Below are positions 1 through 64,000 of a stretch of 64,000 nt of DNA, in pieces (the stretch's first letter is position 1; each line of letters starts with the position of its first letter). The notes under the pieces are model-generated. The model did not search any database. It saw only the letters and a program-made list of their open reading frames with translations, and was not told where the DNA came from. Both the position numbers and the translations under genes were made by a program. The stretch spans positions 868,001 to 932,000 of the forward strand of contig NZ_JAAAPL010000001.1 of assembly GCF_011317445.1 (NCBI RefSeq), in the 5' to 3' direction. The DNA comes from Chelativorans multitrophicus (lineage in GTDB: Bacteria; Pseudomonadota; Alphaproteobacteria; Rhizobiales; Rhizobiaceae).

Positions 1-215
1 ACAGCCATGTGGGCTACGCCACGGAGCGTCATCGCGAAGCCATCACCGCCTATGGGCCGGTCACACGGCTCCACCGGATGAGTTTCTCGCCCTTCAAAAC
101 GTCTGGCGAGGAGGACCGGATATTGGCAAGCGGGGATGCCGCAGAGCTTATCGCCAGCGCTTTCTCTGCGGCAGACGGGTTAAATGGGCGAGACGCCGAA
201 AAGGAGCCGGTGTAG
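1..215 (+). CDS. rnhB: Ribonuclease HII, C-terminal fragment (cut by window edge)
   Basis: The reading frame is open from the left edge and ends at a TAG at 213-215. The residues near the start (HVGYATERHREAITAYGP, then LHRMSFSPF) match the conserved C-terminal end of bacterial RNase HII, where a GYGT-like segment is followed by 'GP..HHR.SF.P'. RNase HII removes ribonucleotides and RNA primers from RNA-DNA hybrids in the cytoplasm. The catalytic acidic residues lie upstream of the window and cannot be checked. About 35 extra residues follow the conserved core. The last 36 bases overlap the 3' end of the convergent nnrU gene. The assignment rests on one short block only. Confidence 0.6.
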   Translation, partial: SHVGYATERHREAITAYGPVTRLHRMSFSPFKTSGEEDRILASGDAAELIASAFSAADGLNGRDAEKEPV

Positions 216-767
216 CCCGGCAACGAAGATCGCGTAGATAACTAGCCCTCCGACAACAGCCATCACGTCGTTTCTCGGGGACGGCTTGCCCTTAGCCACC
301 GGTTCGCGGGGCCGCTGAACGGAGGAAACCCAGTCCACCGTTCCCCAGACAGCTATCCCACCGAACAGCAACAGGTCGGCCAGCGTCCCGTTCGCCAGGA
401 GATGCGCCAAACCCCATATCACGGTGCCGAGGAGCATAGGATGCCCGACGGCGGTGCTTATCCTTCCCGGCCGATGCGAAGCGGCCATGAGCGGGAAAAC
501 GGGAAGCATCAGCAGCAGTGTCAGGTGCTGCATCCACGTGGCGGGCGTGTAGAGCACGACAGGGTTCTGCCGTGCCAGCCAATACCCCCAGACAATCAGC
601 ACGAGGCCGAGGAATGCAGCCAGACTATAGATGCCTTTCCAAGCACCCAGGCCGCGACTGCCCACGACGCGGTCGCGAAATTGCGGCGCCGCAATGCGGA
701 CGGAGTGCACTCCCAAAAAAAGAACAAGGCCAAGGACAAGCACCAGCATAGCTTTCCCACCCGTCAT
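180..767 (-). CDS. nnrU: NnrU family integral membrane protein
   Basis: A 195-residue protein made mostly of hydrophobic helices, with the NnrU-type pattern: an N-terminal helix ending in the segment VHSVRI, the motif RDRVVGSRGLGAWKGIYSL, then 'VGHPMLLGT..WGLAHLLANG'. NnrU proteins were first linked to nitrite and nitric oxide reduction but are widespread in bacteria without denitrification, and their exact role is unknown. The open frame reaches 1058, but that extension is not hydrophobic and crosses the TetR gene, so I start at the ATG at 767 (a second ATG lies at 749). It is divergent from the TetR gene with a palindrome between them, so it is a likely target of that regulator. It overlaps rnhB tail to tail. 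Confidence 0.8.
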   Translation of the reverse strand: MTGGKAMLVLVLGLVLFLGVHSVRIAAPQFRDRVVGSRGLGAWKGIYSLAAFLGLVLIVWGYWLARQNPVVLYTPATWMQHLTLLLMLPVFPLMAASHRPGRISTAVGHPMLLGTVIWGLAHLLANGTLADLLLFGGIAVWGTVDWVSSVQRPREPVAKGKPSPRNDVMAVVGGLVIYAIFVAGLHRLLFGVSPI

Positions 768-818
768 CTTTGAAGCCGACGCGCCCGTATCGGCAGCGCC
801 GTCTTGCTTGCGATATTC

Positions 819-847
819 ACTAAAGTTAGATAATCTAACTAAAGTTA
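819..847. promoter_or_regulatory. Palindromic operator between nnrU and the TetR gene
   Basis: Positions 824-840 form a perfect 17-base palindrome, AGTTAGATAATCTAACT. It is flanked by two copies of the direct repeat ACTAAAGTTA (819-828 and 838-847), 19 bases apart. The site sits in the short spacer between divergent nnrU and the TetR regulator, 26 bases before the regulator's start, in an AT-rich patch. This is the usual size and place for an autoregulatory TetR operator. Confidence 0.75.
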
Positions 848-866
848 TTTGCGCTAGCATGTCAAT

Positions 867-1652
867 ATGCCGATGAACGACAAAACAAACACCAAAATGA
901 ATCGCAGGGACAAGCTTCGCGAGGCCACCATGGCCGAGATCCGGCACATCGCTCGCGAGTTGCTGGTCAGCAATGGTGCCCAGGCAGTTACCGTCAACGC
1001 GGTTGCCCGGAAAATGGGTATGAGCGGCCCGGCTCTTTACCGCTATTATTCCAGCCAAAACGAGCTGATCGAAGCGCTGCGGCTCGACCTCTATTCAGAG
1101 CTGGTCAACACCCTCACATCTGCGCGGGAACGCAGCGGCGCAACCGACCCGGAATGCCGCCTCCTCGCCATCTGCAGGGCTTTGCGCCAGTGGGCCGTCA
1201 CCCATCCTGCCGAATTCGGCTGCCTTTTCGCCACGCCTGCGCCCATGGGTCTCGAGAGGTGCACCAATGCCAGCCAGTCCGGCCGGGCGTTCGGACAGGT
1301 TTTCCTGGAGGAGATCGTGGCCATCTGGCGCACGAAGCGGTTTCCAATACCGAGCCTGGAGGATATGGATCCCTCCCTGGCCGAGCAGTTGTGCAAATAT
1401 TCCGAGAGAATTGACGGCGCGCTGCCGCCCGAGGCCGCCTATATCTTTCTTTCCTGCTGGATGCGGCTTTACGGCCTGCTCTGCATGGAGGTTCTGAACC
1501 AGATCGGCTTTGCCTACAGCGATCTGGAGCCCGTATACGAGGAATGCCTGCAGGACCTCTGCAGGCTCCTTGATATTCCCTATGAGGAGCCAGTGCCTGC
1601 CGGACACGCTGGCACCATCAGAAAGGACAGGCTGCGCGAGGCGGGTCTCTAG
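867..1652 (+). CDS. TetR/AcrR family transcriptional regulator (WHG-type C-terminal domain)
   Basis: A 261-residue regulator. An N-terminal TetR helix-turn-helix covers about residues 20-70, including the recognition stretch VARKMGMSGPALYRYYSSQ. The C-terminal part (WMRLYGLLCMEVLNQIGFA) resembles the WHG/TetR_C_33 ligand domain. Such proteins are cytoplasmic repressors released by small ligands; the ligand here is unknown. Start choice is uncertain: the ATG at 867 has no strong ribosome site, and in-frame ATGs follow at 873 and 897. It is divergent from nnrU across a 17-base palindrome, so repression of itself and nnrU is the simplest model. Confidence 0.85.
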   Translation: MPMNDKTNTKMNRRDKLREATMAEIRHIARELLVSNGAQAVTVNAVARKMGMSGPALYRYYSSQNELIEALRLDLYSELVNTLTSARERSGATDPECRLLAICRALRQWAVTHPAEFGCLFATPAPMGLERCTNASQSGRAFGQVFLEEIVAIWRTKRFPIPSLEDMDPSLAEQLCKYSERIDGALPPEAAYIFLSCWMRLYGLLCMEVLNQIGFAYSDLEPVYEECLQDLCRLLDIPYEEPVPAGHAGTIRKDRLREAGL

Positions 1653-1678
1653 GTGGTCGGCTGCTCCTTTGCGGAGGC

Positions 1679-1960
1679 TTAGCGCTCGACAGAATCGAAA
1701 ACGCGGATCTTCAACCAAATCCGATTGGTCTCCGGGATGAAGTGGTTCACATGCGCGTCGGAGACTTGATACGCGTCATGTGCCTGCCTGCCGGAAAACA
1801 CCAGGTGAAAGGCTACGTCGAATGAGTCGTCGTTGAAGAGATATGTGACCTGCTTATGGCGCGTGAGGTCGTGCGCCAGCACCGTTGCGAGGAAGGAAAG
1901 CTCTCCGGGGTGGTTTGCCAGATATTTCTTTCCAAGTTTGAGTTGCTTTGAAAATAGCGT
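1679..1960 (-). pseudogene. Dabb/EthD-like stress-barrel protein, broken at the N-terminus
   Basis: Read on the minus strand, the frame gives KLGKKYLANHPGELSF, then FDVAFHLVFSGRQAHDAYQV, then RIWLKIRVFDSVE. This resembles the second half of Dabb-domain (stress-responsive alpha/beta barrel) proteins, including the typical 'AHDAYQV...H' and 'VRVFD' blocks. The homologous frame is closed by a TAA at 1961-1963 and has no ATG, GTG or TTG in front of the conserved part. The only start, a GTG at 1882, would drop a large part of the fold. Dabb proteins are about 95-110 residues long, and no N-terminal half was found in the other frames. I read it as a decayed gene; a sequencing frameshift near 1960 is the alternative. 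Confidence 0.5.
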
Positions 1961-2040
1961 TTAGACACAACGGAGACCGCCGGAACCGTTTGCGCCGGTA
2001 TTGCATTCCAGAACGCTCTTTTGCACTCTGAGAAACGGGC

Positions 2041-2068
2041 AATAAAAATGCCGCCCGAAGGCGGCATT
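2041..2068 (-). terminator. Rho-independent terminator of the atp operon
   Basis: A perfect 9-base stem (AATGCCGCC at 2047-2055 and GGCGGCATT at 2060-2068) with a CGAA loop is followed, in the minus-strand direction, by a U-rich run (2041-2048). It lies 27 bases beyond the atpF stop and ends the F0 operon. Confidence 0.85.
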
Positions 2069-2094
2069 CTAAACGCTCAAATTCAAAGGTCGGC

Positions 2095-2574
2095 TTAGTT
2101 CAGCCGTGTCTTGACGTCCTGCAAGGACGCCTTGAACAGCTCGCTGCCGGTTTTGGTATCGATCTTCTCGGCCAACAGCTTGCCCGCAGCGGCGACAGCG
2201 ACATCGACGGCGCGCGAACGCACCTCGTTGACCGCATCCCGTTCGGCCTGCGCGATCTTCTGCTCGGCCAGCGCCGTACGGCGGGAAACATATTCCTCGG
2301 TCTTGACCTTGGCATCGGATACGATGAGCTTCGCCTCGCGCTTTGCTGCGTCGACGAGTTCCTTCGCCTCCTGCTCAGCTTCACGGCGCTTGCGCTGATA
2401 TTCTGCCAGCAGTTGCTGGGCTTCCTCACGCAGCCGGCGGGCCTCCTCAAGCTCGTTCTTGATCCGCTCAGCGCGGGCATCGAGCGAGCCTGCCAGCATC
2501 CCCGGCACCTTCATATAAAGCAGAATGCCGACAAAAATGATCAGCGCGACCAGGGCCCAAAAAGTTGCGTCCAT
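2095..2574 (-). CDS. atpF: F0F1 ATP synthase subunit b
   Basis: A 159-residue b subunit. One N-terminal transmembrane helix (FWALVALIIFVGILLYM, about residues 5-21) is followed by a long charged coiled coil (about 30-140, rich in E, R, A and K) that forms the peripheral stalk joining the F0 a subunit to the F1 head. It is the last gene of the minus-strand run atpI-atpB-atpE-atpF'-atpF, nine bases after the b' gene, and is followed by a strong terminator. The F1 genes are not in this window, as is usual in alphaproteobacteria, where F0 and F1 are separate operons. Confidence 0.95.
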   Translation of the reverse strand: MDATFWALVALIIFVGILLYMKVPGMLAGSLDARAERIKNELEEARRLREEAQQLLAEYQRKRREAEQEAKELVDAAKREAKLIVSDAKVKTEEYVSRRTALAEQKIAQAERDAVNEVRSRAVDVAVAAAGKLLAEKIDTKTGSELFKASLQDVKTRLN

Positions 2575-2583
2575 GCGCTTCTC

Positions 2584-3165
2584 CTACTGCTGCTGGACGG
2601 CTTTGACAGCCGCCGAGAGCGATGCCTTGTCGACCTTGCCGCCGACGAGTTCCTGAACAATGGCGGCGGCGGTTTCCTCGGCGATCGTGCCGACATCGGA
2701 AAGCGCCGTATCCTTGATCAAGGCGATGCGGGCTTCGGCTTCCTTGAGCTTGGAGTCCAGCCCGGATTCCACCTTACGGCGCTCGGCAGCGGCTTCCGCC
2801 TTGGCGGTGTCACGCGCTTCCTGGGCGATTGCCGCAGCCTTCTTGCGGGCCTCCGCCAATTCCTGCTCGTAGGCAGCCACGGCTGCGTCGGCGTCTTCCT
2901 TCATGCGGGCGGCCTGATCGAGATCCTGAGCGATGCGGTCGCTCCGCACCTCCAGAATGCCGGCAATTCGCGGCAGGACCACGCGCTTCAGGAAAAGATA
3001 GAAGAGCCCGAAAGTGATCGCCAGCCAAAGGAGCTGCGAAGGATAGGTCTCGACGAGGAAAGGAGGAAAGCCGCCTTCGTGGCCGCCTTCCGCTACACCC
3101 GTCTCTGTATGTGTTTCGCCGGCGGTGTGATCCGCCTCCTGTGCGAATGCAGGTGCCACGAACAT
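2584..3165 (-). CDS. atpF2: F0F1 ATP synthase subunit b'
   Basis: A 193-residue b' subunit, the second stalk subunit found in alphaproteobacteria, cyanobacteria and plastids, which pairs with b. The N-terminus carries an Ala/Glu/His-rich extension (about residues 5-35), then the membrane helix ([20 protein letters not shown], about 45-64), then a charged coiled coil to the end. Two b-type genes side by side indicate a b/b' heterodimeric stalk. It sits between atpE and atpF in the same operon, with short spacers on both sides. Confidence 0.93.
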
Positions 3166-3232
3166 GGCTTACCCCTTCAAATCAGCGAAGCCGGCCGCGC
3201 GGAGGCGGCCGGTTCAGGCACGTTTATCGCGC

Positions 3233-3460
3233 TTAGACAGCGTAGAGGAGAAGCAGTGCCACGAGCAGCGAAAAGATGCCCAGAGCTTCCGTCACCGCGA
3301 AGCCGAAGATGAGGCGGCCGAACTGGCCGTCGGCAGCCGACGGATTGCGCAGCGCGCCCGCCAGGTAATTGCCGAAGATGTGGCCGAGACCGATGCCGGC
3401 GCCACCCATGCCGAGGCAGGCGATGCCCGCACCGATGAACTTTGCTGCTTCTGCTTCCAT
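3233..3460 (-). CDS. atpE: F0F1 ATP synthase subunit c
   Basis: A 75-residue proteolipid with two membrane helices and a polar loop (RNPSAADGQ, about 38-46). The first helix has the glycine ladder [10 protein letters not shown]. The second carries the ion-binding carboxylate Glu58 in [10 protein letters not shown] and lacks the extra polar ligands of sodium-type rings, so it is a proton-type ring. The open frame begins at 3499, but the ATG at 3460 is preceded by GGAG and gives the expected length. It is high-copy in the complex and sits between atpB and b'. Confidence 0.95.
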
Positions 3461-3512
3461 TTTAAACTCCTTATGGATTGGATCTGTTTTGCCGGGCACA
3501 AGCCCCGGTGCC

Positions 3513-4262
3513 TTAGTGGCCCGGGTGCAAGGCGTCGTTCAGGTACATGCAGGTGAGCACTGCGAAAACATAGGCCTGCAGGAAAGCCACCAGAAGCTCG
3601 AGGCCGGTGAGCGCAACCGTCATGGCAAGCGGCAGAACCGCGCCAGCGGCGCCGGCGACACCCAGCGCGCCAAGAGAAGTGACAAAGCCGGCGAAAACCT
3701 TGAGCGTGATGTGGCCCGCCAGCATGTTCGCGAAGAGACGAACGGAGAGACTGATGGGGCGCGACAGGAAGGAAATCACCTCGATGAGCACCACCAGAGG
3801 CAGAAGCACACCTGGAACGCCCTCCGGCACAAACAGCTTCAGGAACCCAAAGCCATGTTTCCAAAAGCCGTAGACGAGCACGGTTCCAATAACGAGGAGC
3901 GCCAGCGCGAAGGTGACGACGATATGGCTCGTGACCGTGAAGAAATAAGGAAACAGACCGAGCAGGTTCGCGACCAGCACGAACATGAATAGCGAGAAGA
4001 CGAACGGGAAGAACCGCATTCCGTGGCTTCCCGCAGCGTCACGCAGCATTGAAGCCACGAATTCGTAGGACATTTCCGAGACGGACTGCATCCGGCTCGG
4101 AACCAGGCCGCGGCTCGACGTGGTGAGATAAAGGAACGCACCCGCCGCCGCCACTGTGGCGACCATGAAAAGGGAGGAATTGGTGAAGGAGAAATCAAGG
4201 CCGCCGATCTCGATCGGAATCAACTTCGAGATCTGAAATTGGTGGATCGGGTCTGTGGCCAC
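3513..4262 (-). CDS. atpB: F0F1 ATP synthase subunit a
   Basis: A 249-residue polytopic membrane protein that forms the proton half-channels against the c ring. The conserved arginine is seen in [14 protein letters not shown], and the C-terminal helix ends in [20 protein letters not shown], both hallmarks of subunit a. The length is normal. It begins 39 bases after atpI and leads into atpE, the standard F0 order. Confidence 0.95.
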
Positions 4263-4301
4263 TTGGCTCCCCTCGTCCTCTACACGCGGCCGAAACGCCG
4301 C

Positions 4302-4661
4302 CTACTTCTTTTCCCCCGGACCGGCGTCACCCTTATTGGGCGCCTTCGATCCGAATTCAGCCATAAGCCCTGCCGAGCGCAGGACGTTAAGAACTCCCGC
4401 TCCAAAACCCAGGAGCAGGAAAATGATCATTCCCCAAGGCGCAGTGCCGGCAGTCCTGTCGATGAACCAGCCGAGGCCCGCTCCAACCACGATGCCGGCG
4501 ATGAACTCGCTGGAAAGTCTCAGCGCATTCGCATAGCCGCCCGCACCGCCCGTCTTCGCGCTCCCCCCGTCGCTCGGCTCTTCCGGCCTGCGCGCAGCCA
4601 ACGCCGCCTCGAGATCACGCCGCCGCCGCTCCAGATCGTCCGGCTTTTCCCGATTGGCCAT
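4302..4661 (-). CDS. atpI: AtpI, ATP synthase accessory membrane protein
   Basis: A 119-residue protein with a charged N-terminus (MANREKPDDLERRRRDLE) and two membrane helices in the C-terminal half (SSEFIAGIVVGAGLGWFID and WGMIIFLLLGFGAGVLNVL), the AtpI/AtpZ pattern. AtpI helps c-ring assembly and is often linked to Mg2+ handling. The frame is open to 4736, but the ATG at 4661 has GGAGG six bases upstream and gives the normal N-terminus, so I use it. First gene of the F0 operon; its promoter should lie in 4662-4890, where I see no distinct element. Confidence 0.88.
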   Translation of the reverse strand: MANREKPDDLERRRRDLEAALAARRPEEPSDGGSAKTGGAGGYANALRLSSEFIAGIVVGAGLGWFIDRTAGTAPWGMIIFLLLGFGAGVLNVLRSAGLMAEFGSKAPNKGDAGPGEKK

Positions 4662-4890
4662 CAGAGCCTCCACGCCGCTTCGCGGCCTGCGGATACCCGC
4701 CTCGAAGTCGCGCGCAACATAGTGAGAGGGCATCAAGCAGTCAAGCCGCGCAGCAGCATAGAAGGCCTGGGTTTTTCGCCCATAAAATCAATGAATTAAT
4801 GCGGTGCGACAAAGCGTCTTGCCGATCAGGAGCCTGTCGGGCGGCGGAATCACGGATTTCGGCGCCCGGAATGGGCAGCCATGAGGCCTT

Positions 4891-6051
4891 TCAATCCCAG
4901 CCGCCGCCATAGGTCCGGTAGAAAATGTGCTGCCCGATCTTCTTCGTGCGCTCCATGAAATTGGCCCAGCGCGGGTGCACATAGGTGGCGTGATAATGGG
5001 TGGCAGTGCCAACCTCTTCAAGCCAAATCCTGCCAGCAGTAACCGCCAATGCCACGTCCTTGGCCATCTGCCAGTGCTTCGGGCTTGCAACCCGGTCCTT
5101 TATGCCATCGCAGGCGAAGGAAAACTGGCAGCGGTTGCGCCATTTCTCGTTCTGATAAACGACGCCGCAGATGCTGTTCGGATAGGTGGGATTGCGCACG
5201 CGGTTCAAAATGACCTGGGCCACGGCCGCCTGGCCGCGCACCGGCTCGCCACGCGCCTCGAAATAAACGCCGGCCGTCAGGCACTGCTGCTCCCGCTCCG
5301 AAAAGACATCCGGCGGCAGGGGCGTCCGCGCCCAAGGGTGATCGCTTTGCGGGACAGGCGGGATGAAGCGGCCCGCGTTCTCGTCCCGCAAGATGCTGGC
5401 GAAGGGTGATGCCCGCGCATAATCCGGCTCTGCCGGCGCATAGGCGCTTGCAAGGATATCGCCCTCCTCGTTGTTGACGAGTTCGGCTATGGCGGGGAGA
5501 AGGCCAAGGTCCTGCTTCTTCTTGATATAGAAGGCGGAGGCGATTTGAACCTCCTTGCCCTTGATGTCGGGATCGACAAAAGCCATCAGGGTTTCGCCGA
5601 GCGGCTCAGCCTTGAGCAGGCTCGTCTGCTCGAAAATCGTGCCCGCATTGAAAAGGCGTGGAGGGGCCATGGGCAAGGTTTTCACCAAACGCCCATGCTT
5701 GGCCTGACGATTGATATTCTTCTCGTCCGATCCCTCAGCCGCCTTGCCGCCTGTGCGAAATGCGACCTCGCCAATGCCGGGCGTGAGGCGCCCTGCGCCC
5801 GAAACAGCCGCGGCCGGTGCATCCGGGTTCAGGAACGGCATCTCGGCTTTGTGGACGGACCCAGCGACGGAACGCTCCACCACCGCCGTCCAACGCGCTT
5901 GAATATCCTGTCCAGCAACCAGGCTCACCATGTCCTGATAGGCGCCGACCGTTGGGAAGCCGAGCAAAAAGCCGATGCCCAATGCAATGGAAGGAAAACG
6001 AGAGCGTTTCTGCCCCGGCGCCATACGCCGCCCTACACCTGACGCAAACAC
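4891..6051 (-). CDS. Cell wall hydrolase, SleB family (Hydrolase_2)
   Basis: A 386-residue protein with an N-terminal basic stretch and a membrane anchor or signal helix (ALGIGFLLGFPTVGAY, about 23-38), a long low-complexity middle, and a C-terminal SleB-like domain (about 265-386). The domain begins with EQQCLTAGVYFEARGEPVRG and continues through QVILNRVRNPTYPNSICGVV and CQFSFACDG; the Glu of YFEARGE is the expected catalytic acid. SleB-type enzymes are lytic transglycosylases that cut peptidoglycan, originally in spore germination but common in non-sporulating alphaproteobacteria. It probably acts in the periplasm. It stands alone after the atp operon. Confidence 0.85.
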   Translation of the reverse strand: MFASGVGRRMAPGQKRSRFPSIALGIGFLLGFPTVGAYQDMVSLVAGQDIQARWTAVVERSVAGSVHKAEMPFLNPDAPAAAVSGAGRLTPGIGEVAFRTGGKAAEGSDEKNINRQAKHGRLVKTLPMAPPRLFNAGTIFEQTSLLKAEPLGETLMAFVDPDIKGKEVQIASAFYIKKKQDLGLLPAIAELVNNEEGDILASAYAPAEPDYARASPFASILRDENAGRFIPPVPQSDHPWARTPLPPDVFSEREQQCLTAGVYFEARGEPVRGQAAVAQVILNRVRNPTYPNSICGVVYQNEKWRNRCQFSFACDGIKDRVASPKHWQMAKDVALAVTAGRIWLEEVGTATHYHATYVHPRWANFMERTKKIGQHIFYRTYGGGWD

Positions 6052-6098
6052 TCGGACCCCTCTCGAAACTAAAACGCCGATTAATCCGAGACTATTTC

Positions 6099-6121
6099 GT
6101 TAACCTTGATCACCGGTTAAC
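6099..6121. promoter_or_regulatory. GTTAACC/GGTTAAC inverted repeat upstream of the SleB-like hydrolase
   Basis: GTTAACC (6099-6105) and GGTTAAC (6115-6121) are perfect inverted 7-mers around a 9-base spacer. The site lies 48 bases upstream of the hydrolase start in the 256-base spacer shared with the divergent osmC gene. The two TTAA cores are 13 bases apart, which does not fit the CtrA spacing (TTAA-N7-TTAA). The binding factor is unknown. The rest of the spacer shows no gene. Confidence 0.4.
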
Positions 6122-6307
6122 GCGGAGAGAGCCCGTGGCCGATCGGAGCACAATTCCGGCTCCGCTGCCGGAGCGACTGGATGCGCCGATCATAGACGGG
6201 TGCTTCATCGGGGAGACAGAGCGATTTACACTCCGGCCGCCATAATCCCCTCCCCCGTTCCCTCTCGCAGGCGTATGCTTTTTTTAAGCAGAGGGGAGGA
6301 GACCACC

Positions 6308-6814
6308 ATGGATGCCGATACGCTGCGCGCCATTCAGGCGCCGATAAAGGACCGCTACCGGTCCGATCCTCAGTCCGCCACCATAACGCTGAGCGCCCGT
6401 GGCAGCCTCGACGATCAGAATATCGCTTGCAAGGTGGAGACCGGCCGGGCGCTAGCGGTCGCGGGCCTCCATCCGGCAACCGGCGGCTCGGGGATGGAGC
6501 TTTGCTCCGGCGACATGCTGCTGGAAGCACTCGTGGCATGCGCCGGCGTGACACTCAAGGCCGTAGCAACGGCGCTGGAAATACCCATTCGTTCAGGCAG
6601 CGTTTCGGCAGAAGGCGACCTCGACTTCCGCGGCACTTTGGGAGTGGCGAAGGACGCGCCGGTGGGTTTTGCGCAAATAAGGCTCACCTTCGATCTCGAC
6701 ACCGAGGCGCCCCAGGAAAAGCTCGATCAGCTTCTAAAGCTCACCGAGCGCTACTGCGTCGTCTACCAGACGATCCGGAACGGCCCGCCGGTTGAGATGA
6801 GGCTGCAGCGTTAG
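6308..6814 (+). CDS. OsmC family protein
   Basis: A 168-residue OsmC/Ohr-fold protein, expected to be a thiol-dependent hydroperoxide reductase. The two reactive cysteines of the family are visible at about residue 78 (EALVACAGVTLKAV) and residue 150 (LTERYCVVYQTI); an extra Cys lies at 66. I start at the ATG at 6308 because it follows GAGGGGAGGAG at the right distance, although the frame is open further upstream. Monocistronic, convergent with der. Substrate cannot be told from sequence. Confidence 0.85.
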   Translation: MDADTLRAIQAPIKDRYRSDPQSATITLSARGSLDDQNIACKVETGRALAVAGLHPATGGSGMELCSGDMLLEALVACAGVTLKAVATALEIPIRSGSVSAEGDLDFRGTLGVAKDAPVGFAQIRLTFDLDTEAPQEKLDQLLKLTERYCVVYQTIRNGPPVEMRLQR

Positions 6815-6835
6815 GCCGAAAAGGGCATTGGGTTG

Positions 6836-8248
6836 CTAAGTCCGCTTGCGCGCTTTTCCGGCATAGGGATTTTCGGATGCGCGGAGCGAAATTCTGATTG
6901 GCACGCCGAAAATGTCGAAGCTTTCGCGCAGGCCATTCACGAGATAGCGGATATAGGACTGCGGCATGGCCTCGGGGCGGGAGCAGGAAAGCACGAAGCC
7001 TGGCGGTCTCGTCTTCACCTGCGTCATATATTTCACCTTCAACCGCCTGCCTGAAACGGCCGGCGGCGGATGCTGCGTCGACGCGGCTTCCAACCAACGG
7101 TTCAACGGGCCGGTCGGCACACGCCGGTTCCAGACCACATGGGTGCTTACCGCTGCTTCCAGCAACTGATCGAGACCGCGGCCGGTTTCCGCCGAGATGG
7201 GGACCGACCGAAGACCGCGCGCCTGAGGAAGCAGCCGGTCCGTCTTCTCACGCAGCTCGGCAAGCTTTTCCTGCCGGTTCTCGATCAAATCCCATTTATT
7301 GAAGGCGATCACAGGCGCCCTGCCCTCGCGCACGATCAGATCCGCGATCTGGAGATCTTGCTTCTCGAAGGGCATGGTCGCGTCGAAAACGATGATAACC
7401 ACCTCGGCGAAGCGGATGGCGCGCAGGCTCTCGCCCACGGAAAGCTTTTCGAGCTTTTCCTGCACGCGTGCCTTGCGCCGCATCCCGGCGGTATCAAACA
7501 GCTTTATTTCCCTGCCGCGCCAATGCCAGTCGACGGAAATCGAGTCGCGGGTGATCCCGGCCTCCGGTCCGGTCAGCAGGCGTTCCTCGCCGATCAACGC
7601 GTTGATGAGTGTCGATTTGCCCACGTTGGGGCGGCCGACCACCGCAATGCGAATGGGCTTGGTGGGATCGTACCGGGCCTCCTCGGAATCGGGATCGATG
7701 TCCTCACCGATCAGCACGGTCTCCTCCTCCGTGACCCTCTCCTCTTCTTCTGCCTGACCGGCAAATTCAGCAATAGCGTCGCGCAGCTCGACCATGCCCT
7801 GGCCATGCTCGGCGGAAACGGCGACAGGGTCGCCCAAACCCAGGGCAAAGGCCTCAAGCACGCCAGCATCCGTTCCCCGAACATCCGTCTTGTTGGCGAC
7901 CAGGACCACGGGCTTGCCTTTGCGGCGCACCACCTCGGCAAAGGCGCGGTCATCGGGCATCAGCCCGGCCCGCGCATCGATCATGAATAGAACGAGATCA
8001 GCTTCGTCGATGGCGGTTTCGGTCTGCGCGCGCATACGCCCGGCCAGGGTGGGCGCTGCCGCCTCTTCGAGGCCGGCAGTGTCTATGACATCGAAACGCA
8101 GGTCGAGGAGACGGGCGGAATGCACCCGACGGTCGCGGGTCACGCCCGGCGTATCGTCGACAAGCGCGATCCGGCGGCCCACCAGCCTGTTGAAGAGGGT
8201 CGACTTGCCGACATTGGGCCGGCCGACAATGGCGACCTTGAAAGGCAT
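6836..8248 (-). CDS. der: Ribosome biogenesis GTPase Der (EngA)
   Basis: A 470-residue protein with two tandem GTPase domains: P-loops [16 protein letters not shown] (about 8-23) and [16 protein letters not shown] (about 207-222), each with its DTAG/DTPG and NK[ST/W]D boxes, then the C-terminal KH-like domain. Der acts in assembly of the 50S ribosomal subunit. The C-terminus ends in a basic tail ([14 protein letters not shown]). The YfgM-like gene lies four bases upstream in the same direction, as in many proteobacteria, so the two are co-transcribed. Confidence 0.96.
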
Positions 8249-8252
8249 GATA

Positions 8253-8924
8253 CTATCCAGCTTCGCCGGTGGCGGTGCCGGAGATCAGATCCATCATCAT
8301 CTCCGCGCGTTGACGAGCCCCGGCAGGCGCCTGCTCATCATCCGCAATCTCGCCGAAGAGCGAAAGAGCATTTTCGCGGTTACCTTCCTTCCATGCGGCC
8401 AATGCCATCGTCTCGCGGGCGATGTGACGCATGGGGTTTGTATCGGCGGAAAGCGTTTCTACGCGCGCGGCCACGTCGGCATAGGAACCATGGTCGACGA
8501 GGAGCAGCGCAGCGCGCAGACGCGCTACATCGCGGATCGCAGCAGGAACGGCCGCGTCGTTGGCAACTTCGTCAAACTTGGTGATGGCGCCGTCGATATC
8601 GTCGCTGTCTGCCAGCGTCGTCGCCGCCCGGAGGCGCGCCAGCACCGGATAGGCGCCTGCGCCCGAGTTTTCCAATTCCTCCAGAAGCTGGAGCGCTTCC
8701 TGGCTGTTTCCCTCTTCGGCAAGCTCGAGCGCCTGCGCGAAGCGATCGCCCGACTCATTGGCGCGCGAGGTCCACCAGTGATCATACGCCACCCAGGCGG
8801 CCATGCCGAGCACAAGCAACGCCGCCAGGCCGATTGCGATCGGCCCATAGCGGCGCCACAGCACCCTCATCTGGTCTTGGCGAAGCTCCTCGTTGACTTC
8901 GCGAATGAAACTGTTGTCGGACAT
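8253..8924 (-). CDS. YfgM-like tetratricopeptide membrane protein
   Basis: A 223-residue protein: cytoplasmic N-terminus ([21 protein letters not shown]), one membrane helix ([22 protein letters not shown], about 26-47), then a TPR-like helical region rich in Ala, Leu and Asp. The beginning is typical of the YfgM/DUF2133 family, an ancillary SecYEG and periplasmic-chaperone partner in E. coli. In many proteobacteria yfgM is next to bamB and der; bamB is not seen in this window. It is followed directly by der. Confidence 0.8.
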
Positions 8925-9254
8925 TTAAACCTTTATCCCGGCCTTGGCCCCGCCCAGGCTTTTAACCGAATTTCACACACATGGAAGGGGGCGAAAGAAA
9001 TCACCCGCACTTGCCCAACGGGTTTTGCAGGCTGAACACCCTCGCAGAGCTCGTATGTTTCCCTTCAGCCGGTCACGCCATGGCTGACAAGACGGGAGCA
9101 TCGGTTATCCGCTTCCTCCCGTTTCGACACCTTGGCCGGGCAGGCATTGCCGCTGTTCCGCGCTCAACAAAGCTGTGCACCAAGCCGCGCAAGTCTACAC
9201 CTCGCCATAATTGCTTCATACCGACAAAGTGGGTTGTTTGATCATGGTTTCGGT
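8925..9254. other. Intergenic region without a supported gene
   Basis: About 330 bases between the divergent YfgM-like and deacetylase genes. It presumably contains both promoters. Short frames here (for example 9073-9270 on the minus strand) have no ribosome site or recognisable domain. No tRNA or small RNA structure was recognised. Confidence 0.4.
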
Positions 9255-10247
9255 ATGCTGTTCTTCGCACGTCTCAGCGCGCTTGCGCTTTTCTTGGCTT
9301 CTTTTCCCGCCCTTGCCGAAGATCCCCCACGCCAGCCGCAATATGTGATCATCTCCTTCGACAGCGCCTCTTTCATTACGCAGTGGGAAAGGAGCCGCGC
9401 GCTGGGCGAGCGCACCGGCGCCCATTTCACCTACTTTCTTTCCTGCGTCTATCTTCTTTCACCGGAAACGAAAGGCCTCTACCACCCGCCCGGCATGAAA
9501 TCGGGCCGGTCGAACATCGGATTTGCGCCCTCTCGCGGCGATGTGGAGGCGCGGCTCAGGCAAATATGGGCGGCACGCCAGGAAGGGCACGAGATCGCGA
9601 GCCACGGCTGCGGGCACTTCGACGGCGGGAAATGGAGCGCTTCCGACTGGAACAAGGAGTTCGGCCAGTTCCGCTCGATCCTGCAGGACGCCTGGACGAT
9701 TAACTCGATTGCGGGTGAACCGGATGGATGGCGGGATTTCGCCGAAAACGGCATCAAGGGCTTCCGCGCGCCCTATCTCTCAATCGGCCCGGCGCTTTCG
9801 GCCGCGCTGGCCCAAAGCGGGTTCGCCTATGACGCAAGCACCGTCTCGCGCGGGCCGGCAAAGCCGCTAAAGCAGGGCGGTCTTACCCGATTTTCCCTTC
9901 CCCTCATCCCGGAGGGTCCGGCAAAAAGGCGAGTGATCGCAATGGACTACAATTTATATGTCCGTCATTCAGGCGGATTTGAACGGCCGAGCGAAGCTTC
10001 GTTCTTCGCCGAGAGGGCCTTCGATGCGTTCCGCTCCGCTTTTGACCATGAATACGAGGGAGATCGCATTCCGCTCCAGCTCGGTTTTCATTTCACGCTC
10101 ATGAACAATGGCGCCTATTGGCAGGCGCTGGAGCGCTTCGCGGAAGAGATTTGCGTGATGCCTGACGTGCGCTGCGTGAGCTATCGGCAATATCTCGACG
10201 AGACGGGCGCGCGCTCGGCCGGGCTGCGGGAGGGCATAAAAGGATGA
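9255..10247 (+). CDS. Exported polysaccharide deacetylase-like protein (variant NodB motif)
   Basis: A 330-residue protein. A signal peptide (MLFFARLSALALFLASFPALA) is followed by a NodB-like fold. Motif 1, normally TFDDG, reads IISFDSAS: the first Asp (D36) is present but the second, metal-binding Asp is Ser. Motif 2 is intact as HGCGH (H117 and H121), preceded by GHEIAS. Family members remove acetyl groups from polysaccharides or peptidoglycan in the periplasm. With one metal ligand changed, activity is uncertain. The ATG at 9255 is chosen because it gives the signal peptide. No neighbours suggest a pathway. Confidence 0.75.
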   Translation: MLFFARLSALALFLASFPALAEDPPRQPQYVIISFDSASFITQWERSRALGERTGAHFTYFLSCVYLLSPETKGLYHPPGMKSGRSNIGFAPSRGDVEARLRQIWAARQEGHEIASHGCGHFDGGKWSASDWNKEFGQFRSILQDAWTINSIAGEPDGWRDFAENGIKGFRAPYLSIGPALSAALAQSGFAYDASTVSRGPAKPLKQGGLTRFSLPLIPEGPAKRRVIAMDYNLYVRHSGGFERPSEASFFAERAFDAFRSAFDHEYEGDRIPLQLGFHFTLMNNGAYWQALERFAEEICVMPDVRCVSYRQYLDETGARSAGLREGIKG

Positions 10248-10437
10248 GAGGATTCCGGCCGGCAGGCGATGAATTCGGTGATTTCCGGGATGCAACTCTT
10301 ACCGGTTCATCTACCCTATTTCCAGAGAAGTGCTTGACGCGACACAAAGGAGCGTCAACCATCGCGCGCGTAGAGAACCCGGAACGAATTGCCGCGTGGC
10401 GAATTGTGCCGGTGCAATGCCATTTTGGAGAGACCCC

Positions 10438-10704
10438 ATGAAAAAGCTCATTGTTGTGATTCCGTTCCTTCTTGCCGCTGCAGCATGTACTCCCACCCAG
10501 CAGGGCGCAGCGATTGGCGGCCTCGGCGGCGCGGCAGTCGGCGCGGCAGTTGCGGGCAACGAGGTGGAAGGCGCGGTGATCGGCGGCGCAGTTGGCGCTA
10601 TTGCGGGCGCCCTGGTTGGACGCGCGGCCGAGGGTTCGAATCAGTGCATCTATCGCGACGAATATGGCCGCCGCTACACGGCCGCCTGCCCACGGGGCTA
10701 CTGA
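10438..10704 (+). CDS. Glycine-zipper (YMGG-like) lipoprotein
   Basis: An 88-residue lipoprotein. The signal sequence MKKLIVVIPFLLAAAAC ends in a lipobox, so Cys17 should be lipid-modified. Residues 24-61 are a glycine zipper (AIGGLGGAAVGAAVAG, then AVIGGAVGAIAGALVG), which packs membrane helices tightly. A short C-terminal segment (QCIYRDEYGRRYTAACP) has two cysteines. Such proteins are common in the rhizobial outer membrane and their function is unknown. A good terminator follows at 10753-10788. Confidence 0.8.
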   Translation: MKKLIVVIPFLLAAAACTPTQQGAAIGGLGGAAVGAAVAGNEVEGAVIGGAVGAIAGALVGRAAEGSNQCIYRDEYGRRYTAACPRGY

Positions 10705-10752
10705 GCGCCTTAATAAAAATGCCCGCATAATGGGCATGGCTTTTGCAACGTG

Positions 10753-10788
10753 AAGGCTGAAGCGGCTTCGTTTCAGCCTTTTCTTTTT
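10753..10788 (+). terminator. Rho-independent terminator after the glycine-zipper lipoprotein
   Basis: AAGGCTGAA (10753-10761) and TTCAGCCTT (10772-10780) pair perfectly around a 10-base loop and are followed by a T-rich run. A smaller hairpin (ATGCCC/GGGCAT) lies just before it, about 10719-10736. Confidence 0.75.
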
Positions 10789-11010
10789 GTCGGAAATTGC
10801 TGCTTTTCCTGGTCGCGGATAGCCGCTGCAAAGCGTTCGCGATGCTCCCTGCTAGATCACCGCGCCGATTTGCCCGGTAGGCGAACTCGTTTCCGCCATA
10901 CCGAGCCGCACACCTCAAGAGGTCAAAAGCTTTACTCTTTCCCGCCATGCCGCAGCCGGTGTGCCCGACCTCATCGCGGAGGGGCGGCGCTTTCGCGCCG
11001 CCCCAACCGT

Positions 11011-11664
11011 TCAGCCGTTCACGTAGCCGAACACCTCGACGCCGCCGCGGTAGATCATCTCCAGCGCGACATAGAGGATGACCAGAAGGCCCACATAGGC
11101 AATCCAGCGGTGCTTTTGCAGAAGCCGGGCGATGAATGAAGCAGCAATGCCCATCAGCGCAATCGAAAGAGCCAGGCCGAAAACAAGCACATATGGATGC
11201 TCACGGGCCGCACCTGCGACGGCGAGCACGTTGTCGAGGGACATCGAGACGTCCGCTATGACGATCTGCCAGGCCGCTTGCGCAAACGTCTTGCGCGGCG
11301 CACCGCCGGCGATCGTCCCGTCCGCATTCAGATCCTTGCCTTCCAGCGCTTCCGCGCCCTCCTCCTCCTGCGCGTGGTTGGCTCGCAGCTCGCGCCACAT
11401 TTTCCAGCAGACCCACAAAAGCAGGATACCACCGGCCAGCAGAAGACCGACAATCTGCAAAAGCTGCGTCGTGACGGCGGCAAAGCCGATACGCAGCAAG
11501 GTAGCGGCGATGATGCCGATAAGGATGGCTCTGGCGCGCTGCTCCTTCGGCAGGCCGGCTGCGGCCAGGCCGATGACGATGGCGTTGTCACCGGCCAGAA
11601 CCAGATCGATCATTATAACTTGGAGGAAAGCGGACAGAACTTCCGCGCTGAACATTTCGCTCAT
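11011..11664 (-). CDS. TerC/YjbE family integral membrane protein
   Basis: A 217-residue protein with about seven membrane helices in two halves. Each half carries the TerC acidic signature: LVLAGDNAIVIGLAAAG (about 22-38) and DVSMSLDNVLAVAG (about 138-151). A charged cytoplasmic loop of about 35 residues separates them. TerC-family proteins are linked to metal (notably Mn2+) export and to tellurium resistance; the YjbE type is the closest fit. I looked for a yybP-ykoY manganese riboswitch upstream and did not find one. It is transcribed alone. Confidence 0.85.
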   Translation of the reverse strand: MSEMFSAEVLSAFLQVIMIDLVLAGDNAIVIGLAAAGLPKEQRARAILIGIIAATLLRIGFAAVTTQLLQIVGLLLAGGILLLWVCWKMWRELRANHAQEEEGAEALEGKDLNADGTIAGGAPRKTFAQAAWQIVIADVSMSLDNVLAVAGAAREHPYVLVFGLALSIALMGIAASFIARLLQKHRWIAYVGLLVILYVALEMIYRGGVEVFGYVNG

Positions 11665-12095
11665 TTAGCACCCAATGTTGACGAGGGCGCCCCGATTCGC
11701 GGAACTCGACATTGCCGCTCATGCAGTAATCGTGCTGCCTGGGCGAACCTTTACATCAATGTCGATGGAGCTCCATGAATATCGGGCCACCCGATTTGGA
11801 CTTCCAGTCCGACATCACAGCCCGAAAGAAGCTGCCAGAGGGGCCCGGTCTGGTAAGCGACATCTAGCGAGAAGACGCACAGAACTCAAGGGCCGACAAT
11901 AGGCTTGCGCGCAACAAGACATTCCTATTGCCGACTTCTTTTTCAAGCTGCGCATAAATTTAGGAAGAAGTGTTGCAAGCAAACCGTAGACAACAGTACT
12001 CCAACCCCCTAAGAGCGGATTGGGTGCCTGCGTGAAGTACAGGATCGACTGGACGCACGAAGGTAGGGCCGGTTTTGTTCAATAGTCACGGATCG
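11665..12095. other. Intergenic region without a supported gene
   Basis: About 430 bases between the divergent TerC gene and the first small paralogue. The only frame of any length (11675-11902, plus) starts poorly and has an Arg-rich, non-protein-like composition. Base composition falls near 11930-12000, where promoters for the small genes could lie. No RNA gene or repeat was seen. Confidence 0.35.
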
Positions 12096-12419
12096 ATGGC
12101 CAGCTATCAAACTGCGCTCGCCTATAACCTGGAGGTCGCGAGCACTCCCTTCAGCTTCTCTTCCGATGGGGACGAGCAGGATGGATCGAAAGATCCTGTC
12201 GCGCCGGACCACGACGCGGCGGAGCGTGAGGACCTGCCTTATAGAGTGGAGCTCTGGGACGCAGCAAAACAAGCGGTGGTTCAGGTGCTTGCGGTGACCG
12301 CTAACGCCAGCATCGGCTATGCGGCTTATTTCGCCGCTACCCGTGAGCATCCGGACCGCTACATTACATTGCGCCACAAGAACAGCATCGTCTCAAGGTG
12401 GAACGGCCCCGCGCATTAG
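12096..12419 (+). CDS. Conserved small protein of unknown function, paralogue 1
   Basis: A 107-residue protein. The C-terminal half (about residues 50-104) carries LPYRVELWDAAKQAVVQVLA, then AAYFAATREHPDRYITLRHK, and is clearly homologous to the gene at 12695: both share 'LPYR.ELW', a central 'V..VLA', and 'HP.R.ITL'. The N-terminal 45 residues are polar and probably disordered. The pattern recalls a small alpha/beta domain common in rhizobial hypothetical proteins; I do not know a named family. I use the ATG at 12096. No signal peptide or membrane helix. Confidence 0.6.
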   Translation: MASYQTALAYNLEVASTPFSFSSDGDEQDGSKDPVAPDHDAAEREDLPYRVELWDAAKQAVVQVLAVTANASIGYAAYFAATREHPDRYITLRHKNSIVSRWNGPAH

Positions 12420-12452
12420 AGGGCTGTCAGGACTTGGACTGCGGAGGCTGCA

Positions 12453-12680
12453 TTGGAGCCAAGATCGTTCCTGAATGGGAGAAAAGCGCGGCGAAGTGTG
12501 GACCACTCCCGAGCATTTTCGATGCTATCGCGGGCGATCCTGGCCCAATCCCTTGAGGGCCGCGCGCAATTCCGCCGTTTCTTCGCCGAATATGCTTCGG
12601 CATGTCCTTCCTGCTCACTCCCGGAACCGGAGGATCTGAGTTGCGGCGCAGCCCCGTCCCTAGTCCTCAACAGCGTCTAG
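12453..12680 (+). CDS. Possible small protein between the two paralogues (doubtful)
   Basis: A 75-residue frame starting at a TTG with GGAGG six bases upstream. It has a basic N-terminus, a helical middle (AFSMLSRAILAQSLEGRAQF) and a Cys-Pro-Ser-Cys segment. It fills the space between two related genes on the same strand, which favours it slightly. Against it, a frame on the other strand (12416-12670) covers the same bases and no homologue is recognised. The function is unknown. Confidence 0.25.
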   Translation: MEPRSFLNGRKARRSVDHSRAFSMLSRAILAQSLEGRAQFRRFFAEYASACPSCSLPEPEDLSCGAAPSLVLNSV

Positions 12681-12694
12681 GCAGAACTTTACCG

Positions 12695-12925
12695 ATGTCC
12701 CGGACGTCCGTCCCGAACAACACTCCCGAAGAGCTTCCTTACCGGATCGAGCTCTGGCATGACGGCGGCCGTGAGGAGGTGGAACGGGTACTCGCGCGGG
12801 CGCTCAGTGCTCAGCTCGCGCACGCCATCTTTCAGGCGGCGAAGGGCGAGCATCCGCATCGAAGAATTACTTTGAGCACGAGTGACGAGATTCTCGCGGA
12901 TTCGGCCACTCCCCCGCCGGACTGA
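12695..12925 (+). CDS. Conserved small protein of unknown function, paralogue 2
   Basis: A 76-residue protein starting at the ATG at 12695. Residues about 13-66 (LPYRIELWHDGGREEVERVL, then AHAIFQAAKGEHPHRRITLS) align along their whole length with the C-terminal half of the protein at 12096. It ends in a short Pro-rich tail. Conserved points shared by the pair are the ELW triad, an Ala-rich helix, and 'EHP.R.ITL'. No catalytic motif, no membrane segment. The function is unknown; the tandem arrangement suggests duplication. Confidence 0.6.
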   Translation: MSRTSVPNNTPEELPYRIELWHDGGREEVERVLARALSAQLAHAIFQAAKGEHPHRRITLSTSDEILADSATPPPD

Positions 12926-13082
12926 TGGCTCGGTGGCTGCAGCAGCCACGCGACTATTGAATCAACGCCCCTTGCATTTCATCACCGGCCCGGTTTTTGA
13001 CCGCAGGTGCAGGGATCTGCAGCGGAGATCTCAACCGGAGCCGAAGCAGCGCGATTGCTCTGAGGCCCAGTACCTATGCGGA

Positions 13083-13697
13083 TTATTTGTTCACAGCACC
13101 GACGAGAAGATTGTTCTCGTTACGAAGGCTCACCCACTGTCCGGTGTTGGTGGTCGCCTGCCGCTTCAGAAACAGGTAGGACGTGTGGCTCCACAGCTTC
13201 ACTTCGTCGCTGAGGTTATCAAGGATGAGATCACCGCGATCCGTGCGCACCGTCAGAACAGCATGCCCTTCCCCGTCAGGCTTGCGGACGACCGTAATGA
13301 GCAGGTTGGAAAAGGAAACGCCTGCCGCATGCAGTTTGCGCCGCTTTTCAAGGACATAGTCCTCGCAATCGCCTTCGCCCTTTGCCGGATAGACCCAGAC
13401 TTCTTCCTTGCCGTAAATATCAATGTCGTTGCGCGGCTTAACCGCCCGGTTCACGGCGATATTGATGGCTGATATCTTTTTCATCAGCGCATCGTTCATG
13501 AGAAGCGGCCCCCTATCGCGCGAGCGAACGGAACACTCCTTTGGGTTGGCCTGACAAAACTCGTAATGCCCGATGGGTTGCGACGTCACCGATCCGGTAG
13601 CCATGAGCCCAGCACCGACAGCGGGACTTGATCCTACGCTGACTGTAGACAGCAAAACACCTATCGCGGCGACGAGACCCGCCCGCTTAGCAGCCAT
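13083..13697 (-). CDS. Transglutaminase-like cysteine peptidase, BTLCP family
   Basis: A 204-residue exported protein. A signal peptide (about 1-30) precedes a BTLCP (DUF920, PF06035) domain. The triad can be placed: Cys111 in KGEGDCEDYV, His145 in GEGHAVLTV, and Asp160 in DLILDN. Known relatives (for example LapG in Pseudomonas) are periplasmic proteases that cut surface adhesins under control of a c-di-GMP receptor. No LapD-like partner or adhesin lies in this window, so the target is open. The gene stands alone. Confidence 0.88.
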   Translation of the reverse strand: MAAKRAGLVAAIGVLLSTVSVGSSPAVGAGLMATGSVTSQPIGHYEFCQANPKECSVRSRDRGPLLMNDALMKKISAINIAVNRAVKPRNDIDIYGKEEVWVYPAKGEGDCEDYVLEKRRKLHAAGVSFSNLLITVVRKPDGEGHAVLTVRTDRGDLILDNLSDEVKLWSHTSYLFLKRQATTNTGQWVSLRNENNLLVGAVNK

Positions 13698-13838
13698 AAG
13701 CCGCTCCCCATTTATTTATGCTCGTTAATCGAACGTTAAGGAACTTTAAGGGGGGGCTGTCAATTAGAAATGACTCGTTTTCCCGTTATGGTTACCAAGG
13801 CGCGCGCTTATGGAGCGGGTTTTCAACAGCGGTGTCGC

Positions 13839-15071
13839 TTATGCGCCACGGTTTTCATTCACGAACCGCACGATGCGCGGAAGGATCTCCTTGCGAAACC
13901 GCGAGCCATTGAAGACGCCATAATGCCCGACGGAAGGCTGGAGGTGATGATGCCGCTTGCCTGACGGAATGTTGACACAGAGATCATGGGCGGCCTTGGT
14001 CTGGCCGATCCCGGAAATGTCATCATTCTCCCCCTCGACGGTGAGCAAGGCCACGGATCGTATGGAAGCGGGATCAACTCGTTCGGAGCGATGCGTCATC
14101 TCTCCTTTGGGAAGCGCGTGGCGGATGAAGACGGTGTCGACGGTCTGCAGGTAGAATTCCGCCGTCAAATCCATCACCGCCAGATACTCGTCGTAAAATT
14201 CCCGGTGTTTCTCCGCGGAGTCGCCATCTCCCTTCACCAGATGCATGAAGAACTCCTCATGCGCGACGATGTGGCGGTCGAGATTCATGCTCATGAAGCC
14301 CGAGAGCTGAAGAAAACCCGGATAGACCGGGCGCATGAAGCCGGGATTGGGCCACGGCACCGACATGACGACGTTATCGCGAAACCACTCAATGCCGTGC
14401 TCCTGCGCGAGGCGGTTGACGGCGGTGGGGTTCCTGCGGGTATCGATGGGGCCGCCCATCAGCGTCATGGAGGACGGCAGATTGGGGTCGCCACGCGCCT
14501 CCATCAGCGCCACGGCTGCAAGGACCGGCACGGAAGGCTGACAAACCGCCATCACGCTCGCATCTGGCCCCAGCAGGTGAAACATTTCGATCAGGTAGTC
14601 GATATAATCGTCGAGATCGAAATTACCGTAGGAAAGCGGCACCATGCGGGCATCGATCCAGTCGGTGATATAGACATCGGCGTGCGGCAGCATGGCTTCC
14701 ACCGTGCCGCGCAGCAATGTCGCATAATGGCCCGACATGGGCGCGACCATCAGAAGCTTCACATCCGGCTTTCGCCTGGCCGGCAGTTGCCGTTCGAAAT
14801 GTAGGAGACGGCAAAAGGGCCTCGACCACACCTCCTTCTCCTGCACACGAACTTCCTTTCCATCCACCACCGTGGAGGTGATTCCGAATCCGGGCTTGCC
14901 ATAACGGCGTGTGGTGCGCTCGAACATCTCCGCGGCGGCGGCGATCGACCGGCCCCATGTGGTGCTGGAGACAGGATTCAGCGGATTGGAATAAAAGAGC
15001 CTGATCGCATCGGCATAGGTGCGTGCGGGCTGCAGCGCGGCGTGATGAAGCTCGTAAAGCTGATAATACAT
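13839..15071 (-). CDS. phaZ: Intracellular polyhydroxyalkanoate (PHB) depolymerase
   Basis: A 410-residue protein of the intracellular PHB depolymerase family. The nucleophile Cys (about residue 177) sits in the lipase-box-like AVCQPSVPVLAA. An Asp near GENDDISG and a His in PSVGHYGVF complete the triad, and the C-terminal PHB_depo_C region is complete. It degrades stored poly-3-hydroxybutyrate granules in the cytoplasm. A TGC-rich site at 15214-15229, about 145 bases upstream, matches sites in the exo locus and resembles PhaR operators, so it may be repressed by PhaR. It is monocistronic. Confidence 0.92.
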   Translation of the reverse strand: MYYQLYELHHAALQPARTYADAIRLFYSNPLNPVSSTTWGRSIAAAAEMFERTTRRYGKPGFGITSTVVDGKEVRVQEKEVWSRPFCRLLHFERQLPARRKPDVKLLMVAPMSGHYATLLRGTVEAMLPHADVYITDWIDARMVPLSYGNFDLDDYIDYLIEMFHLLGPDASVMAVCQPSVPVLAAVALMEARGDPNLPSSMTLMGGPIDTRRNPTAVNRLAQEHGIEWFRDNVVMSVPWPNPGFMRPVYPGFLQLSGFMSMNLDRHIVAHEEFFMHLVKGDGDSAEKHREFYDEYLAVMDLTAEFYLQTVDTVFIRHALPKGEMTHRSERVDPASIRSVALLTVEGENDDISGIGQTKAAHDLCVNIPSGKRHHHLQPSVGHYGVFNGSRFRKEILPRIVRFVNENRGA

Positions 15072-15213
15072 CGCAGACCTTTCCGGCGAATGCTCAGGCG
15101 GGCAGCGGGCGCTTTGGGCAGCGTACGCGATTTAGGTGCAACGCAATAGAGTCGTGTTTGTGCGCACCGCCTTGAAATACTTGGATTCCTGAACTTATCC
15201 GACGAAAAATGTA

Positions 15214-15229
15214 TTGCTGCGATGCAACA
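15214..15229. promoter_or_regulatory. TGC-rich site upstream of phaZ (candidate PhaR/AniA operator)
   Basis: TTGCTGCGATGCAACA at 15214-15229 is nearly palindromic (TTGC, N6, GCAA). It shares GCTGC-N2-TGCAA with sites at 44112, 45350 and 52328 in the exo locus. It sits in the 211-base AT-richer spacer upstream of phaZ, which otherwise holds no gene. PhaR of Paracoccus and Rhodobacter binds similar TGC-rich sequence. Confidence 0.5.
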
Positions 15230-15282
15230 GAATCAAGGAATAAATCTCGGCAGGCGGCTCAAGAAACCGCGATGAGCCGCAA

Positions 15283-15576
15283 TCAGCCGTCGAATCCTTC
15301 CACCAGGATCAATTCGGCATCGGCCACTTCCTGGCGTATGGCTTTCGCGATCTTGTATTCAGGCGAGTTGTAGCAATCCTTCGCATGCTGGAGCGAAGGA
15401 AACTCGATCACCACGTTGCGCCCCCTGCCCCTTCCCTCAACCGCTTCGTAGGCGCCACCGCGGGCCAGAAATCTTGCGCCATATTTTTCGAAAGCCGGCT
15501 TCGCCGCGGCAATGTAATCCTTGTAGCGTTCGGGGTCGCGCACATCGACATGGGCAATCCAGTAACCCTTGGGCAT
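15283..15576 (-). CDS. DUF1330 domain protein
   Basis: A 97-residue protein covering one DUF1330 ferredoxin-like (dimeric alpha/beta barrel) domain: KGYWIAHVDVRDPERYKDYI at the N-terminus and NVVIEFPSLQHAKDCYNSPE in the middle are typical. Function in the family is unknown. It is followed on the minus strand by nothing close; pyrF lies 15 bases upstream in the same direction, so the two are probably co-transcribed. Confidence 0.88.
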   Translation of the reverse strand: MPKGYWIAHVDVRDPERYKDYIAAAKPAFEKYGARFLARGGAYEAVEGRGRGRNVVIEFPSLQHAKDCYNSPEYKIAKAIRQEVADAELILVEGFDG

Positions 15577-15591
15577 TCCGTCCTCCTCTCG

Positions 15592-16299
15592 CTAGTTTCC
15601 AACAGCGCGATGTATTTCCCGCAAAATGGCCTCGGCGGCGGATTTGGGATCATCCGCAGCGACGATCGGTCGTGCGACGACGAGATGGCTGGCGCCGGCG
15701 CGAATCGCATCGGCGGGCGTGACAACGCGCTTCTGGTCGCCGTGATCAGCACCGGCGGGCCTGATGCCTGGCGTTACCACCGCCATATCGGGACCAACCA
15801 CGCTGCGCACCAAAGCGGCCTCGACCGCCGAACAGACCACGCCGCCCATGCCCGCCGCCCGCGCCTGCTCGGCACGGCGCAGCACCAGTGTCTGCGGGTC
15901 GTGTTCGTAACCCGCATCGATCAGATCCTGCGCATCCATGGATGTGAGGACGGTGACCCCAAGCAGGCACAGGCCGGAGCCTTCCGCGGCTGCCACCGCG
16001 GCGCGCATCGCTTTGGGATAGGCGTGCAAGGTGAGCATCGCCACGCCCATTCGGGCGATGTTTTCCACGCCCTTTGCCACCGTGTTGTCGATGTCGAGCA
16101 GCTTCATGTCCAGGAAGACCTGCCGGCCGGATCGGATCAGGTCGCCGGCGAAATCGAGCCCGCCCGCAAAAGCGAGCTGATAACCGATCTTGTAGAAGGA
16201 CACCGTATCGCCGAGGGCACTTACCACCTTCTCGGCTTCTGCAAGGGTCGGCACGTCGAGGCCGACGATCAGGCGCCCGCGCATTTCGTCAGCCGGCAT
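15592..16299 (-). CDS. pyrF: Orotidine 5'-phosphate decarboxylase
   Basis: A 235-residue TIM-barrel enzyme for the last step of UMP synthesis. The catalytic block is present: [20 protein letters not shown] (the Lys-Asp-x-x-x-Asn pattern), with GLDVP near the N-terminus and the phosphate-gripping VVTPGIRP toward the end. The frame is open to 16341, but the ATG at 16299 follows GGGGAGC and gives the usual start. Cytoplasmic. It is followed by the DUF1330 gene. Confidence 0.95.
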
Positions 16300-16369
16300 C
16301 GTTAGCTCCCCGGAAATATCTGCATCGGCTCCCAGTCGCATAAGAGCTTGCGGCTGACAATCCCCGCGC

Positions 16370-16963
16370 TCACCGGTCGACGCGCATTGAACGGAGCCGG
16401 GCGTGCTCTATGAGCGTGCGGCAGACCGTCGTCATCGCCTTCCTAAGCCTATCCTCGTGGAAGTCACCGTTCTCGTCGAAGGCATCGCCTCCGCGCGGCA
16501 CCGAGCATTGCGGAGAGATCACCTCCGCCTGGCACTGCACAAGGACGGCCCGCAGATGATTGATCGCGCGAATACCGGCATACATGCCATTGGAGGAAGA
16601 GCAGAGCGCGGTGAGCTTACCGTTGAAGGCGCGAAAGGGGCGGCCCCGAGAATCCGCTTTCACGCGGCTCACCCAATCGATCGTGTTCTTGAGTAGCGGC
16701 GGGAGCGAACCATTGTATTCAGGCGTGGCGATGAGCACCCCGTCATGTGCGCCTATCATGTGGGCGAGTTTTACGGCATTTTCCGGCACACCCTTTTCCC
16801 GCTCCAGATCCTGATTCATAATCGGCAGGGGGTAATCGGCCAGGGAAATGCGGGTGACATCGGCGCCCTGAAGCGCCAACTCCTTCATGGCCGCGTCGGC
16901 CGTCTTCCCGCTATAGGCGCCGACGCGCGTGGATCCTGCAAAGACCAGTATTCGCGGCGTCAT
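16370..16963 (-). CDS. NADPH-dependent FMN reductase family protein
   Basis: A 197-residue flavodoxin-fold reductase. It shows the FMN phosphate loop ([16 protein letters not shown]) and the conserved [18 protein letters not shown] block that stacks on the flavin. Members reduce FMN, quinones, chromate or azo dyes; the substrate is not predictable. The ATG at 16963 is preceded by GAGGAG, so I prefer it to the one at 16975. It lies 70 bases upstream of pyrF on the same strand. Confidence 0.88.
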
Positions 16964-17016
16964 AACGCTCCTCAAGACGCGTGTTCGGTGCCATCTTGGC
17001 GGTTATCGGGCTTAGG

Positions 17017-17625
17017 TCAAGCGCGCGCGTGGCGGCGGTAGATCCACAGATGCGCCGGCGGAATGTTGCGTATGACAAAATCGAACCGCTCGACCGAATA
17101 GCTGCCTCGGCCGGCGGGCACCGGCGACAGCGCGCCGTAGGTGATCTGCACGATCGGCCGGCCTGAAGGAAGCAGGTCCAGCAGCCGCTCGATGAGTTCG
17201 ATGCGCTTTCCAACGGGGAAATTGAGAAGCGGAATGGCGGAAACCACGCTGTCGAAGACGCGGCCCTTCCAGGGCGCGAGCGTGGCATCGAGGTCGAAAG
17301 CATCGCCATGGACGATGTTCACGCGCGGGAAGTCGTCGCGCAGCTTTTCCACGAAATCCAGAGAGTATTCGACCGAAACGAGGTTTTCCGGCTTTACGCC
17401 ACGCTCCAGGATTGAACGCGTGATAACACCGGTGCCTGGCCCGAGCTCCAAAACCAGGTCTTCGCGCTCGGGGCGAACGATGGAGGCCATGCGCCGCGCG
17501 GTAATGCCGCTCGTGGGCACGATCGAACCCACGGCCTTCGGCTTATCAATCCAGCCGCGAAAGAAGCGCAGTTCCTCGTCAAAGCGTGAGACGATCGCCT
17601 TGCGAACGTCAAAGGGTCTTCCCAT
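17017..17625 (-). CDS. pmtA: Phospholipid N-methyltransferase (PmtA-type)
   Basis: A 202-residue SAM-dependent methyltransferase. Motif I is VLELGPGTGVIT (about 58-69), followed by LVSVEYS and a DAFD segment. The N-terminal 'F.RGWIDKPKAVGSIVPTS' is typical of rhizobial phosphatidylethanolamine methyltransferase, which makes phosphatidylcholine in three steps at the membrane surface. Some related proteins are annotated as rRNA dimethyltransferase-like. The ATG at 17625 follows AGGAGG. It lies 72 bases after dnaJ in the same direction. Confidence 0.78.
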   Translation of the reverse strand: MGRPFDVRKAIVSRFDEELRFFRGWIDKPKAVGSIVPTSGITARRMASIVRPEREDLVLELGPGTGVITRSILERGVKPENLVSVEYSLDFVEKLRDDFPRVNIVHGDAFDLDATLAPWKGRVFDSVVSAIPLLNFPVGKRIELIERLLDLLPSGRPIVQITYGALSPVPAGRGSYSVERFDFVIRNIPPAHLWIYRRHARA

Positions 17626-17697
17626 ACCGGATCCTCCTTGAGCCGCCTCGGCTCCTTCCATCCCAATGGCAGGTTGCCAGCAACAGCCGCCCACCCA

Positions 17698-18822
17698 TCA
17701 TTCGCCGAAGGTTTCGAAGAAGTCCTTCATGCGCGCGAAAAAGCCCGTCGATTGCGGACTGTTCTCGCCGGAGGAAATTTTTTCGAACTCCTCAAGCAGC
17801 TCTCTTTGTCTTCTGGTGAGATTCTGTGGCGTTTCAACGGCGACCTGGATGTAAAGATCGCCGACCTGGGGTTGGCGGAGCACTGGCATGCCCTTGCCGC
17901 GCAAACGGAACTGGCGGCCGCTTTGCGTTCCTTCGGGCACTTTCACGCGTGTCTGCGTACCGTCGAGCGTCGTCACCTCAAAAGAGCCGCCGAGCGCGGC
18001 CGTCGTCATGGAGATGGGGACCTTGCAATAGAGGTCCGCCCCATCGCGCTGAAAGAATTCGTGCGGCTTGATAGAGAGGAAAATATAAAGGTCACCGGGC
18101 GGTCCACCGCGCAGTCCCGCCTCGCCCTCGCCGGCAAGCCGGATGCGCGTGCCGTCCTCGATACCTGCCGGAATATTGACCGACAGCGAACGCTCTTCCG
18201 TCAGGCGCCCCTGACCGGAGCACTTGCGGCATGGATCGTCGATGATCTGCCCGCGGCCCTGGCATTGCGGGCAGGTGCGCTCGATTGAGAAGAAGCCGCC
18301 GGTCGACGCACGCACACGGCCGGCGCCGTGGCACATCGGGCACTGCACGGGAGAAGAACCGGGCCTTGCGCCGGAACCGGCGCATTCATCGCATGTGACC
18401 GCGGTAGGAACACGGATCTGAGCGGTCTTGCCGGTAAAAGACTCCTCAAGCGTGATTTCCATATTATAGCGGAGATCAGCGCCGCGCTCGCGCCCGCCGG
18501 AACGGCGCTGCCGCGCGCCACCCATGATATCTCCGAAAATATCCTCGAAAATATCTGCGAACCCGCCGCCATTGAAGCCGCCCCGTGCGCCCATACCTTG
18601 CTCGAAGGCTGCATGACCGAAACGGTCATAGGCCGCGCGCTTTTGCGGATCGCGCAGGGTTTCGTACGCCTCGTTGATTTCCTTGAACTTCTTTTCCGCC
18701 TCCATATCCCCCGGATTGCGATCGGGATGATACTGCATGGCGAGCTTGCGGAAAGCGCTCTTCAGTTCCTTTTCATCGGCGTTTCTCGACACGCAGAGCG
18801 TCTCGTAAAAATCAGCCTTCAT
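17698..18822 (-). CDS. dnaJ: Chaperone DnaJ
   Basis: A 374-residue type I J-protein: J domain (about 1-70) with the HPD tripeptide in [10 protein letters not shown], a Gly/Phe-rich linker ([13 protein letters not shown]), four CxxCxGxG zinc repeats ([32 protein letters not shown]), then the C-terminal substrate domains. It delivers clients to DnaK and stimulates its ATPase. It lies downstream of dnaK on the same strand, separated by a strong terminator, so it probably has its own promoter. Confidence 0.97.
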
Positions 18823-19024
18823 ACAAGAGATCCCGCGTTTATTCCAAGGGCACAGCAAAGTCCCCGGTCGGTGCCCGGTATTTAGTTATTCTACTCAGCG
18901 AATGCCATAGTTCGCGGAATTTTGCCAGTGTGTGTAGCCGTACAATATCGGTATGCCTTTTCATCGTTGGGTTGCAGCGAAGGACTCACCGTCTCGAGCA
19001 ACCCACGAGCCACCTCTGCAGCGC

Positions 19025-19054
19025 GCAAAGAAAAGCCCGGGCATGCGCCCGGGC
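19025..19054 (-). terminator. Rho-independent terminator after dnaK
   Basis: A perfect 10-base stem, AAGCCCGGGC (19031-19040) with GCCCGGGCTT (19045-19054), and an ATGC loop. In the minus-strand direction it is followed by a U-rich stretch (complement of 19025-19032). It separates dnaK from dnaJ, although read-through is possible. Confidence 0.85.
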
Positions 19055-19076
19055 TTCGACGTGTTCCGCGATCCGA

Positions 19077-20987
19077 TCAGGCCGACTTCTTGTCGTCCTC
19101 GTCGATTTCTTCGAAATCGGCGTCAACCACATCATCCTTCGCGCCGCCGGTCTCCTCGGTGCCGCCCGCAGCGTTTTCCGCCTGGCTCGCCTCGTAGACG
19201 GCCTGGCCAAGCTTCATGGAAGCTTCCGCGAGCGCGGTTGTCTTGGCCCGGATCGCGTCGGCATCTTCGCCTTCGGTCGCGGTCTTAAGCTCGGCAATCG
19301 CATTCTCGATTGCCTTACGGTCATCCTCGGAGACCTTGTCTCCGTAGTCCTTGAGCGATTTCTCGGTGGAGTGGATCAGCGCCTCGGCCTGATTCTTCAC
19401 CTCGACCGTCTCGCGGCGCTTCTTGTCCGCTTCAGCATTGGCCTCGGCGTCCTTCACCATCTTCTCGATCTCGGCATCGGAGAGACCACCGGAAGCCTGG
19501 ATGCGGATCTGCTGCTCCTTGCCGGTGCCCTTGTCCTTGGCCGAAACGTTGACGATGCCGTTGGCGTCAATGTCAAAGGTCACTTCGATCTGCGGCATGC
19601 CGCGCGGTGCGGGCGGGATACCCACGAGGTCGAACTGGCCGAGCAGCTTGTTGTCGGCCGCCATCTCGCGCTCGCCCTGGAAGACGCGGATCGTCACCGC
19701 GTTCTGATTGTCCTCGGCGGTCGAGAAGACCTGGCTCTTCTTGGTCGGGATCGTCGTGTTGCGGTCGATGAGGCGCGTGAACACACCGCCCAGCGTCTCG
19801 ATGCCCAGCGACAGCGGGGTGACATCGAGCAGCAGGACGTCCTTCACATCGCCCTGGAGCACGCCTGCCTGGATGGCAGCACCCATGGCAACCACCTCGT
19901 CCGGGTTCACGCCCTTGTGCGGCTCCTTGCCGAAGAAGTTCTTCACCGTCTCCTGCACCTTGGGCATGCGCGTCATGCCGCCCACAAGCACCACTTCGTC
20001 AATTTCGCCGGCGGAGAGGCCCGCGTCCTTGAGCGCAGCCCTGCAAGGCTCGATCGTGCGCGTGACGAGGTCCTCCACCAGGCTCTCGAACTTGGCGCGG
20101 GTGAGCTTGATCGCCAGGTGCTTCGGCCCAGTCTGATCGGCGGTGATGAAGGGCAGGTTGATTTCGGTCTGCGAGGAGGACGACAGCTCGATCTTGGCCT
20201 TCTCAGCAGCCTCTTTCAGGCGCTGAAGGGCGAGCTTGTCGTTCTTCAGGTCGATGCCCTGCTCCTTCTTGAACTCGTCGGCCAGGTAATTGACGAGCCG
20301 CATGTCGAAATCCTCGCCGCCGAGGAAAGTGTCGCCGTTGGTCGACTTCACCTCGAACACGCCGTCGCCGATCTCAAGGATCGAGATGTCGAAGGTGCCG
20401 CCGCCAAGGTCGTAGACGGCGATGGTCTTACCTTCCTTCTTGTCGAGGCCGTAGGCAAGGGCGGCCGCTGTCGGCTCATTGATGATGCGGAGCACCTCAA
20501 GGCCCGCGATTTTGCCGGCATCCTTGGTGGCCTGACGCTGGGCGTCGTTAAAATAGGCGGGAACGGTGATGACCGCTTTCTCGACCTTCTCGCCGAGATA
20601 GGATTCGGCGGTCTCCTTCATCTTCTGAAGGATCATCGCGGAAATCTGCGAGGGGGAATATTTCGTGCCATGGGATTCGACCCAGGCGTCGCCATTGTCG
20701 GCCTTTACGATCTTATAGGGGACAAGCTTCTTGTCCTTCTCGACCATCGGATCTTCGAACCGGCGGCCAATAAGGCGCTTGATTGCGAAGAAGGTGTTTT
20801 CAGGATTGGTCACCGCCTGGCGCTTGGCCGGCTGACCCACGAGGCGCTCGTCGGAATCGGTGAAGGCGACAATCGAAGGCGTGGTGCGCGCGCCTTCCGC
20901 ATTCTCAATGACCTTCGCGTCCTTGCCATCCATCACGGCGACGCAGGAATTGGTGGTTCCGAGGTCGATACCGATAACTTTTGCCAT
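19077..20987 (-). CDS. dnaK: Chaperone DnaK (Hsp70)
   Basis: A 636-residue Hsp70. The ATPase domain opens with [16 protein letters not shown] and has the phosphate loop [14 protein letters not shown]. The substrate-binding domain follows from about residue 390, and the C-terminus is acidic ([17 protein letters not shown]), as in proteobacterial DnaK. It folds and protects proteins in the cytoplasm with DnaJ and GrpE. The promoter at 21107-21138 matches the alphaproteobacterial heat-shock consensus, and a strong terminator follows at 19025-19054. Confidence 0.98.
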
Positions 20988-21106
20988 TTATTCTTCTCCG
21001 CTTAGCAGACTGTCAGGACCCATCCGGCGTTCCAGGCAACAGCCCCTGTTCATTTAAAATTTGTCGGAGACGCGTCTGTCACAAAACGCAGCTCCGAAAC
21101 ATGCGG

Positions 21107-21138
21107 CGTATATAAGAACCGCAATTTTTTCGTGCAAG
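21107..21138 (-). promoter_or_regulatory. Heat-shock (sigma-32/RpoH) promoter of dnaK
   Basis: On the minus strand, CTTG (complement of 21135-21138), 18 bases, then CTTATATACG (complement of 21107-21116) matches the alphaproteobacterial heat-shock consensus CTTG-N17/18-CYTAT-N-T-N-N-G at every fixed position. The leader to the dnaK start would be roughly 110 bases. Confidence 0.85.
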
Positions 21139-21175
21139 ACAGCTTCTGCCCGTTGTTCACGGGCCATCACCAGGT

Positions 21176-22162
21176 TCAGACGGTCTCCCAGCCGTCTTGC
21201 GCCGCGGCGCGGTAGATCGCATCAATCACCCTCTGGTTCCTAAGCGAATCCTCAAGGGTGAAGACCTGCACATCTTCCCCTGCCACGGCACGGGCGAAGG
21301 CTTCCGCCTGAAGACGGTATTGCCGCGTATCGCCGAAGCGGAAGACGGTGGACTGCGCATGGTTTGCGTTGTGCAGCGTCACGCGGTCGTCTCCGTAGAT
21401 GCGCGAATTGAAGGGCGTCTCCACCTCTATGAAGCCCTTATCGCCGTGGAAGACCATCACCTGACGCGCGGCCATCTGGGTGGCCACGTAAAAGCTCATC
21501 TCGAAACCTCCGAACTCGGCCTTCACGCTGGCATAGATATCTGTGCCGAAGGTTTGATCGCGCTCAACCGAGGCCTGAATACGGACCGGCTCCTTCCCGG
21601 TGACGAATCGCGTGGTGACGGTGGGATAGACACCGATATCCGGCAGACCGCCGCCGCCGAGCTCCAGCTGGTTGCGCATATTGGAGGGGTCGACATTGTG
21701 ATAGGTAAACGCGCCCTGCACATGGCGCAGCCGGCCGATGGCATCCTCGGCGATCAGCTCGCGCACTTTCCTCCACTGAGGATGGTAGGTCACCATGAAA
21801 GCTTCGCAGATCAGAACGCCGTTGCGGTCTCGCGCTTCGATCACCCGGACTATATCCTCGGCCTTGAGCGCGAGAGGCTTTTCCACCAGCACATGCTTGC
21901 CCGCATCGGCCGCTTTCACCGCCCACTCCACATGCTGCGAGGTGGGCAGAGGGATATAGACGCCGTCCACCTCCGGCGAGGCAAGCAGCGCTTCATAGGA
22001 GGAGAAGGCATTGGGGATGCCGAAGCGCTCGGCGATAGCCTTCCCCCGCGCCTCGTCGCGGCTGGCGATCGCGGTGACGACGCCATTCTCCGCGTCCAGA
22101 AGCTGAGGAATGACATGTTCGCGGCCGATCTTGGCCGTAGACAAAATACCCCAACGGAACAT
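21176..22162 (-). CDS. Gfo/Idh/MocA family oxidoreductase
   Basis: A 328-residue protein with an N-terminal Rossmann fold ([18 protein letters not shown]), the EKP motif that carries the catalytic Lys ([14 protein letters not shown], about 90-103), and the C-terminal alpha/beta domain with [18 protein letters not shown]. Family members oxidise or reduce sugars and related compounds with NAD(P). Substrate unknown. It lies 22 bases after pheT's stop in reverse order (transcribed from its own side, downstream of pheT on the same strand), so co-transcription with pheT is possible. Confidence 0.88.
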
Positions 22163-22184
22163 GCCCTTCCTCCCTTCCGGTGTT

Positions 22185-24590
22185 TCAGCTTCTCAGCACG
22201 CCACCTGTCTGCTTGCGGACATTTTCGACAATCCGGTTCGCCAGCGCCTCGAAATCCTCATCCGTCAGCGTACGCTCGATCGGCTGGATCGTCACCTCGA
22301 TTGCGATCGACTTTTTGTCCGGGCCAAGAGCCGCACCTTCGAAAACGTCGAAGACATTCACGTCCGAAACCAGCTTCTTGTCGGCGCTCGCCGCCGCGCG
22401 GGTGAGCGTCCCCGCCTCGACCGTTTTGTCGACCACGAAGGCGAAGTCGCGCTTCACCGCCTGGAAGGGCGAGAGGTCGAGACGCGGCTTGGTGCGGGTG
22501 GCTCGCGCCTTGGGCTCGGGGATCGCATCGAGGAACACCTCGAAGCCGCAGAGCGGGCCGGACACGTCCATCTCCTCCAGCGTCTTTGGGTGGAACTCGC
22601 CGAATGTGCCGAGAATGTTCTTCGGCCCGAGCTTGATCGTGCCGGACCGGCCGGGATGATACCAGTGCGGCCCGCCCGCTTCCACCTGCAGCTTGTCCAC
22701 GGGTGCGCCGCAGGCTTCGAGCACGGCAAAAGCATCGGCCTTGGCCGCGAAGACGTCGACAGGCGCGGTATTGCCCGACCAATGACGACCCTGCGCGTCA
22801 AGCCGCGCCGTGCCACGGCGCAGGCCGGCGGCAGCGCGGCGCTGCTCCTCCGGCTGGTCGCCCTCATAGGCGGCGGACACCTCGAACAGGGCAACATCGG
22901 CGAAGCCGCGGTCGGCATTGCGCTGCGCTGCCGCGATCAGGCCCGGCATCAGCGAAGGCCGCATGGTGGACATGTCAGCGGCGATCGGGTTGGCAAGCTT
23001 GATGAGCTTCCGGTTCTCCGCGAAGAGCCGCGCGTGCTCTTCCGGGATGAAGGACCAGGTGACGGCCTCCATCATGCCGCGCACGGCGAGCGCACGCTTG
23101 GCCTGGCGCGTGCGGATCTGCGCTGCGGTAAGGACGCGCCCGCCGACCGCATCCTTGGCGATCATTGGCTGCGGCTCGATCCTGTTCACGCCGTGGATGC
23201 GCATCACCTCTTCGACCAGATCGGCCTTGCCGTCGATATCCGGCCGCCAGGAGGGAACGGAGACCTCAACAACATCGCCAGAACCTTCCGGCTTGAAGCC
23301 GAGACGGGAGAGGATGGAGAGGCTTTCATCAGCCGGGACATCGAGACCCGTTAGGCGCTTCACCTCGCTCGTCGGGAAGGTGACGATCTTTGCCGTATGA
23401 CCGCGGTAGCCGACGACACGCGCCTCGGAGGCTTCGCCGCCGCAGAGATCGATCACCATGCGGGTGGCAAGCTCCAGCCCCGGCACCATGAATTCCGGGT
23501 CCACACCGCGCTCGAAGCGGTAACGCGCATCGGTGATGATGCCGAGATCACGGCCCGTGCGGGCGATATTGAGCGCGTTCCAAAGGGCGGACTCGATCAG
23601 CACGTCGGTGGTGTTCTCGTCGCAGCCGGAATGTTCGCCGCCCATAACGCCGGCAATGGATTCGACGCCATTGTCATCGGCAATGACGCAGACCTCCGGG
23701 TTCAGCTCGTATTCGCGCCCGTCGAGAGCCAACACCTTCTCGCCTGCCTCAGCGCGGCGAATGACGAGATTGCCCTTCACCTTGACGGCATCGAAGACAT
23801 GCAGAGGCCGGCCACGATCGAAGGTAATGTAATTGGTGATGTCCACCAGCGTGTTGATGGGCCTGAGGCCAATGGCTATCAGCCGCTGCTGCAGCCATTT
23901 GGGAGACGGGCCGTTCTTTACGCCGCGCACCAGTCGGAGCGCGAAGCCGGGGCAAAGTTCCGGCGCAAGGATCTTCACATCGACCGGGCAAGCGCCCTTC
24001 CCCGCCACCGGCTCGACCGTGCCGCTCTTCAGCTTGCCCAGCCCGGCGGCGGCAAGGTCGCGTGCAATGCCGTAGACGCTCGTGCAGTCCGGCCGGTTGG
24101 GCGTGAGCCCAATCTCGATCACCGGATCGTCCAGCCTTGCCCATTTGGCGAAGGATTCACCCACCGGCGCATCGTTCGGCAAGTCGATGATGCCGTCATG
24201 CTCGTCGGAAAGCTTAAGCTCGCGCTCCGAGCACATCATGCCGTGGCTTTCCACGCCGCGGATTTTCCCCACCGAAAGCGTGACATCAATGCCGGGGACA
24301 TATGTACCGGGGGCAGCGAAGGCGCCGACAAGACCCGCACGCGCATTCGGTGCGCCGCAGACCACCTGAATGGGCTTGCCGTCGCCAGTGTCGACCGTCA
24401 GCACCTTCAGCCGGTCGGCATCCGGATGCTGCTGGGCGGTGAGCACCTTGGCGATCACAAAAGGCTTCAGCGCCGCCTTGTCATCGACGGACTCGACCTC
24501 GAGCCCGATCATCGTGAGTGTTGCAACGATCTCGTCGAGCGTGGCCTCGGTCTCGAGGTGATCCTTGAGCCAGGAGAGTGTGAATTTCAT
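22185..24590 (-). CDS. pheT: Phenylalanine-tRNA ligase beta subunit
   Basis: An 801-residue beta subunit: N-terminal tRNA-binding OB domain (about 40-150), B3/B4 editing region, B5 domain (about 400-475), and C-terminal ferredoxin-fold anticodon-binding domain (last about 90 residues, beginning near [12 protein letters not shown]). The start [20 protein letters not shown] is typical. It forms the (alpha-beta)2 enzyme with PheS, encoded 25 bases upstream on the same strand. Confidence 0.97.
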
Positions 24591-24615
24591 CTTTGGTCAG
24601 CCTGCCTGGAAAAAA

Positions 24616-25701
24616 TCAGCTGCTCAGCCCGCCGAACAATGTCGGCAGGTCGAGCGGGCGGAAGCCGTAATGTTCGAGCCAGCGCACGTCGGCATCGAAG
24701 AAGGCGCGCAGGTCGGGCATGCCATATTTCAGCATGGCGATGCGGTCGATGCCCATGCCCCAGGCAAAACCCTGGTACTCGTCGGGATCGAGCCCGCCAT
24801 GGCGCAGCACGTTGGAATGAACCATGCCGCAGCCCAGAATCTCCAGCCAGTCATTGCCTTCACCAAAGCGGATCTCGCCGGGCTTGGAGCGGTCGCATTG
24901 GATGTCCACCTCCAGGCTCGGTTCGGTGAAGGGGAAGAAGCTCGGACGGAAGCGCATATTGAGCGACGGCACCTCGAAATAGGCTTTGCAGAATTCGGTC
25001 AGCACCCACTTCATGTTGGCGACATTCGCCGTCTTGTCGATTACCAGCCCTTCGAGCTGGTGGAACATGGGCGTGTGAGTGGCATCCGAATCGGACCGGT
25101 AGGTCTTGCCCGGAATCACGATGCGGATCGGCGGCTTCTGCGCCTCCATGGTGCGAATCTGCACCGGCGAGGTGTGCGTGCGCAAAAGCTTGCGCTCGCC
25201 CTTCTCGTCCGGCTCGAAGAAGAAGGTGTCGTGCATCTCCCGCGCCGGATGGCCCTCGGGGAAGTTCAGCGCGGTGAAGTTGTAATAATCCGTCTCGATA
25301 TCCGGCCCTTCGGCAATCGAAAAACCGAGATCGCCGAAGATGGCTGCAATCTCGTCAATCACCTGCGTAATAGGATGGATGCGGCCGCGCTCCGCCGGCG
25401 GGCGGGGCATCGGCAAGGTGACATCCACCTTCTCGCGCTCCAGCCTTGCTGCAATGGCGATGTCGCGCAGCTCCGCGCGGCGGGCGGCGAGCGCTTCGGT
25501 AACGCGGTTCTTCAGCCCGTTGATCGCGGGGCCCATAACCTGCCGCTCTTCGGGCGACATGGAGCCCAGCGTCTTCAGCTTCTCCGAGACCGTGCCCTTC
25601 TTGCCCAAAGCTGCAACGCGAACGGCCTCCACAGTCTGCTCGTCGCCTGCCTCGGCGATCTCATCCATGATCTTTTTTTCGAGTTGGTCCAGATCGTTCA
25701 T
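24616..25701 (-). CDS. pheS: Phenylalanine-tRNA ligase alpha subunit
   Basis: A 361-residue class II synthetase alpha subunit: N-terminal coiled coil (about 1-85), then the catalytic core with motif 1 around [19 protein letters not shown], motif 2 ([19 protein letters not shown]) and motif 3 ([18 protein letters not shown]). It charges tRNA-Phe. Its ATG overlaps the TGA of the kinase-like gene upstream (ATGA at 25698-25701), so the two are translationally coupled. pheT follows. Confidence 0.97.
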
Positions 25702-26585
25702 GGTCCTTCCTTCACCCCCTCGGCAGAGCCGAGCCGCATTCTATTCAAAGCTTTGGCGTGCGCGCCCGTGGCTCCCAGGGCGCGCTTCAAAAATCGGGTT
25801 GCCTGGAGAAAGCGCCGCAGGTCGTTTCCAAGCGCCACATTCTTCAGCATCGCAAGTGGCGGCAACACAGGCGAGAAGAAGCGAACGAGCGAGCCGAGCT
25901 GCTCCAGGCTCCCCGTAGGGCCGGCTTCCACATAGGCCGCAAATGCCCTCTCCTCCGTGTCTTCGAGGATGGCTCTGGCCGAAATCTGCATGAAAAGCAG
26001 CCAGATGTCGCGTGCCTGCGCAGCGCGCAAGGGCATCACGGTTTCCGGTTCTTCCTCAAAATCCACGAAGCCCCAACGTCCCGCGCTCACGAACATGTCG
26101 CGCGTGTGCGGCCTGCCATGGCAAAGGCCGGCGCTGTGGGCATGCGCAAGCGCAGCGGCTGCGCCCACGAGAAGCTCGTCATGCGCCTTCGGATCCAGCG
26201 GTTGCAACCGCAACAGCTCGTGCTGCACGATTTCAGCAACGTGAGACAGAACGATTACGGTTTCCCCGCGATGAATAAGCGCGGGGACCTCGAAGCCCGC
26301 TTCCCGGAACGCCTGCATCTTGCGCACTTCGCGCTCTGCCATTCCGCGGCGGTCCACACGCCTGGAAGCGCGCAGGAAGGATTTCGGCATCAGGGGGGAG
26401 AAAAGCTCGTGCAACTGCTTTGCAATCGGCCGGGGCTCGGCATCGTAACGCTTGATCCAGACCGTGCGGCCGTCAAGGACCGCAGAGGAAATCCGCTGGC
26501 CAGCGCTTTGGACCAGGAGACGCAGCAGCGCCTCCTGCGCCGCCGGCGAGGGAAGCTCCTCCTCTATCCTTTCTCCGCTCGTCAT
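25698..26585 (-). CDS. Kinase-like protein (Kdo/WaaP or aminoglycoside phosphotransferase fold)
   Basis: A 295-residue protein with a small kinase-like fold. A basic N-lobe holds WIKRYD, and '[20 protein letters not shown]' looks like the alphaC region of Kdo/WaaP-type kinases. The catalytic loop is [13 protein letters not shown] (about 163-175) and the DFG-equivalent is GFVDFEEEP (about 181-189). This suggests phosphorylation of a lipid, sugar or protein. It ends inside the pheS start (ATGA overlap) and begins 104 bases after rplT, behind a terminator. The role is unknown. Confidence 0.65.
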
Positions 26586-26620
26586 TTCAAAAGTCTCTTA
26601 TGCGTCTTTCAGATCCTAAA

Positions 26621-26653
26621 GAAAAACCCGCGCCAGCCCTGCCAGCGCGGGTT
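26621..26653 (-). terminator. Rho-independent terminator after rplT
   Basis: AACCCGCGC (26625-26633) pairs with GCGCGGGTT (26645-26653) around an 11-base loop; on the minus strand a U-run (complement of 26622-26626) follows. It ends the rpmI-rplT transcript before the kinase-pheS-pheT unit. Confidence 0.8.
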
Positions 26654-26689
26654 CCCGAAAATGATCCTCTTGCCTCGGGAGCGCTGGTC

Positions 26690-27091
26690 TTAAGCGACAG
26701 CGCTCTCAAACGCGTTAGGAGTGGTGTTCTTCAGATATTCGAGCGAGGCCTTGGACTTGGCCACGAGCGCGGCGAAAGCCTGCGGCTCATGCACGGCCAT
26801 GTCGGCCAGAACCTTGCGATCGATCTCGATACCGGCCTTGTTGAGGCCGTCGATGAAGCGGCCATAGGTCAGCCCGTGCTCGCGCGTGGCGGCGTTGATG
26901 CGCTGAATCCACAAAGCGCGGAAATTGCGCTTGCGATTCTTGCGGTCACGATAGGCATATTGCAGCGACTTCTCGACCGCCTGCTTGGCGATGCGAATGG
27001 TGTTCTTGCGGCGGCCGTAGAAACCCTTGGCGGCTTTCAGGACCTTCTTGTGCTTGGCGTGGGCGGTAACGCCTCTCTTCACGCGTGCCAT
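26690..27091 (-). CDS. rplT: 50S ribosomal protein L20
   Basis: A 133-residue L20. The basic N-terminal arm ([20 protein letters not shown], then [19 protein letters not shown]) and the globular C-terminal part ([20 protein letters not shown]) are canonical. L20 binds 23S rRNA early in 50S assembly and in many bacteria also represses its own operon. It follows rpmI by 37 bases. Confidence 0.97.
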
Positions 27092-27128
27092 GGCATGATC
27101 TCCTTATACTGTTCCTAAATTCCGCGTC

Positions 27129-27329
27129 TTAGAAGCTGTAGGGCATGAACTGCTTCACGATCTTCGTATCGGGATCGGAAAGCACCATGGTGCCCCGCGC
27201 ATTGCGGATGAACTTCTTGGAACGCTTGATCATGCCGTGGCGCTTGCCAGCGGCCTGCACCTTGACCCTGCCCGTGGCGGTCACCTTGAACCGCTTCTTC
27301 ACGGCAGACTTGGTCTTCATCTTGGGCAT
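27129..27329 (-). CDS. rpmI: 50S ribosomal protein L35
   Basis: A 66-residue basic protein ([20 protein letters not shown], then [18 protein letters not shown]), the standard L35 sequence. It is followed by rplT. Upstream, the usual partner infC is separated by the ICMT-like gene at 27490, a small departure from the common infC-rpmI-rplT order. Confidence 0.97.
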
Positions 27330-27489
27330 TTTGCTTCTCCGAGTTTTTTACGGCGCCAGGCGCCTGGTTTTGACCGGGCCCAAGGCCCGGAAGCATTACG
27401 AGCCGCCACGGCATGCCCTGCCGGACGGCTCAAATGAACGGCGCCTCATATCAGCAAGTCGCCACCCGCGCAATAGCGCGACGCCCGCC

Positions 27490-28110
27490 TCAATAAAAGT
27501 GAAAGAGGACCGGAATCATCCCCAGGTCCCGCCCCTTCTCCACCAGCTCGAAAAACGGGATGGAGGCGAAGAAGGCCAGACCGTCAACCAGGGTGCGGTT
27601 GAAAACCCGCGGCCGGAAGGTGACCTCCTCCTGATCGCGGAAGAGCCAGGGGCTGGGGACGAAACGCGGCACCCGCTGCACATAAGCAAGATAGGGCGCG
27701 CCCAGCGTGGCTCGAAGATAGCGCTCCTCACGGAGCGCCACGAAATAGAACGCGCCGGCACAGAAGAGGCCAGCGAGAAGCGAGATGACGATGCTGCCGG
27801 TCTGCGCTCCCACGCCCGCCGCCGCAATCGTCGAAAAGAAATAAAGCGGATTGCGGGTAACCGAGTAAGGCCCGGTGGAGACGAGTTCGGCGGACTTCCG
27901 CCCGCCGATATAAAGGATCGACCAGAGCCGCCCTCCAATCCCGATCAGGATGAGGGCGAGCCCGTAGGCCTCGATCAGCTCATGCATCGAGTCTCCCTGC
28001 AGCGAGCTGCCGAAGATGAGAAGAATGCAGATGATGCCGATCAGGAAAGCCAGCACATAACGGCGAGAGGACTGGAACGCAGCCATCGCCTTGGCGGTCT
28101 CGCCGCTCAT
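27490..28110 (-). CDS. Isoprenylcysteine methyltransferase family (ICMT/PEMT-like) membrane protein
   Basis: A 206-residue membrane protein with four to five hydrophobic helices and the family SAM-binding block GPYSVTRNPLYFFSTIAAAG (about 80-99) followed by 'REERYLRATLGAPYLAYVQRVPRFVP'. The family methylates protein or lipid targets at the membrane; bacterial substrates are mostly unknown. It sits between infC and rpmI on the same strand, 57 bases after infC, interrupting a highly conserved ribosomal block, so it is probably carried in that transcript. Confidence 0.82.
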   Translation of the reverse strand: MSGETAKAMAAFQSSRRYVLAFLIGIICILLIFGSSLQGDSMHELIEAYGLALILIGIGGRLWSILYIGGRKSAELVSTGPYSVTRNPLYFFSTIAAAGVGAQTGSIVISLLAGLFCAGAFYFVALREERYLRATLGAPYLAYVQRVPRFVPSPWLFRDQEEVTFRPRVFNRTLVDGLAFFASIPFFELVEKGRDLGMIPVLFHFY

Positions 28111-28167
28111 TCAGGAAACCCTCTCTGCCGATTCACAGACAAAGGAACGGATCGACCGGCATCTTGG

Positions 28168-28704
28168 CTATTTCGGGGCGAGCACCATCATCATCTGACG
28201 GCCCTCCAGCTTTGGCTCGGCCTCGACCTTGGCAATCCCCTCCACGTCCTCGCGCACGCGGTTGAGCAGCTTCATGCCCAGCTCCAGGTGAGCCATCTCA
28301 CGGCCGCGGAACCGGAGAGTCAACTTCACCTTGTCGCCTTCCTCGAAGAAGCGGCGCACCGAACGCATCTTCACCTCATAATCATGGATGTCGATGTTCG
28401 GACGCATCTTGATCTCCTTGATCTCGATGGTCTTCTGCTTCTTGCGCGCCTCGGCGGCCTTTTTCTGGCTCTGGTATTTGAGCTTGCCCAGATCAGTGAT
28501 CTTACAGACGGGCGGATCGGCATTGGGCGACACCTCGACGAGATCGAGCCCCGCCTCTTCGGCGATTCTCAAGGCCTCGTCCGTGGAAACAATGCCGCGA
28601 TTGCTTCCGTCGTCATCGATAAGTTGGACCCGGGGGACCCGGATATCCCGGTTGGAGCGCGGGCCCTCTTTTACGACAGGCGCGGCTTTGAATGGTCTGC
28701 GAAT
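28168..28704 (-). CDS. infC: Translation initiation factor IF-3, probable AUU start
   Basis: A 178-residue IF-3. The N-terminal domain opens with [18 protein letters not shown], and the C-terminal domain includes [20 protein letters not shown] and ends in [12 protein letters not shown]. Homologous IF-3 proteins start with MRRPF; here that point is reached only with ATT at 28702-28704 (complement), giving M-R-R-P-F-K. A GGGAG lies nine bases before it. The upstream TTG at 28746 would add 14 unconserved residues. AUU starts in infC allow IF-3 to repress its own translation. It leads the infC-ICMT-rpmI-rplT block. Confidence 0.93.
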
Positions 28705-28881
28705 GGTCGTTATCTCCCAGTTGTTGACGAAAAGCCTCTTACCCAAAGAACAGGCCGCCGGCTATGTGGGCTTGCAGGGCGAACTGTCAATAGCATAACC
28801 CGGCAGAAGAATCACGCCGCAAGAGCAATTTCAGACCTCGGAACAACGAAAATTTCGCGCGAGGGCTAACAGGAGGCGCTA

Positions 28882-29655
28882 ATGGACGAAGGCGAACCCA
28901 CCCGGATCGAAGTCGAGGGCAACGCGATCGCCGTAAGGCACAGACCGGGCGCCGCGCCGGGGCTCGTATGGCTCGGCGGCTACCGCTCGGACATGAAAGG
29001 AACGAAGGTGCAGGCTCTTGATGCCTGGGCGGGGGAGCGCGGCACCGCCTGCACGCGCCACGACTATTCGGGCCATGGCGAGTCGGGTGGCGCGTTCGAA
29101 GAAGGGACCATCTCACGCTGGCTGACGGAAAGCCTCGCCGTCTTCCGCCGCTTCACGGAGGGGAAGCAAATCCTCGTCGGCTCCTCGATGGGCGCCTGGA
29201 TCGCGCTTAGAATGGTGCAGGAATTGCAAAAGGCCGGAGAAGGCGATCGCCTCGGTGGCATACTGCTTTTGGCGCCCGCGCCGGATTTCACGACGGAACT
29301 GATCGAGCCGAAGCTGACCGACGCCCAGCGGCAGTCTTTGGAGAGCAAGGACTATTTCGAAGAGCCGTCGGAGTACTCGCCCGAGCCCGACATCTATACC
29401 AGGGCCCTCATCGAGGACGGCCGGCGGAACCGTGTCCTTGAGGGCATCATCGACACGCATTGCCCGGTGCACATCCTGCAGGGCATGGCGGACCCCGATG
29501 TCCCCTATTCGCATGCCATCCGGCTCGTCGAGCACCTTCCAGCGGACGATGTGACCCTTTCACTGGTCAGCGACGGAGACCACCGGCTCTCCCGCCCGCA
29601 GGACATTGATCTGATGCTTAGGGTGGCTGAAGGGCTTATTGATAGGGCGCGATGA
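28882..29655 (+). CDS. Alpha/beta hydrolase
   Basis: A 257-residue alpha/beta hydrolase. The nucleophile elbow is VGSSMGAW with Ser102; an oxyanion-hole region (LGGYRSDMKG) precedes it, and the late Asp and His are likely in GMADPDVPY and DGDHRLSR. It resembles the ABHD10-like thioesterase/esterase group. A good ribosome site (AGGAGG) precedes the ATG. It is divergent from infC and otherwise alone; substrate unknown. Cytoplasmic, since there is no signal peptide. Confidence 0.88.
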   Translation: MDEGEPTRIEVEGNAIAVRHRPGAAPGLVWLGGYRSDMKGTKVQALDAWAGERGTACTRHDYSGHGESGGAFEEGTISRWLTESLAVFRRFTEGKQILVGSSMGAWIALRMVQELQKAGEGDRLGGILLLAPAPDFTTELIEPKLTDAQRQSLESKDYFEEPSEYSPEPDIYTRALIEDGRRNRVLEGIIDTHCPVHILQGMADPDVPYSHAIRLVEHLPADDVTLSLVSDGDHRLSRPQDIDLMLRVAEGLIDRAR

Positions 29656-29805
29656 CATAAATCGTCCTTGCCATCACAAGGTGGCCCATTACCTGAGCCT
29701 TACGATTTTTGGTTGCTCATGCCTTGAAAGGGTTCTTGAACCTTCCCATGTCACTTGAACGCGGCCGCGCCCCCGACTTCAACCCTCGATGAGGAACTGG
29801 TGACG

Positions 29806-30222
29806 ATGACCAATTCAGCCCTGATCCGCCCGGCTTGGACTCCGGCAACCATCGCCCTGATGGTGATTGGCTTCATGGCATTCTGGCCGCTGGGCCTTGC
29901 CATGCTCGCCTATATTCTGTGGGGCGACCGCCTTCATGAATTCAAGCGCGGCATCAACAGCAAGACCGATGGCCTGTTTGCGAATTGCCGCAGGGCGAGC
30001 CGCAGCTATTCCATGACCGGCAACATCGCCTTCGACGAGTGGCGCCAGAAGGAACTGGAGCGGCTCGAAGAAGAGCGCCGCAAGCTCGACGCGATGCGCA
30101 GCGAGTTTGATGAGTATGTGCGTGAGCTTCGCCGCGCCAAGGACCAGGAAGAGTTCGATCGTTTCATGCGCGATCGCAACAATCGCGGGCCGCAAGGCGA
30201 CGAGGCGAGCCAAGCCAGCTGA
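29806..30222 (+). CDS. DUF2852 family membrane protein
   Basis: A 138-residue protein. An N-terminal hydrophobic segment (PATIALMVIGFMAFWPLGLAM and on to AYILWGD) forms one or two helices; the second half is a charged coiled coil (EWRQKELERLEEERRKLDAM). This is the DUF2852 pattern of rhizobia. The function is unknown. The frame is open to 29755, but the ATG at 29806 starts the conserved part. A terminator follows at 30245-30270. Confidence 0.78.
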   Translation: MTNSALIRPAWTPATIALMVIGFMAFWPLGLAMLAYILWGDRLHEFKRGINSKTDGLFANCRRASRSYSMTGNIAFDEWRQKELERLEEERRKLDAMRSEFDEYVRELRRAKDQEEFDRFMRDRNNRGPQGDEASQAS

Positions 30223-30244
30223 GCAGCCAACGCCCCGACCTCTG

Positions 30245-30270
30245 CGGCGCCCAACGGGCGCCGTTTTCAT
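30245..30270 (+). terminator. Rho-independent terminator after the DUF2852 gene
   Basis: CGGCGCCC (30245-30252) and GGGCGCCG (30256-30263) form a perfect 8-base stem with an AAC loop, followed by TTTTCATTT. Confidence 0.85.
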
Positions 30271-30333
30271 TTGCGGAAAATCCCCGCCGCGGCATCTTCC
30301 CCCCATCCTTCCCGAATCACGTATTCTGCCCCG

Positions 30334-31089
30334 ATGCTTTCCCGCCTTCTGAAACGCACGCCCTCCAACGCGGTGCCTCCCGCAGAGCGCACGCATGTGG
30401 TTGCAGGACGCGAGCTGCCGCTGAAGATCGTCGAGAACGACCGCGCCCGCAGGCTCACGCTGCGGATCGCACCGGGCGGCGAAGGCCTTCGCGTGACTGT
30501 CCCCGTGGGGATTTCCTTCCGCGAAGTGAACCGTTTCCTGGAGCGCCACCGTGGCTGGCTCGAAGAAAAGCTGAAGAAACTGCCCGAGCAGCCGCTTGTG
30601 CGGCCGGGCATCAAGATACCCGTGCGCGGCGTGCCGCACCTCATCGTGCACGAGCCCGGCACGCGCGGGACTGTGACTGTGACCGCGATCGACGGGCAGC
30701 CGGCGCTGGTCATCAATGGCGACATGCGGCACTTGCCGCGCCGGCTGGCGGATTTTTTGAAGCGCGAGGCGAAACGGGAGATCGAACCGCTCGTGGCCCG
30801 CCACACTGCCACGGTTGGCCGGCGCGCCAAGGCGATCCGCTACAAGGACACGTCCAGCCGCTGGGGCTCCTGCACCTCCGACGGCACCCTCTCCTTTTCC
30901 TGGCGCATCATGATGGCCCCTCCCCTCGTCATCAACTATCTGGTGGCGCACGAGGTGGCGCATCTGAAGGAAATGAACCACGGACCGCGCTTCTGGAAGC
31001 TATGCGAAACGCTCTGCCCCGACACGGAGCGCTGCAAGGCATGGCTGAAGAGGAACGGAACAGCGCTGCAGGCGATACGGTTTGGATAG
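30334..31089 (+). CDS. YgjP-like metallopeptidase (M48-type, DUF45)
   Basis: A 251-residue protein with the DUF45/YgjP fold. The zinc site is visible: HEVAH (His206, Glu207, His210) and a third His at 216 in LKEMNHGPRFW. The preceding 'SSRWGSC' and 'SFSWRIMMAP' blocks are family hallmarks. These are SprT-like metalloproteins, predicted peptidases whose substrates are unknown. I start at the ATG at 30334 rather than 30271, since the extra 21 residues are not conserved-looking. No signal peptide. Confidence 0.85.
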   Translation: MLSRLLKRTPSNAVPPAERTHVVAGRELPLKIVENDRARRLTLRIAPGGEGLRVTVPVGISFREVNRFLERHRGWLEEKLKKLPEQPLVRPGIKIPVRGVPHLIVHEPGTRGTVTVTAIDGQPALVINGDMRHLPRRLADFLKREAKREIEPLVARHTATVGRRAKAIRYKDTSSRWGSCTSDGTLSFSWRIMMAPPLVINYLVAHEVAHLKEMNHGPRFWKLCETLCPDTERCKAWLKRNGTALQAIRFG

Positions 31090-31156
31090 CGAATAGGGAA
31101 TAGCGAATAGCGAGTAGCAAGCGGCAATTATTCGCTACTCGCTATTCCCTATTCGC
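31089..31156. repeat. Heptamer-repeat hairpin (GAATAGC/GAATAGG units)
   Basis: The left arm (31089-31118) is built from 7-base units of the type GAATAGC, GAATAGG and GAGTAGC. The right arm (31134-31156) is its inverted copy with one unit fewer. The 15-base loop is AT-rich. The structure starts at the YgjP stop and ends 43 bases before trpF. There is no T-run beside the stem, so it is not a classical terminator. It resembles short dispersed intergenic repeats known from rhizobial genomes. Confidence 0.7.
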
Positions 31157-31198
31157 TCACTATCGACTCCGCCCTCATTTCATGCCACTTCCACGCCC

Positions 31199-31855
31199 AT
31201 GCAACTCGACATTAAAATCTGCGGGCTGAAGACCGAGGACGCCATTGCCGCCGCGCTCGACGGCGGGGCGAGCCATGTCGGCTTCATCTTCTTTCCAAAA
31301 AGCCCGCGGAACGTGGATATCGAGACGGCCGCCCGGCTGCGGCATCTGGCGAGCGGGCGCGCGCAGGCCGTGGCGGTGACGGTGGATGCCGACGACGAAA
31401 TGCTTGATCGCATCGTCGAGGGCATGCGGCCGGATGTGTTGCAACTCCATGGGCATGAGCGTCCGGTGCGCGTGGAAGCACTGAAGAAGCGCTATCATCT
31501 GCCGGTGATGAAGGCGGTTTCGGTTCGCGAGGCAAGCGACCTGGAGGTGCTGCCCGCCTATCGCGGCGTGGCCGACCGCTTCCTTCTCGACGCCAAGCCG
31601 CCCGCAGGCGCCGAGCTTCCCGGCGGCAACGGCATCCCCTTCGACTGGTCGCTTCTAGCTTCCCTTGACGGGAAAGTGGATTACATGCTTTCGGGTGGTC
31701 TGAGCGCGGTCAATATCGGCGAGGCGCTGAGCATCGCCCGGCCGCGCGGCATCGACATTTCCTCCGGCGTGGAACGCGCGCCGGGCGAAAAGGACCCGGA
31801 TTTGATACGCGCCTTCTTCAGCGCCGTGCGGGCCGCACGGGGCAAGCGCGAGTAA
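31199..31855 (+). CDS. trpF: Phosphoribosylanthranilate isomerase
   Basis: A 218-residue TIM barrel. It opens with [17 protein letters not shown], whose Cys is the general base, and has the LQLHGHE block and the C-terminal phosphate site [12 protein letters not shown] with GIDISSGVE. It catalyses the Amadori rearrangement of phosphoribosylanthranilate in tryptophan synthesis. It begins the trpF-trpB-cutA-trpA run; trpB follows by 10 bases. Confidence 0.96.
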
Positions 31856-31865
31856 CGGAGGCGGC

Positions 31866-33086
31866 ATGAACAAGCCGGTTGAACCAAACTCCTTCCGCAC
31901 CGGACCCGACGAGCAGGGCATGTTCGGCATCTTCGGCGGCCGCTTCGTGGCGGAAACGCTGATGCCGCTGATATTGGAACTCGAAGAGCACTGGAACGCG
32001 GCAAAGAACGATCCCGCCTTCAAGGCAGAGCTCCAGCAACTGGGCGCGCACTATACCGGGCGCCCATCGCCCCTCTATTTCGCCGAGCGCCTGACGGAGC
32101 ATCTCGGCGGCGCCAAGGTCTATTTCAAGCGCGAGGAATTGAACCACACCGGCAGCCACAAGGTGAACAATTGCCTGGGCCAGATCCTGCTCGCCAAGCG
32201 GATGGGCAAGACGCGCATTATTGCCGAGACAGGCGCCGGCCAGCACGGCGTGGCTTCGGCTACCGTGGCGGCGCGTTTCGGACTGCCCTGCGTGGTCTAT
32301 ATGGGCGCGACCGACGTGGAACGGCAGGCGCCGAACGTCTTCCGCATGCGGCTGCTCGGCGCTGAAGTGAAGCCCGTGACTTCCGGCCATGGTACGCTCA
32401 AGGATGCCATGAACGAGGCGCTTCGCGACTGGGTGACCAATGTCGAGGACACCTATTACTTGATCGGCACCGCTGCCGGCCCGCACCCTTATCCCGAGCT
32501 GGTGCGCGACTTCCAGTCCGTCATCGGACAGGAGACGAAGGAGCAGATCCTTGCGGCCGAGGGCCGCCTGCCGGACATGCTGGTGGCCGCCGTCGGCGGC
32601 GGCTCCAACGCCATTGGCCTTTTCCATCCCTTCCTCGATGACAAGGGCGTGGCGATGGTGGGCGTGGAGGCCGGAGGGAAGGGGCTTGAGGGCGATGAGC
32701 ATTGCGCAAGCCTCACCGCCGGCAGTCCCGGCGTGCTGCACGGCAACCGCACCTATCTGCTCCAGGATTCAGACGGACAGATCAAGGAAGGCCACTCGAT
32801 CTCGGCCGGCCTCGACTATCCGGGCATCGGGCCGGAGCACTCCTGGCTCAAGGAGGCGGGCCGCGTCGAATATGTGCCGATCATGGATCACGAGGCGCTC
32901 GAAGCCTTCCAGCTCCTGACGCGGCTCGAAGGCATCATTCCGGCTCTGGAGCCTTCCCATGCGCTGGCCGAGGTGATCAAGCGCGCGCCGAAGATGGGCA
33001 AGGATCAGATCATCGTCATGAACCTTTCCGGCCGTGGCGACAAGGACATCTTCGCCGTGGCGAAGCATCTGAAGATGGATGTTTGA
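31866..33086 (+). CDS. trpB: Tryptophan synthase beta subunit
   Basis: A 406-residue PLP enzyme. The Schiff-base lysine lies in [12 protein letters not shown] (about residue 97), the glycine-rich PLP phosphate loop is [15 protein letters not shown], and [18 protein letters not shown] is the conserved late block. It condenses indole with serine. TrpA, which supplies indole, is encoded just downstream, with cutA inserted between the two genes. Confidence 0.97.
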
Positions 33087-33088
33087 GC

Positions 33089-33418
33089 ATGACGCTCGCC
33101 TTCATCGACATATGGGTGAACTGCCCCGACCGGGAGACGGCGGAAAAGATCGCCGATGCCTGCATCGGCGCGAAGCTTGCCGCCTGCGCCAACATCTTCG
33201 CACCAATCGCAAGCCGCTATCGCTGGAAGGGCGCAGTGGAGATGACAGACGAAGTGCCACTGCTTCTGAAAACCCGGGCGGAGCATTTCGACGCGGTCTG
33301 CGAAACGGTACGCGCCCTGCACCCTTATGAAGTTCCGTCGATCACGGCGACACAGATGTGCAATATCGACCAAGCCTATGCCGACTGGCTGCGCGCGGAA
33401 ACGAGGGAGCCGGCATGA
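33089..33418 (+). CDS. cutA: CutA-like divalent cation tolerance protein
   Basis: A 109-residue PII-like ferredoxin-fold protein. Family features are [23 protein letters not shown] split by the CANIF segment, then [17 protein letters not shown] and the closing HPYEVPSI. CutA forms very stable trimers and was linked to copper tolerance, but its function is unsettled. It lies between trpB (2-base gap) and trpA (ATGA overlap, 33415-33418), so it is translated together with tryptophan synthase. Confidence 0.9.
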
Positions 33419-34260
33419 CCACCACCCGAATTGACAGGCTCTTCACCAAGCTGAAAGCCGAGAACAGGCCAGCGCTCGTCACCTATTTCATGGGTGGCGA
33501 CCCCGATTACGAAACGTCGCTCTCCATTATGAAAGCCCTGCCGGTGGCCGGCAGCGACATCATCGAGCTCGGCATGCCCTTTTCCGACCCGATGGCCGAC
33601 GGGCCGGCGATCCAGGCGGCGGGGCTGCGCGCGTTGAAAGGCGGACAGACACTGGACAAGACGCTTCGGATGGCGAAGAGCTTCCGGCAGGATAACGACC
33701 ATACGCCGATCGTCATGATGGGCTACTACAATCCCATCTACATCTACGGTGTAGACAGGTTCCTCACGGAGGCGAGAGCGTCCGGCATCGACGGGCTCAT
33801 CATCGTCGACCTGCCGCCGGAGATGGACGAAGAATTGTGCGTGCCCGCGTTGAGGGCCGGCATCAACTTCATCCGGCTAGCAACGCCAACAACGGACGAC
33901 AAGCGCCTGCCCAAGGTGCTCGAAAACACGTCCGGATTCGTCTATTACGTGTCGATGACCGGCATCACCGGCTCGGCGCTGCCGGACACCTCCAAGGTGG
34001 CTGGCGCCGTCGCCCGCATCAAGGGGCATACCAAACTGCCGGTCTGCGTCGGCTTTGGCGTAAAGACGGCGAGCCAGGCGCGTGCGATCGGAGCGGCCGC
34101 GGACGGCGTGGTGGTCGGCACGGCTATCGTGAATGCGGTTGCGAATGTGCTCGGCCCCGACGGCAAAACAACTGCCGACCCGGCGGAAGCGGTGGCAACC
34201 CTGGTGCGCGGCCTTGCCGATGGCGTGCGCGAGGCGCGCATCACGGCCGCCGCCGAATAA
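33415..34260 (+). CDS. trpA: Tryptophan synthase alpha subunit
   Basis: A 281-residue TIM barrel. The catalytic Glu is in [19 protein letters not shown] and the Asp in [14 protein letters not shown]; the phosphate-binding end is [14 protein letters not shown]. It cleaves indole-3-glycerol phosphate to indole for TrpB. Its ATG overlaps the cutA stop. accD follows after 47 bases. Confidence 0.97.
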
Positions 34261-34307
34261 CGGACAATTTCTCCCGGAATTATATCGGAGAGGAAGGAGC
34301 ATCTGCC

Positions 34308-35231
34308 ATGAACTGGATTACCAACTACGTCCGGCCGAAGATCAACTCCATGCTCGGCCGCCGAGAGATGCCGGAAAATCTCTGGATCAAGGACCCGGAG
34401 TCGGGCGAGATGGTCTTTCACAAGGACTTGGAGGAGAACCAGTGGGTGGTCCCCGCCTCGGGCTATCACATAAAGATCTCCGCCAAGGATCGGCTGAAGC
34501 ATTTCTTCGACAACGGCGCCTATGAGACGCTGGAAAATCCGAAGGCTGGCGTCGATCCGCTGAAGTTTCGCGATGAGCGGCGCTATATCGACCGGCTGCG
34601 CGATGCGAAGGCCAAGACGAACCTGGACGACGCCGTGGTGAACGCGATCGGCCGGATCGAAGGCCTGGAGATCCTCGCAACGGTGCAGGACTTTGCGTTC
34701 ATGGGCGGATCGCTCGGCATGGCGGCCGGCGAGGCGATCGTTCGCGGCTTCGAGACGGCAGTGGAACGCCGCCTGCCGCTCGTCCTCTTCGCGGCCTCGG
34801 GCGGCGCACGCATGCAGGAGGGAATCCTCTCGCTGATGCAGCTTCCACGCACCACAGTGGCGGTGGACAGGCTCAAGGAGGCGGGCCTGCCTTACATCGT
34901 GGTGCTCACCAATCCGACGACCGGCGGCGTCACCGCCTCTTACGCGATGCTGGGTGACGTGCATATCGCGGAACCCGGAGCACTTATCGGCTTTGCCGGG
35001 CCGCGTGTGATCGAGCAGACCATCCGCGAGAAATTGCCGGAAGGCTTCCAGCGCGCCGAATATCTGAAGGAACACGGGATGGTGGACATGGTCGTCTCCC
35101 GGCTTGAGATGAAGGCGACCATAGCGCGCCTCCTGAAAATCTTGCTCAAGGAACAGGCGACCGAGGAAAACGGGAGCCGGCGACTGCCTGCGCCGGAGGC
35201 CGCCGTTGTGGAAGCCGCGGTGAACGCCTGA
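34308..35231 (+). CDS. accD: Acetyl-CoA carboxylase carboxyltransferase subunit beta, without zinc-finger cysteines
   Basis: A 307-residue AccD. The crotonase-type core is clear: [37 protein letters not shown] and [19 protein letters not shown]. coli-type AccD has a Cys4 zinc ribbon near the N-terminus, but here the region reads [20 protein letters not shown] and has no cysteine. With AccA it transfers carboxyl from biotin to acetyl-CoA in fatty acid synthesis. The ATG at 34308 follows AGGAAGGAGC. It lies between trpA and folC, a common alphaproteobacterial order. Confidence 0.96.
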
Positions 35232-35260
35232 TCCCCCCGCGCAAGGTTTCGAGATCCTCT

Positions 35261-36583
35261 ATGAGTGCCGCCGAGCGCGCCATTGACCGCCTGATGGCGC
35301 TCCACCCGAAGGGGTTCGACCTCTCGTTGGAGCGCGTCGGCCGCCTGCTGCAGCGCCTTGGCGACCCGCAGGAGAAGCTGCCGCCTGTCATCCATATCGC
35401 CGGCACGAACGGCAAAGGCTCCGCCGCAGCCTTCTCGCGGGCGCTGCTGGAGGCATCGGGCCGGACGGTCCATGTCCATACCTCGCCTCACCTGGTGCGC
35501 TGGCACGAGCGTTTTCGCTTGGGAAAGCCGACCGGCGGCGAATTCGTGGACGACGACGTTCTCGCTGATGCGGTGGAGCGCGTTGCGGAAGCCAATCGCG
35601 GCGAACAGATCACCGTGTTCGAGATTCTCACGGCAGTGATGTTCGTGCTTTTCTCCGAGCATCCGGCCGATGCCGCCGTCGTGGAAGTCGGCCTCGGGGG
35701 CCGCTTCGATGCAACGAATGTGATCCGGCATCCGGCAACAAGCCTGATCATGCCGATCTCGCTGGATCATGAAGCCTATTTGGGCGACCGGGTGGAACTC
35801 ATCGCGGCGGAGAAGGCGGGGATCATTAAGCCGGGCTCGCCCGTCGTAATCGGCCAGCAGGAATGGGACGCCGCGCGCGAAGTGCTCCTCGAGACCGCGG
35901 AACGGCTGGACGTGCCCTTCGAAGTTTACGGTCAGGATTTCATCGCCGTCGAGGAAAACGGGCGCATGGTCTATCAGGATGAGGACGGCCTGATGGACCT
36001 GCCGCTGCCGCGCCTTGTCGGGCGGCACCAGCTTGCCAACGCGGCGGCTGCCATTGCCGCCGTGAAGGCTGCCGGCTTTTCCATTACCGTCCCCGCGGCC
36101 GAACAGGCGATGCTCGGCGTTTCCTGGCCCGGCCGCATGCAGCGGCTCACCGAGGGCCGCCTGGTGGACCTCGCACCCGAAGGCGCGGAAATCTGGCTCG
36201 ATGGCGGGCACAATCCAGGCGCGGGCGCGGTAATCGCCGAGGCCATGGCAGAAGCGGAGGAGAAACGACCGCGTCCGCTGGTGCTGATCTCGGGCATGAT
36301 CAACACCAAGGACCAAAAGGGCTATTTCAGCGCTTTTGAAGGAATGGCCCGGCATGTCTACACGGTGCCGGTGCATATGAGCGAGGCGGGCGTGCCTAAC
36401 AGCGAGCTATCCGCCCGCGCGATAGCAGCCGGCCTGTCCGCCGAGCCGGTCAACTCCGTGTCCAATGCTCTGAAGCTCCTGCGCGACACCTGGGATGACC
36501 CGATGCCGCCGCGCATCCTCATCAGCGGCTCGCTATACCTTGCGGGCGAAGTGCTGGCGGAGAACGGCACGCCACCGCAGTAA
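35261..36583 (+). CDS. folC: Folylpolyglutamate synthase / dihydrofolate synthase
   Basis: A 440-residue Mur-ligase-type enzyme. ATP-binding loop HIAGTNGKGSAAAFSRALLE (about 44-63), the SPHLVRWHERF block, 'VVEVGLGGRFDATN', and the C-terminal DGGHNPGAGAV are all family hallmarks. It adds L-glutamate to dihydropteroate and to folates. It starts 29 bases after accD on the same strand, so it is probably in the same transcript. Confidence 0.95.
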   Translation: MSAAERAIDRLMALHPKGFDLSLERVGRLLQRLGDPQEKLPPVIHIAGTNGKGSAAAFSRALLEASGRTVHVHTSPHLVRWHERFRLGKPTGGEFVDDDVLADAVERVAEANRGEQITVFEILTAVMFVLFSEHPADAAVVEVGLGGRFDATNVIRHPATSLIMPISLDHEAYLGDRVELIAAEKAGIIKPGSPVVIGQQEWDAAREVLLETAERLDVPFEVYGQDFIAVEENGRMVYQDEDGLMDLPLPRLVGRHQLANAAAAIAAVKAAGFSITVPAAEQAMLGVSWPGRMQRLTEGRLVDLAPEGAEIWLDGGHNPGAGAVIAEAMAEAEEKRPRPLVLISGMINTKDQKGYFSAFEGMARHVYTVPVHMSEAGVPNSELSARAIAAGLSAEPVNSVSNALKLLRDTWDDPMPPRILISGSLYLAGEVLAENGTPPQ

Positions 36584-36710
36584 TAAATGGTGCGCAAGGG
36601 GGTAAGCCTCTAAATTGGCGTCTTGATTCAACGACTCGGCCGAAAGGCGTATAGAGACGCTGTGAAAGGTCGAAGGAGAGGGTCACGCGCTGAGGCAGAA
36701 ACTTTTTACC

Positions 36711-37460
36711 TTGCTGGGCGGAGGCAAGCATGGCGCCGCACGCGCGCGCCTGCGCATCGATCTTCGCGACACAATCGTCTACGCCATCGGCGATGTTCAC
36801 GGCTGCTTCAAGGAATTGGAGCGGCTGGAGCAGAAGATCGCCGACGACGCGTCAGGCTTCAGCGGCCGCAAGCTCATCATAATGCTGGGGGATTATGTGG
36901 ACCGTGGACCGGATTCGGCTCAGGTCGTCGAGCATCTCCTACAGAACCCACCGGAAGGTTTTCAGCGCATCTGCCTGGCAGGCAATCACGAAAAATCCTT
37001 TCTTGATTATCTGGACGGCGTTCTGGCCCGCGAGGCCTGGCTTGCCACCGGCGGCGGGACCACGCTCCGCTCCTATGGGATCGATCTTTCCTATCTCGCC
37101 AATCTCTATTCGGCTTCGGAGATCGACCAGATGGTGCGCTCAAGCATTCCGCCCGCACATGTGGAGTTCTTGCGTGCGCTGCCCGTTATGGCCTATTCGC
37201 GCCAGGTGGTGTTCGTTCACGCAGGCATCCGGCCCGGGATCCCGCTTCGGGATCAGCATGAACGCGACCTCATGTTCATCCGCAAGGAGTTTTTCGATCA
37301 TGCCGGCCAACTGGACCGATGGGTGATTCACGGCCATACGCCGGTAAAGAAACCGGACCTCAGCGGCCGCAGGCTCAACATCGATACCGGCGCCTATATG
37401 AGCGGCCGGCTGACCGCCGTGCAGATCGGCGCCGGGCGAGCGCGATTCCTGACCTCATAA
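36711..37460 (+). CDS. Metallophosphoesterase (serine/threonine phosphatase-like)
   Basis: A 249-residue calcineurin-like phosphoesterase with the full metal set: GDVHGC, LGDYVDRGP, GNHEK, a later VHAG and HGHTPV. This is the PPP-type core of bacterial Ser/Thr phosphatases and Ap4A hydrolase relatives. The start is unclear. The TTG at 36711 has no ribosome site, while an in-frame CTG at 36690 lies nine bases after AAGGAGAG (36673-36680) and would give M-R-Q-K-L-F. It is convergent with exoP (three-base gap) and could oppose a tyrosine kinase, though that is only a guess. Confidence 0.85.
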   Translation: MLGGGKHGAARARLRIDLRDTIVYAIGDVHGCFKELERLEQKIADDASGFSGRKLIIMLGDYVDRGPDSAQVVEHLLQNPPEGFQRICLAGNHEKSFLDYLDGVLAREAWLATGGGTTLRSYGIDLSYLANLYSASEIDQMVRSSIPPAHVEFLRALPVMAYSRQVVFVHAGIRPGIPLRDQHERDLMFIRKEFFDHAGQLDRWVIHGHTPVKKPDLSGRRLNIDTGAYMSGRLTAVQIGAGRARFLTS

Positions 37461-37463
37461 GCC

Positions 37464-39794
37464 TCAGGCCGCCTGCTTCTGCGCCTCGGTATAATAGCTA
37501 ACATATTCGCCCAGATATTTTTCGGAGCTTCCGAAACCGCCATAGCGCGACAGGGCTTTCATATTCACCTTGTTGAGCACGACACCCAGGACGCGCTCCG
37601 TAACGACAGGCTCCGAGCCCAAAACGGAGCGGACGAGCGCCCGCGGCGTTCGCCCCCACTCGACCACGACGATCAGCCCGTCCGTCTGAGGTGCAAAGGC
37701 CTTTGCGTCGATCACGGGGCCGAGCGGCGGCAGATCGACAATGATGTAGTCGAAGCTGTCCCTCGCCTCCTCCAGGAAACCGTGCATACCGGCGGAAGAG
37801 AGAAGCTCGCTGGTATGCGAAAACTGCCCGCGCACCATGGCCGGCACGATGACAAGGCGCGTTTCGGGATCCATTTTTGCGACCGAGCGCCAGGATTGCC
37901 CGTTCATGACCGCCTCCAGAAGACCCTGCTCGCTGTTCATGCCGAGGGATCGGCTCAAACCGGGATTGCGCAGGTCGGCGTCTATGAGAAGCGTTTTCTG
38001 GCCATTGACGGCAAGAAGATGTGCGAGGTTTGCCGCAACCGTCGACTTGCCCTCCCCGGGCAGAGCGGAGACGATGCCCAGCACCTTGCTTTGCCTTTCC
38101 TGTAGAACCACATCGGCCGCGTATTTGGCGCTGCGCAAGGTTTCCGCGAACATCGAAGAGGGGGCCTTGATCGCAAACCGCGTTTGCCGCCTTGCCCGAG
38201 CCGCCAGTCCCGCCGCGGCAGCAGGCTTGGGCGGCGCTTCCTTGCGCCCGCGGCGTGTTTTCTCTTCGTCGCCGAAAGCCGGCAGATAACCCAGAAAGCG
38301 GGCGCCGAGCCTATCGCGAATATCGTCTCCAGTGCGGAAAAACCGCTCGTTGAATTCGTTGAGACCCGCAAAGGCGCCGCCCATCATCAGGCCAAGCACC
38401 AGTCCCAGTCCAAGCACAAGCGTCGTTTTGGGGCTGGAGGGTGCGCGCGGCACACCTGCCGCGGAGATCACGCGCACGCCTGAGATTGGGAACGTGCTCT
38501 GCTGTGTCGCTTCCTCATAGCGGGTGAGGAAGGACTGGTAGAGCGAACTCAGCGCATTGGCCTGCTGCTCAAGCTCGCGCAGTTGCACCAGAGACTGCTT
38601 CGCCTCGGAGCTTTCGCCGCTTGCTGCCGCTATGCTTTCCTGCAGCGCCTGCTCGCGCGAAAGCGCCACCTGATATTCGTTCCGATAGCTTGCGGTGAGC
38701 TGCGTCAGCTCATCGTGGATTTGCCGCGCCACCTCCGCCTGCTCGCGGCGCAGCGCCACCGCCTGCGAATGGTCTTCCCCATACTGGGCGGAGATTTCCT
38801 GCTCGCGCCGGGTAGCATTGAGATACCGTGTCTTGAGCTCCGTCAGGACGGAATTGCCCGATAATTCCTCGGAGACAGTTGCATTTCGAACCGCCTCCTC
38901 CGGCCCGGCATCGACGATCTCCTGATATTGTCGATAACGCGCAGAGGCCCGTGCCGTATCAGCCTTTGCGATGGCTATCTGGCTGTTGAGATCGTAAAGG
39001 CGGCGATCGGCCATCAGCTCGCCGCTGGCGGCGGAAAGTCCGTTCTCCGCCCGGTACTGCTCGACGGCCAGCGCGGCGCTCTGGGAACTCTCGCGAAGTT
39101 CCGCCAGACGCCCCTCCAGCCAGACCGCCGCTTCCTCGGTCGCCTCGAAGCCGGCATTCAGCTGGTCCGCCACATAGGCCTTTGCGTAGGCATTCGTGAT
39201 TCTGGCCGCGAGGTCGGGATCGTGCGAACGGTACCCGATGGAGATCACCAGGCTTCGGCCGGCGCGTTGCGCGATGATGTTGCGCTGCAGGGTGAGGATG
39301 GCTGCCTTGCGGCTGGCGTCGGCCGCATCGGCGTTGTCGGCAGCCACATTGCCGCGCAGGGAACTCACCACCGCGCGCGCATAGCCGATGAGACGTGAGA
39401 GAAGCGATTGCGGAGGCTTTAGAAAATTCTCGTCGCGATCAAGCCCCTCCGCATCCACGACCGCTTCGGCGAGCCGCCTCGACCTGACGATCTCGATCTG
39501 GCTCAGCATTGCCGAGTCGGTTTCCATCTCCGACGTGAAGGAGGAGGTTCTGTCCACCATCTTGCGCAGGCTCTCGTCGATCAGAACCTGGCTTGCCGCC
39601 GTGTAGATGGGTGGCGTGGTGGCAAGATAAAGAACACCGAGGCCAAGCCCGATGAGCGCGCAGAGGATCAGAACGCGCGCCTGCCTGTACAGCATCGCCA
39701 GGAGACGCTCGACGTCTATGAAGGTGTCCGTCTCCTGTGGCTCGCTGACAGCCACCGGTACGGGCTCCTTCACGGAAAAGCCGAGATGGTTCAT
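37464..39794 (-). CDS. exoP: Exopolysaccharide co-polymerase and tyrosine autokinase (ExoP/Wzc-like)
   Basis: A 776-residue inner-membrane protein. The N-terminal Wzz domain is flanked by two membrane helices (about 45-65, and GLGLVLGLMMGGAFAG near 485). A Pro-rich motif sits before the second helix (GVPRAPSSPKTT), and long periplasmic coiled coils lie between the helices. The C-terminal BY-kinase domain has Walker A (LPGEGKSTVAANLAH), Walker A' (LLIDADLRNP) and a C-terminal Tyr cluster (YGGFGSSEKYLGEYVSYYTE). It sets chain length and export of the polymer. I start at the ATG at 39794. Last gene of the exoL-A-M-N-P series. Confidence 0.93.
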   Translation of the reverse strand: MNHLGFSVKEPVPVAVSEPQETDTFIDVERLLAMLYRQARVLILCALIGLGLGVLYLATTPPIYTAASQVLIDESLRKMVDRTSSFTSEMETDSAMLSQIEIVRSRRLAEAVVDAEGLDRDENFLKPPQSLLSRLIGYARAVVSSLRGNVAADNADAADASRKAAILTLQRNIIAQRAGRSLVISIGYRSHDPDLAARITNAYAKAYVADQLNAGFEATEEAAVWLEGRLAELRESSQSAALAVEQYRAENGLSAASGELMADRRLYDLNSQIAIAKADTARASARYRQYQEIVDAGPEEAVRNATVSEELSGNSVLTELKTRYLNATRREQEISAQYGEDHSQAVALRREQAEVARQIHDELTQLTASYRNEYQVALSREQALQESIAAASGESSEAKQSLVQLRELEQQANALSSLYQSFLTRYEEATQQSTFPISGVRVISAAGVPRAPSSPKTTLVLGLGLVLGLMMGGAFAGLNEFNERFFRTGDDIRDRLGARFLGYLPAFGDEEKTRRGRKEAPPKPAAAAGLAARARRQTRFAIKAPSSMFAETLRSAKYAADVVLQERQSKVLGIVSALPGEGKSTVAANLAHLLAVNGQKTLLIDADLRNPGLSRSLGMNSEQGLLEAVMNGQSWRSVAKMDPETRLVIVPAMVRGQFSHTSELLSSAGMHGFLEEARDSFDYIIVDLPPLGPVIDAKAFAPQTDGLIVVVEWGRTPRALVRSVLGSEPVVTERVLGVVLNKVNMKALSRYGGFGSSEKYLGEYVSYYTEAQKQAA

Positions 39795-39897
39795 GTCCGA
39801 TCCTCTTGTCTTTCTCGCGGAAGCTTCATGCGGGTCCGACCACGCATTCGAGCGGCCGCTTCCACCGCGAAGGTGGAAGCGGTCAACGGTCCGCGGC

Positions 39898-40794
39898 TCA
39901 AGCAGCCTGTCCGGTTTCTCTGTCCATGCCGACCATGGCGCGGATGGGCTCGATGACACTTTCCCTGATGTCGTCCCGCTTCAGCGCGAAGGCGACATTG
40001 GCTTCGATGAAGCCGGATTTTGAGCCGCAATCGAACATGCGGCCCGTGAACGGCCGCGCATAGAAAGGCTGCTCCCTTAGCAGATGAGCCATGGCGTCGG
40101 TGATCTGGATCTCGTTGCCGGCGCCGCGCTCGTGACGGCTCAAGAACTCGAATATCTCGGGCTGCAAGATGTAGCGCCCGTTGATGTAGAAGTTCGACGG
40201 CGCATTTTCCGGCGCGGGTTTTTCAACCATGCTGGTGATCTGGAAGCCAGGCACCACCTCGGCACCGCGCCCGACAATGCCGTATTTGCGTGTTTCGCGG
40301 GGATGGCATTGCTCTACAGCCAGAACATTGCCGCCTGTGCGGCCATAGAGCTCCATGGCCTCGGCGAGGCAGCCCTTTTTGCCAAAGGAAACCATATCCG
40401 GCAGGAGCACGGCGAAAGGTTCGTTGCCCACAATGTCACGGGCGCACCAAACCGCGTGACCGAGGCCGAGCGGTGCCTGCTGGCGGGTGAAGCTCACCGA
40501 GCCCGCAACAGGCATCATCTCCTCAAGAAGACGCAATTCCTTGGTCTTGCCTGCCTTTTCGAGCGTACCGGCCAATTCCGGCTGAAGATCGAAATAGTCC
40601 TCGATAACGGCCTTGTTGCGCCCGGTGACGAAGATGATGTGTTCGATGCCAGCCTCCAGCGCCTCGTCGACGGCATATTGCACGACAGGCTTATCGACGA
40701 TCGTGAGCATTTCCTTGGGCAGCGCCTTGGTAGCCGGCAGAAAACGGGTTCCAAGTCCGGCGACGGGAATAACGGCTTTCCTGACTTTCTTCAT
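39898..40794 (-). CDS. exoN: UTP-glucose-1-phosphate uridylyltransferase (ExoN)
   Basis: A 298-residue GalU-type enzyme. The nucleotide loop is [18 protein letters not shown], followed by [24 protein letters not shown] and MVEKP. It makes UDP-glucose from UTP and glucose-1-phosphate and so supplies the exo glycosyltransferases. In Sinorhizobium this paralogue is exoN and lies just before exoP, as here. The ATG at 40794 starts the conserved [13 protein letters not shown]. The 125 bases to exoM hold no gene, although exoO occupies this place in Sinorhizobium. Confidence 0.92.
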
Positions 40795-40919
40795 TGCAAT
40801 ATCCCTTGAGGTATTAGAACTGTGCAGCCGCCACAAAAAAGCGCTGCGGTGTAATCCCCCGTCCCATAGATTGCGGCTTCTTCGCCGCTGTTCTCGTCAT
40901 CGAAAAACCTGGCCAGATT

Positions 40920-41870
40920 TCAGGTTGCATGCCCATGGCCCTCGCCTGCCGTCTGGATTCCGTACTGGCGAAGCTCGTTGCCCCCGAGAAGACCGCTTAG
41001 CGCACCCGCATGCATCGCCCCGCGCAGGATGTTGCGGTTGCGGCTCATGGTCCATGGTGCGGTGAGGAGAGTGCAGCCCGCGCAATAGGCGATCTTGGCG
41101 GCCACCAAGGCAAGTGCGGCGGCAAAGCCCAACCCCGACTTATGATCCGCCAGGAGCCTGCCGTGTGTTTGCCCCACCCGATAGCGCCTGCGCAGCAGCC
41201 AGCCGAAGGTGGCGCGGTCCTTGGGCACGATCTCGTCGGTCCAGGCGTCCGGCGCATAGACGATCCTGCCGCCCGCCCGGTAGACCTCATCGAAGAAGGC
41301 GGTATCCTCTCCACCGGTCTGGCCCCGGTCGAGGCGAAAGCGGCGGCCGCGTATCGCCTTTGCATCCATGCGCATCAAAACGTTGCAGGTGTAGCCCGTG
41401 CGGATCTCGCCGCCCGCGCAAACCGGGAAGGTGGAATGAAAGTCGCCACGGCGCATCCATTCGGGCGCATCCACTCCATAGCCGGCGCGCACCGGGCCGA
41501 GCACGACATCCGCGCGGCTACCCTCCGCCGCCTTGACGAGGCGCAGGAGCCACTCCTCCGTCGCCGTCTCATCATCGTCGATGAAAGCCACAAAGCGCGC
41601 GTAGCTTGCGTCCAGACATGCATTGCGGGCGAGCGAGATGTTGCGCGCGGGAGCATGGATGTAGTGAACCGGGGGCCGGAGTTCGTCCATCATGCCGATC
41701 ACGAGGTCCCGCGCGGTGGGACTATCGTCGTTGTCGGCGATAATGATGCTTACCTTGTAGTTTTCAGGAAGCTTCAAACCCGCCAGGGAGCGCAGAGTCT
41801 GCGCGAGCGCGGGACGCCGGAACGTGCAGACGCAGATATCTATGGCGTCGGATATGATGGCGTCCGTCAT
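40920..41870 (-). CDS. exoM: ExoM-like glucosyltransferase (GT2)
   Basis: A 316-residue family 2 glycosyltransferase. The N-terminus IDICVCTFRRPALAQTLRSL and the blocks FIDDDETATEEWLLRL, DFHSTFPV, GEIRTGYTCNVLMR, GGEDTAFF and GQTHGRLLADH follow Sinorhizobium ExoM closely, from memory of that protein. ExoM adds a beta-1,4-glucose to the growing succinoglycan unit on its lipid carrier. A hydrophobic stretch near residue 250-285 may anchor it. Its ATG overlaps the exoA stop (ATGA at 41867-41870). Confidence 0.9.
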   Translation of the reverse strand: MTDAIISDAIDICVCTFRRPALAQTLRSLAGLKLPENYKVSIIIADNDDSPTARDLVIGMMDELRPPVHYIHAPARNISLARNACLDASYARFVAFIDDDETATEEWLLRLVKAAEGSRADVVLGPVRAGYGVDAPEWMRRGDFHSTFPVCAGGEIRTGYTCNVLMRMDAKAIRGRRFRLDRGQTGGEDTAFFDEVYRAGGRIVYAPDAWTDEIVPKDRATFGWLLRRRYRVGQTHGRLLADHKSGLGFAAALALVAAKIAYCAGCTLLTAPWTMSRNRNILRGAMHAGALSGLLGGNELRQYGIQTAGEGHGHAT

Positions 41871-42886
41871 GCCGCTTCCCTCCGCCGCAGCCCGGCCGAG
41901 AGAAGCTGCAGCCAAAACCCCGCCGACCAGGCGAAATGCATGATCATGGCCGAAGGCCCGGCAAGGAGGAGCTTGGCGTCGCGTTCCCTGATAGCGAGCA
42001 TCGCGCCATAGACCAGGCATGTCGCGGCCCACAGAAGAAAGGGAATAGCAGCAAACCAATAGACGAAGGAAAGCGTGGCCAGGATCGCGAAAGGCAGGAT
42101 CAGGAGCGGCGCCATCTGCCGCACTTTCGGGACGACGCGGTGCTTCAGCACATTGCGCGCCCTGCCCCGGCCATAGCCCAGATACTGCAGGTAGAGGCCC
42201 TTGAATGTGGAGCGCGGGTAATAGGTCATCCGTGTCTTGGCGGTGAGCCAGATGCGATAGCCAGCCCGCCGGAGCCGGTGATCGAGCTCCGCATCCTCGT
42301 TGTGGCTGAAGCTCTCGTCATAGCCACCTACTGCCGTGAAGGCGCTGATCCGCATGAGCGCATGATGGCCGTGATCGATCCATTCGCCCCAAGCCTTGTG
42401 GCGGTGCTTGGAGCCGCCGGTGCCGAGCTTTGAATTCTGCGCAGCAGCCGCAGCACTCTGCACGAGACCGGAGCCTGTGGTCTCCATGGAGACCACAACG
42501 GAATCCGCACCCGTCGCCACTGCCTCTTCCAGAAGCCGGTCGCAGTAATCTTCGGGATAGCCGCCATGCGCGTCGATCCGAATGAAATATTCGACGCCCT
42601 CGCCCAGAAGATGCACGGCAAGATTGACCGCCGCGCTTTGGAGCCGCTTCTTGTTCTCCAGCAAGAGCACAGCCGGGCTATCAGCGGCGAACCGCGAGAC
42701 GATCTCCTGCGTGCCATCGGTGCTTCCGCCATCCACGACCACGATCCGGGCGTTGAGACGGCGGGCAGAAGGCTCCAGCAGCCCCAGGAGGGCGCCGATA
42801 TGCGCGGCTTCATTCAGGCAGGGAATGATGATCAGGCAGGAGGGAGGCCAGCGGTCCGTCATCCGGTCATCGTCTCCATATGTCAT
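41867..42886 (-). CDS. exoA: ExoA-like beta-1,3-glucosyltransferase (GT2)
   Basis: A 339-residue membrane-associated glycosyltransferase. It has LIIIPCLNEAAHIGALLGLL, VVDGGSTDGTQEIV, IRIDAHGGYPEDYCDRLLEE, 'QNSKLGTGGSKHR', WIDHGHHALMRISAF and DESFSHNEDAELD, matching ExoA, which adds the second sugar (glucose, beta-1,3 to galactose) in succinoglycan. Two to three membrane helices follow in the C-terminal third. It overlaps exoL upstream and exoM downstream by ATGA, so all three are translationally coupled. Confidence 0.92.
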   Translation of the reverse strand: MTYGDDDRMTDRWPPSCLIIIPCLNEAAHIGALLGLLEPSARRLNARIVVVDGGSTDGTQEIVSRFAADSPAVLLLENKKRLQSAAVNLAVHLLGEGVEYFIRIDAHGGYPEDYCDRLLEEAVATGADSVVVSMETTGSGLVQSAAAAAQNSKLGTGGSKHRHKAWGEWIDHGHHALMRISAFTAVGGYDESFSHNEDAELDHRLRRAGYRIWLTAKTRMTYYPRSTFKGLYLQYLGYGRGRARNVLKHRVVPKVRQMAPLLILPFAILATLSFVYWFAAIPFLLWAATCLVYGAMLAIRERDAKLLLAGPSAMIMHFAWSAGFWLQLLSAGLRRREAA

Positions 42887-44061
42887 GCTTGAGCGAGAGC
42901 TTGGGCAATTCGGGGCGGTGGGGCAGCCGCCAGGCGATTGAGCCGTGCAACGAAATCAATGCAGTCCTGCCGGTCACAGCTCCAGGTTTTTCGGTCCACC
43001 GCCAGAATGCGGCTGCGCAGCGCCCGGTAGCGAGGCCAATCCATGTCCCCAACGGCACGCTCAAGAGCATCTGGCGTAGCCTCAGGCAGAATGATGCCAA
43101 GTCCACGCTCCTCCAGGAAACGCGCGGTTTCCGTATCGCGCATTGCGATCGGCACCGCGCCGAAACGGCAGCCTTCGTAGAGCCGGTTGGGCAGAAGCCA
43201 CTTCGAATTCTGCCCTTCCTCAAAGAAATCGATAACCCAGGAGAAATGAATTTTGCCGTAGATCGCGGAGAGATCCTCGGGATTGCGATAGGGGCCGTCG
43301 AAAGAAAGAAAGGGTTCGCAGGCAATCGCGCCGGCGAAATCCTCAAATTCCCGGAGGGCGGGCCGGCCCCTTAGCGTCACTTGAAAGCGCCCCTCCGAGC
43401 GGCGGGAGAATTCCGATAGGACCGCGAGCGAGCGACGGCAGCGGAGCGCGCCAAACCAGCCGATGCGCCAGGGCGGCGCGATGCGCTCTGCTGGTTGGCC
43501 ATTTGAATCGCCGGTCGGGGTCAATTCAAAATGCTTGTTCTCAACCAGCTCCACGGGTGCGCTCACCTGCCCTCGCGGCAGGAAGTAATTGCGCACGAAA
43601 GCCGGCGAACTGGTGATGAGGAGCTTGGAATTGCGCGCGAAATAGCGCTCAAGGAAGCGGAGCCCTTTCCCCAGCGGATCTTGCCGCAGCAGCAGGCGGT
43701 GAATATCAAGGCTCTCATAGGCCACGGGAAGATCACCCGCGCCAAGAACCGCCTTTGCCCGAGCAGCAAGCGCGAGCATTTCAAGATTTCGGGCGACAAT
43801 CACGTCAGGCTTCGCGGTGCCCTTCAACTTCGCGCTAAGTGACGCGGCGGCACTCAGAACCGCAACTACCCGCTGCGCGAATTGACCGTCATGACTGATG
43901 CCGAGATCGATCGGGCGGATGCCCTCGATTTCATCGAGCGGCTCTGCGGTCCTGCGGAAGCCCGCGAGCGTCACGTTCGCGCCACCCGCTTTCAACATCA
44001 TCACCCGACGACGAACCGCCGGATCCGCCAGGTTGAAAACGAGATAGAGCACATGCAGCAT
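42883..44061 (-). CDS. exoL: ExoL-like glycosyltransferase
   Basis: A 392-residue protein that opens with LYLVFNLADPAVRRRVMMLK, nearly the ExoL start, and has a GT4-like two-domain layout with ENKHFEL in the centre and NRLYEGCRFGAVPIAM late. ExoL adds the third sugar (glucose) to the succinoglycan repeat. I start at the ATG at 44061; a GTG three codons earlier is the alternative. It is the first gene of the minus-strand operon, and its upstream region carries an inverted pair of TGC-rich sites and more palindromes. Confidence 0.88.
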   Translation of the reverse strand: MLHVLYLVFNLADPAVRRRVMMLKAGGANVTLAGFRRTAEPLDEIEGIRPIDLGISHDGQFAQRVVAVLSAAASLSAKLKGTAKPDVIVARNLEMLALAARAKAVLGAGDLPVAYESLDIHRLLLRQDPLGKGLRFLERYFARNSKLLITSSPAFVRNYFLPRGQVSAPVELVENKHFELTPTGDSNGQPAERIAPPWRIGWFGALRCRRSLAVLSEFSRRSEGRFQVTLRGRPALREFEDFAGAIACEPFLSFDGPYRNPEDLSAIYGKIHFSWVIDFFEEGQNSKWLLPNRLYEGCRFGAVPIAMRDTETARFLEERGLGIILPEATPDALERAVGDMDWPRYRALRSRILAVDRKTWSCDRQDCIDFVARLNRLAAAPPPRIAQALAQA

Positions 44062-44111
44062 TGGACACACCCCATGGTTTGTCCGCCCCCTGGCAAAAGC
44101 TATAACAGCCG

Positions 44112-44206
44112 ACGCTGCACTGCAACATACTGTCCAGAATTTCTTCTGAAATTCAGTTTAATTTTTGTTGCAGTGCACATTTTTCAGTCATTTGATGAAA
44201 TGACTG
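44112..44206. promoter_or_regulatory. exoL control region: inverted TGC-rich pair plus two more inverted repeats
   Basis: ACGCTGCACTGCAACATA (44112-44129) contains TGCACTGCAACA (44116-44127), repeated in inverted form as TGTTGCAGTGCA at 44166-44177, a perfect 12-base pair. Between the arms, GAATTTC/GAAATTC (44137-44143, 44148-44154) forms a smaller inverted repeat. Downstream, CAGTCATTT-GATG-AAATGACTG (44185-44206) is a perfect 9-base stem without a U-run. The block lies 51-145 bases before the exoL start. Repeated arms suggest cooperative binding or looping by a regulator. Confidence 0.65.
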
Positions 44207-44283
44207 GCAGATTAGGTCGATATCTCATTAGAATTGTCGCCGCTTCGGGTGACAATTATTTGACAGAAGCGCGATATCACCCT

Positions 44284-44712
44284 TCAGTGATCGCCAGATG
44301 CCTTTTTTGGAACAGAGTCAGCTTCATTCTGCTCCTGGAAAATGGCCCGAGAGCGGGCACGCAGATCGTGCAAAAGCGCGATTTGGCGAGACAGGGCCGC
44401 AAGGCGATTCTCATAGTTGATGAGGTCGTCCGTCATCGCGGCGAGCCGGGCGGAGGAGCCCGTCGCGGCCTCTTCATTGTCGATCGCGTCCGCGAGAAAG
44501 CCAGCATTCACCGAACTTTCGCTGTAGCGCCGCTCAAGGCCGTTCCGCTCCGCCGAGATCTGGGCGGCGATCTCCTCAAGCAAATTATCCAGTCGCGCAA
44601 ACCTCTCGCGGTCCGTTTCGCGATCCCGCTGAGGACTCCGGGTCCTGAAGCCAAAGAGTGAGGCCAAACTTCTCTCCGTCCGTCCTTGATTCCTGGCCGG
44701 CGCTGCCGGCAT
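44284..44712 (-). CDS. Hypothetical coiled-coil protein in the exo locus
   Basis: A 142-residue charged protein. After a basic N-terminus (NQGRTERSLASLFGF) it is almost entirely alpha-helical with heptad character (RFARLDNLLEEIAAQISAER, then DLINYENRLAALSRQIALLH). There is no signal peptide, membrane helix or known motif. I start at the ATG at 44712; a TTG at 44727 is possible. It lies between exoX and exoL on the same strand, 222 bases before exoL. The function is unknown; composition looks coding. Confidence 0.55.
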   Translation of the reverse strand: MPAAPARNQGRTERSLASLFGFRTRSPQRDRETDRERFARLDNLLEEIAAQISAERNGLERRYSESSVNAGFLADAIDNEEAATGSSARLAAMTDDLINYENRLAALSRQIALLHDLRARSRAIFQEQNEADSVPKKASGDH

Positions 44713-44902
44713 GCCGTTCAGCTGCAAGCATCTGCGCAGCTCGGCATTCTATAGAAGCGAATTATGTCCTTACGAAAAGAGAATACAATCGCGGTGCAAA
44801 AATATCTTTTCATCGCGAAATGCGAATGTGAGAGAATTTAGGTCAAGATGTTCTTCACGGGCGAACACAATCGAAGCGCAACGCGACGGATTTCGCTGCA
44901 TC

Positions 44903-45175
44903 TCAACGAGAGAGGGGCCGCTCGTAAGGAAAATTCTCCTTGGCGGCTCGAGGCTCCTCCGGGGAAGCCGATTCCGGAAGTTCCGGCTCCCGACGCTTGC
45001 GGGACTGAAGAGCCACCCTTCCAAGGATATAGAGGAAATAGCCCAGTTGCAGGACGACAGCGCAGAAAACTGCGCGCAGGGCAATCGATCCAACGGGTGC
45101 CGAGTCGACAAGGGACAATATCGCCACCACCACGATGACGAAAATCATGCCAATTGCAAATTTCGGCAGCGACAT
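44903..45175 (-). CDS. exoX: Exopolysaccharide production repressor ExoX
   Basis: A 90-residue protein with two membrane helices (KFAIGMIFVIVVVAILSL and ALRAVFCAVVLQLGYFLYIL) and a short charged tail, the ExoX/Psi/SyrA pattern that starts MSLP. ExoX lowers exopolysaccharide output after translation, probably by acting on ExoY, and the exoX:exoY dose ratio matters. The open frame reaches 45400, but that part contains the TGC-rich site at 45350 and is not conserved; the ATG at 45175 gives the family start. It is divergent from exoY across 529 bases. Confidence 0.85.
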   Translation of the reverse strand: MSLPKFAIGMIFVIVVVAILSLVDSAPVGSIALRAVFCAVVLQLGYFLYILGRVALQSRKRREPELPESASPEEPRAAKENFPYERPLSR

Positions 45176-45349
45176 CGTTCCGCCCTGCAGGTCTACTTCA
45201 GAAAAGACCGAGCGAAGCGGCCGGTTCCGAGCATCCCCGTAATTATTGTCCCCCGCGGCCTGACACCGCAACTTTGGGACTATATCCGTGTACATGAACG
45301 CCAGCAAGTCGCGCGCAGCCAATCGCCGCCGGCGATAAGCCTCAAAACT

Positions 45350-45367
45350 ACGCTGCACTGCAAAATA
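45350..45367. promoter_or_regulatory. TGC-rich site between exoX and exoY
   Basis: ACGCTGCACTGCAAAATA (45350-45367) differs from the first exoL site (44112-44129) at a single base. It lies 175 bases before exoX and about 340 before exoY. Confidence 0.6.
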
Positions 45368-45704
45368 GAGAAATAACCGGCCGATCATACTTCTCCGCAA
45401 GGAGAAAGCATCGAAAGCATATCCTTCTTTTTTTCGTGATAGCTAGCAATCTCAAATGTTATTCCCGGTTTGTAACGTAATATTACATAGATGTTAAAAA
45501 ATTGCCGTATGTATGTCTTCGCATAACCTGCAAATTTTTCCATATGCAAGCATAGTTCATCCACTTCACAAAAGTTTCAAATAGATCACTTTTTATGCAA
45601 CACCTAATTATAATTTGAGCGCAAAATATTTCTTCCTCCCAAAAGAAGTCATATTGCGCCGCACCATAAATTTGCTAACCTAGCGTAACCTGAGAGGTAG
45701 CCGG
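45368..45704. promoter_or_regulatory. AT-rich upstream region of exoY with inverted repeats
   Basis: A 337-base stretch of much lower GC than its surroundings, with no gene. It holds the palindrome GTAATATTAC (about 45476-45485) and an imperfect inverted repeat at 45619-45659 (GCGCAAAATAT paired with ATATTGCGC, with TTCTT/AAGAA inside), which ends 46 bases before exoY. AT-rich upstream regions of this kind are typical binding places for MucR/Ros-type zinc-finger regulators of exo genes; that link is inference. A GAGAGG ribosome site precedes the exoY start. Confidence 0.55.
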
Positions 45705-46394
45705 ATGGGGCGTTTCATGCGGGAAATGGCCAAGTCTGTGAACTTCGGCACGGCAGAGGCGGATCTCGACCTTCCCCCCCCTCCCGGAGGATTGCTGAAG
45801 CGCAGCTTTGATATCACGGGAGCGCTTTGCGCCCTCATTCTCTTCAGTCCGCTGTTTTTGCTCCTGGCTGCGCTCGTGAAATTCTCCGATGGTGGGAGCG
45901 TTTTCTACGGGCACAGCAGGATCGGGCGTGGCGGACGCCCTTTTCATTGCCTGAAGTTCAGGACGATGCGGGAGGATGGAGAGGCTGTCCTTAAAGCCTA
46001 CCTGGACGAAAACCCGGAAGCGCGAGCGGAATGGGAAGCCACGCGCAAGCTGAAGAACGATCCGCGCGTGACGGCGGCCGGAGCGGTACTTCGCAAGCTC
46101 AGCCTGGACGAGCTGCCGCAGCTTCTCAACATTCTCGCGGGCGAGATGAGCATTGTCGGCCCCCGCCCCGTGGTTCAGGACGAACTGGAACGGTATGGGA
46201 CCGCGGCGGTCTTCTATCTCAAATCGCGGCCGGGCCTGACGGGCCTGTGGCAGGTGAGCGGGCGCAACGACGTGTCTTACGCGGCGCGCGTGGCTTTCGA
46301 TCGCCAATATGTGGAGAACTGGTCGCTCACGCAGGACATCTACATCATCGCGAAGACGGTTCCGGCCGTCTGCCTGTCGCGAGGAAGCTACTGA
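45705..46394 (+). CDS. exoY: ExoY undecaprenyl-phosphate galactosyl-1-phosphate transferase
   Basis: A 229-residue bacterial sugar transferase. One membrane helix ([20 protein letters not shown]) precedes the catalytic region with [12 protein letters not shown], the [20 protein letters not shown] block, EMSIVGPRP, and the C-terminal [16 protein letters not shown]. It starts the repeat by loading galactose-1-phosphate on the lipid carrier. The upstream AT-rich region carries several inverted repeats, and ExoX is its likely inhibitor. exoF follows. Confidence 0.94.
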
Positions 46395-46487
46395 AGGAGG
46401 GAGCGGCGAATCGATTGCCGCTGGGCCGTGGGGGCTGAAAACAACCCGGGCTGTGTCCCGTGTTCCCGATTCAGAAAAGGGCTGCAT

Positions 46488-47771
46488 GTGCAGGAAAACC
46501 ATCGGTCTTTCGTGAGAGGCATAGGCAAGTGGGTGCCTCTTCGCCTCTCAAAGGCAATGCTTACAATCGTGCTTTGTGGCTTCGGCATTTCCCAGGTTGC
46601 TGCCGACGAATATAGGCTCGGCAGCCAGGACAAGCTCAACATCCGCGTCGCCGAATGGCAGACGGTGGAAGGGACCTTCCGAGAATGGTCCGCCGTCAGC
46701 GGCATTTACGCCGTCAGCGGGGCCGGCAAGCTGTCGCTCCCCTTCGTGGGAGAGATTGCTGCTGCGGGAAAGACAACCGAGGAAATCTCGGAGGCCATCG
46801 AGACCTCCCTGCAGCAGAAATTCGGCCTTCCTGACCGCCCCGAAGCGGCGGTGGAACTGGCGGAATATCGGCCCTTTTTCATGGCCGGCGACATCAGCTC
46901 GCCGGGACAGTATCCCTACGCGCCGGATATGACGGTGCTCAAAGCGATCAGCATCGCGGGCGGGCTGAGGCGCGATGCCAGCGGCGGAGTCGAAAAAGAC
47001 CTGATCAACGCGCAAGGGAATGCCGAGGCGCTGGCCGAAGAGCAACTTCGACTGCTGGTGAAAAAAGCGCGCATCGAGGCGGAACTGCAAGGCCAAGCCG
47101 AGATCGAGATGCCGGAGGAGATCGCCTCGGACCCAGGGACGCCCGGCATCCTCGCCGAGGAGAAGGCGATCATGGATGCGCGGCAAAAGCAGCTAACGCT
47201 CCAGCTTCAGGCGCTCGACGATCTGAAGGAACTGCTCCAGCAGGAAATCTCCTCTCTGGAAAAGAAGATCGTCACGGCAAACCGCCAGGTTGAGCTTGCC
47301 AGGAAGGAGCTGGAGAGCGTCGGCTCGCTCGCCGAGAAGGGGCTCGTGGTCAATACACGTGTGCTCACCTCCGAACGCAACATCGCCGAAATGGAAAGCA
47401 AGCTGCTCGATTACGAGACCGCCATCCTGACCGCGCGGCAGGATATCAGCAAGGCGGAGCAGGATGCCTTGAACCTCAAGAACACGGCAGTTTCGGAACT
47501 GGCCGTGGAGCGCCAGGAAGTCGAAGCCAAGCTCGTCGAGAACAGAATCATGCTGCAGACGCAGCGCGGGCTGATGGCGGAAGCGCTGGCGCAGGCGCCC
47601 GCCGCGGCAAGCAGCAACGACTTGCCCGAACCCAAAATCACTATCGTTCGCGTCGTGAACGGAAAGTCGACCATGGTTTTCGCCGACGAAAATTCCGCCA
47701 TCTGGCCCGGCGACGTCATCAAGGTGAAGCAGGAGCTGCCGCCCATCCTGCAATATTCCGCCGGTCAGTAG
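46488..47771 (+). CDS. exoF: ExoF-like polysaccharide export protein
   Basis: A protein of about 427 residues. After a hydrophobic signal (AMLTIVLCGFGISQVAA) comes a polysaccharide export (PES) domain (YRLGSQDKLNIRVAEWQ, then FVGEIAAAGKTTEEISEAI and AGDISSPGQYPYAPDMTVL). A long periplasmic coiled coil follows (about 195-365), and a short C-terminal domain ends in GDVIKVKQELP. ExoF is needed early in succinoglycan synthesis and export. The start is uncertain: the GTG at 46488 follows AAAGGG, with other candidates at 46428, 46512 and 46557. It lies between exoY and exoQ. Confidence 0.88.
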   Translation: MQENHRSFVRGIGKWVPLRLSKAMLTIVLCGFGISQVAADEYRLGSQDKLNIRVAEWQTVEGTFREWSAVSGIYAVSGAGKLSLPFVGEIAAAGKTTEEISEAIETSLQQKFGLPDRPEAAVELAEYRPFFMAGDISSPGQYPYAPDMTVLKAISIAGGLRRDASGGVEKDLINAQGNAEALAEEQLRLLVKKARIEAELQGQAEIEMPEEIASDPGTPGILAEEKAIMDARQKQLTLQLQALDDLKELLQQEISSLEKKIVTANRQVELARKELESVGSLAEKGLVVNTRVLTSERNIAEMESKLLDYETAILTARQDISKAEQDALNLKNTAVSELAVERQEVEAKLVENRIMLQTQRGLMAEALAQAPAAASSNDLPEPKITIVRVVNGKSTMVFADENSAIWPGDVIKVKQELPPILQYSAGQ

Positions 47772-47800
47772 GAGATGATCAGGCGCCAAAGAGCAGCCGG

Positions 47801-49087
47801 ATGTCGGCTCTAGGATTTTCACAAATACCGGCCGAGGCGGGCGTGCAGCCTCGCGGGCTGCGGATCGGAACAGCCGCGAGCTTGAGCTTCATCACACTCG
47901 CCGCGCTGATCTTCGAAGCCTTGTTCGGCTCGCTGAGCGCGCTTCTTTTCCTCGTCTCCGGCTGTCTTCTGCTGATCACAAAGCCCGTGGCCAGCCTGAA
48001 AGGAATCCTGCGCTTCTGGTACGTTCTGATCCTGCCCGGCTACTGCCTTCTCTCCATTCTTTGGTCGCAGTTTCCAGGACTTTCCCTTCGTTACGCGCTG
48101 CAATTTGCGATTACCGTCGCGATTGCGATTGGGATAGCCACGCGGATTTCGCCAACGGCTTTCCTGCGCTGCCTTTTCAGCATTTACGGAATCGGCCTGG
48201 CGGGCAGTGTGCTCTTCGGGCGTGTGCGGGACGATATCGGCGCCTGGGTCGGCATCTTCGGCAGCAAGAATGCCTTCGCCGCGGTCATCTGCGCCTTCAC
48301 ACTGGCCTCGATCGGCATACTGTTCGACCGCGGCGCTCCGCGTCCAATGCGCTTCGCGGCGCTTGCGGGCCTTGCCGCCGCCGGGCCTCTCCTCATCAAG
48401 GCGCAATCGACAGGGGCAATCCTGTTCATTGTGCCTGCGTCGGCGGTGGCGCTTGCGGTGCTTCTCAGCCGGCGCTTCACTCACTGGCAGAAGCTCTTCC
48501 TGGGAGGGCTGCTCCTGTGCCTCAGTTTCGCAACCCTGATCCTGGTGCTGCAGTATTCCGATGAACTCTTTCAGAATCTGCTCGACACCTCAGGCAAGGA
48601 CGTCACACTCACGGGCCGGACGGAGCTCTGGGATTTCGCGGCCCAGTTCATCCGGGAGCATCCGTGGCTCGGCCTCGGATACCGCGCCTTCTGGGTGCAG
48701 GGCTTTCCACCGGCGGAGCTGCTATGGGCCATATTCGGGATTCAGGCCCGCGCCGGCTTCAACTTTCACAATACCTATGTGAACAACGCGGTCGAGATCG
48801 GCCTGGTCGGCGTGGGGCTGCAGATTCTGCTGCTCTACGGCACACTCATCAGGACCTATATCTGGGCCTTCCGAGCGCCGGCGCCCGAGACCGCCTTCTT
48901 CGCGTCTTTCCTCACCTTCATTGTCTGCAGCAGCTTCATCGAAGTGGCGGTGTTCTTCCAGTTCAGCATCACCTCGATTATCGTGATCTGCGCACTGGTC
49001 TACACGGTGCGTGCGAATATGGGGCTTTCCAAAACGCCGAAACGCAACCCCGAAAAGGCTCTCCGTTTTCAGATGGGACTTAGCTGA
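47801..49087 (+). CDS. exoQ: ExoQ-like polymerase (Wzy/O-antigen ligase family)
   Basis: A 428-residue protein with about ten to twelve membrane helices. The large periplasmic loop near residues 255-330 contains TLTGRTELWDFAAQFIREHP and FNFHNTYVNNAVEIGLVG, the Wzy_C signature. ExoQ joins octasaccharide units into high-molecular-weight polymer at the periplasmic face. It follows exoF by 29 bases and its end overlaps the convergent exoV end by 19 bases. Confidence 0.9.
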   Translation: MSALGFSQIPAEAGVQPRGLRIGTAASLSFITLAALIFEALFGSLSALLFLVSGCLLLITKPVASLKGILRFWYVLILPGYCLLSILWSQFPGLSLRYALQFAITVAIAIGIATRISPTAFLRCLFSIYGIGLAGSVLFGRVRDDIGAWVGIFGSKNAFAAVICAFTLASIGILFDRGAPRPMRFAALAGLAAAGPLLIKAQSTGAILFIVPASAVALAVLLSRRFTHWQKLFLGGLLLCLSFATLILVLQYSDELFQNLLDTSGKDVTLTGRTELWDFAAQFIREHPWLGLGYRAFWVQGFPPAELLWAIFGIQARAGFNFHNTYVNNAVEIGLVGVGLQILLLYGTLIRTYIWAFRAPAPETAFFASFLTFIVCSSFIEVAVFFQFSITSIIVICALVYTVRANMGLSKTPKRNPEKALRFQMGLS

Positions 49088-49968
49088 CGCGCACGCACAA
49101 AGCCGTGGAGGGCTTCCAGGGCGCGTTCGGTCACGTGTGAAATCTTCTCGTCACGGCTTAACTGAGGCTCGGCCTTCGCTATCCGCCGCAGGTGGCTGGC
49201 TGCCCTATGGGCAAGGAACCTGTTCGCCGGGCCGGCCAGCACGCTCCTGCTTAGCCGACCTGCGCGGCCGTCAGGGTCCCCTCGCCCGCCGGTGAGACCG
49301 ACATAAAGCTCAAGGAAGCTTGAAGGACGCAAATCCTGAAAGCGCACGTCGAGCGAGAGCGCGCCCGACCAATCCTTCCACTTGGCGTGGTGGCCGGGAT
49401 TGATCGGCTTGACCGCCACCCAGGGTGTCCGCAGGGCATCGGCGACAATCGCGCCATGCATGGCTTCGGTGATGATCATGCGGGCACCGCGGATCTGGGA
49501 GATGACCTTCTCCACATCGTCGCGCGGATCGATGAGCGGAATTCCGGCGAGCCGGCAGGCATCCTCCCAAAGGCCCCGGTCCAGACTCTCGTAATGGGGC
49601 ATGAAACCGACATCGAAGGCGGGCGCCGGCGCAGGCAGATCCAACGCACGCAGCAGAACGGCGGAGTCGCAGATCGCCTTTTCAGGCTCGATGCCAAGGA
49701 GGCGGGCGGTTTCCGGCCCGCGCACGAAAACGATGTCCCATGTGCCGTCATGCACGTCCGGCAGGCCGGTATAGCCCGCATAGCCCGAGCCCACGACAAA
49801 TTTGCGCGCCGATTTGGGAAAGGTGTTCCACAGGATCGAGCCTATGCCGATGAAGAGGTCGCGCTCGTCCTCGTCCAGAAAGCCTGCCGGCAGCAGATGC
49901 CGCCACATATGGGTGTTCAATTCATCGCCAAAGTTCGGCACATGGCCACGGAAATAGACAAGCTTCAT
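49069..49968 (-). CDS. exoV: ExoV-like polysaccharide pyruvyl transferase
   Basis: A 299-residue protein of the pyruvyl transferase family: LVYFRGHVPNFGDELNTHMW at the start, 'GSGYAGY', FVRGPETARLLG, ICDSAVLLR, and the late ITEAMHGAIVADALRTPWVA. It adds ketal pyruvate from PEP to the terminal sugar of the repeat, which adds negative charge and can be needed for polymerisation. Its start overlaps the exoT stop by one base (TAATG), so the pair is coupled. Convergent with exoQ. Confidence 0.88.
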   Translation of the reverse strand: MKLVYFRGHVPNFGDELNTHMWRHLLPAGFLDEDERDLFIGIGSILWNTFPKSARKFVVGSGYAGYTGLPDVHDGTWDIVFVRGPETARLLGIEPEKAICDSAVLLRALDLPAPAPAFDVGFMPHYESLDRGLWEDACRLAGIPLIDPRDDVEKVISQIRGARMIITEAMHGAIVADALRTPWVAVKPINPGHHAKWKDWSGALSLDVRFQDLRPSSFLELYVGLTGGRGDPDGRAGRLSRSVLAGPANRFLAHRAASHLRRIAKAEPQLSRDEKISHVTERALEALHGFVRARQLSPI

Positions 49969-51464
49969 TATGCAGCGGCCTCTCTCTTGAGGATCAGATC
50001 ACGCATGCGCAGGAGGCGGCGGCCACCCATGGCCATGATTGCCGCCATGTAGACGAGCGCGCCGGTTGCCATCTCCGCCGGCAGAGCAAGCAGCGGATGC
50101 GCTTGCGGCATTGCGTAGCGAAGGGCAAGGACGGCGGCGAACATCAGGAGCGAGGCCATCGCCGGCGCGACGAACTGACGGGCGTAAGTGAACGCGTCCA
50201 GGCGCAGGATCCGCAGCGTGAGCGCCACGGAAATGGGCCAAGTAAGGAGCGTTTTGACGGCAATCGCCAGGACCACGACGGTGATGCCGAACCTGTAAAG
50301 CGCCAGGATCACGAGCGCGGAAAGGATCTGCTGGGCCGCCTGATAGGTCATCCACCAGCCCACTTTTCCCTGGCTGGTGATCAACGAGGACTGCAACACG
50401 CCAATGCAGCTCAAGAGGCCCAAGGCACAGAAGGCCTGAAGGGCGGGCACCGACTCCACCCAATGGCTGCCGAAAACGAGCGGCACGAGGTCTCCGGCCA
50501 CGACGGCAAGCCCGGCGAAAATCGGAAAGGAGAACACCGATGATGCGAAAGTCGCGAAAAGGAATGCCTCCTTCAGCTTCTCGTGCTCCGCCTGCAGGGA
50601 GGAAAGCATTGTGAAGGATACCGCCCTAAGCGCGCCTGCGATCAGGTCGTTGAGGAGCTGGTAAATGCGCCGCGAAAAGCTGAAAATCCCGAGCGGCGCT
50701 GTTCCCATGAGCCAGCCAATCAGGAGCTGATCCGAGTTGAGAAGCTGGATCGTGCGGTTTCCCGAAGCAAAGGTGCCGTAACGGGCGACCTCGCGCAGCG
50801 CCCCCAGGCTGAAGCTCAGTCCAGGCTTCCAGACGACCGAGAGGATGGCCGCGGAGAATGTGGCAATGGAAGCCGCCACGAAGGAAAGCGCCAGCGCCCA
50901 GGTGCCGTAGCCCATCAGGAGCAGGGGCACGCAGACCGCCGCGGCGACCAGCGAGGCGAGCGTGGTGCGCAGCGCGATTTTGTCAAAGGACATGGACCGC
51001 GCCAGCAAAGAGCTGGGAACGACCGCCGCCTGGTCGAAAACAACGCGCACGCCCACCACCGGAAGGAGTGCCAGAAGGCCCGGCTGGCCGAGAAAATCGG
51101 CAAGCAGCGGCGTCAGCAGCAGCAAACCTCCATAGATCAGCAGGGCGCTGGCCACGCAAAGCCAGAATACCGCGTCCACGAGCTTTTTGGTTATGTCCTG
51201 ACGCTGAATCAGCGCCTCGCCGAAGCCCGCCGGTGCGATTGCGGAGGCAAAAAGGGAAATGCTGGCGGCGAGCATCACCAGGCCGTACTCGGCCGGTGTC
51301 AAATAGCGGGAAGTCAGCGTGAAAACGCCTGCAGCCACCACGGCGGGCGCAAAGCTGTTGAGCCCCGCCCAAAGCGCCCCACGCACGGCGGCCCTCGCCC
51401 TCCCGGCACGCAGGTGGCCAAATGCGCCGTCACTTTCCTGGTGCTTCTCTCCCTCGGCGAGCAC
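49968..51464 (-). CDS. exoT: ExoT-like flippase (Wzx, MOP superfamily)
   Basis: A 498-residue protein with about twelve to fourteen membrane helices and the polysaccharide-transport layout: ALWAGLNSFAPAVVAAGVFT, then LTPAEYGLVMLAASISLFAS near the start, and 'ALIQRQDITKKLVDAVFW'. In Sinorhizobium ExoT moves repeat units or short chains across the inner membrane. It starts at a GTG. It lies 50 bases after exoK on the same strand and is coupled to exoV. Confidence 0.88.
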   Translation of the reverse strand: MLAEGEKHQESDGAFGHLRAGRARAAVRGALWAGLNSFAPAVVAAGVFTLTSRYLTPAEYGLVMLAASISLFASAIAPAGFGEALIQRQDITKKLVDAVFWLCVASALLIYGGLLLLTPLLADFLGQPGLLALLPVVGVRVVFDQAAVVPSSLLARSMSFDKIALRTTLASLVAAAVCVPLLLMGYGTWALALSFVAASIATFSAAILSVVWKPGLSFSLGALREVARYGTFASGNRTIQLLNSDQLLIGWLMGTAPLGIFSFSRRIYQLLNDLIAGALRAVSFTMLSSLQAEHEKLKEAFLFATFASSVFSFPIFAGLAVVAGDLVPLVFGSHWVESVPALQAFCALGLLSCIGVLQSSLITSQGKVGWWMTYQAAQQILSALVILALYRFGITVVVLAIAVKTLLTWPISVALTLRILRLDAFTYARQFVAPAMASLLMFAAVLALRYAMPQAHPLLALPAEMATGALVYMAAIMAMGGRRLLRMRDLILKREAAA

Positions 51465-51514
51465 GCGTTACCCTCTGTTTGGCAGCCGGCGACCCGGCGA
51501 TCGCCGGCGAAATG

Positions 51515-52276
51515 CTAGTTGAGACTGCAAGCCACCGATTCGGGAAACTGGCATGCCTCACCTGGCGCCGTATACGCCACCCAATCCACCTGCATCTCAA
51601 GCTTTCGGCCAGGATCCGCGAAGGCGCCCATCCAATCCGTGAATGTCTCGCTTCCCCAATGGCTGAAGAAAATCTTCTGCGGGTTGACCGGCAGATCTGT
51701 TCCCGTTGCCTCATGGACGAGCTTGCCGTTGACATACCAGCGAAGCCGCCCTTCTTCCCATACGAAGGCATAGTGGTTGAATTGCGTCGTGCCACCCGGC
51801 ACGTCCACGGTGCTGCCATGGTGCGGCTTGCCCGAGACGTAAGTGTTGAGACTGACCTTCGAGGTGTCCTTCGTCAGCACCTCGAAATCGATCTCATCGT
51901 GAGGAGAGTTCGTGAAGCTGAAGAAAGCAGCGTTGATGCCCGAACCTTCGTCCGTCTTCATCCGCGCTTCGTAGACGCCGTAGCCGAAGCGAGCCGTCGT
52001 CTGGATCTCCGCGCAGGAATATTGCCGGTTGCCGGAAGGCTTCTTTTCATAGCCAAGCGTGACGATACCGCCGGCGACACTCACCTCGCTCTTCGACCAG
52101 GTGCAGTTCTGCCATTCTCCATTGGCCCAGCCATCGGAGACATACCAGCGGGACCGGTCAAAGCTGTCGAAATCATCGAAGAAGGAGGTCCCCGCCGTCT
52201 GCGAAAAAGCTACCCCCGTTCCACCGGCCAACACGGAGGCAATAACCAAAACGCGCCGGAAACAATTTTCTGCCAT
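51515..52276 (-). CDS. exoK: ExoK-like endo-beta-glycanase (GH16)
   Basis: A 253-residue secreted glycoside hydrolase family 16 enzyme. A signal peptide (about 1-26) precedes the jelly-roll domain; the catalytic motif is HDEIDFEVL with Glu128 as nucleophile and Glu132 as acid/base. ExoK cuts nascent succinoglycan into shorter chains. In Sinorhizobium exoK belongs to the exoL operon, but here it stands with exoT and exoV. A TGC-rich site lies about 52-70 bases upstream. Confidence 0.9.
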   Translation of the reverse strand: MAENCFRRVLVIASVLAGGTGVAFSQTAGTSFFDDFDSFDRSRWYVSDGWANGEWQNCTWSKSEVSVAGGIVTLGYEKKPSGNRQYSCAEIQTTARFGYGVYEARMKTDEGSGINAAFFSFTNSPHDEIDFEVLTKDTSKVSLNTYVSGKPHHGSTVDVPGGTTQFNHYAFVWEEGRLRWYVNGKLVHEATGTDLPVNPQKIFFSHWGSETFTDWMGAFADPGRKLEMQVDWVAYTAPGEACQFPESVACSLN

Positions 52277-52327
52277 ATCGGGACCTCATCATTCTGCGGG
52301 TGTTCCGCTTCAGGAAGCGACTTCCAG

Positions 52328-52346
52328 ATTGCTGCAATGCAATATA
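52328..52346. promoter_or_regulatory. TGC-rich site upstream of exoK
   Basis: ATTGCTGCAATGCAATATA (52328-52346) fits GCTGC-N2-TGCAA and contains the palindrome TTGC-N6-GCAA, the same form as the site before phaZ (TTGCTGCGATGCAA). Confidence 0.55.
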
Positions 52347-52380
52347 GGATGGCACCGCGGGGCGGCGTCATCAACCCTCA

Positions 52381-52717
52381 AAAGCTCCATCTTTTCTAAA
52401 TAGTCGCTGCACATTTGAAATTTATATGAACGCGCTTTGAATAATGTGATTACCCTACCGCGTATATGTCTTCTAAGTGACACAAACTTTTGATTTTTAA
52501 AATCAGTTACACTGGCAAAGAACTCTAGTTTAGGCATTTCATCTCTATTTAGGTGAAATGGTGTCTGTTTTTTGCTCATTTTTCATGTTCTAAATGGTTC
52601 TTTTCACCACTTCCGAATGCTGCGACGCAGCGACGCCGCAATTTTTCGACCGGATGAAGGGGTCAGCGTGAGATGAAGCTCCTGGTGCTAATCCAAGTTC
52701 GAGGCGGGAACTGAGCC
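52381..52717. other. AT-rich intergenic region with inverted repeats, no supported gene
   Basis: The rest of the spacer between divergent exoK and the exoO-like gene is AT-rich from about 52390 to 52620. It contains TGATTTTTAAAATCA (52491-52505) and CATTTCA/TGAAATG (52535-52541 and 52554-52560). A minus-strand frame at 52310-52579 (89 codons) has no ribosome site and runs across the TGC-rich site, so I do not call it. It is probably a control region for both genes. Confidence 0.45.
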
Positions 52718-53782
52718 GTGCGAGCTAGCACCAAGGAAACCGGGCCGCTCGTCTCCGTCATCATGGCCAACTTCCGCAGCGCCGAATATCTCGCCGCCGC
52801 GCTCGATTCGGTTCTCGCGCAGACGATAGGCGATATAGAAGTGCTGGTTTCCGACGATGCTTCGCCCGATAACAGCACAGATATCGTCCAGCATTATATG
52901 TCGCGGGATGCGCGCGTTAACCTGATCACGACCGACGAGAACAAAGGACCCGCCGCAGCCCGCAACCGAGCACTTGAAGCGGCTCGCGGCGAATGGATCG
53001 CCATCGTCGACTCCGACGATATCATCCATCCCCAAAGGCTCGAGATCTTGATTGCAATGGCCGAAGAGCTGGGGGCCGACGGGATTGCGGACGACCTGCT
53101 CTTCTTTTCCGACCAGGGTGCCGGGCCTACGCTGCTTGGCGCCACGGCGGCTCCCGAGCCGCTGGAGATAACGCCTTCTTATTTCATCCGCAGCAACACG
53201 TCAGGCAATGGACTTGCCCCGCTTGGTTATGTGAAGCCTCTTTTCAGGCGCGCGAAGCTCTCAGGGCTCAGCTATGACGAAGCCGTGCGGATCGGCGAGG
53301 ATTACGATTTCCTCCTGCGCTTTTTGCTTACCGGCGCGCGCTTCTACATCCTGCCGGATCCGCTCTATCTCTATCGGCGGCATTCGCACTCGATCTCGCA
53401 TCGGCTCTCCGAGAGCACGGTTCTGGCGATGATTACAAATCAGCAGAAATTGGTCGCAACTCATGGCAGCTTCTCACCGGAGATGGAGGACCTGCTTGAA
53501 AAGCGAATGGCCGCACTGCGGTCTATGCTTTCTTTTGAGCGTCTCGTGCTTGCGCTGAAAGAGCGGCGGGCCGGAAAGGCCGCCAAGCTCCTGGCAAAAA
53601 ATCCCGGCCTTTTTCAGCCGCTCGCACGCTCCATCGCGGAAAACCTGCAGTCGCGTTTCCGGCCCCTTTTCGTTTCCGCACGGACGCAACCTTTCTGTCC
53701 AGGACACCTTATGGCCGAGCAGAAAGGCAGCTGGCGATCGCGGGAAAGCGTTACGCCGGCCGAGGGGATGAGCGGCAAGTGA
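52718..53782 (+). CDS. exoO: ExoO-like glycosyltransferase (GT2)
   Basis: A 354-residue GT-A glycosyltransferase. It has SVIMANFRSAEYLAAALDSV, VLVSDDASPDNSTDIV, NKGPAAARNRALEAARGEWI and IVDSDDI. The central YFIRSNTSGNGLAPLGYVKP followed by AVRIGEDYDFLLRF resembles ExoO, which adds a beta-1,6-glucose to the backbone and starts the side chain. The expected exoO place between exoM and exoN is empty, so this could be a relocated exoO. ExoU or another GT2 remains possible. It starts with GTG after GAGGCGGG. Confidence 0.6.
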   Translation: MRASTKETGPLVSVIMANFRSAEYLAAALDSVLAQTIGDIEVLVSDDASPDNSTDIVQHYMSRDARVNLITTDENKGPAAARNRALEAARGEWIAIVDSDDIIHPQRLEILIAMAEELGADGIADDLLFFSDQGAGPTLLGATAAPEPLEITPSYFIRSNTSGNGLAPLGYVKPLFRRAKLSGLSYDEAVRIGEDYDFLLRFLLTGARFYILPDPLYLYRRHSHSISHRLSESTVLAMITNQQKLVATHGSFSPEMEDLLEKRMAALRSMLSFERLVLALKERRAGKAAKLLAKNPGLFQPLARSIAENLQSRFRPLFVSARTQPFCPGHLMAEQKGSWRSRESVTPAEGMSGK

Positions 53783-53815
53783 CGGATAGTTCTGAAAAAC
53801 GCAGGGAGATGACCG

Positions 53816-54835
53816 ATGTCGAAAATGGCACTCGTTCAAGTCCGCACACCGACCTATAAGCGGCCGGAGGCGCTTCGCCGCTGCCTGCAATCGCTGCAGG
53901 CGCAGACCTGGGGAAACTGGGTGTGCGACGTCTATGACGACGACCCGCGGGGCTCGGCCAAAGCGGTGTGCGACGCGCTCGCAGATCCCCGCATCCACTT
54001 CAACCACAACCGGCCACAGAAATTTGCCTCGAGCAACATCGACCAGTGCTTCTCGCGCGATAACCCCCGGAACGCCGACTATTTCTGCGTCGCGGAGGAC
54101 GACAATCTGGTGATGCCCGAGTTCATGGAGGAGAATATCGCTCTCTGCGAGCGCGAGGGGGTCAATATCGTCCTGCGTAACCAGCTCATGGAATATGCAA
54201 GCGGCACGCCGGATGCGCGCTTGAGCGACTTCGGCATCCTGGATCGCCGTTTCGTGGAAGGGCGGTATGAGCCTGACCTCTTCAGAATGTCGCTCATTCC
54301 GGGGATCGGGGTTTCCAATGGCGGTCTCTTCTGGTCCAAATCGGCGAAGAGCGATCTCGAGATCGGCTATCCCTGCAACGCCACTCTTCAGGAATATCTC
54401 CGCACCTTTACCATCATCGAGGATATTTATGTGGCAATGAAGCCGCTGGCTGTCTGGGCTCAAAATGGCGAACAGACGACGCGCGACCTTGGTGATCGCG
54501 CTTCGTATCTTCGCCGCGAACTGAACCTGAAGCGCGGCATTCAGATGCTGCAGCGGGAAACATGGCACCTCGCAGGCGAAAGCCGGCAGCGCGCGTTCCT
54601 GGAAACCGAGCGCTTCCGCTACGACCGGCGCGAACGGGCGCAGGCCTTGATCAAGGCGCTGATCCCGGCCCGCGTCGGCAGTCTCCTAAGCTGGCGCGAG
54701 AAGCTGGAGCTTGCCGCCCGCGGCCTGCTCATCCGCACGGTTGGAACACCGGAGGAGCAGCTTGCCGGATTTATAGCCTCCCGCAGGAAGGCAAGGGGTA
54801 CGGGCTTGGGCGAAGCCACCAATCTTTCCCACTAG
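53816..54835 (+). CDS. Unassigned GT2 glycosyltransferase of the exo locus
   Basis: A 339-residue protein with a GT-A start (ALVQVRTPTYKRPEALRRCL, then AQTWGNWVCDVYDDDPRGSA) and a metal-site region DYFCVAEDDNLVMPEFMEEN. The last 110 residues are helical and basic. It does not match ExoU or ExoW as I know them. Its place after the exoO-like gene (33-base gap) suggests it adds a side-chain sugar to the same repeat. GGGAG precedes the ATG. Confidence 0.75.
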   Translation: MSKMALVQVRTPTYKRPEALRRCLQSLQAQTWGNWVCDVYDDDPRGSAKAVCDALADPRIHFNHNRPQKFASSNIDQCFSRDNPRNADYFCVAEDDNLVMPEFMEENIALCEREGVNIVLRNQLMEYASGTPDARLSDFGILDRRFVEGRYEPDLFRMSLIPGIGVSNGGLFWSKSAKSDLEIGYPCNATLQEYLRTFTIIEDIYVAMKPLAVWAQNGEQTTRDLGDRASYLRRELNLKRGIQMLQRETWHLAGESRQRAFLETERFRYDRRERAQALIKALIPARVGSLLSWREKLELAARGLLIRTVGTPEEQLAGFIASRRKARGTGLGEATNLSH

Positions 54836-54848
54836 GAGCATCATTTCG

Positions 54849-55316
54849 ATGCAGCGCAGCGCGGGAATCCTCCCTTTTCGCCGCCGTTCCGGCGCGCTGC
54901 AGGTGCTGCTCGCGCATCCAGGCGGTCCGTTCTGGCGCAATCGGGACGAAGGCGCCTGGTCCATTGTGAAGGGGGAATATCGGGAAAGCGAAGAACCGGA
55001 AGCCGCGGCACGCCGCGAATTTATAGAGGAGACCGGCTGGCCGATCGAGGGAGGTCTGACACCGCTCGGCGAAATCCGCCAGAAGGGCGGGAAACGGGTC
55101 ATCGCCTTCGCGTTGGAAGCCGATTTCGATCCAGACACTCTTGCAAGCAACATGTTCGAAATACCATGGCCGCCCCGCAGCGGCCGGATGCAGGCCTTTC
55201 CCGAAGTCGACCGGGCGGCATGGTTCGGCTTGGACGAGGCGCGCGTGAAGATTATTGCCGGCCAGCAGCCTTTTCTCGATAGCCTGGCGCAAATGCAGCA
55301 GGAGGCGGACGACTGA
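54849..55316 (+). CDS. Nudix hydrolase
   Basis: A 155-residue Nudix protein. The 23-residue box runs from about residue 41 (GEYRESEEPEAAARREF, then IEETGW) and keeps G, E and REFxEE. The start SAGILPFRRRSGALQVLLAH is typical of small Nudix proteins that hydrolyse nucleoside diphosphate derivatives. The substrate is unknown. It lies 13 bases after the GT2 gene, so it may be the last gene of that transcript, though no link to the polysaccharide is evident. Confidence 0.88.
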   Translation: MQRSAGILPFRRRSGALQVLLAHPGGPFWRNRDEGAWSIVKGEYRESEEPEAAARREFIEETGWPIEGGLTPLGEIRQKGGKRVIAFALEADFDPDTLASNMFEIPWPPRSGRMQAFPEVDRAAWFGLDEARVKIIAGQQPFLDSLAQMQQEADD

Positions 55317-55421
55317 CAGGCTTACAGCGGCAAAGCACAGCGGAATCGATCGGTCTCGTGTTCGCATGAAACAGCCGAATGGCTTATCGTCCGGGAGAAC
55401 GAATCATCAGGCTGGGTGGGA

Positions 55422-56588
55422 ATGCGCGTCAGTTTCGCCGCTTCGCGGTATTTTGTGTGGTTACTGTTGCTGGTCGCCGCTGGCTGCGCGAACCCCGAAA
55501 ACCATCGCCTGATAGCGCGCACAACCGCGCCCGCGACCTCAGCCCAAATCGCCGGAGAATATCGCATCCTGGTTGCGACGACGCGTGCGGAAACGACCGA
55601 ACCCGGCGTCATTTTCTCCGGCGACCGCTCGCCGGCCACCACCTATGCCTTTGTCGATGTTTCGGTGCCGGCAGTCCACCAGACGGGCGAGCTTGAACGC
55701 TCCCCCTCTCCGCAGGTTGCCGATCCCGCGCGCTATTTTGCGGCGCGTCGGCTCGGGATCTATCGCGACGAACAGGCCTATGGCAAAGCCCTCCGACAAA
55801 GCATCGAAGCGCATGACGGCCGAGCACTCGTCTTCATCCACGGCTTCAATACCGGGTTTGACAACGCAGTCTACCGCATGACGCAGATTGCGCATGATGC
55901 CGGCTTCAAAGGGACGCTTATCCTTTTTTCCTGGCCCTCCGCCGCACGCATCGTCGACTATATCTACGACAACAACAGCGCCACCGCGAGCCGCGACGCT
56001 CTGGAGGATCTGCTGCGGCTCGTCGCCCGATCCGGCGCGCAGAGGATCAATGTCGTTGCCCACTCCATGGGCGGCTGGGTGTCGATGGAGGCCCTGCGCC
56101 AGCTCGCCATGACCGACGACAAGGATCTTGGCGGGCGGCTCGCCGATGTGGTGCTTGCCTCGCCGGATATCGATGTGGACGTTTTCAAGAGCCAGATGCG
56201 CCGTTACGGTACGCCGGACCGTAGCTTCTTTATCTTCACATCCAGAAACGACCGGGCGCTGGACCTTTCAAAGATCATCGCAGGAAATCGTGCGCGCGTG
56301 GGCGGCGCAATCGATGCCGCCGAGCTCGCCAAATATGGCGTCATCGTCATCGACGTGACGGATGTCTCCTCTCCCGACCGCATCAACCACACGAAATTCG
56401 CGGAGAACCCATTGCTGGTGCGGCTTTTGGGAGAGGGACTGGTGGACACGGAGGAGCCCGCCTCCGCCGACCAGCAACTTGTGCAGCGCATCAACTCGCT
56501 CGCCGGAAGCATCGGCCAAACGATCGGCGCGGCGGCAGACATCGTTATCACCACTCCGCTCGACGTGCTCGAAGCAGTCGCGGATTGA
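55422..56588 (+). CDS. Alpha/beta hydrolase of the DUF900 family, lipoprotein
   Basis: A 388-residue protein. The N-terminus (YFVWLLLLVAAGC) ends in a lipobox, so it is predicted to be a lipoprotein. The hydrolase domain has VFIHGFNTGFDNAVYRMTQI and the nucleophile elbow VVAHSMGGWV, followed by DVVLASPDIDVDVF, all typical of DUF900. It may be an esterase in the cell envelope; substrates are not known for the family. The ATG at 55422 is chosen over a GTG two codons earlier. It is followed by the imelysin cassette after 99 bases. Confidence 0.85.
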   Translation: MRVSFAASRYFVWLLLLVAAGCANPENHRLIARTTAPATSAQIAGEYRILVATTRAETTEPGVIFSGDRSPATTYAFVDVSVPAVHQTGELERSPSPQVADPARYFAARRLGIYRDEQAYGKALRQSIEAHDGRALVFIHGFNTGFDNAVYRMTQIAHDAGFKGTLILFSWPSAARIVDYIYDNNSATASRDALEDLLRLVARSGAQRINVVAHSMGGWVSMEALRQLAMTDDKDLGGRLADVVLASPDIDVDVFKSQMRRYGTPDRSFFIFTSRNDRALDLSKIIAGNRARVGGAIDAAELAKYGVIVIDVTDVSSPDRINHTKFAENPLLVRLLGEGLVDTEEPASADQQLVQRINSLAGSIGQTIGAAADIVITTPLDVLEAVAD

Positions 56589-56687
56589 CCGGACAAGACG
56601 GCTGGAGAAAACAGGATTGATTTTCTCCACTATTCTCGGCTAGGCTGCCGCTGATTTTGCTCGCCTAGATTGCTGAAGAGGATTTTT

Positions 56688-57941
56688 ATGAAAGTTCCTG
56701 TTGCCGTCACCGCTGTGGCGCTCGGTATTTCCGCCGTCCATGCCGAGGAGCCTTCGGCAGTGCTCGTTACCTATGCGGATATTGCGTTTGCCGGCTACGA
56801 GGACAGTCTGGAGTCCGCGCGCTCTTTGCAGAGCGCCGTCAACGCACTCATCGCCACCCCTTCTGAGGATACGCTTGTAGCCGCCCGGCAAGCATGGCTT
56901 GCGGCGCGCGTGCCCTATCAGCAGACAGAGGCTTTCCGTTTTGGCAACCCAATCGTGGACGAATGGGAAGGTCGCGTGAATGCCTGGCCGCTCGACGAGG
57001 GCCTTATTGATTACGTCGACGCCGGATACGGCACCGAGTCCGATACCAATGCCTTCTACACCGTCAATGTTATCGCAAATGACAAGGTGAGCGTGGGAGG
57101 CGAGATCATTGACACCTCGCAGATTACGCCTGAACTCATCCGCTCGCTGCACGAGGCCGGCGGAATCGAGTCGAATGTCGCGACCGGTTACCACGCCATC
57201 GAATTCCTTCTCTGGGGGCAGGATCTGAATGGTACCGGGCCGGGCGCCGGCATCCGCCCGCATACCGATTTCGACCCGGCAAACTGCACCGGGGGCCACT
57301 GCGAGCGCCGCGGGCAATACCTGAATGCAGCGACCGCGCTTCTGGTTTCCGATCTTCAAGAGATGGTCTCCAATTGGGATGCGGGAGGCGCAGCGCGGAA
57401 CGCGCTTACCCAAGGCGACCCGAAAGTTGGTCTCACAGCCCTGCTGACCGGGCTGGGCTCGCTCTCCTATGGTGAGCTTGCGGGTGAGCGCATGAAGCTT
57501 GGCCTTCTGCTCAACGACCCGGAGGAGGAGCATGACTGCTTTTCCGACAATACCCACAACAGCCATTTCTACGATGTGCAGGGAATCCGAAACGTTTATT
57601 TCGGCCGCTATGAACGGATGGGCGGCGAGGTCGTGGAAGGCTCGAGTCTGGCGGCGCTGGTGCGCGAGAAAGATGCCGCGCTTGCCGACGAGATGGAAGC
57701 TAAGCTCAACGCAACCTATGAGGCGGCGAAAAACCTGAAAGCCCGCGCGGAATCGGTCGAGGCCTATGACCAGATGATCGGCGAGGGGAATGCGGAAGGC
57801 AACGCCACCGTGCAGGCCGTCATCGACGGGCTTGTCGACCAGACACGGTCCCTGGAGCGGGTGATCGCGGCGCTTGACATCTCCGGCGTATCGATTGAGG
57901 GGTCCGACAGCTTGGATAACCCGGACGCGGTCTTTCAATAA
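56688..57941 (+). CDS. Imelysin family protein (peptidase M75 type), with intact GxHxxE
   Basis: A 417-residue exported protein. The signal peptide (MKVPVAVTAVALGISAVHA) is followed by an imelysin fold with the conserved GYHAIEFLLWGQD: Gly167, His169 and Glu172 form the GxHxxE motif, and a second internal repeat follows. Imelysins are periplasmic or outer-membrane proteins linked to iron uptake; their proposed peptidase activity is doubted. First gene of a four-gene unit with a di-heme oxidoreductase, a second imelysin and DUF1513. I start at the ATG at 56688 after GAAGAGG. Confidence 0.92.
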   Translation: MKVPVAVTAVALGISAVHAEEPSAVLVTYADIAFAGYEDSLESARSLQSAVNALIATPSEDTLVAARQAWLAARVPYQQTEAFRFGNPIVDEWEGRVNAWPLDEGLIDYVDAGYGTESDTNAFYTVNVIANDKVSVGGEIIDTSQITPELIRSLHEAGGIESNVATGYHAIEFLLWGQDLNGTGPGAGIRPHTDFDPANCTGGHCERRGQYLNAATALLVSDLQEMVSNWDAGGAARNALTQGDPKVGLTALLTGLGSLSYGELAGERMKLGLLLNDPEEEHDCFSDNTHNSHFYDVQGIRNVYFGRYERMGGEVVEGSSLAALVREKDAALADEMEAKLNATYEAAKNLKARAESVEAYDQMIGEGNAEGNATVQAVIDGLVDQTRSLERVIAALDISGVSIEGSDSLDNPDAVFQ

Positions 57942-57990
57942 AGACCCTGCCGGCCAGGCGAACGGCCTCCTTTTCATAGTGAAGACATAA

Positions 57991-59502
57991 ATGCGCTTTC
58001 GTTTTCGTGGAACCGTAATGGCCGCCGCGGCCTTCTCCGCTTTTGCGGTGCAAACGCACGCGGTAAACCAGCGCGACGACCTGAGCGAACGGGATCGGGC
58101 GCGCGTGGAAGAGGTGACGCGTACGGCGGATGACTTCAGCGAGCCCGAAGCCTTCGAAAGAATGCAGGGCGGCGCGGCCACGACGACCAAGCTTATCAAC
58201 GCCGATATCTTTTCACACCCTTCCGCCACGTTGGAATTCGCGGAGCAGCAGCGATTTCTGCTTGGAAACGGGCTCTTTCGCAAGGATTGGGTGACGGCGC
58301 CCTCCTCCACCCAGGCGTCGGACGGGCTGGGGCCGCTTTTCAACGCGCGTGCCTGCCAGTCCTGCCACATCAAGGACGGGCGCGGCCATGCCCCAAACGG
58401 GCCGGAGGAACAGGCGACCTCGCTTCTCGTGCGGCTCTCGGTGCCGCCCTCGGAAGAGCAAGAGAGAGAAATTCTTGAGGGATATCTCTCCAGCGTCGGC
58501 GAGCCTGTCTATGGCGGACAGCTGCAGGATTTCGCGGCGGCGGGTCTGCCGGCGGAGGGGCGCGTGCGCATCGAGTATGAGGAATTGCCGGTGTCTCTCA
58601 GCGGCGGAGAAACGGCCCACCTCCGAAAGCCGGTGCTTTCGATCGATAAACCTGGCTATGGCCCGCTGCGGCCCGACACCATGCTTTCGGCGCGCGTGGC
58701 TCCGCCTATGATCGGATTGGGGCTGCTCGAAGCCATCGATGAAGGCGACATTCTCGCGCGAGAAGATCCGAACGACGCCGACGGCGACGGGATTTCCGGC
58801 CGCGCACGAAGAGTGCGGGACGAGACGGGGCAATGGAAGCTTGGCCGCTTCGGCTGGAAGGGCAACGCCGCAGGCATCATGCAGCAATCGGCCGATGCGT
58901 TCTCACATGATATGGGGCTTTCCACACCGCTTGCTCCCGACCATTGGGGCGAATGCACCGGGGCGCAGGCGGCCTGCCGCGCCATTCCGCATGGCGCACA
59001 GCCGCAGTTCGGCGATCAGGAAGTGCCGGGCGACCTTCTCGAACTCGTTGCCTTCTATTCGCGCAATCTTGCCGTGCCGGCGCGCCGTGACATCGACAGG
59101 CCGGAGGTGCTCGCCGGAAAGAAGGTGTTCTACGAGGCAGGCTGCGCCGGTTGCCACACACCCAAATTTGTGACCCGGCGCGATGCGGTTGTGCCGGCCC
59201 TCGCATTTCAGCTCATATGGCCTTACACGGACCTCCTGCTGCACGACATGGGCGACGGCCTTGCCGATAACAGGCCCGAAGGCATGGCAACGGGCCGGGA
59301 ATGGCGCACTCCGCCACTGTGGGGCATTGGGCTGACCAAAACCGTCAACAGCGAAGCGTCATACCTGCATGACGGGCGCGCGCGCACGCTCCTTGAAGCG
59401 ATCCTCTGGCATGGCGGCGAAGCGGAGGCCGCCCGCGAAAAGGTGGTGGAGATGGAAAAGGCTGAACGCGAAAACCTCATCCGATTTCTGGAGTCGCTTT
59501 GA
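57991..59502 (+). CDS. Di-heme oxidoreductase (DUF1111, thiol oxidoreductase-like)
   Basis: A 503-residue periplasmic protein with a signal sequence (about 1-24) and two heme c sites: CQSCH (Cys122, Cys125, His126) and CAGCH near residue 384. The first lies near the DGLGPLFNARAC block and the second before TPKFVTRR, and the C-terminus has SYLHDGRARTLLEAILWHGG, as in di-heme peroxidase/oxidoreductase proteins. It may move electrons during iron oxidation or reduction with the flanking imelysins; this is inference. It is 49 bases after the first imelysin and overlaps the next gene by TGATG. Confidence 0.92.
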   Translation: MRFRFRGTVMAAAAFSAFAVQTHAVNQRDDLSERDRARVEEVTRTADDFSEPEAFERMQGGAATTTKLINADIFSHPSATLEFAEQQRFLLGNGLFRKDWVTAPSSTQASDGLGPLFNARACQSCHIKDGRGHAPNGPEEQATSLLVRLSVPPSEEQEREILEGYLSSVGEPVYGGQLQDFAAAGLPAEGRVRIEYEELPVSLSGGETAHLRKPVLSIDKPGYGPLRPDTMLSARVAPPMIGLGLLEAIDEGDILAREDPNDADGDGISGRARRVRDETGQWKLGRFGWKGNAAGIMQQSADAFSHDMGLSTPLAPDHWGECTGAQAACRAIPHGAQPQFGDQEVPGDLLELVAFYSRNLAVPARRDIDRPEVLAGKKVFYEAGCAGCHTPKFVTRRDAVVPALAFQLIWPYTDLLLHDMGDGLADNRPEGMATGREWRTPPLWGIGLTKTVNSEASYLHDGRARTLLEAILWHGGEAEAAREKVVEMEKAERENLIRFLESL

Positions 59503-60578
59503 TGCTGAAGAGGATTGTCATCGGTCTGGGCGTCGTTTGCTGCACGCCTGCCATGGCGCAGGACGCGGCGCATGTTCCAGCCGATATCGGCTCGCGGGTG
59601 GTGAAGCAATATGTCGAGCCTGGGCTTGCCGCCTTCACAAAGGCGACGGCCGAGCTGGAGGACAAGATTACCGCCCTCTGCGCAGCGCCCGCGGAGCCAG
59701 CGCTTCGAGACGCGCGCAGCGCATTCGCGGAGACCATCGGGGCATGGGGACCGGTCTCAATTTTGCGTTTCGGCCCCCTCACGCAGGAGAGCAGGTTCGA
59801 GCACATTTTCTTCTGGCCGGATATACGCAGCGTCACGCTGCGCCAAGTGCAGGGCTTGCTTGCGCAACGGGACGAGCAGGCCGCCACGCCGATGGAGCTC
59901 AGGGAAAAGAGCGTGGCCGTGCAGGGCCTTCCGGCGCTGGAATTCCTGCTTTATGGCGCCGGCTCCGAAGAGCTTGCCTTAAAAGGCGGGGACTACCGCT
60001 GCCGCTATGCCGGAGCGATCGCTGCCAACCTCGCCCAGCTTGCCGGGGAGATCGCGGCGGCCTGGGATCAGGACTCCCCCTTCAACGCTGCGTTCACCCG
60101 CCCTTCCGCTGACAGCGCCCTCTACCGTTCACCCTCCGAAGTAGCCTCCGAAATCGTGAAGGCGCTTGGCACCTCTCTTCAGTTCACGCGCGATGCCGAG
60201 CTTCTGCCCGCGCTCGGCGACAGCATGGAGAAGGCCAATGGCCGCCGCGCGCCCTTCTGGCGCTCCAACCTCACATTCGCGCTGCTCGATGCCCAGTTGG
60301 AGGGCATGATTGAGCTCCTTGGGGCAGCAGGCTTCGATGAGGAACTGGACGACGATGGCCGCGCCATCCTAGACACCATGCTGTTCGACCTGAAGCATGC
60401 CCGGAATGCCCTTGCGGAGGTAAATGCGCCGGCGGAGGCGGCTTTCGGAGGGGAAGAAACACGCGGCAGCATCGCCTATGCCGCGGTCGCGCTGCAGGGG
60501 GCGAACCGCACGCTTGGCGAGCAGCTTTCGGCGGCAATCGGATTGACGATGGGGTTCAATGCGCTCGACGGTGATTGA
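59502..60578 (+). CDS. Imelysin-like protein with the GxHxxE histidine replaced
   Basis: A 358-residue exported protein (signal about 1-20) with the imelysin fold, beginning with PADIGSRVVKQYVEPGLAAF. The motif region reads QGLPALEFLLYGAG, so Gly142 and Glu147 are kept but the His position is Pro144. The paired gene upstream keeps the His. The cassette therefore has one intact and one altered imelysin, which could mean a structural or regulatory role for this copy. Its ATG overlaps the di-heme stop and its end overlaps the DUF1513 start by 20 bases. Confidence 0.88.
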   Translation: MLKRIVIGLGVVCCTPAMAQDAAHVPADIGSRVVKQYVEPGLAAFTKATAELEDKITALCAAPAEPALRDARSAFAETIGAWGPVSILRFGPLTQESRFEHIFFWPDIRSVTLRQVQGLLAQRDEQAATPMELREKSVAVQGLPALEFLLYGAGSEELALKGGDYRCRYAGAIAANLAQLAGEIAAAWDQDSPFNAAFTRPSADSALYRSPSEVASEIVKALGTSLQFTRDAELLPALGDSMEKANGRRAPFWRSNLTFALLDAQLEGMIELLGAAGFDEELDDDGRAILDTMLFDLKHARNALAEVNAPAEAAFGGEETRGSIAYAAVALQGANRTLGEQLSAAIGLTMGFNALDGD

Positions 60579-61659
60579 TCGCAGGACGTTTCTTGCCCTT
60601 GCGGGCGGAGCGATGTTTGCGCCTTCCAGCGGGAATGCGGCGGAAGAAGCGTTGTTCCTCGGCGCGCGGTTGAGCGGCGGCAAATATGAAGCAGCCGTCA
60701 TGGACGAACAGGGGCGCGACCGGCTGGTGCTGGCGCTTGAAGCGCGCGGCCATTCCTTCGCGGTCGATGCTGCACGACGCCGCGCGGTGGCGTTTGCGCG
60801 CTCCCCCGGCCGCTTTGCCGTCGCGTTCGATGTCGACGGCAAGGCCGAACCCGTGGCGATCGCGGCGTCTCCCGATCGCCACTTCTTCGGCCATGGTGCC
60901 TTTACGCCGGATGGCAAGCTTATGCTTGCCACCGAGAACGATTTCGAGGGCGGACGCGGCGTGATGGGCGTCTATGACGCCACCGATGGTTTCCGCCGCG
61001 TCTGTGAGTTCCCGACCGCGGGCGTCGGCCCGCACGAAGCCGTCTTGCTCAAGGATGGCAAGACGCTCTGCATCGCCAATGGCGGCATTCTCACGCATCC
61101 TGATTATGGCGGCGCGAAGCTCAATCTCGCGACGATGGCGTCCAATCTCAGCTACATCGATATCGGCAGCGGCGATGTGATCGAAACCGTGTCGCTTGCA
61201 CGGGATCTCCACCAGCTTTCAATCCGTCACATGGCGATCGACCACGCGGGCCACATCTGGTTCGGCTGCCAGTATGAGGGTCCCGCCGCCGACATGCCGC
61301 CGCTTGTCGGCAGGCATCGGCGCGGGCGGGAGATCGAGCTTTTTTCCGGCCCCAGAGAGATCCTTCAGGGCTTGCGCAATTATATCGGATCAGTGGCTGT
61401 GGACGCTTCGGGCAGCATGCTCGCGACGTCCAGCCCGCATGGCGGGCTAATAGCTTTCTGGGACACGGAAACTGGCCGCTGCCTCGGACAGCAGCCTCTC
61501 TCCGACGGTTGCGGGGTGGCACCCGCAGCTTCCAGGCAAGTGCTTGCCACCAGCGGACGCGGGGCAATCATGATGACCGGGCCAGCAGATTTGCAGACCA
61601 TTCGCGCGGAGGCGGCGGACCAGCCTTCCTGGGACAATCACCTGCGCCGCCTCTGGTAA
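60559..61659 (+). CDS. DUF1513 protein with Tat-type signal
   Basis: A 366-residue protein with a twin-arginine-like signal (VIDRRTFLALAGGAMFAP) and a beta-propeller-like body that has repeated short strands such as GHSFAVDAARRRAVAFAR and FGHGAFTPDGKLMLATEND. DUF1513 proteins occur beside imelysin and di-heme genes; their function is not known. The Tat signal implies export in a folded state, perhaps with a bound cofactor. It overlaps the preceding imelysin gene by 20 bases and is the last gene of the cassette. Confidence 0.88.
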   Translation: MRSTVIDRRTFLALAGGAMFAPSSGNAAEEALFLGARLSGGKYEAAVMDEQGRDRLVLALEARGHSFAVDAARRRAVAFARSPGRFAVAFDVDGKAEPVAIAASPDRHFFGHGAFTPDGKLMLATENDFEGGRGVMGVYDATDGFRRVCEFPTAGVGPHEAVLLKDGKTLCIANGGILTHPDYGGAKLNLATMASNLSYIDIGSGDVIETVSLARDLHQLSIRHMAIDHAGHIWFGCQYEGPAADMPPLVGRHRRGREIELFSGPREILQGLRNYIGSVAVDASGSMLATSSPHGGLIAFWDTETGRCLGQQPLSDGCGVAPAASRQVLATSGRGAIMMTGPADLQTIRAEAADQPSWDNHLRRLW

Positions 61660-61754
61660 GCGAAGTTCTTTGGTGCGCCTGCGCACCTAAAGCCCGCTCT
61701 CACTCTTCGTCGCGAGCCCTGGCCGGCAGCCGCCGTAGAGCTGGAACAGGACCT

Positions 61755-61798
61755 TTCCTTTGAAAGGAATATGCCCTATATTTTCCATAGACTGGAAA
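61755..61798. promoter_or_regulatory. Two palindromes in the toxin-antitoxin promoter region
   Basis: TTCCTTTGAAAGGAA (61755-61769) is a perfect palindrome, and TTTCCATAGACTGGAAA (61782-61798) has 6-base arms. Both present TTTCC/GGAAA-type half-sites, and the second ends seven bases before the antitoxin start. Such pairs are typical for autorepression by an antitoxin or antitoxin-toxin complex. Confidence 0.7.
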
Positions 61799-61805
61799 GA
61801 GCCCT

Positions 61806-62189
61806 ATGCAGAACTCAAAGCTTATAGACAATGCCGCACCCGCCGAGGGTGTCGTTTTGGGAAAGGCGGTGTTGCGGGCCGCCGATCGCCTTGGACTTAC
61901 CGCGCGAGCCCTGGGCGCTGTCCTGGGGCTTTCGGAGCCTTCGGTATCTCGCCTGAAAAGAGGCGAGTTCCGTCTCGATCGCGAGATGAAGTCGTTCGAG
62001 CTGGCCGTTCTGTTTATCCGGCTCTACCGCTCGCTCGACGCGATTGTTGGCGGGGACGAAACAGTTGCAAAGGCGTGGCTGCGCAATAACAACGCCGCGC
62101 TCGGCGGCAAGCCGATCGACAAGATACGGACCATACCGGGCCTTATGGATGCCATCGCTTACCTGGACGCCCGACGCGCTGTCGTCTGA
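61806..62189 (+). CDS. Xre/MbcA/ParS-type antitoxin
   Basis: A 127-residue protein. An Xre-like helix-turn-helix (RALGAVLGLSEPSVSRLKRG, about 34-53) is followed by the DUF2384 toxin-binding domain (VGGDETVAKAWLRNNNAALG, then KPIDKIRTIPGLMDAIAYLD). This is the partner class of RES toxins. It should neutralise the toxin at 62149 and repress the operon through the palindromes just upstream. It overlaps the toxin gene by 41 bases. Confidence 0.92.
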   Translation: MQNSKLIDNAAPAEGVVLGKAVLRAADRLGLTARALGAVLGLSEPSVSRLKRGEFRLDREMKSFELAVLFIRLYRSLDAIVGGDETVAKAWLRNNNAALGGKPIDKIRTIPGLMDAIAYLDARRAVV

Positions 62190-62916
62190 AGCGCGGCCCT
62201 ATCGTGGCCGATGCTGGCGGCTGGTGGAGGCCCAGCATAGGGTTTCGACGCTGAAGCTCGTCGATACGCTGGACGAACAGGCAATCCTTGAAGACCTGAT
62301 CGAAGAGACGAAGCCCGTCGTTCCGGCCGAATGCCGTCACCTCGACTATCTTCTCTGGACCCCCTTCCGCTACGGCTCGATCTATCCTCGCGGCTCGCGC
62401 TTCCGCCGCGCGGGGCGGACGCTCGGGGTCTATTATGCGGCGGAAGAACCACGAACGGCTGTGGCCGAGATGGCGTTTTACAGGCTTTTGTTCTTTGCCG
62501 AGTCGCCCGATACGCCCTGGCCATCGGACGCCGGCGAGTACACGGCCTTTGCCGCCGAAGTTGCAACCGAGCGCTGCCTGGACCTTACGGTGCCGCCCTT
62601 GAACAGCGATGAGGCGCGGTGGACAAACCCGACGGATTACACCGCGACGCAAGAGCTGGCGGATGCTGCACGCAATGCTTCGCTGGAAATCATCCGTTAC
62701 CGGTCCGCTCGCGATCAGGCAGGGAACCGCAACCTGGCTCTGCTCACCTGCCGCACCTTTCTGCAATCAGGTCCCGTAGAGCGTCAGACGTGGCGGCTTC
62801 GCCTGAGCCCTTCCGGCGTGCAGGCCATCTGTGAGTTCCCGGAAACCCGCCTTGAATTTACGAGAGATGCCTTTGCCGCCGATCCGCGGATAGCGGTCCT
62901 CAATTGGGAACGTTGA
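62149..62916 (+). CDS. RES domain toxin (NAD+-degrading type)
   Basis: A 255-residue RES-domain protein. Key family residues are seen: Arg74 in TPFRYGSIYP, Arg84 in SRFRRAG, Tyr95/96 in LGVYYAAEE, Glu107 in AVAEMAFYRL, and a later Ser in EIIRYRSARD. RES toxins of this class (MbcT, ParT, Res) deplete NAD+ or modify proteins with ADP-ribose. The start is the ATG at 62149 inside the antitoxin's end, so translation is coupled. It looks intact, so the module is probably active. Confidence 0.92.
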   Translation: MPSLTWTPDALSSEARPYRGRCWRLVEAQHRVSTLKLVDTLDEQAILEDLIEETKPVVPAECRHLDYLLWTPFRYGSIYPRGSRFRRAGRTLGVYYAAEEPRTAVAEMAFYRLLFFAESPDTPWPSDAGEYTAFAAEVATERCLDLTVPPLNSDEARWTNPTDYTATQELADAARNASLEIIRYRSARDQAGNRNLALLTCRTFLQSGPVERQTWRLRLSPSGVQAICEFPETRLEFTRDAFAADPRIAVLNWER

Positions 62917-63064
62917 AGCTGCTGCCGTTCCCCCGCGAGAACCTCGACATCGCCACATGCGCAAAGCTCCCGTTCGGCACCAGCGCCGCGGTCAAGCATT
63001 CGCAAGCTGGAACCATCGCCGGGTCCCTGCCGTTGTCGCGGAGAAACCGTCGTGGGGGTCGCAA

Positions 63065-63931
63065 GTGCCGAAACGTTCAGCCACTTTGGCCGAAGCGGAT
63101 GCGCCGGGAAAGAATGAAGCCGTAAATCGTCAATTCTTCGTCGGGCTGGCACGCGGTTTCGGAGGCGCGCTTATTTTCGCACTGCCGATGCTGATGACGA
63201 TGGAGATGTGGTGGCTCGGCTTCTATGTGGACAGGTTCCGACTGGCCCTTCTTCTCATCGTCAACCTACCGCTGCTGGTCCTGCTTTCTCATCACGCGGG
63301 TTTTGAGGAAACCTTCGAGTGGCGCGAGGACCTGCGCGATGCCTTGATCGCCTATGGAATAGGCATTCTGGCAAGCGCTGTCGTGCTCACCATTTTCGGC
63401 ATTATCAGGCCCACCATGCCGATGGACGAGATCGTCGGCAAGATCGCGATCCAGTCCATGCCCGCCAGCATTGGCGCGCTTTTGGGCAGGACGCAGCTTG
63501 GCGGGAGGAAGGTGGAGCCGCAGGAGGGAACAAAGGGGGAGACCTATGCGAGCGAATTGTTCCTCATGGCGATCGGCGCCCTCTTCCTGGGTTTGAACGT
63601 GGCGCCGACGGAAGAAATGATCCTCATTTCCTACAAGATGACGGAGTGGCACGCGGTTCTGCTCATCCTGCTTTCGCTGCTGCTGATGCATGGCTTCGTT
63701 TATGCGGTGGAATTCAAGGGGGAAAGCACGCTCGGGCCGGAGACTCCGTGGTGGAGCGCCTTCTTGCGATTCACACTGGCCGGATATGCGATTTCGATCC
63801 TCGTCTGCCTTTATGTTCTGTGGACTTTCGGCCGTACCGACGAGCAAGCGGCCACGCAAATCGTGATGTCCGTCATCGTTCTAGGCTTCCCAGCCTCGCT
63901 TGGCGCGGCTGCCGCCCGATTGATCTTGTGA
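63065..63931 (+). CDS. TIGR02587 family integral membrane protein
   Basis: A 288-residue protein with about seven membrane helices (for example GGALIFALPMLMTMEMWWLG and LLLIVNLPLLVLLSHHAG). It matches the TIGR02587 family: the N-terminal RQFFVGLARGFGGAL, the FEETFEWREDLRDALIAYGI block, and NVAPTEEMILISYKM. The function is unknown. I start at the GTG at 63065 after GGGGGT; the frame is open from 62957 but the extra part is Arg-rich and not conserved. The gene is followed by the start of its likely partner. Confidence 0.8.
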   Translation: MPKRSATLAEADAPGKNEAVNRQFFVGLARGFGGALIFALPMLMTMEMWWLGFYVDRFRLALLLIVNLPLLVLLSHHAGFEETFEWREDLRDALIAYGIGILASAVVLTIFGIIRPTMPMDEIVGKIAIQSMPASIGALLGRTQLGGRKVEPQEGTKGETYASELFLMAIGALFLGLNVAPTEEMILISYKMTEWHAVLLILLSLLLMHGFVYAVEFKGESTLGPETPWWSAFLRFTLAGYAISILVCLYVLWTFGRTDEQAATQIVMSVIVLGFPASLGAAAARLIL

Positions 63932-63944
63932 AGGGGAAACAGTT

Positions 63945-64000
63945 TTGGCCAACGTAAAGGAGGACCGAAAGGACGGCCGGAACAACCGAAAAGAGGTCCG
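63945..64000 (+). CDS. Start of a probable TIGR02588 family protein (cut by window edge)
   Basis: A TTG at 63945, nine bases after AAGGGG, opens a frame that runs off the right edge (LANVKEDRKDGRNNRKEVR). Only the charged N-terminus is visible. TIGR02588 genes regularly follow TIGR02587 genes, which is the main reason for the call. Confidence 0.4.
   Translation, partial: MANVKEDRKDGRNNRKEV

Follow-up and report, generated by a model that had tools for sequence, protein, structure and literature searches.

Putative PhaR operators at PHB and exopolysaccharide gene promoters of Chelativorans multitrophicus

The boxes found ahead of phaZ, exoL, exoY and exoK in Chelativorans multitrophicus, together with those ahead of its phasin gene phaP, are in all likelihood operators of PhaR (AniA), a PHB-granule-binding repressor. 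Judged from sequence, the boxes are very probably real and functional, and would form a further case of a known regulatory link. What is new is the reach of this link, the extra boxes, the box of the detached exoK in the genus and the near-fixed distance between box and -10-like element. The presence, rank and conservation of the sites, their spacing to -10-like elements and the occurrence of a single phaR gene were all established by computation.

Results

The first-pass annotation of the window, by which we mean the whole stretch of 64,000 nucleotides that was analyzed, had pointed to TTGCTGCGATGCAACA at positions 15214-15229, upstream of the phaZ ORF (13839-15071, minus strand), and had noted that it shares GCTGC-N2-TGCAACA with a site at exoL. 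This was confirmed, and the two sites proved to be the sole exact copies of the pattern in the 64 kb, at 15216-15229 (phaZ) and 44114-44127 (exoL). With up to two mismatches, 14 matches were found as compared to 8.0 expected, and 14 was reached in 4 of 100 shuffles. The loose pattern by itself is weak evidence for a PhaR box, and because the 14-mer with mismatches was too weak, a matrix of published PhaR sites was used.

The matrix was built from 25 PhaR sites listed for S. meliloti in PMC12542648, namely those on fragments scored there as 'Efficient' or 'Weak'; unevaluated and unbound sites were excluded, and one of the four exoH sites was kept. Since it includes the S. meliloti phaZ, exoL, exoY and phaP sites, the matrix is not blind to orthologous promoters. 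The leave-one-out scores of its training sites ranged from 12.0 to 27.1, and the window sites, whose scores fall within this span, are therefore ordinary members. The top five were the exoL distal (23.0 bits), phaZ distal (21.5), exoK (19.4), exoX/exoY (19.3) and exoY proximal (19.1) sites, followed by sites at 56476 (16.9, inside a coding ORF), 44110 at exoL (16.1), 4794 (14.0) and 15131 at phaZ (13.9). Thus five sites scored at least 19 bits, as compared to a mean of 0.083 and a maximum of 1 in 60 dinucleotide shuffles of the whole window. When four intergenic segments, picked after the sites were known, were shuffled, the mean was 0.003 such sites and none of 1000 shuffles reached five. At a threshold of at least 12 bits, nine sites were seen, as compared to a mean of 1.58 and a maximum of 6 in 100 Markov sequences of equal length.

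The phaZ gene encodes an intracellular PHB depolymerase (TIGR01849, 660 bits, cut-off 300.75). The box distal to it, which is the site originally noticed, spans 15212-15232 on the minus strand and ranks second in the window. By eye, it has one outer mismatch to the published degenerate consensus, yet it scores 21.5 bits, and a possible promoter of its own (-35 TTGATT, 17 bp, -10 TACATT) lies around it. The proximal box, CTCTATTGCGTTGCACCTAAA in coding orientation (15131-15151, minus strand), is of moderate score and lies 80 bp ahead of the start codon, where many relatives have a box in a similar place; TACGCT, which fits TANNNT, was seen by eye at offset +6 from it. Among congeners, phaZ is preceded by a box at -161 (21.6 bits) in one and at -165 (14.4 bits) in another (L117 and L118). 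The evidence for a predicted PhaR box at the distal phaZ site is strong. phaZ and exoL (42883-44070) lie approximately 30 kb apart here and in two congeners (G118:C43 and G121:C1).

By gene content, the window holds a succinoglycan-type exo cluster, in which exoY, exoF, exoQ, exoL, exoA, exoK, exoP and exoN-type genes occur together according to Pfam and NCBIfam domains and tblastn synteny. With the exception of exoK, the exo gene names are presumed from domain and place. The first gene of the leftward run, a glycosyltransferase gene (42883-44070, minus strand) whose PF13579 score is just under the cut-off and whose relatives lie in exo neighborhoods at 55 named loci, is presumably exoL, as judged by synteny and the S. 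meliloti gene order. Its proximal box (44110-44130, minus strand), the exoL site of the first-pass annotation, is followed by the -10-like TAGCTT at offset +8, and its distal box (44163-44183, minus strand) is the top site of the window. A small protein encoded at 44903-45175 (minus strand) has tblastn relatives in exo clusters, for example at 54% in Chelativorans sp. J32, and gave no match in a Pfam search; we assume from its position that it is exoX-like. Another small protein, at 44284-44712, has no Pfam match; at 11 of the 55 named loci a relative of it is encoded next to exo genes, and in three Mesorhizobium loci its gene carries a PhaR-like box of its own.

Between exoX and exoY, a box at 45348-45368 (plus strand) lies 357 bp ahead of the start of exoY (45705-46394, plus strand), which encodes a sugar-phosphate transferase (Bac_transf, PF02397, 209 bits). 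The exoY proximal box (45649-45669, plus strand) lies 56 bp ahead of the ATG, with the -10-like TAACCT at offset +7; boxes are also found at -56 in two other loci (L149 and L150). Both this box and the exoL distal box match the published degenerate consensus fully. exoK (51515-52276, minus strand; NF052392, 361 bits, cut-off 350) encodes an endo-1,3-1,4-beta-glycanase and is detached from exoL, and its box (52327-52347, minus strand) lies 71 bp from the start codon. The exoX/exoY and exoK sites proposed earlier were thus recovered by the matrix, at 19.3 and 19.4 bits; the exoL distal site, which is stronger than the proximal one, and the exoY and phaZ proximal sites had been overlooked. Elsewhere in the window, an ORF at 18930-21005 (plus strand) matches PF10712, 'NAD-specific glutamate dehydrogenase', with 649 bits and lies antisense to an HSP70/dnaK gene (19077-20987, minus strand; PF00012, 961 bits). 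PF10712 resembles a family of shadow ORFs, in which case the glutamate dehydrogenase annotation would be spurious.

The genome (4.82 Mb, 15 contigs) contains one phaR gene, identified as the single match to PF05233 (PHB_acc) and by TIGR01848 (144 bits, cut-off 109.45), and one PF09361 gene, the phasin gene phaP, which also matches TIGR01985. The first-pass annotation had proposed a search for phaR and for the motif ahead of phaP or phaR. Ahead of phaP there are two boxes, one of 28.4 bits located 90-110 bp from the phasin start and one of 16.4 bits located 19 bp from the first. The best score upstream of phaR was 9.9 bits, a weak site; the S. meliloti protein binds its own promoter weakly (PMC12542648).

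When two degenerate patterns were pooled genome-wide and the resulting 57 distinct places were ranked by the matrix, the stronger phaP box came first, and the exoL distal, phaZ distal and exoY proximal boxes ranked 5th, 7th and 12th. The strict published consensus gave 30 palindromic places, as compared to 17 for the reversed control, and the second pattern 38 as compared to 20. Neither pattern captures the exoK and exoX/exoY boxes, which are absent from the list. As their enrichment is approximately twofold only and real sites escape them, lists from these patterns do not amount to a regulon. We inspected the gene context of 14 regions around top-ranked matches. Sites in coding sequence (L109, L110, L113 and L115) are probably chance matches; others are intergenic, ahead of an ANTAR response-regulator gene, of SDF symporter/serC, and of pepP-like and hspQ-like genes (the last two named by eye). 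By eye, none of these 14 contexts was recognized as that of ppdK, zwf, gltA or ppa, which are PhaR targets in S. meliloti. The second-best site among the ranked places (27.7 bits; L103:2360-2380, G000:C11:146359-146379) follows what appears by eye to be a hairpin and a T run and has no confident gene nearby; a search of L103 with Rfam for an MmgR-like sRNA gave nothing at gathering score. A 24.9-bit site (L114:2367-2387, G000:C1:104366-104386) stands directly ahead of the response-regulator/ANTAR gene, for which a role in nitrate-assimilation control is a guess.

We also examined where the boxes lie relative to -10-like elements. For each promoter, the gene-nearest box of at least 11 bits within 140 bp was taken, and the start of TANNNT was counted after the 21-mer. 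At phaZ, where 45 loci were entered and 10 had no qualifying box, TANNNT began at +7 in 24 of 35 promoters, as compared to 0.29 expected per offset, and at exoL, where 18 boxed loci were entered, it began at +8 in 14 of 17 promoters, as compared to 0.17 expected, both counts being of related sequences. By eye, the offsets in this genome are +7 at phaP and exoY, +8 at exoL and +6 at phaZ. The TTGC of the box falls where a -35 hexamer would be, 15-17 bp ahead of the -10-like element. Promoters frequently have a pair of boxes, as at phaP, exoL and often phaZ. In a generic sigma-70 scan, neither the phaZ nor the exoL/exoY regions yielded a promoter; the spacing test used the looser TANNNT. The near-fixed distance at phaZ and exoL is as expected for a repressor that would cover the -35 region, and the predicted geometry at phaZ agrees with that of the S. 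meliloti phaZ box, which is listed 39 bp ahead of a mapped transcription start (PMC12542648). The exoK box overlaps TATATT and does not have the -35/-10 repression geometry.

Within the GTDB genus that holds Chelativorans (16 genomes, including that of the window), sites of at least 15 bits were found at 16/16 phaZ, 7/7 exoL, 7/7 exoY and 3/7 exoK loci, as compared to permuted-matrix means of 0.09, 0.025, 0.03 and 0.00, in the same order; one permuted matrix scored 9 of the 16 phaZ loci. The exo scans covered seven orthologues each and left out weak matches (L139 for exoL, L147 for exoK, and exoY at no more than 59% identity). Since exoL occurs in only 7 of the 16 genomes, the exo cluster counts as accessory within this genus. 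The three boxed exoK genes are those of the genomes in which exoK lies far from exoL (the window's own, G118 and G121); the other four lie approximately 120 bp upstream of exoL and have no box of their own, and the exoK-exoL gap has a box. At phaP, all 13 loci had a site of at least 15 bits, and at 12 of them there was a pair of boxes spaced 19-20 bp; the remaining locus (L185) is a partial match with a shortened upstream stretch, and three of the 16 genomes gave no phaP match.

Beyond the genus, a phaZ match was present in 53 of 61 family genomes. Among the best 30 of these 53 loci, 23 had a site of at least 12 bits and 19 one of at least 15 bits; column-permuted matrices gave means of 0.18 (maximum 3) and 0.07, respectively. 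At the named loci, four of whose genomes (Chelativorans sp. J32, C. salis, C. xinjiangense and C. alearense) also belong to the genus set, sites of at least 15 bits were found for exoL in 17/55 (control mean 0.05), for exoY in 18/34 and for exoK in 2/27, and for none of 50 exoA, 23 exoF and 12 exoX loci. The boxed exoL loci comprise all of L018-L032 plus one each of Aureimonas (L038) and Sphingomonas (L065). Of the loci that lack an exoL box, eight of Rhizobium type (L033-L037, L039, L062 and L071) have an exoY box approximately 359-378 bp upstream, which resembles the 369 bp of S. meliloti; a ninth, L058, holds no exoY. Some strong sites also appeared in intended negative controls, namely exoT (4/29), exoU (1/41) and the small gene beside exo (3/11). 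Three of the four boxed exoT loci are Mesorhizobium, with approximately 25% identity to the exoT of the window, and exoT may therefore be a PhaR target there. In Mesorhizobium loci L019, L020 and L021, boxes of 24.9-25.8 bits lie 71-79 bp ahead of a flippase-like (exoT-like) gene.

These results support the predicted control of exoL and exoY by PhaR, as the candidate sites are kept in all orthologues scanned within the genus and partly outside it. The exoK site is far less conserved, both in the genus and among the named loci. A rule by which a detached exoK is boxed and an exoK next to exoL is unboxed holds only in part outside the genus. Among the named loci, one detached exoK carries a box (L018), and in the three Mesorhizobium loci L019-L021 a box of 20.6-20.9 bits lies ahead of a small gene preceding the detached exoK. 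The stronger statement that every detached exoK has a box was dropped, as no box of at least 15 bits was seen within 900 bp at two loci of Aminobacter and four distant ones in which exoK is likewise detached (L022, L024, L046, L056, L057 and L072).

Of the 55 named-locus genomes, 50 were tested for PhaR; 39 had it and 11 did not. An exoL or exoY site of at least 15 bits was present in 27 of the 39 PhaR-bearing genomes as compared to 0 of the 11 PhaR-less ones (Fisher 3.6e-5, ignoring descent), a contrast that is confounded by descent because 10 of these 11 are Devosia. A lower-scoring exoY site (11.5 bits) is present at L041, a locus of a genome lacking PhaR. Twelve PhaR-bearing genomes had no exoL/exoY site at 15 bits, and a link to exo is thus not shared by all genomes with PhaR.

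Discussion

Could the boxes serve something other than PhaR? Several bacterial regulators use TGCA-rich palindromes, and the core of the boxes, TGC-N3-GCA, is short, so that another palindrome-binding regulator with TGC half-sites might use them and their likeness to PhaR sites might be convergent. We consider this unlikely: the matrix derives from PhaR sites and scores the phaP box highest among the genome-wide matches, none of the 11 PhaR-less genomes has an exoL/exoY site of at least 15 bits, and PhaR is known to target phasin and depolymerase promoters (PMC12542648, PMC6201568). It is very improbable that the palindrome at 15214-15229 is instead the intrinsic terminator stem of the gene upstream of phaZ. 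A scan for terminator-like structures does give a minus-strand stem there, TGTTGCATCGCAGCA then ATACATTTTT, but the stem has only six pairs, one such site compares with a shuffle mean of 0.4, conservation tracks the PhaR matrix, and many relatives have a -10-like element after the proximal box.

That the shared words arose by chance in AT-rich intergenic DNA is scarcely tenable. The mild enrichment of the mismatched 14-mer (14 as compared to 8.0) and the 16.9-bit site within coding sequence would fit such an origin, which is contradicted by the dinucleotide shuffles, both of the entire window and of the segments, by the column-permuted matrices and by the conservation at orthologous promoters.

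If the boxes are PhaR operators, binding, repression and dependence on PHB in this organism would follow what experiments have shown in S. meliloti. PHB-free PhaR would bind TTGCRNYGCAA-type boxes over the -35 and spacer regions of the phaP, phaZ, exoL and exoY promoters, as well as the box near the start of exoK, and would block RNA polymerase. A build-up of PHB would draw PhaR to the granule, and its sequestration would de-repress the phasin, depolymerase and exopolysaccharide genes together. The first-pass annotation had offered direct PhaR control of the exo genes as a molecular route for a carbon trade-off between PHB and exopolysaccharide. The route itself is not new, as binding and exo promoter repression had already been described in S. 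meliloti in 2025 (PMC12542648). As for the trade-off, titration of PhaR by PHB predicts co-induction instead, and PHB accumulation should therefore raise the expression of phaZ, phaP and the exo genes together.

A broader proposal, which we advance tentatively and rate somewhat short of an even chance, is that the PhaR box is a promoter-embedded operator, in which TTGC serves as the -35 element at a near-invariant distance of 16-17 bp to TANNNT at phaP, phaZ, exoL and exoY in many genera. PHB-gated exopolysaccharide production would then be old in Rhizobiales, re-forming at rearranged exo promoters and absent without phaR (Devosia). Examples of re-formed boxes would be those of the detached exoK in Chelativorans and of the two-gene unit with exoK in the three Mesorhizobium loci.

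Putative boxes of a PHB-to-exopolysaccharide switch are present in promoters of Chelativorans, Mesorhizobium, Aminobacter and others, and such a switch is therefore probably not confined to nodule symbiosis. PHB-free mutants of these bacteria are predicted to make less exopolysaccharide. The boxes give exact sites for mutation and suggest a way to tune the yield of exopolysaccharide or PHB. A literature search that covered titles and the starts of abstracts, with most subscription papers outside its coverage, found among the papers listed no report of PhaR control of exo genes in Chelativorans, Mesorhizobium or Aminobacter, and the word Mesorhizobium does not occur in the main text of PMC12542648.

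Among known PhaR systems, that of Rhodobacter sphaeroides (CTGCNNNGCAG) is similar in its palindromic GC core and in the repression of phasin and phaZ (cited in PMC12542648 and PMC6201568); a link to exopolysaccharide is absent from the passages on it in these two papers. In Bradyrhizobium diazoefficiens USDA110, PhaR has a TGCRNYGCASMA consensus and binds phaP, phaZ1, phaZ3 and an exoZ-containing operon, but the exopolysaccharide genes are other ones and PhaR is linked there to PHB synthesis genes (PMC6201568).

The closest counterpart is the PhaR/AniA regulon of S. meliloti, described by Lagares et al. 2025 (PMC12542648). Its PhaR site is WNWDDNYGCRNYGCRNHHWNW, and EMSA data cover fragments of phaP1, phaP2, phaZ, exoH, exoL and exoY, among others. 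PhaR represses exoY, exoL and exoH, and PHB relieves the repression; in a phbC strain, deletion of phaR restores exopolysaccharide. The aniA mutant has lower PHB and higher exopolysaccharide, similar to that of R. etli. The same box, WNWDDNYGCRNYGCRNHHWNW, and the same core targets, phaP, phaZ, exoL and exoY, recur in our predictions. The exoY distal box lies 357 bp from the ATG here as compared to 369 bp in S. meliloti, and the two phaP boxes are 19 bp apart as compared to 18 bp at phaP1. ExoK is among the PhaR-repressed proteins of S. meliloti, and exoK has a candidate box here. Unlike in S. meliloti, exoL is the first gene of a separate leftward run, and the detached exoK carries a box of its own. 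The S. meliloti list gives one box each for exoY and phaZ, as compared to two at either gene here, the additional one at exoY being proximal.
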